Origin: a virus
DNA: 24,574 nt
IMG/VR virus record: IMGVR_UViG_3300013117_000346
Span: 1 to 24,574 of that record
Strand: one strand, 5' to 3'
Made by a program: the position numbers and the translations under genes. This document shows positions 1-24,574 of this stretch, in pieces. The notes beneath the pieces are model-generated. The model had not been told where the DNA came from and did no database searches. It saw nothing but the letters and a program-made list of their open reading frames with translations. Numbering within the stretch: position 1 is the first letter of the stretch; every line of letters starts with the position of its first letter.

Positions 1-1
1 G

Positions 2-376
2 ATAGTCAACTGCTTCGATGAATCAGCTGCTCTTATGAATCTTATTCATGAATGCCAGAGACAAATTTTAAATAATATTGATTGTTACGTGTTGTGGTTT
101 GTTGTCCAAGAAGGTACTTGGCAGCTAGAGCTTTTACCTGAGTGGCTTGAGTTTACTGAAGGGGGTTTCTGCGGGACCACTGACAACATTGATATAAATG
201 ACGATACTGGTATAGATTGGCAACGTGTTTATATCAGCCAAACTCCAGAAGAAGAATTGGAACATTGTCTAAATGAAATAAGGCAGTTCTGTAAAAATGT
301 TAATGAGAAACCAATGTCGCAAATGAAAACCCCAGTTGACCTTTTACTTGAGGAACTGGATCAGGAGGAACTATGA
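2..376 (+). CDS. hypothetical protein, 5' end outside window
   Basis: I do not recognise this protein. The frame is open from base 2 through to the TGA at 374-376. The first internal ATG is at 35, but no Shine-Dalgarno site precedes it, and the residues before it (IVNCFDESAAL) read like ordinary protein, so the gene probably starts left of the window. From the ATG at 35 it would be 113 aa. It has an aromatic-rich centre (YVLWFVVQEGTWQLELLPEW) and an acidic C-terminal third (EEELEHCLNEI, LLLEELDQEEL). Its stop overlaps the ATG of the next small ORF as ATGA, so the two are probably translationally coupled in the same rightward operon as the sigma factors. Nothing visible indicates function. Confidence 0.55.
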   Translation: MVNCFDESAALMNLIHECQRQILNNIDCYVLWFVVQEGTWQLELLPEWLEFTEGGFCGTTDNIDINDDTGIDWQRVYISQTPEEELEHCLNEIRQFCKNVNEKPMSQMKTPVDLLLEELDQEEL

Positions 377-480
377 CTGAAGAAGATTGGGAAGATGACA
401 TTGATTGGGATGATGAGGATGATTGGTACCCGGATGATGAGGATGATCGGTACACGGATGATGATGACAATTTTCTATAG
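373..480 (+). CDS. 35-aa highly acidic peptide ORF
   Basis: This 35-codon ORF starts at the ATGA overlap with the upstream gene and has a good ribosome site (AGGAGG-like, 363-368). More than half of its residues are Asp or Glu, in repeats such as DDEDDWYPDDEDDRY, plus Trp/Tyr. It ends with TAG at 478-480. After that TAG the same frame continues, with three codons (Q V I), straight into the ATG of the first sigma factor at 490. It may therefore be an independent acidic peptide, an acidic leader coupled to the sigma gene, or, if the TAG is read through, an acidic N-terminal extension of that sigma factor. Primary sigma factors carry an acidic region 1.1, which makes the last option attractive but unproven. 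Confidence 0.55.
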   Translation: MTEEDWEDDIDWDDEDDWYPDDEDDRYTDDDDNFL

Positions 481-489
481 CAGGTTATT

Positions 490-1281
490 ATGTGGGAAGA
501 AATATTCAAAGATCAATTAAAAGAAGCCTCCCGCTATATGGATGAGCTTCATAGTAAGCATTCTGAACCAATTTCCCGACAAGAAGAGTTGAATTTGTTC
601 CGTTTGTACAGGGAGCATGGTAACCTCCAAGCACGTAAAAAAATAATGAATAGCAATATGCGTTTCGTGGCCAAAGTAGCTATTAACTATAAACAATGTG
701 ATATGCCTCTGGTTGACCGAATTAATGAAGGAGCTTTAGGGATGGCAAAAGCTGTAGAAAAGTTTGAATATACCCGGGGCTTAAAATTCATTTCCTATGC
801 TGTATGGTGGATAAGGGCTTCCATAAATAAAGCTTTAAACGAGAAAAACAATTTGATTAGACTACCCTCCAACAAGTACGATAAGTTGCGCAGGTCCATT
901 AATAAAGTGGATAATATATCTGATTTATGTTCTGAGGATTTGCAGTCATATAAAACTTTGCGGGGTATTGTTTCACTGGATAACCAATTGGACAGTAACG
1001 GAGATGAAAGCAGCAGTTATGAAAAAATTGTAATAGATCCTGGACACGATGCAACTCATGAGTTAGAAACATTTATTGATGCTGACCGTGTTAAGTATTT
1101 ATTGAAGTATTTGGAGCCCAAGCAAGTTAAAGTGTTAAAGCTTAGATTTGGTTTGGATGGTAATAGTTCAATGACTTTAACGCTTATTGCGGAAGTGCTA
1201 AAGCTATCAAAGGAACGTGTAAGACAGCTGGAACAAGCAGGGTTGTATACTTTACGTCAATTAATGACGAAAGGGGCCTGA
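490..1281 (+). CDS. sigma-70 family RNA polymerase sigma factor (copy 1)
   Basis: Predicted RNA polymerase sigma subunit, 263 aa, which would direct host core polymerase to phage promoters. Region 2 spans about residues 31-115 and includes the core-binding and promoter-melting signature (NMRFVAKVA, AVEKFEYTRGLKFISYAVWW, IRASINKAL). A region 3-like IRLPSNKYDKLRR follows at about 123-135. Region 4 lies near 205-258 with VLKLRFGLDG and a clear helix-turn-helix ending in LSKERVRQLEQAGLYTLR. It has no long region 1.1 or non-conserved region of its own, so it is a compact sigma closer to the RpoH/group 3 size class. The start at 490 has only a weak AGGT ribosome site. The acidic ORF upstream is in the same frame across one TAG. 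It is followed by a terminator and then by a paralogue. Family call is secure; promoter specificity is unknown. Confidence 0.93.
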   Translation: MWEEIFKDQLKEASRYMDELHSKHSEPISRQEELNLFRLYREHGNLQARKKIMNSNMRFVAKVAINYKQCDMPLVDRINEGALGMAKAVEKFEYTRGLKFISYAVWWIRASINKALNEKNNLIRLPSNKYDKLRRSINKVDNISDLCSEDLQSYKTLRGIVSLDNQLDSNGDESSSYEKIVIDPGHDATHELETFIDADRVKYLLKYLEPKQVKVLKLRFGLDGNSSMTLTLIAEVLKLSKERVRQLEQAGLYTLRQLMTKGA

Positions 1282-1291
1282 TAAGCCTCTG

Positions 1292-1318
1292 AAGGGGCCT
1301 AAACAGCCCTTTTCTTTT
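1292..1318 (+). terminator. intrinsic terminator after first sigma gene
   Basis: A hairpin with stem AAGGGGC / GCCCTTT (7 bp, one G-T pair) and a 7-nt loop is followed by a T-rich tract at 1310-1319. It begins about 10 bases after the sigma gene stop. The second sigma gene starts 23 bases further on with its own strong ribosome site, so this may only reduce transcription into it. The stem is short, so the call is moderate. Confidence 0.55.
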
Positions 1319-1340
1319 TATAATAATACAGGAGGACAAT

Positions 1341-2120
1341 ATGAAATTCACCGAAATTGATCCGTACTTTGATAACAAAATAAACAATTTACCAGTATTG
1401 ACTGATGAACAAACGAAACGATTGTTCATTCTCTTTCACAAAGGCTCCCGTGAAGCAAGAAAGCTGTTGATATTACATAATGTCAAATTTGTTCACAAAA
1501 TAGTGTTGGGTTATGCGGGTTACAATATGCCCCGGGTAGATCTGGCCTATGAGGGGATTATAGGGCTCATAGTGGCTGTAGAAAAGTTTGACCACACTAA
1601 AGGGGTAGAATTCCAAACCTATGCGGTCTACTGGATAAGATCCTATTTGAACAAAGCTTTAAACACCGTTGACGATTTTATAAGGGTGCCTGAGAATCAT
1701 TTGTTGGCTATTCGAAAAGCTTACCGGGAAAAAACAGTTGAATTTTTACCAGAAGTATTTAAAACAACAAATAGATTGCGTAATGCTGGTGTTTCAATGG
1801 AAACTGTAATAAATAGATCAAATGATAGATCAAATGGCAAGCCTTTAAAACTATATGACATTTTAGCAGATGTGAATGCTGATAATCCAGAAGAAATTGT
1901 GATTGACAATAGTAACCGTAAGTATGTAAAGAAGTGGCTTAAGGTGCTGCCGCAGAGAGAAGCGATGGTGCTGGACTTAGTGTATGGCCTGAATCAAAAT
2001 CAACCCTTAAGTACACATAACATCAGCAAATTGATTGGGTTATCTACAAAGGGTGTTTGTCAGACACGGGACCGGGGCCTGAGATTAATCAGAAAACATT
2101 TACAAAGGGAAAGGAGCTGA
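1341..2120 (+). CDS. sigma-70 family RNA polymerase sigma factor (copy 2, divergent paralogue)
   Basis: Second sigma-like protein, 259 aa, with an excellent ribosome site (AGGAGG at 1330-1335). Region 2 is recognisable at about residues 25-110 (HNVKFVHKIVLGY, EGIIGLIVAVEKFDHTKG, FQTYAVYWIRSYLNKALN) and lines up with copy 1 at roughly two residues in five, including the shared YAV-WIR---NKALN block. IRVPENH then matches the region 3 start. Region 4 is weaker: VLDLVYGLNQ followed by a helix-turn-helix-like ISKLIGLSTKGVCQTRDRGL, in which the usual ERVRQLE recognition helix is replaced by GVCQTRD. It probably arose by duplication and now reads a different -35 element, or acts as a competitor or regulator of copy 1. 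A strong terminator overlaps its stop codon. Confidence 0.88.
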   Translation: MKFTEIDPYFDNKINNLPVLTDEQTKRLFILFHKGSREARKLLILHNVKFVHKIVLGYAGYNMPRVDLAYEGIIGLIVAVEKFDHTKGVEFQTYAVYWIRSYLNKALNTVDDFIRVPENHLLAIRKAYREKTVEFLPEVFKTTNRLRNAGVSMETVINRSNDRSNGKPLKLYDILADVNADNPEEIVIDNSNRKYVKKWLKVLPQREAMVLDLVYGLNQNQPLSTHNISKLIGLSTKGVCQTRDRGLRLIRKHLQRERS

Positions 2121-2137
2121 AGAGCTCCTTATTTTTT
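2111..2137 (+). terminator. strong intrinsic terminator after second sigma gene
   Basis: A perfect 8-bp stem (AAGGAGCT / AGCTCCTT) with a GAAG tetraloop is followed by ATTTTTT. The 5' arm includes the last codons and stop of the second sigma gene. It separates the rightward sigma operon from the convergent leftward block. The leftward reading lacks a good T run directly after the stem, so the terminator is probably one-directional. Confidence 0.88.
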
Positions 2138-2362
2138 GGGAAAATTACGTTTCATCCAATACGCAAATTTTATTAAATTATCGCCACCGAATATACAATC
2201 ACGACAAGCTAGATTTGATCTGTTTCCACTGCCACAATAATCCTTTTTCTTATTGCAGCATATGTATGTTTGTAAAACAGAATAAACATTTTTAGGGACT
2301 TGCTATTTTTCCACAGTTTCTTTCACTTCATCAAAAGGTATTGGTGTATGGTATTTAGCCAC
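2129..2362 (-). pseudogene. Cys-rich small ORF interrupted by an in-frame TAG
   Basis: Read leftward from a GTG at 2362, which overlaps the previous gene's stop as GTGGCTAA, the frame encodes 19 residues (VAKYHTPIPFDEVKETVEK). It then meets TAG at 2303-2305 and continues for 57 convincing residues to TAA at 2129-2131. The downstream part contains CCNKKKDYCGSGN, LACRDCIFGGDNL and IKFAYWMKR, a Cys-cluster, probably metal-binding, style common in small phage proteins. It has no good start codon of its own. The gene is either recently broken by a nonsense mutation, read through at the amber codon, or recoded. The long structural genes in the window have no internal TAG, so genome-wide recoding is unlikely. 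Its 3' end overlaps the terminator of the second sigma gene. Confidence 0.6.
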
Positions 2363-2534
2363 GAGAAACCCCTTTATCAGATCTGCATACCATCACACTG
2401 TGGAATTCCCCTTCAGTTGCCAGCAGATTGTTTTTACAGTTATTTTTGCAAAAGCAACTACCGGCCCCAGCTATCTTTTCCGGGCATTTTTCCAGTTGAG
2501 GCTTTTTAGGATCGTAACCGATTATTGTTGACAT
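2355..2534 (-). CDS. 59-aa cysteine-rich protein
   Basis: Small leftward gene with a strong ribosome site (AAGGAGGA, 6 bases before the ATG). It overlaps the end of the 115-aa gene upstream by 13 bases and the GTG of the next ORF downstream, so it sits inside a coupled leftward operon. Five cysteines are visible: Cys17 in LEKCPEK, the CFCKNNC cluster (27, 29, 33) and Cys50 near VMVCRSDKG. Such a pattern suggests metal binding or disulfides, but I recognise no family. The well-placed ribosome site and the overlaps are the main reasons to regard it as real. Confidence 0.68.
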   Translation of the reverse strand: MSTIIGYDPKKPQLEKCPEKIAGAGSCFCKNNCKNNLLATEGEFHSVMVCRSDKGVSRG

Positions 2535-2869
2535 TGTTCCTCCTTATTCGGGTCGATATTTGCGTATGAGCCACCTTTGTACTCGTCAAAGGTACCTTCA
2601 CCGTAAAATTCCATATTATTTGTTACAAATTTAGGTAATTCACGACCATGTTGATGGTTATCCAGGTGTATTCCGTTAAATTGTTTTCCTTTCAGCCGAT
2701 TAACTACTGAAGCTGTACATTCATCCCCATGTATTATTTTATACACAAATTGTGTATAGTCTTTTTTCCAAAAATAAGTCATTCTCCAAAAATAAGTCGC
2801 GTACATTTTACCAGTTTGAGGTATGTCGTCACGGACACCAATATTGATTTTAATCAGTTGGTATTTCAT
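2522..2869 (-). CDS. hypothetical protein, 115 aa
   Basis: Leftward gene with a strong GGAGGAA ribosome site just before the ATG. It encodes a soluble, aromatic-rich 115-aa protein (YATYFWRMTYFWKKDYTQFVYKI) with a basic/polar middle (GIHLDNHQHGRELPKF) and a charged tail. I do not recognise it. Its start overlaps, as ATGA, the end of a reading frame that begins with the 20-codon ORF upstream, and its end overlaps the 59-aa Cys-rich gene by 13 bases. It therefore belongs to the leftward operon downstream of the large terminase and is probably an accessory gene. Confidence 0.7.
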   Translation of the reverse strand: MKYQLIKINIGVRDDIPQTGKMYATYFWRMTYFWKKDYTQFVYKIIHGDECTASVVNRLKGKQFNGIHLDNHQHGRELPKFVTNNMEFYGEGTFDEYKGGSYANIDPNKEEQCQQ

Positions 2870-3027
2870 ACTTCCTCCACTTTTTGCATTCTTATCATTT
2901 TGACCTGATTCATAACACCTAAAGGGTATTTAATCAGTTTATCAGTTTCAAGTTTATTTGATCTTTAAGTTGTTTCTTTCATTACGTCACTTATAATGTT
3001 GTCACGTACGTCGTTTGTTAATCGCAT
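2866..3027 (-). pseudogene. 20-codon ORF, probable truncated gene start (MRLTND...)
   Basis: From an ATG at 3027 with an excellent ribosome site (AAAGGAGAGCAAT), the frame reads MRLTNDVRDNIISDVMKETT and stops at TAA (2965-2967). The same frame continues to a TGA at 2866-2868 that overlaps the next gene's ATG. From memory, the opening MRLTN-xRD-I---VM is the kind of N-terminus seen in a phage family called Nmad5 (nucleotide-modification-associated), which is normally much longer. That similarity is weak. The piece could be a decayed gene, a leader peptide, or a real micro-protein. An alternative 15-codon ORF from the ATG at 2913 ends at the same TGA. Confidence 0.4.
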
Positions 3028-3048
3028 ATTGCTCTCCTTTTGTTCCTA
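3028..3048 (-). promoter_or_regulatory. ribosome-binding leader shared with the lipoprotein gene
   Basis: On the minus strand the leader reads AACAAAAGGAGAGCAAT before ATGC. A nearly identical leader (AACAAAAGGAGAACAAT, one difference) precedes the lipoprotein start at 9037. This supports genuine translation initiation at 3027 and suggests a duplicated 5' cassette. Confidence 0.6.
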
Positions 3049-3058
3049 CCCCTATTAT

Positions 3059-3079
3059 AAAAAGTTACCTAGATAACTT
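3059..3079 (-). terminator. possible terminator downstream of the large terminase gene
   Basis: On the minus strand AAGTTA-TCTAGG-TAACTT forms a 6-bp stem directly followed by TTT, within the string GTAACTTTTTATAAT. It lies 14 bases after the terminase stop. The stem is AT-rich and short, so it is a weak terminator at best. The same GTAACTTTTT string recurs in other control regions of the window, so it could instead be part of an operator or promoter. Confidence 0.35.
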
Positions 3080-3092
3080 GGTAAATTTTTTA

Positions 3093-4571
3093 TTACCAAA
3101 GACCCCGGCCACGTTTAGAATCAAATAACTCGCGGCAACAACTCGCAAAGCTGTCAGCTGCGTCATTTAGGTCCTCTCCATCAATATACATGGTCATTTG
3201 ATTTATGTAAGCATGCCCATTTGGCTCGTTAGAAGGGTTCTGCCAATTAATGGCCTCTTCCATACGTTCATCCCATATTACATTGCCCCAGTGTTTCTTG
3301 CCATGAGTTTGTATTTTAACGTGTTTATTCATGTCCTCATGATAGGTGAAGAATTTGGTACGGCAATGTTGCTTCCGGGCTTCTATCTGTAGATCTTTAA
3401 TTAGGTACCCTTTGTCAGCGTTCTTCTCTGCCCCACACCATCTAACATTGTGAGCAATACACTGAGTTATTATGAATTTAATGTGGTTATCTACGTGATC
3501 AGTAAATACCCAACCTTTACCGTTCCACTTTTTGTCCTGGTTGCGTTTCTGTAATAGGGTGATACCGCCTGTATGGTCTCCATCATATTTTCCATCAATA
3601 TGCATATATGCAGGTAATTTGCTGCGAGGAAAAGGTCCGTAAGTTGGTTCAGCAAATATCTGGTCGTCACTGTTAAGGTGTTTAAGTTCTTGGTTACAAC
3701 CAAATTCTACCTTAGTAAGACCCGGTACCCAGAGCCCGTCTTTATTCACATATCCATCTTTGAGCTTTTTAATCTGTTCTTCAGTACGAAGTCCGGATTG
3801 ATAAATATCGACTCTGAAATCAGGTGGCCATTCTTTCCAGGCATCTTCAGGGTGCCAAGGGGTACCTTCCATTAATACATTACTATCCATGTCCCTAATG
3901 TTGTTACGTACCTCACGCACGAAAGCATTGGTTTTATCACGTTTAGCCTTTGAAGTTCTGTCGTCAATAGTTACTATGTCGCATAGTACGATAATGTCAT
4001 AGTGGTACCCGGTCATACCTAGCATACCCCAACTATCCAGGTTGCCTTCCTTCGGGGCCGTGTTTTGCTTAAAGGCCCATTTGATATTTTTCTCTTTTGA
4101 AGTGACTTCTTTTATGTCCCTATGTAAAGGAGCTCCCATCAAAGTTGCAATTATGGCAGGTAGTTGGAAAGAGGTGCGCAACACCTTGGTGATATCTATT
4201 GAACCAGTTAAGTTGGGACGGCAAATAGCAATACGGGCATCCGGGTTAAATATTAAATGACGCAAGGACCCCACTTGTGTGATAGCTGATGTTTTGAAAG
4301 ATCCTCGGTGAGCTTGCATAGCGCGGTCTTCACCCGCCTCTAACTTGTCCCACATCAACTTAATCCATTCACCATGCATTGGTAAAAGGTCGTTAAAGCC
4401 TATCAAATGCCCTAGGGTTTCTGGTTCATCCCAGATCATTTGTAATGTTTTTATTCTGACATCACGTTCCTTAAGGGCTTTTTCAGCTTCTTCATTTTTG
4501 GCCCCTATTACTTTTTCGATATTATTCCAGTAATCTCCAGAGCCCTTCAGGTTGTATTTAAGCGGTTTCAT
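3093..4571 (-). CDS. terL: phage terminase large subunit (TerL)
   Basis: DNA-packaging motor ATPase/nuclease, 492 aa, a usual TerL length. The N-terminal ATPase shows a Walker A-like AHRGSFKTSA (residues 87-96), a Walker B-like IIVLCDIVTIDDRTSK (193-208), and the coupling motif LMEGTPWHPEDAW (233-245). The C-terminal RNase H-like nuclease shows HIDGKYDGDHTGG (324-336), then AEKNADKG (381-388) and NDAADSFASC near the end, which together supply the expected acidic metal ligands. The Walker A is a deviant form, as is common in TerL. The start lacks a ribosome site but overlaps the 36-aa ORF upstream by 14 bases, so it is probably translationally coupled. It is transcribed away from the portal gene, on the opposite strand, which is unusual because terL normally precedes portal in one operon. 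No small terminase is recognisable. Confidence 0.92.
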   Translation of the reverse strand: MKPLKYNLKGSGDYWNNIEKVIGAKNEEAEKALKERDVRIKTLQMIWDEPETLGHLIGFNDLLPMHGEWIKLMWDKLEAGEDRAMQAHRGSFKTSAITQVGSLRHLIFNPDARIAICRPNLTGSIDITKVLRTSFQLPAIIATLMGAPLHRDIKEVTSKEKNIKWAFKQNTAPKEGNLDSWGMLGMTGYHYDIIVLCDIVTIDDRTSKAKRDKTNAFVREVRNNIRDMDSNVLMEGTPWHPEDAWKEWPPDFRVDIYQSGLRTEEQIKKLKDGYVNKDGLWVPGLTKVEFGCNQELKHLNSDDQIFAEPTYGPFPRSKLPAYMHIDGKYDGDHTGGITLLQKRNQDKKWNGKGWVFTDHVDNHIKFIITQCIAHNVRWCGAEKNADKGYLIKDLQIEARKQHCRTKFFTYHEDMNKHVKIQTHGKKHWGNVIWDERMEEAINWQNPSNEPNGHAYINQMTMYIDGEDLNDAADSFASCCRELFDSKRGRGLW

Positions 4572-4668
4572 TATCGTTTTTGTTTTTGCGTTTCTTTTTT
4601 AATTCTATAAAAGAGATAACTTTATTAGCAATCTTTTCAGCAACACCTTGTATTTGTTTATCTATCAT
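4558..4668 (-). CDS. 36-aa basic peptide overlapping terL start
   Basis: This small leftward ORF starts at an ATGA overlap with the end of the coiled-coil gene and ends 14 bases inside terL. It encodes MIDKQIQGVAEKIANKVISF followed by a strongly basic tail (ELKKKRKNKNDNETA), with an amphipathic N-terminal helix. There is no separate ribosome site, so it would be translated by coupling, and it could in turn deliver ribosomes to terL, which has none. The chain of overlaps supports it as a real gene, but no function is visible. Confidence 0.5.
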   Translation of the reverse strand: MIDKQIQGVAEKIANKVISFIELKKKRKNKNDNETA

Positions 4669-4982
4669 ATTTTCAACCTTTTCACCACTTCAACCGCAGT
4701 TTGCTGGCCTTCTTCAGCCAATACGGTACGTTGTGTCTGATTTTTGGTTTTACTTACCAATTGAAACTTTTTCCCCAGGTCCCTTACACTATCTACAGCT
4801 ATTTGAAGAACATCTTTGTAACTATCCAATTGTTTATCAAGTTTTTCAGATAGTTCTCTGTAATCCTTTATTAAACCGTTGGCTGCTTTCAATTGTTTGT
4901 CCAATTCTTCAGATTTATGTTTTAACTCTTTGTTATCAGCTTCGAGTTCTTTAATTTTTGCCTGTTGATGCTCTTTGTTCAT
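4665..4982 (-). CDS. coiled-coil protein, 105 aa
   Basis: Leftward gene whose product is almost entirely predicted coiled coil: long heptad-like stretches from residue 1 to about 75 (KIKELEADNKELKHKSEELD, LSEKLDKQLDSYKDVL), followed by a basic C-terminus (LVSKTKNQTQRT, VVKRLKI). It sits two genes before terL in the same operon. A small terminase is sometimes short and helical, so it could be considered for that role by position, but it shows no DNA-binding helix-turn-helix. A scaffold or accessory role is equally possible. Its start follows a 12-codon ORF with an ATGA overlap and has only a weak ribosome site. Confidence 0.65.
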   Translation of the reverse strand: MNKEHQQAKIKELEADNKELKHKSEELDKQLKAANGLIKDYRELSEKLDKQLDSYKDVLQIAVDSVRDLGKKFQLVSKTKNQTQRTVLAEEGQQTAVEVVKRLKI

Positions 4983-5017
4983 TCCAGGCCTCTGTCTTTT
5001 ATAAATTCAGTAACCAT
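4979..5017 (-). CDS. possible 12-codon coupling ORF
   Basis: Between the 62-aa gene and the coiled-coil gene, the frame MVTEFIKDRGLE starts 5 bases after GGAGTAAAG, a good ribosome site. It ends in TGA overlapping the next ATG. It fills the gap exactly and may only serve to carry ribosomes to the coiled-coil gene. There is no evidence of function beyond position. Confidence 0.3.
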   Translation of the reverse strand: MVTEFIKDRGLE

Positions 5018-5019
5018 CT

Positions 5020-5208
5020 TTACTCCATTTGAGCTGCTAAAGTTTCATCACGGACCGCTCCACAAACATCTATCACAGCAACTGTTTGCTGGAAATCAGT
5101 TTCCATTGGTTTAACTCCCCAAGTGCCATCACCTTTATGATTAACTTCATATTCTTGGCCATTATCTACTACTTTATAATGGTCCAAATCAATTGCTTGT
5201 ACTTCCAT
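5020..5208 (-). CDS. hypothetical protein, 62 aa
   Basis: First clear gene of the leftward terminase block, with an AGGAG ribosome site 9 bases before the ATG. The product is acidic and soluble with two probable beta strands at the start (VQAIDLDHYKVVDNGQEYEV), then NHKGDGTWGVKP and an alternating hydrophobic stretch (QQTVAVIDVCGAVRDETLAA). I do not recognise it. It is the promoter-proximal gene after the divergent control region, so it would be expressed with terL. Confidence 0.6.
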   Translation of the reverse strand: MEVQAIDLDHYKVVDNGQEYEVNHKGDGTWGVKPMETDFQQTVAVIDVCGAVRDETLAAQME

Positions 5209-5245
5209 TAAATCTTTTCTCCTGTTGTTGGCTTATTGTTATTAT

Positions 5246-5271
5246 AAAAAGTTACGCCCTTCCACAAGGGC
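5246..5271 (-). terminator. hairpin plus T run (terminator or attenuator) before the 62-aa gene
   Basis: On the minus strand GCCCTT-GTGG-AAGGGC forms a 6-bp GC-containing stem, followed four to five bases later by CTTTTT. It lies between the repeat element at 5377-5411 and the first leftward gene. If the leftward promoter is near the repeat, this would be a leader attenuator. Confidence 0.4.
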
Positions 5272-5376
5272 ATAATATCAACTTTTTAAATAATTTGATT
5301 TTTAAGTTGTTCATTTGAATTAGTCATCTTGTCTGCCTTCGTTCCCTTACTTTCAATATAGATTAAGTTGAACATG

Positions 5377-5411
5377 AAACCTAATACTTTTTTAAAAAAG
5401 TTACACTTTTT
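5377..5411. repeat. 35-bp perfect repeat, copy 1, with 16-bp palindrome
   Basis: These 35 bases are identical to 9085-9119 in the same orientation. They contain the perfect 16-bp palindrome ACTTTTTTAAAAAAGT (5386-5401), followed by TAC and a further ACTTTTT, so three half-sites alternate in orientation. Both copies lie in intergenic regions between divergent genes. A shared operator or phage promoter element is the most likely role. Confidence 0.8.
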
Positions 5412-5497
5412 ATAAAAAAACTTTTTAGTTGTTTTATTCTTTCAAAAAGTAACCTAAAGGTAATGTTCAGAATAAAGTAAATTATAAGGAACAAACA

Positions 5498-5518
5498 ATG
5501 GAAATTGTAGTATTATGA
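5498..5518 (+). CDS. possible 6-codon leader ORF before portal
   Basis: The only ribosome site near the portal start (AAGGA, 5487-5491) is placed for an ATG at 5498, which encodes MEIVVL and stops at a TGA overlapping the portal ATG at 5515. Portal translation may depend on termination and restart from this mini-ORF. Confidence 0.35.
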   Translation: MEIVVL

Positions 5519-7113
5519 AAGTAGATCAGCAAGTACAGCTCAAACAATTGCTAGCTATTATGGGCAATATTACTGGCAACCGTAATGACTCTAATTGGAC
5601 AAATTTTGCCAGCGGTATCGGGGGTGTCCAAGATAAAAATGAACAGACCGATTTTGTAATTGGTAGTTTGGTGCCCCTTCAGACTTTTGAGTCTATGTGC
5701 CGAAAGGATGGTATTGCCAAAACTATTGTGAAAGCTCCAGCAAAAGACGCAACTAAAAACTGGATTGAACTTACCGAAGATACTGATGGTAAGATATTAC
5801 GACAACTAAAGAAACTCAAAACTAAACAAGCCTTTACACAACTTCTTACACATGCCAGAAAGTTTGGAGGTGGTGCTATTCTGTTACAAACTAAAAATGG
5901 TGGTGAATTGAAAGAACCTTTGAAACTTACTGGCTCAGCTACTAAAATAACAGGATTGAAAAACTTTTCCCGGGCTGATTTTGATATATTGGAATCAGAT
6001 ATCAATGACGACCCTAAAAGTGAATTTTATGAAGATGTAGAAATATTCAAATTGAAAAAAAGACGGGGTGACACAGTAGAAATACACCGCAGCAGGTTAC
6101 TCATCTTAAAAGGTGAGAAATTAGACCGGGTTGAAACTTTAGCAGATCCAATTGAGGAAGAATTTTGGGGAACCAGCGTATTGGAAGCAGCTATGGATGC
6201 TTTGGGCTATTACGGTGTTGCCATGAAAGCCATATCTACTATGATGCAAGAAGCCACTATTGGTAAATTTATAATGGGGGGCCTCAAAGAGTTGCTAGAT
6301 GCCATGGGCGATAATGATGCGGAAACTAGCCAGGAAGCCTGGGCAAGATTCCAAGCCCGTATAAAAGCCATGGTAATTACTAAAAGTGTGATAAACGCTA
6401 TATTATTTGATGCTGAAGCGGGGGAAGATTTTAAACGTGATAGTTTTAACTTTGCTGGAATACCTGACATAGTGGCCTTGTTTCAAATGCAGTTAGCAGG
6501 TATGAATGAAATACCTATCACCAAGTTATTCGGAAGAAGCCCTGCTGGTGAAAATTCTACGGGGGAATCAGATGCGAAAAATTATGACAATCTTTGTATA
6601 GGGCTCCAGGAAGATATTGAACCGTTGGTCCAGCAATTAGTTGATATGATTACTGGTACAGAAGATAAATATGTTGTAACTTTCAAACATCCAACACCAC
6701 CTACTCAGAAAGAGCACTTGGAAATGAAAAAACTCCAAGCTGAGATTGATAAAATACATACCGTGGATGTGCCAGCTCTGTTCCCTGAAGAAGTAAGACA
6801 AAGCCGTTATGGTAACGGTGAATGGAGTTTTAATACAGAGATTTCTGGAAAAGGCCCCGTTGGTGAACCCGGTACCGAAGGTGAGGAAGAAGGTGAAGAA
6901 GCTACAGCTGAAGATGTGGCTGAGTATTTGGAAACCATTCAAGGCTTTAATCAATCAAAATTTGATGAAAAATTGGAAGAGAAACTGGATGAAATCATTG
7001 AAGCTTTAGACAAACCGGAATTTAATGAAATTTCTAAGAATGACCGCGTGGAAGCTTTAAAAGCAAGTGGTTATTTTACCGATGAACAAATTTCAAGGAT
7101 GACCAATTCATAA
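5515..7113 (+). CDS. phage portal protein (DUF1073-like)
   Basis: Portal subunit, 532 aa, which would form the dodecameric ring at the capsid vertex through which DNA is packaged. Signs of the DUF1073-type portal family are the N-terminal segment with CRKDGIAKTIVKAPAKDATK (62-81), FGGGAILL (117-124), the WGTSVLEAAMDAL segment (218-230) and, most diagnostic, LAGMNEIPITKLFGRSPAGE followed by NSTGESDAKNYDN (about 327-359). The C-terminus after residue 400 is low-complexity and very acidic (GTEGEEEGEEATAEDVAEYL) and then charged helical. It ends at TAATGG, overlapping the next gene by one base. No ribosome site precedes 5515; a 6-codon leader ORF with a site overlaps the start. It begins the rightward head operon. 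Confidence 0.9.
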   Translation: MKVDQQVQLKQLLAIMGNITGNRNDSNWTNFASGIGGVQDKNEQTDFVIGSLVPLQTFESMCRKDGIAKTIVKAPAKDATKNWIELTEDTDGKILRQLKKLKTKQAFTQLLTHARKFGGGAILLQTKNGGELKEPLKLTGSATKITGLKNFSRADFDILESDINDDPKSEFYEDVEIFKLKKRRGDTVEIHRSRLLILKGEKLDRVETLADPIEEEFWGTSVLEAAMDALGYYGVAMKAISTMMQEATIGKFIMGGLKELLDAMGDNDAETSQEAWARFQARIKAMVITKSVINAILFDAEAGEDFKRDSFNFAGIPDIVALFQMQLAGMNEIPITKLFGRSPAGENSTGESDAKNYDNLCIGLQEDIEPLVQQLVDMITGTEDKYVVTFKHPTPPTQKEHLEMKKLQAEIDKIHTVDVPALFPEEVRQSRYGNGEWSFNTEISGKGPVGEPGTEGEEEGEEATAEDVAEYLETIQGFNQSKFDEKLEEKLDEIIEALDKPEFNEISKNDRVEALKASGYFTDEQISRMTNS

Positions 7114-8132
7114 TGGCTGTAAACCCTGAAGAAAGTTATTTGTTTGACCCTTTGGTGCGCCACAGGGCTAAAATGCCAGCCTGGAGGCGTAAGCACACAC
7201 GAGACGGCATTTACAATATCCCTTGGTTATTTCCCCGTGCTGCTGAATTAGATTATGCGAGAACACTGCGAAAATACTACAAAGTAATGATTGATGGCTT
7301 TTTGGAATTTGTTGAGCCTCAATATGATCAATGGTTAAAGGATTACAGGCAGGATGCGGAAGAGAAACAAGATGATTACCCAGGGGACCTAAAGAACCTT
7401 GTAACATTTATAAATTCAGTCCAGGAAGAAATATTTGGTGACGTTGAAGATTACCGCACAGCATACCTATTAAAGAAAGCATCCGGAATTGACAATTTTA
7501 ATGTGAGTCAATGGGGTAAATTTACCGGGGCCGTATTAGGAGCTGATGCTGCTACGGCTTTTCTTTTACCTACTGAACCTTGGTTGGATGATGTACTTAA
7601 TAGCTGGATTGAGCGTAATGAAGAACTTTGGACCAATGTAACAAAAACCTTCATTTATAGTACCACACAGATTGTACGTAACGGTGTGGAACAGGGGCTG
7701 CTGTGGACTAATACACGTAATAATTTAGTTACCACTATGAATATGCCCATGACACGGGCTAATTTGATTGCTAGGGATCAGACTGCCAAGTTGAACAGCA
7801 GCCTTTCGGAAAGGAGAATGGGTGAAGCCGGTTTGAACCTGTATAAATGGTTGACAGCCGGTGATGAAAGGGTGCGAGGGAATCCCAAAGGCAAATACCC
7901 AAAAGCTAAACCCAGCCATCACGTTATGAATGGCAAAACTGCGCGATGGGACAAAAAAGAGCTGATATCTGATGACGGAGGCAAAACCTGGCGCAAGAAA
8001 AAAGGAAAAGAAGAACCTTTGCAAGTGGGTTGGGCCGTACAATGTAGATGTACTGGCATACCTATTTTCCGGGAGCTCCTGACAGCCGCGGATAAACATA
8101 TCGACCGCAGCCCCCATTTACAGGTTGCTTAA
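7113..8132 (+). CDS. Mu gpF-like minor head / head morphogenesis protein
   Basis: Minor capsid protein, 339 aa, expected inside or near the portal vertex, as in Mu gpF and SPP1 gp7. The N-terminal half is mostly helical and charged. The diagnostic part is at the C-terminus: ARDQTAKLNSSLSERRMGEA, then YKWLTAGDERVRG, a paired His in PSHHVMNGKTARW and the closing VGWAVQCRCTGIPIF, which correspond to the usual family pattern of a GDERVR, H--M-G and (N/Q)CRC. It overlaps the portal stop by one base. Its own stop overlaps, tail to tail by 4 bases, the end of the leftward Cys-rich gene, so this transcript meets an opposing one here with no visible terminator between them. Confidence 0.88.
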   Translation: MAVNPEESYLFDPLVRHRAKMPAWRRKHTRDGIYNIPWLFPRAAELDYARTLRKYYKVMIDGFLEFVEPQYDQWLKDYRQDAEEKQDDYPGDLKNLVTFINSVQEEIFGDVEDYRTAYLLKKASGIDNFNVSQWGKFTGAVLGADAATAFLLPTEPWLDDVLNSWIERNEELWTNVTKTFIYSTTQIVRNGVEQGLLWTNTRNNLVTTMNMPMTRANLIARDQTAKLNSSLSERRMGEAGLNLYKWLTAGDERVRGNPKGKYPKAKPSHHVMNGKTARWDKKELISDDGGKTWRKKKGKEEPLQVGWAVQCRCTGIPIFRELLTAADKHIDRSPHLQVA

Positions 8133-8791
8133 TCATCCTCATCATAATCAGAAAGATATCCACCACAATGGGGACATTCAAAACCTTGTTTCATAGTTAT
8201 TTTGCCACAAGCAAGGCATTTACGGGGTTCGTCATGATTGTTCAAATTTTTTATAAAATCAGATAATTTATCTGTTTTATTTTCTCTAATTTTAATTTCA
8301 ACTTGAATGATGTCATTGATGTTTTTGGTTGACTTAGCATCAATATCAATTTTCCTTATACCCCATTCTTTGTAGCAATCAGTTACGAAAGGACAAGATT
8401 TTTTATCATTACAATCTTTGTAGTCTACTCCCATCATCTTTTTGTGTGGGCATACGGGTATTTTAGGAATCTTTGATTGATTTAACATTTCGCTAATGAA
8501 ATTATTCAAATCATTGATAACTTCATCACCTGTTTTTTCTTTCCAAGTTTTGCTTGTTTTCTCTCCGGGCATTGTGCGAGGTTTATCAATGTCAACTGGA
8601 TCATCAATAATAACCATATCAAAATTTTTCCCAGTATTGTCAGGTTTTTTCCTAGTATCTCCATAAATAGGGCAATAACCTTCACAAGGATCTAAACCAC
8701 CAGCACAACCCTTAAAACAACCTTCAGCTTGTTTAGTTGTCATATCCAAGCAATCTTCATCGAAATCGTCACAGATATAATGTTTTTTCAT
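8129..8791 (-). CDS. cysteine-rich zinc-ribbon protein, 220 aa
   Basis: Leftward gene inserted inside the rightward head operon. The N-terminus carries a Cys cluster (ICDD, EDCLDM, GCFKGCAGG, DPCEGYCPIY; residues 7-40), the middle has CPHKKM, KDCNDKKSCPFVTDCYKEW, and the C-terminus ends in a classic zinc ribbon, CLACG then CPHCGG, followed by DYDEDD. Three Cys clusters suggest several bound metals. I recognise no family; a nucleic-acid or protein-binding regulator is possible. It lies 6 bases downstream of the lipoprotein gene, and the lipoprotein's TAG stop is in the same frame as this ATG. Its end overlaps the Mu F-like gene's end. It is probably an accessory (moron-like) gene rather than a structural one. 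Confidence 0.7.
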   Translation of the reverse strand: MKKHYICDDFDEDCLDMTTKQAEGCFKGCAGGLDPCEGYCPIYGDTRKKPDNTGKNFDMVIIDDPVDIDKPRTMPGEKTSKTWKEKTGDEVINDLNNFISEMLNQSKIPKIPVCPHKKMMGVDYKDCNDKKSCPFVTDCYKEWGIRKIDIDAKSTKNINDIIQVEIKIRENKTDKLSDFIKNLNNHDEPRKCLACGKITMKQGFECPHCGGYLSDYDEDD

Positions 8792-8797
8792 AATACC

Positions 8798-9037
8798 CTA
8801 TCTTATCCTAACATACTGAATGATAGTATCAGTTTGGAAAATGGTATCTGTTACAAATACACTATCTAGCACAAAAAGTGTGTCTGTAACATATATACTG
8901 TCATAAAGTATTCCTGGGTAATTTTCCAACTCAGGGCATTCTCCAAAAGGCTCTGGGTAATTCTCCCCTGCGTTATTGATTTCGGCTACAGTACAAGCAG
9001 CTAATAATGATACAAGTATCAACAGTAATAATTGCAT
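8798..9037 (-). CDS. small lipoprotein with VTDT repeats, 79 aa
   Basis: Leftward gene with a strong AAAGGAG ribosome site. Residues 1-14 form a hydrophobic signal (MQLLLLILVSLLAA) ending in a lipobox at Cys15 (LAAC), so the product should be lipid-anchored in the host envelope. The mature part has near-repeats SIYVTDTLFVLDSVFVTDTI followed by FQTDTII, an alternating beta-like pattern that I have seen in small phage lipoproteins. Possible roles are superinfection exclusion or an outer-membrane spanin, but no inner-membrane partner is visible here, so the role is open. It ends in TAG at 8798-8800, and the frame after it reads G-I into the next gene's ATG. Confidence 0.65.
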   Translation of the reverse strand: MQLLLLILVSLLAACTVAEINNAGENYPEPFGECPELENYPGILYDSIYVTDTLFVLDSVFVTDTIFQTDTIIQYVRIR

Positions 9038-9084
9038 ATTGTTCTCCTTTTGTTATTGGTTATAATATAAACAGTTTTTCATTA

Positions 9085-9119
9085 AAACCTAATACTTTTT
9101 TAAAAAAGTTACACTTTTT
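9085..9119. repeat. 35-bp perfect repeat, copy 2, with 16-bp palindrome
   Basis: Identical over 35 bases to 5377-5411. The palindrome is at 9094-9109 and a third half-site ACTTTTT at 9113-9119. In both copies the minus strand continues about 15 bases beyond the repeat to TATATT (here TTTATATTATAA), a possible -10-like element for the leftward gene. It lies 48 bases upstream of the lipoprotein start. Confidence 0.8.
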
Positions 9120-9158
9120 GTTAAAAAAATCAATAATCAACTGATACCTCCTTTTAAA

Positions 9159-9211
9159 TAGTAAAAGTTTACAAACTATTAAAATTAATTTTGATATATA
9201 AACTTTTACTA
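9159..9211. promoter_or_regulatory. 13-bp inverted repeat, operator-like
   Basis: The arms TAGTAAAAGTTTA (9159-9171) and TAAACTTTTACTA (9199-9211) are perfect reverse complements separated by 27 AT-rich bases. Each arm itself holds a near-palindrome (GTAAA-AG-TTTAC in the left one). It lies just before the ribosome site of the rightward 32-aa ORF and the protease gene, so it is placed like a two-site operator or a cruciform in the rightward promoter. Confidence 0.6.
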
Positions 9212-9227
9212 AACATCCGGAGTTGTG

Positions 9228-9326
9228 GTGAAAGAATTCAAAACTGCTGACAGCAGGGTTCTGCCAAAAACGGAAAAGCCAAAAGAAAAACCTGTCATTA
9301 ATAAAAATGAGGTGCGTAATGGCTAA
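9228..9326 (+). CDS. 32-aa Lys/Pro-rich peptide before protease
   Basis: This small ORF starts with GTG at 9228 (or at the adjacent GTG 9225), 5 bases after GGAG, and ends in TAA at 9324-9326, overlapping the protease start by 8 bases. It reads KEFKTADSRVLPKTEKPKE then KPVINKNEVRNG, a charged, probably unstructured peptide. The ribosome site and coupling overlap favour a real gene; function unknown. Confidence 0.5.
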   Translation: MKEFKTADSRVLPKTEKPKEKPVINKNEVRNG

Positions 9327-10686
9327 ATTAAATTCATTATTTGATGAAGAACTTATTGTTACATCGTCTTTTCGCACAGATAGTGCTGATTCCAAATTTC
9401 GTACAGATAATGTAGATCGGGTAGACCTTATAGGTGGTATAGTTAATGATGGCCAGGAAGGTGAATGGTTTGAAGACTATTCAAATGAATGGAAAAAGTT
9501 TGATTATACTCCTTTAAAGAAAAATGATGATGGCTTTTTGGTGGGCCGGGCCGTGGCCACTACCATTGGGGTTTTCTCTTATAGAAGGGAAGATGGTTCA
9601 ATCAGAAAAGAACTCAGAGCCCCAGAGCACGTTTTTCACCCTGACAGCCTAGCAACATTGAAAATGACTCCACTTACTAATAATCATCCTACAGAGCGGG
9701 TTACTGCTGATAATCGGGATAAATATAGTGTTGGTAATTTAGGAGAAAACGTTGTCCAGGACCAGTTGCACGGATTTGTTTCAGTACCTTTATCTATTCA
9801 ACAAAAAGATGCCGTGTCTGATGTGGAAGGTGGAAAACGCGGTTTATCTTGCGGATATACCACAGATGTAGTGGAACGGCCTGGTGTTTGGGGTGGTGTG
9901 CGTTATGACGCAATACAGACCAATATCCGTTATAATCATTTGGCTATTGTTGACGAAGGCCGCGCAGGAGATGACGCTGTTTTGAAAATGGACGGTGTTA
10001 TGATGTTAATTGAAATAACTGAGGACCCTGACAAAGATGAAGGAAAAGACGGGTGCGCAAAACATAAACGTAAATCAACCAGTAAAACCAAAAAAGACAC
10101 AGGAGGAAAGAGGATGGAACGTAAAATTGATGGAATCACCCTTGATGGTGATGACAAACTTTTCGAACATCTTGATGCCGCTGTGGACCGTGCTGAAAAA
10201 GCTGAATCTGCTAAGCAGACAGCAGATGAAGCATTGGATACAGCACAGAAAGAAAGTGAAACTCTGCAAGGTAAATTCGACCAGGCAGAAAAAACTATTG
10301 AAGAGCTAAATGGCAAGCTTGATAATAGTGTTTCAAAAGATGACATTGAAGCTTATGTAGCAGAAGCTAAAAAGCTTGATGACGCAATTGAACAATCAGA
10401 AGCTAAAGTTGATGCCAGTGCTTCAGAATTGGACAAGAAAAAAGCAGTAATTATTGCTTTAGATTCTAGCGCCAAAGAAGATCTGGAAGGCAAAAGTGAT
10501 GCTTTTATTGAAGGTGCGTTTGAAATGGCAGTTAAAAAACTTGATGGGCTCCAAAAAGCCGACAAGAAAAATGCCACTAAACTTAAAACCGAGCCAGCCC
10601 CGAAAGCTGACGGCAAAGAACCCGAAAAAACCCCTGAGCAAAAGCTTGATGTAAAGCTCAGAAACAAATATAAAGGAGACAAATAA
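9319..10686 (+). CDS. prohead protease (DUF2213-like) fused to scaffold
   Basis: Head maturation protease with a scaffolding tail, 455 aa from the start chosen here. I prefer the ATG at 9319 (MAKLNSLF) because GAGGTG lies about 5 bases before it; an in-frame ATG at 9307 would add four residues. The N-terminal 215 residues match the DUF2213 pattern: DGFLVGRAVATTIGVFSY, RAPEHVFHPDSLATLKMTPL, TNNHPTERV, GKRGLSCGYTTDV and RYNHLAIVDEGRAGDDA, with His and Ser candidates for catalysis (Asn-Asn-His-Pro, Arg-Gly-Leu-Ser). From about 250 on it is Lys/Glu/Ala-rich coiled coil (AVDRAEKAESAKQTADEALD) typical of a scaffold, ending in a charged tail. Joining protease and scaffold in one chain explains the absence of a separate scaffold gene. 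Confidence 0.85.
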   Translation: MAKLNSLFDEELIVTSSFRTDSADSKFRTDNVDRVDLIGGIVNDGQEGEWFEDYSNEWKKFDYTPLKKNDDGFLVGRAVATTIGVFSYRREDGSIRKELRAPEHVFHPDSLATLKMTPLTNNHPTERVTADNRDKYSVGNLGENVVQDQLHGFVSVPLSIQQKDAVSDVEGGKRGLSCGYTTDVVERPGVWGGVRYDAIQTNIRYNHLAIVDEGRAGDDAVLKMDGVMMLIEITEDPDKDEGKDGCAKHKRKSTSKTKKDTGGKRMERKIDGITLDGDDKLFEHLDAAVDRAEKAESAKQTADEALDTAQKESETLQGKFDQAEKTIEELNGKLDNSVSKDDIEAYVAEAKKLDDAIEQSEAKVDASASELDKKKAVIIALDSSAKEDLEGKSDAFIEGAFEMAVKKLDGLQKADKKNATKLKTEPAPKADGKEPEKTPEQKLDVKLRNKYKGDK

Positions 10687-11462
10687 TGGCTATTCCACGC
10701 GGTGAATGGGGCTATATTGAGGCAGCCAGAGCTGGTATGCCTTTTGGTAACGGTCCCAAAGAGAATATAAGCAGAACGGTGATTGGTGTTAATGATATAC
10801 CATTTGGCCGAATGGCTTTTGCCTATAAAGGCGATGATCACAATGTGCTTTTGCCTGTGGCTGATACTAACACCCTTACTTTGGATGGGGTGCTGGTTGA
10901 AGATAATGTAATTACTTTGACCATTAATGGTGTAGCGTATGCTGAAACCTGGGACACTGATTCTCCAACTACTTTGGATAATTTGGTGGATCAGCTGAAT
11001 GCTGCTGATGCTATTTATTCAGCAAGTGTTGCAACACTGGTTCTAACCATAACAACTAAAGCAGCTGCTATTACTGCTACAGGTGTTATTACTTTAGGTG
11101 CTTCACAAGCAACTATTACTCCCGGTACAGCAGCCGTTTCTGGTGAGCTTATTATGGTTGGGCCAGCTATTGCCCTCCAAAAAGGAACACAATCACCTAC
11201 TTATGATGATGCTTCTTACGCTCCTGCTGAAGTTGCTTCTCTTATGAGTCTGGGTGATATAGTAATAGAAACTGACGATACAGCACCAGATGCCAATACT
11301 ATTTGTAAGGTTCTTGTGAGTGTTGTTGGAGTTGGTAAATTTACCAGTAATGACACATCAAGTAACGCAGTAGCAATACAGGCTGTATTTAAAGAGTCTG
11401 TGCCTGATTCATCAACTTTGTTTGTAGTTCACCTCCAGGGTGGCGCAACACCAATCGCTTAA
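10686..11462 (+). CDS. capsid decoration/cement-like structural protein with inserted beta domain
   Basis: 258-aa virion protein between protease and major capsid protein, the position of a decoration or cement protein. The two outer parts (1-60: RGEWGYIEAARAGMPFGNGP; 150-258: ELIMVGPAIALQKGTQSPTY, SLMSLGDIVIETDDTAPDAN) look like one fold, interrupted at about 63-147 by a beta-rich module with NVITLTINGVAYAETW, then TLDNLVDQLNAAD and TLVLTITTK. A similar module appears in the connector, sheath and baseplate J proteins of this window. AAAGGAG precedes the start, which overlaps the protease stop (TAATGG). The family assignment rests on position and composition. Confidence 0.7.
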   Translation: MAIPRGEWGYIEAARAGMPFGNGPKENISRTVIGVNDIPFGRMAFAYKGDDHNVLLPVADTNTLTLDGVLVEDNVITLTINGVAYAETWDTDSPTTLDNLVDQLNAADAIYSASVATLVLTITTKAAAITATGVITLGASQATITPGTAAVSGELIMVGPAIALQKGTQSPTYDDASYAPAEVASLMSLGDIVIETDDTAPDANTICKVLVSVVGVGKFTSNDTSSNAVAIQAVFKESVPDSSTLFVVHLQGGATPIA

Positions 11463-11475
11463 GGAGGGATTGAAA

Positions 11476-12498
11476 ATGAAAGGAATGAAACTGGATGCAG
11501 TTCCCGAATATCTGAGTAACATGAAAGTAAATCTCAACTTTGATGCTGCTGCTTTTGAGGGAGTGATCCGACAAGATGAAAGTACACAAAACCTGGTTCT
11601 TGATAGCCAGGGGCAAGTGTTCTTTAAGCGCCAATTGGAGCTTATAAAATCCGAAACTTTTGATTATGAATATCATGAGTTGAAAGCTGATAAGTTTTTG
11701 CCTGTAGATACTGAGGGAGACCTTGGTGTTGAAACAATCACTTATCGTAAATTCAGCAAACGTGGTTATGCGAAAATAATTTCAGATTTCGCAACTGATA
11801 TACCACGTGTTGACGTTCTGGGTGAAGAAGTTACCGTGAATATTAAAACTGTGGCAGCTGCTTATGGTTATAATATTTTTGAGATCGCAAGAGCTCAAAG
11901 AGCAAACTTCAATCTACAGAGCAAACGCGCTGAAACTGCTACTGAAGCAATTGTTCAACGTTTGGACCGGGCTGCTTGGTTTGGTTCTGCTGAAGACAAC
12001 CTTCAGGGCTTTTTCGATTATCCTGGTATTCTTGAATATATTGTCCCAAATGGAGCTGCTGCTGCTACTGAATTCAGTACCAAAACTTCAGCTGAAATCC
12101 TTTTGGATCTCAATAGCCTGGTACGTTTGGTCAAAACCACTACCAGAGGCAAAAGAGTTGTTAACCAAGTTCTTATGCCTATTGACCAGTTTGAATTGAT
12201 TTCTGAGAAACAAAACAGTACAGCTTCTGATGTTACTGTTCTTGAATTCTTTAAGAAAACTCACCCAGAAGTATCTATTGATTGGCTGGATGAGCTTAAA
12301 GAAGCTGGAACCGGTGGTGCAGACATGATGATGGGTTATGTGAAAAATTCACGTAATGTGGCTCAATATCGTCCTGTACCTATGATGACCATGCCTCAGG
12401 AATACAAAAACATGGAGTACGTTGTAACTCAAATTTCACGTACTGGTGGTGTAGTTGTTTATTATCCTCAATCAGTTGTTAAAGCTTCAGGCATTTAA
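11476..12498 (+). CDS. major capsid protein (DUF2184-like)
   Basis: Main capsid shell subunit, 340 aa. The start is set at 11476 because AAGGAGGG at 11461-11468 lies 7 bases before it; an in-frame ATG at 11440, inside the previous gene, has no such site. Recognisable features of the DUF2184-type coat are the N-terminal linker (AFEGVIRQDESTQNLV), QRLDRAAWFGSAEDNLQGFF followed by DYPGILEYIVPNG, a long helix-rich P-domain with LLDLNSLVRLVKTTTRGKRV, NQVLMPIDQFELI, and a C-terminal VYYPQSVVKASGI. It is the expected product at this place in the operon, and the strong ribosome site fits a highly made protein. It probably adopts the HK97 fold. Confidence 0.86.
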   Translation: MKGMKLDAVPEYLSNMKVNLNFDAAAFEGVIRQDESTQNLVLDSQGQVFFKRQLELIKSETFDYEYHELKADKFLPVDTEGDLGVETITYRKFSKRGYAKIISDFATDIPRVDVLGEEVTVNIKTVAAAYGYNIFEIARAQRANFNLQSKRAETATEAIVQRLDRAAWFGSAEDNLQGFFDYPGILEYIVPNGAAAATEFSTKTSAEILLDLNSLVRLVKTTTRGKRVVNQVLMPIDQFELISEKQNSTASDVTVLEFFKKTHPEVSIDWLDELKEAGTGGADMMMGYVKNSRNVAQYRPVPMMTMPQEYKNMEYVVTQISRTGGVVVYYPQSVVKASGI

Positions 12499-12543
12499 CA
12501 TTTGTTAAAGAGGTAGGGATTTAACAGAAAGGATGGCATTAAA

Positions 12544-13173
12544 ATGGATAATATAATAATCATAAACAGAAAAAAAGGGAACGGCCTGATTGGCCTTTCC
12601 CATAAAAAGAAAGAGTACAAACTTTATGCGGGACATAACGAGCTCCCAGTTGAAGTTTGGGAAAGTTTGCGGAAACTAGCAGTTGTTCAGTATTACATAC
12701 GAAAACGAGTGCTGGAAGAAGTGAACGTGAAAGAAATAAAAGAGCCCACAACTCAGGAGCTTTCTAAATATTTGTCTTTGGATGAATTTTGCGATGCTAT
12801 TGCTCCCGGGGAATTAGGTATAAAACCTGAAGCAGGTGGTCATTATTTAGTTACTCTTTCTGAAGATGTTCAAAAAGTTGCCGGTAATTTGCGTGTATTC
12901 CGCGTAAAGGCTTCTGATGAAGATGTCAGATTAAAAGCATATGCTGCTTATATGAAGAGTATGGGAGGCAGACCCAATGTGAAAATTTCTATTAAGAAAT
13001 TGGAATCATTGGATGCCGAACAGGTTGAAGAAATCATTAAAGATACCTTCAACCCTGATACTCTTAAAAGCTGGAAAAAGAATCTCAAAAAAGATTCTTA
13101 CAAAGCTTTGGTATTTGAACAGGAAAAAGCTATTAATGATTACAAAGGTCCCAAAAGCGATTTGGATGACTAA
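12544..13173 (+). CDS. hypothetical virion-operon protein, 209 aa
   Basis: I do not recognise this protein. It lies between the major capsid and the DUF4054-like connector, a place where related phages carry small head or head-tail proteins. The N-terminal 60 residues (NIIIINRKKGNGLIGLSHKK, YKLYAGHNELPVEVWESLRK) look like a compact beta-alpha domain of the kind seen in head-fibre or cement proteins. The middle is charged, and the C-terminal 80 residues are helical and lysine-rich (MGGRPNVKISIKKLESLDAE, IIKDTFNPDTLKSWKKNLKK). AAAGGATG precedes the start by 9 bases. It is 45 bases after the capsid gene. Confidence 0.6.
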   Translation: MDNIIIINRKKGNGLIGLSHKKKEYKLYAGHNELPVEVWESLRKLAVVQYYIRKRVLEEVNVKEIKEPTTQELSKYLSLDEFCDAIAPGELGIKPEAGGHYLVTLSEDVQKVAGNLRVFRVKASDEDVRLKAYAAYMKSMGGRPNVKISIKKLESLDAEQVEEIIKDTFNPDTLKSWKKNLKKDSYKALVFEQEKAINDYKGPKSDLDD

Positions 13174-13183
13174 AGGATAAATG

Positions 13184-13852
13184 ATGGCTACAGCAACTGA
13201 ACGTTTACAATTAATTGCGCCACAGTTTAACGTAAGAACCAACTGGCTCAGTTTAGATACTGCTTTAATAACAGGTAATGTTATTTCAGTTACAGTAAAC
13301 GGGCAAACTGCTGCTGCCACTTATTCTGGAAGCTCCGATGACACTTTGGATCAACTTGTTACTAATCTAATTGCGCTCCCTTATGTTGGATCTGCGGAGC
13401 GTTCTGGATTGGTGATAACTGTAACCACCGTACGTCTTGAAATCTTACTAAGCGCCACTGTAACTGGTGGTGCTTCGCAAGCTGTTGTGACAATTGGTGA
13501 AGTAGATACCTTTTTGCGGGATGCCTTTTTGGCTCTTGCTAAAACTTTAACCAGTTCTGTTTGGTTCAGAGGTAATTATGATTATGCTCTGGCCCTTAGA
13601 ACTGCTCATTTAATGACTTTAGATGCCCAGGTTACAGAAGATATAAATGACACCGCGAGTGTCGGTAACGGTTCTGTAAAAGCTGTGAAACAAGGTGATC
13701 TGGCTATCACTTATGGAGCCACTTCAGACATAAATAATAAATGGTCTGAAGTAAAAGCCGATTTATCAAGAACCCGTTATGGTGTGTCTTTGATATCGCT
13801 CAAAAGCACCTCCAATTTTGGTATGATGAGTACTGGGAGTATGTCTTTATGA
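13184..13852 (+). CDS. head-tail connector protein (DUF4054-like) with inserted beta domain
   Basis: 222-aa putative head-tail adaptor. The ends fit the DUF4054 pattern: TATERLQLIAPQFN at the start and, after the insert, FLRDAFLALAKTL, YDYALALRTAHLMTLDAQV, GSVKAVKQGDLAITYGATSD and LSRTRYGVSLISLKS. Family members I recall are about 120-150 aa, and the excess corresponds to a beta-rich insert at about residues 25-106 (NVISVTVNGQTAAATYSG, TLDQLVTNLIALPYV, LVITVTT, TGGASQAVVTIG), closely like the insert in the decoration protein. Start 13184 is chosen because AAAGG is about 8 bases before; the ATG at 13181 is an in-frame alternative. Its stop overlaps the next ATG. Confidence 0.72.
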   Translation: MATATERLQLIAPQFNVRTNWLSLDTALITGNVISVTVNGQTAAATYSGSSDDTLDQLVTNLIALPYVGSAERSGLVITVTTVRLEILLSATVTGGASQAVVTIGEVDTFLRDAFLALAKTLTSSVWFRGNYDYALALRTAHLMTLDAQVTEDINDTASVGNGSVKAVKQGDLAITYGATSDINNKWSEVKADLSRTRYGVSLISLKSTSNFGMMSTGSMSL

Positions 13853-14322
13853 GTGTAAGAGATAAAAAAAAGCTTTATAACAAAATAATGAACAATATTA
13901 AAAAGCTTGATACTGTTGTTATTGGTATTGGTCATTTTTCAGATTCTGGAAAAACTGAAGATGGTGAAATTGATTTAGCTGAATTAATGGCCACTCATGA
14001 GCTTGGTAGTAAAAAAATGAATATACCAGCGCGACCTGTTCATGGCAGAACTTTTCGCGCCAACGAAGCTAAAATGCGTAAATTAATTGTTAAACTTTCC
14101 GCAGAAGTTATGATGGGCGGGATGCGCCCCGAAGTTGCTATGGCTCTTTTAGGGAACTTTTATGAAGGAGCTCTGAAAGAAGCTTTCACTAAATTCAAAT
14201 TCAAGAAATTAAGTGCAAATTACAAAAAACGCCCCAGTGGTAAAAAAGTAACACCAAATTCTATCCCACTTGTAGACACTGGTAATTTGCGTGGGGCTAT
14301 TACTTGGAAGAGGTTGCGCTAA
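13849..14322 (+). CDS. neck / tail-completion protein (HK97 gp10-like or virion morphogenesis type)
   Basis: 157-aa protein expected at the head-tail neck. Typical features are the N-terminal basic helix, VVIGIGHFSDSGKT, LAELMATHELGSKKMNIPAR followed by PVHGRTFRANEA, and the C-terminal PLVDTGNLRGAITWK, which matches the family pattern HE-G----IP-RPF ... PL-DTG-L--SI. It begins within the previous gene's stop (ATGAG) with GGGAG 9 bases upstream and ends at TAATGG, overlapping the next start by one base. Confidence 0.78.
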   Translation: MSVRDKKKLYNKIMNNIKKLDTVVIGIGHFSDSGKTEDGEIDLAELMATHELGSKKMNIPARPVHGRTFRANEAKMRKLIVKLSAEVMMGGMRPEVAMALLGNFYEGALKEAFTKFKFKKLSANYKKRPSGKKVTPNSIPLVDTGNLRGAITWKRLR

Positions 14323-14678
14323 TGGCTTTGTTATATAAAGAAACATACCAGCGCAGAGATTATACAGTGACCAAAGTGAAACTGGATACCACTAAAAATT
14401 GGGTACAAACCACTTTTAAAGGTGATGTACAACCGGCCACAGGTAAGGACCTGGCCTTGGCTCCGGAAGGCAACTGGGATGCGGGAACTGTAAAAGTTTA
14501 TAGTAATATTCCACTGAACACTAAAAAATCAGAAGCAACAAGCACTTATGTACTATTTGAGGATGATTGGTACGAATGTTTAGTGAAATTACCAAATACT
14601 GCTAAAGGTCCTTTTAAAGCTTTACACCATTACAAATATCTGGCCAGCCCTAGAACAAATAAAGCGGTGGGTTTATGA
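14322..14678 (+). CDS. putative head-tail joining / minor tail protein, 118 aa
   Basis: Small protein in the neck gene cluster. The start at 14322 (MALLYKETYQRRDYTVTKVK) is preferred over the in-frame ATG at 14304, because it forms the TAATG overlap used throughout this operon and has AGAGG about 9 bases before it. The sequence is beta-rich with FKGDVQPATGKDLALAPEGN, TVKVYSNIPLNT and YVLFEDDWYECL then HHYKYLASPR, a pattern I associate with small tail-terminator or joining proteins that begin by listing sensor-like strands. The position between the gp10-like neck protein and the next neck protein supports this, but the family is not certain. Confidence 0.6.
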   Translation: MALLYKETYQRRDYTVTKVKLDTTKNWVQTTFKGDVQPATGKDLALAPEGNWDAGTVKVYSNIPLNTKKSEATSTYVLFEDDWYECLVKLPNTAKGPFKALHHYKYLASPRTNKAVGL

Positions 14679-15277
14679 CCAGTATAGAAGAAATTAAAAA
14701 TGTTTTACATGATTGGGTGGATCTTGTTTTGAACACAGATACCATTTTACCAGCTTCTCTTGATATAAAAATTGAAAGAAGTCATACTTCTGAAGGAACC
14801 AATGAAAATAAACATATTGTAATTGGTTACGCTCCTACAGAACAAAAGCAAAACGGCCTTGATTCTATTGAATTGGGGGTTGATACTGATTATGATTTCG
14901 ATAAGCCGGAAACTGAGTCAACTTATAGCAATGATACTCATATTACTGATAATAAGGCTTTAGTTGAGATCAGGGAAGTAAATGGAGATGGTAAATTATT
15001 GGCTATACTTAAAAAAACTTGGACACATCATGCTGTTAAAAGTTTGTTCAAAAGTAAAAGTATGGCTTTGAGAGGTTTTGAAGGTGGTATCATGTCGGTA
15101 CCTTTCAAAGTAGACAACACCTATTACGAAGAAAGCATGATGACGGTTAATTTAGGTGTTATGGATGGTATAACCTTCCAACAAGATTTTATAGCAAGCA
15201 TTTCTGGCAGTTTTGGTGTTCAGAACGCTTCCGGTGCTACTATAATTTCAGGCACTTTTGACACAGAACAACAATAA
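14675..15277 (+). CDS. neck terminator protein (gp12-like, LIC_12616 family)
   Basis: 200-aa protein, probably the tail terminator/neck protein that caps the sheath-tube end. The start overlaps the previous stop (ATGA). The segments IKIERSHTSEGTNENKHIVI, TDNKALVEIREVNGDGKLLA, LFKSKSMALRGFEGGI and YYEESMMTVNLGVMDGITFQ correspond to the pattern I recall for this family: a variable N-terminus, an A-V-I-E--G-DA strand, a helical linker, and a final (E)-RA--D strand. It directly precedes the sheath gene, as expected. Confidence in the family is moderate, and in a neck role higher. Confidence 0.65.
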   Translation: MTSIEEIKNVLHDWVDLVLNTDTILPASLDIKIERSHTSEGTNENKHIVIGYAPTEQKQNGLDSIELGVDTDYDFDKPETESTYSNDTHITDNKALVEIREVNGDGKLLAILKKTWTHHAVKSLFKSKSMALRGFEGGIMSVPFKVDNTYYEESMMTVNLGVMDGITFQQDFIASISGSFGVQNASGATIISGTFDTEQQ

Positions 15278-15291
15278 CAGGAGAATGAAAC

Positions 15292-16791
15292 ATGGCAATG
15301 ATCGACAAAATAATTCAGAGCACCATCACAGGTGATTTGACTTTTCCTGCTGCTGCAGGTTTTGGGATCGTTATGCTTGTCAAAGAATTTGACGAGTTTG
15401 ACACCACAGTACCATTCCTTAACAATGAATCCAGACACCGTTCATATGCCAGTCTTGACGCAGTGGTAACTGATGGATGGGGATCTGACAGTGATGTTTA
15501 TGCTGCTGCTAAACGTCTTTTTGCTCAGAATCCAAACCCTGGACAATTTGTTTTAGGAAGAAAAGATTCAGGGGATGCCGGATGGCCTGAAGCCCTTACC
15601 GCTATTCATGATGAATATTCGGGTTGGTATGGTTTAACAATTGTAGAAGAATCAGATTGGACCACATCTACAAGAAAAACAAATTTACAAGCTATTGCTG
15701 GATGGGTAGAAACCAAAAGCCGTATTTTTGCTCACGCAACTGCGGATGAAGGTTGTATTAATTATACCCGTGTTGCTTCAGCTGGTTATACTATTGGGGG
15801 AACCGCAGGAACTATTGCTGCTTGGGCAGCCGTTTCTGATGGAGCTTTTGGTATAAGTATTGATGGAGCTGCTGCTGTTCAAATCACCGCACTTGATTTT
15901 AGTACACCAGTAACTACTTTGTCTGAAGTGGCTACAGTGATTGATACTGCTCTTACCGGAGCAACTTGTACAGTGGTAGGTACTCGGTTAAAAATTGCTT
16001 CAGATACCGTAGATTCAACCAGCTCAATTACAATCACAGCTCCTTCTGGAGGTGGTACTGATATTACAGTGGCTACTTTATTCAATTTAGCAGCCGGTAC
16101 AGTGGTATTAGGTTATGACGCAGGTAGTACCCCAGGTACTGATGATCTATTCACTTACTTTGGTAATCTGGCACTTAAACGTACCATAATTATGTATAAC
16201 CCACAGGAACAAGATGCCCAGCATATTACTCCTGCTGCATGTGAATGGTTTGCTGTAGGAGCTCTGGCTGAAGGATTTCCTTTTCAACCTGCTTCCCAGA
16301 CTTTCGCATATAAAACTATTACCGGAGTCACCCCGATTGAAGCAAATGAAACCATTTTGGATTTTGTTTTTGATCCCCAAGGAGCTACTCCAAGAAGCGG
16401 TAACATTTACACACGCATTAAAGGCATAAATGTGTTGTACAAAGGTCGTATGACTGATGGAACCCCTCTTGATGTTGTACGGGGTACCGATTGGTTAAAT
16501 GATCTTATTCAAACCAAGTTATGGGGCTTGGCAACCAGAAGTAGTGCCGGTGAACGCAAAGTGCCAGCAAACAATCCTGGTATAGCTACAAGTGAAAACG
16601 AATTACGTGCCGCATTGAGTGAAGCCTCTGTATGGTTCATTGATAGTGATACTATTTCAATAACAATTCCAGATATTACTGAAATTAGCGAAACTAACCG
16701 CGCTGCCCGTAAATTGGATAAAATAGAATGGAGTGCCCGACTTCAAGGAGCTTTTGAAGAATGGGTTATCCAGGGTGTAACATACGCATAA
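15292..16791 (+). CDS. contractile tail sheath protein (DUF3383-like)
   Basis: Sheath subunit, 499 aa, which polymerises round the tail tube and contracts on infection. CAGGAG lies about 9 bases before ATG 15292. Family features are the N-terminal FGIVMLVKEFDEFDTTVPFL, YAAAKRLFAQNPNPGQFVLG, IHDEYSGWYGLTIVEES, LQAIAGWVETKSRIF, then the late segments RTIIMYNPQEQDAQHI, FQPASQTFAYKTITGVTPIE, YTRIKGINVLYKGRMTDGTP and FEEWVIQGVTY. Residues 176-275 are a beta-rich insert (DGAFGISIDGAAAVQITALD, TLSEVATVIDTAL, RLKIASDTVDSTSSITI) of a kind common in DUF3383 sheaths and related to the inserts in other proteins here. It is decisive for the contractile-tail call. Confidence 0.9.
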   Translation: MAMIDKIIQSTITGDLTFPAAAGFGIVMLVKEFDEFDTTVPFLNNESRHRSYASLDAVVTDGWGSDSDVYAAAKRLFAQNPNPGQFVLGRKDSGDAGWPEALTAIHDEYSGWYGLTIVEESDWTTSTRKTNLQAIAGWVETKSRIFAHATADEGCINYTRVASAGYTIGGTAGTIAAWAAVSDGAFGISIDGAAAVQITALDFSTPVTTLSEVATVIDTALTGATCTVVGTRLKIASDTVDSTSSITITAPSGGGTDITVATLFNLAAGTVVLGYDAGSTPGTDDLFTYFGNLALKRTIIMYNPQEQDAQHITPAACEWFAVGALAEGFPFQPASQTFAYKTITGVTPIEANETILDFVFDPQGATPRSGNIYTRIKGINVLYKGRMTDGTPLDVVRGTDWLNDLIQTKLWGLATRSSAGERKVPANNPGIATSENELRAALSEASVWFIDSDTISITIPDITEISETNRAARKLDKIEWSARLQGAFEEWVIQGVTYA

Positions 16792-16803
16792 GGAGTATGA
16801 AAA

Positions 16804-17238
16804 ATGATTAATCCAGTAGTAAATACATACGATTTTAAAAGTTGGGTACACACCTGGGGTGGTATAACTTTTACAGGAGTTGATGAAGAAGGTATTTCAA
16901 TTGTGAGCCCAGATGATATGTTTGGTTCTAAAACCGGTGTGGACGGTACACGGGAAAGAGCCAATCTAAATAATCATCACAAATTGATTACAGTAAATCT
17001 TCTTAAAACCAATCCGTTGAATGACATTTTGTCCGGGCTTCATAATGTAGATGCTCTAACCAATGTAAATAAGCTTCCATGGCTTTCCAAAGACCTTAAT
17101 GGGCTTTCATTGGTTACTTGTCTTCATGCTTGGATAATTAAAATGGCTGATGCTAGTTTAAAAAGAGAAGCAGATGCAAATGTTTGGGTGTTTGACACCG
17201 GACCAGCTGCAACCTTTTTAGGTGGTACAGTGCTGTAA
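16804..17238 (+). CDS. tail tube protein (DUF3277-like)
   Basis: 144-aa tube subunit that stacks inside the sheath. AGGAG at 16791-16795 lies 8 bases before the ATG. The pattern NTYDFKSWVHTWGGITFTGV, ISIVSPDDMFGSKTGVDGTR and NLNNHHKLITVNLLKTNPLN followed by DILSGL matches the DUF3277 tube family, which begins with a TY-F-D-V strand and has a TS-SND-L motif. Length and position immediately after the sheath gene agree. Confidence 0.88.
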   Translation: MINPVVNTYDFKSWVHTWGGITFTGVDEEGISIVSPDDMFGSKTGVDGTRERANLNNHHKLITVNLLKTNPLNDILSGLHNVDALTNVNKLPWLSKDLNGLSLVTCLHAWIIKMADASLKREADANVWVFDTGPAATFLGGTVL

Positions 17239-17260
17239 AAATAAATAAAGGTAGGGAATT

Positions 17261-17827
17261 ATGGCATTAGATGATAAAGTTCATTCGGTAGAATTGGAGG
17301 GGACAACCTTCCAATTCTTTCCTATGAAAGGCACAGATGTTTTACGTTGTGCTTGGAAATTAACTTCACCAGCATCCTCTGTATTAAATGGACCTGTTCA
17401 AATAGGGTTTACAATTATACAAATGCTTAAAGAAAAAGGTATGTGGGTTACTGGTGAAAAATTTGATCTAAAATCTTTATTGACTTTAGATATTTCTGAA
17501 GTTCAACCTTTTATTAAAGCTCTCACAGAATCTTTACAGGATTTATCAAAATCAATGTCTGTAGAAGAATTTGTAGATTTGGTATTGGTAATGTTTAAAG
17601 GTATGGATGTAATGCAACCTAAATCAGCCCCAGTTAAAGTGGTTGATGCCGATACTTATGATCAGGCTTTTTCAGGTATTATGCCTGATGCTATCTTTGT
17701 GCTTATGTTGGAGGTTATGCGTTTTAATCGTTTCCCTTTCTTGAGACGGGTGACAGGCGATTTTGGTCAATGGCTTCAGACAATAAATACATTGAGCGAG
17801 GAATCGACGACAGAAAACGAAGATTAG
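17261..17827 (+). CDS. tail assembly chaperone (upstream, zero-frame product)
   Basis: 188-aa protein between tube and tape measure, the place of the tail assembly chaperone that coats the tape measure during assembly. It begins with VHSVELEGTTFQFFPMKGTD and has long helices (EVQPFIKALTESLQDLSKSM, EEFVDLVLVMFKGMDVM), ending in an acidic tail ESTTENED before TAG. A -1 frame ORF overlaps its last 58 bases and stays open back to 17728. In this overlap the heptamer TTTCCCT lies in the frame required for tandem -1 slippage. The pair therefore fits the conserved G/GT-type arrangement of tailed phages, in which a fraction of ribosomes makes a longer fusion. Confidence 0.75.
   Translation: MALDDKVHSVELEGTTFQFFPMKGTDVLRCAWKLTSPASSVLNGPVQIGFTIIQMLKEKGMWVTGEKFDLKSLLTLDISEVQPFIKALTESLQDLSKSMSVEEFVDLVLVMFKGMDVMQPKSAPVKVVDADTYDQAFSGIMPDAIFVLMLEVMRFNRFPFLRRVTGDFGQWLQTINTLSEESTTENED
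17731..17737 (+). promoter_or_regulatory. candidate -1 ribosomal frameshift site (TTTCCCT)
   Basis: In the frame of the upstream chaperone this reads T TTC CCT, that is X XXY YYZ, so both tRNAs can re-pair at TTT CCC after a -1 slip. It lies three bases after the -1 frame opens (stop at 17725-17727) and before the zero-frame TAG at 17825. No clear downstream hairpin was found. A weaker alternative is AGAAAAC near 17812-17818. Confidence 0.5.
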
Positions 17828-18075
17828 AGGAATTAGGTGATATTGGCGAATTAAATGAGGAAATGAAAATTGAGTGGCCATTCTGGAGAGCTTATAAAGC
17901 TGGCAAAGTCACCCTGGCAGATTACAACACAATAACCTTTCCAGAATTACTCAAAATAAATTCCTTGTTGGATATGGATGAAGCCGTCAAATTAGCCGAT
18001 GAAGGTAAAAAAGCTTTCAAGGAAGATGAAAGAAAACTGAGAGAAACTATAAACGCAGCAATACAAGGTAGATAA
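17770..18075 (+). CDS. tail assembly chaperone, -1 frame C-terminal part
   Basis: This 101-codon ORF in the -1 frame lies between the chaperone and the tape measure. Its coding look is good (IDDRKRRLEELGDIGELNEE, EWPFWRAYKAGKVTLADYNT), and it ends directly before the tape measure ATG. It could start at ATG 17770, but no strong ribosome site precedes that ATG, and the codons back to 17728 are open, so I interpret it as the extension made by -1 frameshifting from the upstream gene. The fusion would be about 270 aa. The extension would be expected to contact the tape measure protein. Confidence 0.72.
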   Translation: MASDNKYIERGIDDRKRRLEELGDIGELNEEMKIEWPFWRAYKAGKVTLADYNTITFPELLKINSLLDMDEAVKLADEGKKAFKEDERKLRETINAAIQGR

Positions 18076-20274
18076 ATGCCAGTAATTCGCGAACTACTAA
18101 CAAAATTTGGGATTCAGGTTGATGAAGCCAAATTAGATAAATGGAACAAGAAAATAAACAAAGGCAAACAAGCCCTTGAAAAACTTGACGCCAAATATCG
18201 TAAATTCGCGCAAAAAACCAAGGAAAAAATTGGAACTGGTTTGGGACGTGTAACCGATAAAATGAATGCTTTCAATACCCGAATGGAAACTTCATTTGGC
18301 AATATTTTGGGGCCGTTACGCTCCATGGCGCAACAAATACCTATTATTGGTCAATTTTTGGGAGGAATAACACCTACAGCAATAGCAGCGGGTGTTGCTA
18401 TTTATGGAGTGGTTAAAGCTGTTCAAGCTTTAACCACTGCCGTTCAAAAATACCTTGAATTTGAAAAAGGTATGAAAAGTGTACAGCGGGTTACATTAGC
18501 CACGTCTGATAATATGGAAAAATTGGAAGAAGCTGCCCTCAAGGCCGGTGAAGCCAGTATTTTTACCATTTCACAAGCAGCTGAAGCTGAAAAATTCCTG
18601 GCCCAAGCTGGTTTAGAAGTTGACGAAGTGATTGGAGCTCTCCCGGGCACACTACAACTTGCCGCAGCTGCTAATATGGACCTTGGGAGGGCAGCTGATA
18701 TTGCTACTGATATAATGAGTGCTCAAGGTTTAGCTGTTAAAGATTTAACGCATATTAATGATGTACTTGTTAAAAGTGCTACATTGACGACACAAACTGT
18801 TGCAGGTATGGGTAGTGGTTTTGCTACAGTAGGTACCGAAGCAAAACAAAGTGGATTGGATATTGCACAAGTGGCTGCCTCACTAGGTATACTAGCAAAA
18901 GCTGGGCTAAAAAGGGAATTAGGTGGAACTTTATTCCGTAATCTTTTAGCAGAATCCAAACGCACTAAATTTAAAAAAGCTTTAAAAGATATCAATATTG
19001 ATTTAGAACGTTTTATGAACACAGCTACAGGGGAATTTACAGATTTTGAAGGTTTAGTTAAAACTTTATCCGAATTGTCTAAAGAGGACATGTTTGCTTT
19101 CACTCAAGACGGTTTTGCCCAAGCTTCCCGGGGTAAAAGAGCTCTTTTGGCTTTAGTACAAATGTCGAGCGAATTGGATGAAAATTTAAAAAATATTAGA
19201 GAAAGCAGTGGTGTAGCTGAACAAGCTTCAGATGTTGCTTTTCAAGGTTTATCTGGTCGAATGGCTCTTTTTGCTTCCAAGATGGAAACAGCAATGGTAA
19301 GCTTTGTTAAAGATTCTGGGCTTGGTAATATTTTGACTGATATAGTAGCTACTGCGGTAAATGTTTTGCCTCCTTTAGTAAAAGGTTTAGGTGTGTTATT
19401 AAGCCCACTCGGATTCATGGTATCGATAATAACAAAAGGTATTAGGATTATGTCTTCTGTTGTGGGAGGGGCTTTAAAAATAGTGGCTAACACTGGCAGC
19501 AAATTAGTTAAAATAGCCGGCATCTTTTTGAATCCTTTTACAACTATTATAGAAAGGGTGCTTAATGGTATTGGTAGATTATTCGATGCAGCCTCAGACG
19601 TGGACAAAGGTCCTATGACAGGATGGTTAGATAAATTTGAAATGTTGGCCGAGTCTTTTGACAAATGGGCTTCTGGGATACTCAGAGACTTAGACCCTCT
19701 ATTGGGTGTAATTGATATATTGCTCAATGTTTTCTGGTTCGATCTCCCGAAAGCCACTGAAGCCTTAAGCAAAAAACTTGATGAAATGGCTAATAAAAGC
19801 ATAATTGTACGTTTAATAAGGGGCTTTTTACCAAAAGCAGAACCCGAAAAACTAGATGTTCGAAAACTCTCACGACAACTACCTGGAGGCGGTGGGCTTA
19901 CAGCTGGAGGTTTTGGAGGAGGTAGTTTAGATCCAATTTTTAAAATGGCTGATACTCTTAAAACTGCGGTCCAAGACACTTTAGCCCCAATACCTGAGAT
20001 ACTGGATAAAATGCCTGAAGCTTTAAAAAGGATTGATTATGACAAACTTGTTGAACAAGCTAGACAACCTTTACCAGCTATACCAGGAGGTTCATTGCCC
20101 GGGGTTAATCCTTTTGGAGGACCCAAACCAGCTCCTATCATACAAATAGGAGAAATCAAAGCTGAAGTTAATTTAGATGGAGCTCCAGCAGATACCCCGC
20201 CACTGGAAATAAGTACTGAAATTGCTGAAGGAACCGCAGAACAACTTCGTGATCTTATAAGGGAGTTTGACTGA
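18076..20274 (+). CDS. tail tape measure protein
   Basis: 732-aa tape measure that sets tail length and fills the tube. It opens with a basic helical stretch (AKLDKWNKKINKGKQALEKL), a hydrophobic helix at about 94-124 (PIIGQFLGGITPTAIAAGVA, IYGVVKAVQALTTAV), then the conserved TP901-type core: EKFLAQAGLEVDEVIGALPG, AANMDLGRAADIATDIMSAQ, FATVGTEAKQSGLDIAQVAA, LGGTLFRNLLAESKR and GFAQASRGKRALLALVQMSS. A second hydrophobic region lies near 430-470. The C-terminal 150 residues are Gly/Pro-rich and low-complexity (QLPGGGGLTAGGFGGGSLDP). By the usual rule of about 0.15 nm per residue the tail would be near 110 nm. AAGGTAG precedes the start by 5 bases. No peptidase or lysozyme motif was noticed. 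Confidence 0.9.
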   Translation: MPVIRELLTKFGIQVDEAKLDKWNKKINKGKQALEKLDAKYRKFAQKTKEKIGTGLGRVTDKMNAFNTRMETSFGNILGPLRSMAQQIPIIGQFLGGITPTAIAAGVAIYGVVKAVQALTTAVQKYLEFEKGMKSVQRVTLATSDNMEKLEEAALKAGEASIFTISQAAEAEKFLAQAGLEVDEVIGALPGTLQLAAAANMDLGRAADIATDIMSAQGLAVKDLTHINDVLVKSATLTTQTVAGMGSGFATVGTEAKQSGLDIAQVAASLGILAKAGLKRELGGTLFRNLLAESKRTKFKKALKDINIDLERFMNTATGEFTDFEGLVKTLSELSKEDMFAFTQDGFAQASRGKRALLALVQMSSELDENLKNIRESSGVAEQASDVAFQGLSGRMALFASKMETAMVSFVKDSGLGNILTDIVATAVNVLPPLVKGLGVLLSPLGFMVSIITKGIRIMSSVVGGALKIVANTGSKLVKIAGIFLNPFTTIIERVLNGIGRLFDAASDVDKGPMTGWLDKFEMLAESFDKWASGILRDLDPLLGVIDILLNVFWFDLPKATEALSKKLDEMANKSIIVRLIRGFLPKAEPEKLDVRKLSRQLPGGGGLTAGGFGGGSLDPIFKMADTLKTAVQDTLAPIPEILDKMPEALKRIDYDKLVEQARQPLPAIPGGSLPGVNPFGGPKPAPIIQIGEIKAEVNLDGAPADTPPLEISTEIAEGTAEQLRDLIREFD

Positions 20275-20927
20275 TGCCTATAGTGCCAGGAAGATATGAG
20301 AGTTTTACTACAAATGCCGCAATGTTTTTAGGGCGTAATCGGGCTATGACAATAGATAGTTCAGAAACCGGTGATATCATTATTATGTTTGATCTTCTTT
20401 TAGCAGAAAAACATAAATGGGAGATTAAAGCAACAACTCATCCTGTTGAAGATGGCAGCCCTTTTACTGATCATATACAACAAAAAATACGAAAAGGTTC
20501 AATTGAAGGTTACATAACTAATTTTGGATTACAAAGAGGGGAGCTTTTCAGCAATAGTGCTCAGGAAGTTTTTGATGAGCTTGAATATTATAAAGATAAT
20601 GCGGAGCCGGTTAATATTGTAACAACTTTGAAATATTATGAAAATTACATAATCACTAGTGTAGAAGCTAAAAGAGATGGTAAGACCGGGGAAGCTCAGG
20701 GATTCATGATAAATTTCCAAGAGTTTCGGACAGTTCAATTGAAAGAAGTTAATATTGAAGCAACCCAAATAAAAAGACCAAAAACCAAAGATTTAAAAAA
20801 AGATAAAGATAAACAAAGAGTAAGTCCCAATGCAAATGCAGGAGAACAGAGACCTGGAAGAGTATTAAGTGCATTTTCATTCCCTGAATATTTGGGAGCG
20901 CCACTCAAATCTTTTGGGGGTCCATAA
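20274..20927 (+). CDS. Dit-like baseplate / tail protein, 217 aa
   Basis: Protein following the tape measure, with segments IIIMFDLLLAEKHKWEIKAT, THPVEDGSPFTDHIQQKIRK, GSIEGYITNFGLQRGELFSN and EPVNIVTTLKYYENYIITSV. These match the Dit-like (distal tail) N-terminal domain pattern, in which THPVEDGS--TDH is followed by an I-G---N strand and a VVT---YENY segment. The last 55 residues are lysine-rich then Gly/Pro-containing and probably disordered. It would sit at the tube tip and start the baseplate. The start overlaps the tape measure stop by one base, with AAGGGAG just upstream. Confidence 0.75.
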   Translation: MPIVPGRYESFTTNAAMFLGRNRAMTIDSSETGDIIIMFDLLLAEKHKWEIKATTHPVEDGSPFTDHIQQKIRKGSIEGYITNFGLQRGELFSNSAQEVFDELEYYKDNAEPVNIVTTLKYYENYIITSVEAKRDGKTGEAQGFMINFQEFRTVQLKEVNIEATQIKRPKTKDLKKDKDKQRVSPNANAGEQRPGRVLSAFSFPEYLGAPLKSFGGP

Positions 20928-21277
20928 TGGAAAAAATCTCAGTTTTTCCAGATGTGAGTTCAGATTTCTCAATCAATTTTTTGGTTGAGGATATCCGTAT
21001 TAATTTGCGTTTTATTTGGAACACTTTGACTGAATTTTGGATGATTAATGAATATTTGGAACCTGATACTGGCAAAAGAGCTACTGGTATAAAAGGGGTC
21101 CCCGGGTACCCACTTACTGAAAATATACCTACCAGTTTGAAAGGTGCTTTAATTATTTGGAAAACTGATAAAGAAATTGGTGATGAAATAACTTATGATA
21201 ATTTTGGAAAAGGGTGGGACCTTCTTTATATAACTGAGGAAGAATATAACAATTGGGAGACCAACGTTGGCTTATAA
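20927..21277 (+). CDS. baseplate plug-like protein, 116 aa
   Basis: Small baseplate protein, overlapping the previous stop as TAATGG. Features NLRFIWNTLTEFWMINEYLE, DTGKRATGIKGVPGYPL and EITYDNFGKGWDLLYITEEE match the pattern I recall for the cyanophage Pam3-type baseplate plug (W-----W--D-YD--TG--L--G--L--G ... DNFG--W-L-Y). Its place between Dit-like and hub genes agrees. The next gene overlaps it by 11 bases. Confidence 0.7.
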   Translation: MEKISVFPDVSSDFSINFLVEDIRINLRFIWNTLTEFWMINEYLEPDTGKRATGIKGVPGYPLTENIPTSLKGALIIWKTDKEIGDEITYDNFGKGWDLLYITEEEYNNWETNVGL

Positions 21278-22124
21278 GAAAAAGATCATATTGAAGGCCG
21301 GTGATTTAATCGAAGCTTTAGAAATAAGTGCTTTACATTTACGTTTTGAAGTTACCCGTGATCGTCAATTCAAATCTAATAAAGCCAAAATACGTATTTT
21401 TAATGTGACCAAAAATACTACCAACAATATTTTAAAAAAAGGCAAAAGCATAGTTTTAGAGGCTGGTTATGAAGATGAAGGCACCGGTGTTATTTATATT
21501 GGGCAAATCACTTCAGCAGTTCCCGGTTATAATGGTTATGATACATATGTAGATATAGAATCAAATAGCCTTCAAAGTTCTTCAATAGATTTAAAATCAG
21601 TAACAGTTTCACTTGCTTACGGACCCAACACAGGAATATCAGGACCTATTCAAGAAATAGCAAATGTGATGGGATTGGCTTTATACGGTATTGAAAATGT
21701 AACTGGTATTACTTTGAAAAATGGTTATGTTTTTACCGGTACCCCAAAACAAGCTTTACGATATTGTAAAGAGATTGTGGAAAAAGAAGGTTTGATCATT
21801 TTTATTGATAATGATTCTTTAATCATTTCAAGTGAAGCCAACCCTCAGGAAGTTACTACAACTGATTTACGTCCAGAAACCGGATTGTTAACCGCTTCTG
21901 AATTAGTTTCAACTAAAAATAAAGGAAAAAAAGAAGAGAAAAAACTTAGCAGAAAGATTGTTTTTAAATCAATTTTAAACCCACAGATTATCCCTAATAA
22001 ATTTGTAAACGTAGATAACAAGAGAGATATAAACGGGTTGTACGTAGTGGATAAATGTACTTTTACCGGGGCTAATTATGGAACAACACCATATGTGGTC
22101 CGTGGTGAAGCAATAGGAGTGTGA
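21267..22124 (+). CDS. baseplate hub protein (gp27/gp44-like)
   Basis: 285-aa hub protein at the tip of the tail tube. The start codon is TTG at 21267, with TGGGAGA 7 bases before it and no better ATG. The N-terminal half has FEVTRDRQFKSNKAKIRIFN, VTKNTTNNILKKGKSIVLEA, GYEDEGTGVIYIGQITSAVP and YVDIESNSLQSSSIDLKSVT, the recurring pattern of the hub/GpD-like fold in which N-A-I-IYNL is followed by V-L-AGYE----I--G-I. The C-terminal half (FTGTPKQALRYCKEIVEKEG) continues as in late-control-type hubs. It overlaps the plug gene and ends just before the spike gene. Confidence 0.78.
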   Translation: MAYKKKIILKAGDLIEALEISALHLRFEVTRDRQFKSNKAKIRIFNVTKNTTNNILKKGKSIVLEAGYEDEGTGVIYIGQITSAVPGYNGYDTYVDIESNSLQSSSIDLKSVTVSLAYGPNTGISGPIQEIANVMGLALYGIENVTGITLKNGYVFTGTPKQALRYCKEIVEKEGLIIFIDNDSLIISSEANPQEVTTTDLRPETGLLTASELVSTKNKGKKEEKKLSRKIVFKSILNPQIIPNKFVNVDNKRDINGLYVVDKCTFTGANYGTTPYVVRGEAIGV

Positions 22125-22125
22125 C

Positions 22126-22878
22126 ATGTCTGGAAAAGAAATGGAAACTATGGCACAAGTCATTCCTGAAGTAGTTCGCAGAATGCTTCATGACGTTCAT
22201 TGTTGCACTCCTGCTAAAATTGAAAGTTATGATAAAAACAATAAACGCGCTGAGATAACTCCTTTGGTTAAATATATCACTTTTAAAGGTCAGGAAATTG
22301 AATTGAAAACTATTTCGGATGTACCTGTAGTTTTTATGGGAGGCCTGAGTTGCGTTTTAGATATTGAATACCAACCCGGGGATGATGTGCTTGTAGGTTT
22401 TACTGATTATGGTATTGGCGAATGGAAAGCCAGTGACGGCTCAACAATCTCTTCTCCTGATGATTTAAGTGATCACCAATTGACCAATGCTATAGTTTTA
22501 GGAGGATTGTTACCAGATGGTATTGATTTGAGTGGCGCTCCCAAAATATCTATAGATAAAGATGGTAATATTATAATCACTAATAATTCAGGGACCATTA
22601 CAATTGATTCATCTGGAAAAATAACTTTTGATAATGGTTCTGCTACTATAGAAATAGATGGATCAAATGTTGTTTTAAATGGAGGCAGTTTGGATGTGGC
22701 TAGGGTTACAGATCCCGTGACCACCACTTTATCTATTATTGACGTGAATGCTATAGCAGCAGCTATGTTAGCTTCAGGAGCTTTTTTGCCTTCAGGAAAC
22801 CCACCGGCATATGTGGGTGCTCCTATCCCATTAACTGGGGGCCAAATTGTTTCTGGGAACCCCGTGATTAAAGGTTAA
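22126..22878 (+). CDS. baseplate spike protein (Gp138 N-terminal type)
   Basis: 250-aa central spike that pierces the host envelope. The N-terminal 115 residues match the Gp138_N pattern: MLHDVHCCTPAKIESYDKNN, EITPLVKYITFKGQEIEL, VPVVFMGGLSCVLDIEYQPG followed by DDVLVGFTDYGIGEW. Residues 140-195 are repeating beta strands suited to a spike beta-helix (ISIDKDGNIIITNNSGTITI, DSSGKITFDNGSATIEIDGS). The tail (YVGAPIPLTGGQIVSGNPVI) is Gly/Pro-rich. No lysozyme or peptidase domain is fused. AGGAG lies 6 bases before ATG 22126. Confidence 0.82.
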   Translation: MSGKEMETMAQVIPEVVRRMLHDVHCCTPAKIESYDKNNKRAEITPLVKYITFKGQEIELKTISDVPVVFMGGLSCVLDIEYQPGDDVLVGFTDYGIGEWKASDGSTISSPDDLSDHQLTNAIVLGGLLPDGIDLSGAPKISIDKDGNIIITNNSGTITIDSSGKITFDNGSATIEIDGSNVVLNGGSLDVARVTDPVTTTLSIIDVNAIAAAMLASGAFLPSGNPPAYVGAPIPLTGGQIVSGNPVIKG

Positions 22879-22880
22879 TT

Positions 22881-23252
22881 ATGAAAAATATAGCAATAGG
22901 AGCTGATGGAGATCTTTTGAAACAAGCGGGCAACTTCCCGAAAGTTATTGATTCAGAAGCTTTTGCACAAAATATTAATAGTTATTTACAGACTAATAAA
23001 ACTGAGATTTATTTAGATGATGAACAAGGTATTGCCTGGGTTCAAATAATGGTGAAAAAAAATATTGATCTTGATTTTAAAATAGCCATATTGAAACAAG
23101 CTATTTTAAACAGACCTTTTGTAGAAACCATTACAAAATTTGAAACAGAATACATAGGTGAATCTCATGAGAGAAAATTAATTGTAACAACGGAAATAAA
23201 AGCTGGTTCTGATCTTTTTCCTGCCACTTTTGTTTTCCCACAGGAGTCATGA
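22881..23252 (+). CDS. baseplate wedge protein (gp25/GpW-like)
   Basis: 123-aa baseplate wedge component between the spike and baseplate J genes, the usual place for the gp25-like protein. It reads GADGDLLKQAGNFPKVIDSE, AFAQNINSYLQTNKTEIYLD, DEQGIAWVQIMVKKNIDLDF and ILNRPFVETITKFE, ending in two strands. The QAI----- E..RP-V pattern is wedge-like, and the family member might also be described as DUF2634-like. The AAAGG ribosome site is good. Its stop overlaps the next start (TCATGATGG). Confidence 0.7.
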   Translation: MKNIAIGADGDLLKQAGNFPKVIDSEAFAQNINSYLQTNKTEIYLDDEQGIAWVQIMVKKNIDLDFKIAILKQAILNRPFVETITKFETEYIGESHERKLIVTTEIKAGSDLFPATFVFPQES

Positions 23253-24574
23253 TGGGTACTTTAACTGATGATGGGTATCAAAAGTTGAGCTTTGAAGAAT
23301 GGCTCACTTTAATTGAAGGATATATAAAAGAAGAAGAAGGCGATGATGTTGATTTAGACCCTACCGGGGCTTGGGGACAGATTGCTACCATATTAGCACG
23401 TTTGGCTAGTACAAACGATGATGTGCAGGAAGAAGTTTATTTGGCAAAAGATCCTGATAATGCCACAGGAAATTCTGCCACCAAACTTTCTGCTGAAACA
23501 GGAACATATAGGCGTGATGCCACTTTTACTCAGGTTGACAATGCGTTGTTGCGTGGAGATGAAGGAACCATCGTGCCTATAGATTCCAAAGTCACCCAAG
23601 CCCCTGACTATTTACCACCTGCTGATCTTGAATATGCTTTAACTGAAGAAGTAACTATCACCAAAACGCTTTGTCGCAGATTAGTTTTGGAAGCTGATGA
23701 AAATTCAGGAGCTGGCCACACGTATACTGTGACTATCAATGGAACTCCTTATACACATACTACTGGTGTTGGAGAAGATCAAACAGATGCTATTGATGCT
23801 ATAATTGCCGCTTTTCCTTCGGATATAAACGGGGTGCGTACTGGAGACACTACATTGACTATTGACGGTGATATTGATATGAACGCCAGTTGGTCAGTTA
23901 CTTTTACACTCGATGAATTATGGTCCCCCGGGAATTTTATTGCTAATATTGCAGGAGCTCTTTCTTGTCCAGCCACTTCTTTATCTGTTATTTTAACTAG
24001 TGTTTCAGGTTGGAAAGAAATCACAAACCCTGATCCAGGTACTACAGGGGAAGAAGAAGAAACTGACACTGAATTATTAATTCGAAGAAGGGCTGAATTG
24101 GTTAAAGGTTTAGCCACTGAAGTAGCTATTGAAACATTAGTTGGAACAGTAGATAATGTTACTTCAGTTTCTGCAGTAAGTAATAGAACTATGGGCGTGG
24201 TTGGTGGGCAAAATGCTAAATCAGTTGAAACTATTGTTGGAGGTGGAGATGAAGATGAAATTGCTCAAGCTATATATGATGCTATCGGAGGCGGTATTGA
24301 ATATTTTGGCCGTGGGGGGTATTCGGGAACAGCTGTTGATCCTATTGATGGACAAGAGTTTATAATACCTTTCAGCCGTCCAGATCCTAAATATGTTCAT
24401 GTGCGTTTTACCCGCACAGACAATCCTGAAGGAAGTTACCCGGCTGATGGGGATACCAGAATCAAACAGGCAACTGTTGATTATTGTCAACCAAGATATG
24501 ATCTTGGGGATGATATTGTAAAAACTGAATTGACACTACCTTTTTATGAGGTACCCGGTAGTATATTGACTAAA
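23252..24574 (+). CDS. baseplate J-like protein, partial (3' end beyond window)
   Basis: 441 codons are open to the last base of the window with no stop. It would be the wedge protein that links the hub to the baseplate periphery and triggers sheath contraction, as P2 gpJ and Mu gp47. The start is ATG 23252 (ATG 23249 is adjacent in frame) with CAGGAG just before. Features: DPTGAWGQIATILARLASTN, ATKLSAETGTYRRDATFTQV followed by DNALLRGDEGTIVPIDSKV, and after the insert GEEEETDTELLIRRRAELVK and TLVGTVDNVTSVSAVSNRTM with SVETIVGGGDEDEIAQAI, all typical of baseplate J. Residues 143-222 are a beta-rich insert (TYTVTINGTPYTHTTGVG) of the recurring type. Confidence 0.87.
   Translation, partial: MGTLTDDGYQKLSFEEWLTLIEGYIKEEEGDDVDLDPTGAWGQIATILARLASTNDDVQEEVYLAKDPDNATGNSATKLSAETGTYRRDATFTQVDNALLRGDEGTIVPIDSKVTQAPDYLPPADLEYALTEEVTITKTLCRRLVLEADENSGAGHTYTVTINGTPYTHTTGVGEDQTDAIDAIIAAFPSDINGVRTGDTTLTIDGDIDMNASWSVTFTLDELWSPGNFIANIAGALSCPATSLSVILTSVSGWKEITNPDPGTTGEEEETDTELLIRRRAELVKGLATEVAIETLVGTVDNVTSVSAVSNRTMGVVGGQNAKSVETIVGGGDEDEIAQAIYDAIGGGIEYFGRGGYSGTAVDPIDGQEFIIPFSRPDPKYVHVRFTRTDNPEGSYPADGDTRIKQATVDYCQPRYDLGDDIVKTELTLPFYEVPGSILTK

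Follow-up and report, generated by a model that had tools for sequence, protein, structure and literature searches.

The phage-encoded sigma factor is among the simplest ways to retarget a host RNA polymerase. In the SPO1-type phages gp28 is the middle sigma and gp33/gp34 the late one, and the T4 late sigma gp55 is a short protein with a region 2, no region 4 and a sliding-clamp-binding tail that uses a late-type, -10-only motif. SP10, like SPO1, encodes three sigma factors, the sporulation-like member among them being non-essential (PMC9429907), BigBertha encodes two (PMC3853046), and among the phiEco32-like phages the 7-11 sigma (SaPh711_gp47), which possesses a region 4, reads a bipartite late promoter and the phiEco32 sigma (phi32_gp36), which has no region-4 homology, reads a single element (PMC8948821). 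Phages with several sigma factors are therefore already known, although from a few Bacillus phages; new in the phage described here, an uncultivated virus of bacteria, are an unrelated lineage and the combination of adjacent long paralogues with a conserved short sigma. The likeness to SPO1 and SP10 lies in three phage sigmas that would work with the host polymerase on staged promoters, here candidate ones, and the differences lie in the genome type, the probable host and the presence, among the three sigmas, of two neighbouring long sigma-70 paralogues with regions 2 and 4. The phiEco32-like phages differ in possessing one sigma each and in their motifs. The parallel with T4 gp55, a short region-2 sigma in a phage that encodes replication genes of its own, is one of analogy. 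The short sigma here differs in a predicted helical domain at its C-terminus and in best structural matches that are two-domain sigma chains, ECF sigmas included. That most sigma-bearing phages encode a single such factor, as the initial annotation of this DNA held, agrees with 9 of 12 viral records, which have one region-2 match (the other 3 have an extra weak one); its count of two sigma factors in this phage was right about the pair and short by one overall, the third sigma-family gene lying outside the stretch that it covered.

Two adjacent sigma-70-family genes

By the window we mean the whole stretch of DNA analysed, an IMG/VR record of 24,574 nt, and the pair and its signals lie near its start:

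490-1281, plus strand: long sigma 1 (P0001, 263 aa), sigma-70 family with regions 2 and 4 (Pfam region 2, 39.2 bits; region 4, 37.6 bits)
649-840, plus strand: sigma region 2 of P0001 (Pfam Sigma70_r2, residues 54-117; core binding, -10 recognition, melting)
1102-1260, plus strand: sigma region 4 of P0001 (Pfam Sigma70_r4, residues 205-257; -35 recognition helix SKERVRQLE)
1291-1313, plus strand: terminator-like hairpin after sigma 1 (hairpin search)
1314-1326, plus strand: CTTTTTATAATAA element, class B promoter-like, 27 nt before the sigma 2 ATG and fused to the hairpin T-run
1341-2120, plus strand: long sigma 2 (P0002, 259 aa), sigma-70 family with regions 2 and 4 (Pfam region 2, 42.7 bits; region 4, 26.6 bits)
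1467-1646, plus strand: sigma region 2 of P0002 (Pfam Sigma70_r2, residues 43-102)
1935-2096, plus strand: sigma region 4 of P0002 (Pfam Sigma70_r4, residues 199-252; recognition helix STKGVCQTR)
2111-2130, plus strand: terminator-like hairpin after sigma 2 (hairpin search)

The initial annotation had proposed two divergent sigma-70 ORFs at these positions with different recognition helices, and both points are borne out: the helices read SKERVRQLE and STKGVCQTR, the HMM search against region 2 and region 4 profiles that it recommended places each ORF above the Pfam curated cut-offs (24.0 bits for region 2, PF04542; 24.1 bits for region 4, PF04545), and a pairwise alignment gives 33% identity over 228 residues (E 3e-34). 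Both match phrog_351, 'RNA polymerase sigma factor', at E values of about 1e-41 to 1e-43, and their solved relatives are RpoS, SigA and SigB chains, those nearest to P0001 being RpoS/SigA (E 7e-29). Both also pass the NCBIfam superfamily model TIGR02937 (78.8 for P0001 and 72.7 for P0002, cut-off 42.9), and because the equivalog and subfamily cut-offs are missed by far (best 159 and 117 bits vs 384.5 and 378.7, among the models listed, for RpoD, RpoS, RpoH and SigB-F-G), the right name for them is sigma-70-family factors, not RpoS or RpoD. P0002 is the more diverged of the two, strongly so in the helix that reads the -35; its AlphaFold2 model (mean pLDDT 75, with the sigma2 and sigma4 blocks mostly at about 80-93 and a weak linker) has SigA and RpoS holoenzyme chains as its top Foldseek matches over the length of the protein (E 2e-12), and as modelled it is a complete two-domain sigma fold. 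A second contig carries the same pair with 2 base differences across both genes, one silent and the other an A-to-V change in the last codon of the first ORF. Directly upstream of sigma 1, after an ORF at 2-376, there is an extremely acidic ORF of 35 aa (MTEEDWEDDIDWDDEDDWYPDDEDDRYTDDDDNFL; window 373-480, plus strand).

In E. coli sigma70 the residues D403, E407, F427, Y430 and W433/W434 serve in binding the beta' coiled coil and opening the -10. On alignment P0001 keeps the equivalents of all of these and P0002 keeps the same core-binding and melting residues except for W-to-Y at 433, and from these retained residues both proteins are predicted to bind core RNA polymerase; the initial annotation had named the lack of core-binding residues in one ORF as evidence against its proposal, and the alignment finds them in both. 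The DNA-reading positions are altered, with A or S for Q437 and N for T440, and the region-4 helix reads STKGVCQ in P0002 vs SKERVRQ in P0001. Because core and melting residues are kept while DNA-reading positions change, altered promoter choice is favoured over a decoy function.

The two genes had also been credited with a terminator each, and a hairpin does follow each gene, while the T-run of the first passes into the CTTTTTATAATAA element, which may, judging by its motif, be a promoter for gene 2; hairpins of this terminator-like class number 5, vs 4.3 expected in shuffles, which is no clear excess. Hairpins whose T-run passes straight into TATAATA occur at 1291-1326 and 5275-5239 of the window, at about 31690-31725 of G001 and at about 56025-56070 of G002, and look as if terminator and -10 element form one unit.

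Genome, relatives and probable host

Along its length the window is 99.7-99.9% identical to IMGVR_UViG_3300009314_000009, a contig of 67,980 nt which, because of an exact 119-bp direct terminal repeat, is in all likelihood a complete genome of about 67.86 kb. This genome has 36% GC and frequent Shine-Dalgarno sequences, and it encodes a DNA polymerase of family A that has a UDG domain, a DnaB-like helicase, a terminase, a portal (PF06381), a capsid (PF09950) and a DUF3383 protein, which we take to be the likely tail sheath; the phage is probably contractile-tailed. The third sigma-family gene was located in it:

18280-18924 of IMGVR_UViG_3300009314_000009, minus strand: short sigma, 204-214 aa (Pfam region 2, 31.5 bits)

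A Pfam search for region 4 in the short sigma gave no match. Its structural model is poor (pLDDT 56), with helices C-terminal to sigma2; the structural neighbours are nearly all sigma chains, and the best of them are two-domain chains, ECF sigmas included. An Rfam search of the window gave no match. A cysteine-rich ORF of 220 aa (window 8129-8791, minus strand) lies on the opposite strand, with the portal/Mu-F-like genes on one side and the DUF2213 gene on the other; it shares four bases with the end of the Mu-F-like gene, and the relatives contain no full-length orthologue of it.

Two syntenic relatives are present in IMG/VR (3300031565_000016 and 3300037245_003482), most of whose shared structural and replication genes are 45-77% identical to those of this phage, and searches for further relatives with capsid and short-sigma profiles returned the same three genomes only, so that the comparison covers three independent genomes. 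Each relative possesses a single short sigma and a single long sigma, the latter encoded immediately upstream of the portal gene, and because of this the tandem pair is, from the gene content of the three phages compared, an extra long sigma peculiar to this one. Short-sigma orthologues are 47-48% identical, and the long sigmas of different phages are only 28-34% identical, far more diverged than other genes, with tree branches of 1.7-5 changes per column and the longest leading to P0002; the long sigmas thus appear to evolve faster, or to be exchanged more often, than their neighbouring genes. A tree with P0001 and P0002 as sisters is not rejected (p-AU 0.60), the branches being too long to decide, and the second long sigma, so far found in this phage only, would have arisen by duplication or by a second capture. 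Two diverged long sigmas here vs one in the relatives provide a natural comparison for how promoter specificity splits after a sigma gain.

The long sigmas also point to a host. In a collection of 85,000 species, scanned with patterns derived from the phage alignment, the best match of P0001 among those listed is the Fibrobacterota sigma L061 (39%, E 5e-48; best other phylum 1e-40), and 149 of 151 Fibrobacterota genomes match P0001 at E <= 1e-25, many of them at about 1e-49. The stretch between region 2.4 and region 4 measures 90-91 residues in Fibrobacterota, about 92-97 in the phages (read off the alignment for P0001 and P0002, both of which the script's pattern missed) and 106-109 in other FCB sigmas, so that the Fibrobacterota sigma (for example L061, L141-L152) is about 16-18 residues shorter here; it also has A or S for Q at the -12-reading position, as do 3 of the 4 phage long sigmas. 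It differs in being only 38-43% identical to P0001, the phage copies being much more diverged. Because all four phage long sigmas share this region 3, shortened by about 16 residues, with the Fibrobacterota sigma, to which type P0001 is closer than P0002, the host is probably a member of the Fibrobacterota. A pattern scan for prophage or host genomes with the same capsid found none, and the same capsid was not found in two sigma-bearing genomes. The phage would be a lead to Fibrobacterota phages, for which a literature search returned no dedicated genome study.

Promoter-like signals in three phages

Classes of promoter-like signal were sought by footprinting across the three phages, every candidate being drawn from sequence, and matches to canonical sigma-70 promoters at 11 of 12 positions were not clearly above shuffles in any of them. 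Four sites in the window serve as examples of two of the classes:

3052-3064, minus strand: class B element CTTTTTATAATAG, GGG next (motif scan)
5239-5251, minus strand: class B element after a hairpin at 5275-5252 (motif scan)
5345-5393, minus strand: class A site AAAAAAGTATTAGG-N19-TATATTGAAAGTAAGG (score 41.5 vs best shuffle 15.6)
9058-9101, minus strand: class A site AAAAAAGTATTAGG-N18-TATATTATAACC (score 31.1)

Class B, [CG]TTTTTATAATA, has 8, 6 and 5 copies in the three phages vs 0.05-0.17 per genome in shuffles, and frequently lies 26-40 nt ahead of a start codon and, in many cases, immediately 3' of a hairpin. The long-sigma genes are preceded by CTTTTTATAATA promoter-like elements: in this phage a class B element stands before the operon of P0001, 143 nt upstream of the first base of the window, and in the relatives TTATAATA or CTTTTTATAATAGGGG stands before the long sigma, so that in each of the three phages every long-sigma gene or operon has class B or TTATAATA before it, against a background of about 7-12% of genes with TTATAATA within 150 nt. 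Class B as a host promoter in Fibrobacterota was considered and found no support, as the six genomes scanned contain TTTTTATAATAG no more often than its reversed form.

Class A is bipartite, AAAAAAGTATTAGG-N18/19-TATATT[AG].AAGTAAGG, with a spacing of 18-19 and -35 variants TTAGG, TATCTCC (in this phage) and TTTGC/CTTGT (in the relatives); with a matrix seeded from sites spotted by eye, its best sites score 25-44 vs at most 17.5 in shuffles, and some copies are non-independent, being one cassette repeated (in this phage a cassette of 104 bp, in G002 a pair of near-identical copies). In 3 of 3 phages the short-sigma operon is preceded by a class A site of the variable kind (AAAAAAGTATTAGG-N19-TATATT and variants). 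That 104-bp cassette (96% identical), which holds a palindrome, ACTTTTTTAAAAAAGT, and a class A site, lies at 5324-5427 of the window and at 5756-5859 of G001, with a shorter copy at about 9063-9107 of the window, and has seemingly been copied around the genome ahead of small genes; in G002 small ORFs starting MTTTTTTT and MTTTTKIT (26040-26267 and 29546-29800) each have a near-identical class A cassette before them. Class C, TATATTTAAAGTAATA, is a handful of sites. It precedes the portal gene of both relatives by 29-34 nt and is not clearly seen at that of this phage; a related motif, TATATTAAAAGTAA, precedes the gene for the small terminase here and in one of the relatives.

A candidate sigma relay and its rivals

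The reading that we find best, and hold to be about equally apt to prove right or wrong, is a relay from host sigma to long sigma(s) to short sigma that redirects the host RNA polymerase. A host-type holoenzyme would read the CTTTTTATAATA (class B) elements, upon which the long sigma(s) would be made; these would read the bipartite A6-[element]-N19-TATATT (class A) promoters, that of the short-sigma operon among them; and the short sigma would then take over later promoters, including those of the virion genes (TATATTTAAAGTAATA). That the motifs act as promoters, when they would do so and which sigma pairs with which class are all points that we infer from the sequences. Because TTAGG matches the short sigma in being conserved, and the other class A variant matches the long sigma in changing, the pattern, seen at few sites, suggests that the long sigma reads the variable variant. 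The second long sigma has no promoter assigned to it, as phages with only one long sigma also have both class A variants; its possible roles are split specificity, host reprogramming or that of a redundant copy. A fuller version of the relay, tentative and on the whole improbable, would add that in this undescribed lineage, probably of Fibrobacterota phages, the long sigma and the -35 of the short-sigma promoter change together from one phage to the next, that one phage gained a second long sigma and is splitting its promoter specificity, and that transcription of gene 2 begins at an element joined to the gene 1 terminator.

The initial annotation had instead suggested a two-stage transcription switch, and staged transcription is indeed likely; that the tandem pair itself is the switch finds no support, because relatives with a single long sigma have the same kinds of promoter-like signal and a short sigma, so that the conserved switch looks like one from long to short sigma. 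A pair in which one class of promoters belongs to P0001 and a later class to P0002, with the short sigma as an auxiliary, would fit the differing recognition helices, the promoter-like element of P0002 behind a terminator-like hairpin, which would make separate levels possible, and the two class A -35 variants of this phage (TTAGG and TATCTCC), but the tandem arrangement is absent from the relatives and these also have two class A variants (TTAGG and a TTTGC-like one), which makes this reading unlikely; the pairing of one -35 variant with each long sigma was rejected, as the simple explanation, on the same observation. Quite unlikely, too, is that one of the pair reprogrammes host genes in the manner of the sporulation-type sigmas of Bacillus phages and is dispensable in the lytic cycle: P0001 resembles the sigma of many Fibrobacterota genomes (38-43%) and could use its promoters, and the third sigma of SP10 (g120) is non-essential and sporulation-like (PMC9429907), but phage-specific promoter-like motifs are present. 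We would allow only a slim chance that sigma gene exchange has left the second copy as a transient by-product that is redundant or decaying and lacks a distinct role, as could be argued from a pair found in one lineage only and from long sigmas as unusually diverged as often-exchanged genes should be, P0002 on the longest branch, for both ORFs are intact, keep their functional residues, have signals of their own and are nearly identical in two contigs. An antagonist, in which one ORF is an anti-sigma-like decoy of the other or of the host sigma, had likewise been offered by the initial annotation, and despite the tandem paralogues and the very acidic 35-aa ORF directly upstream (373-480), which could also bind a sigma, it is very improbable given that both ORFs have the core-binding and strand-opening residues and P0002 models as a full two-domain sigma.
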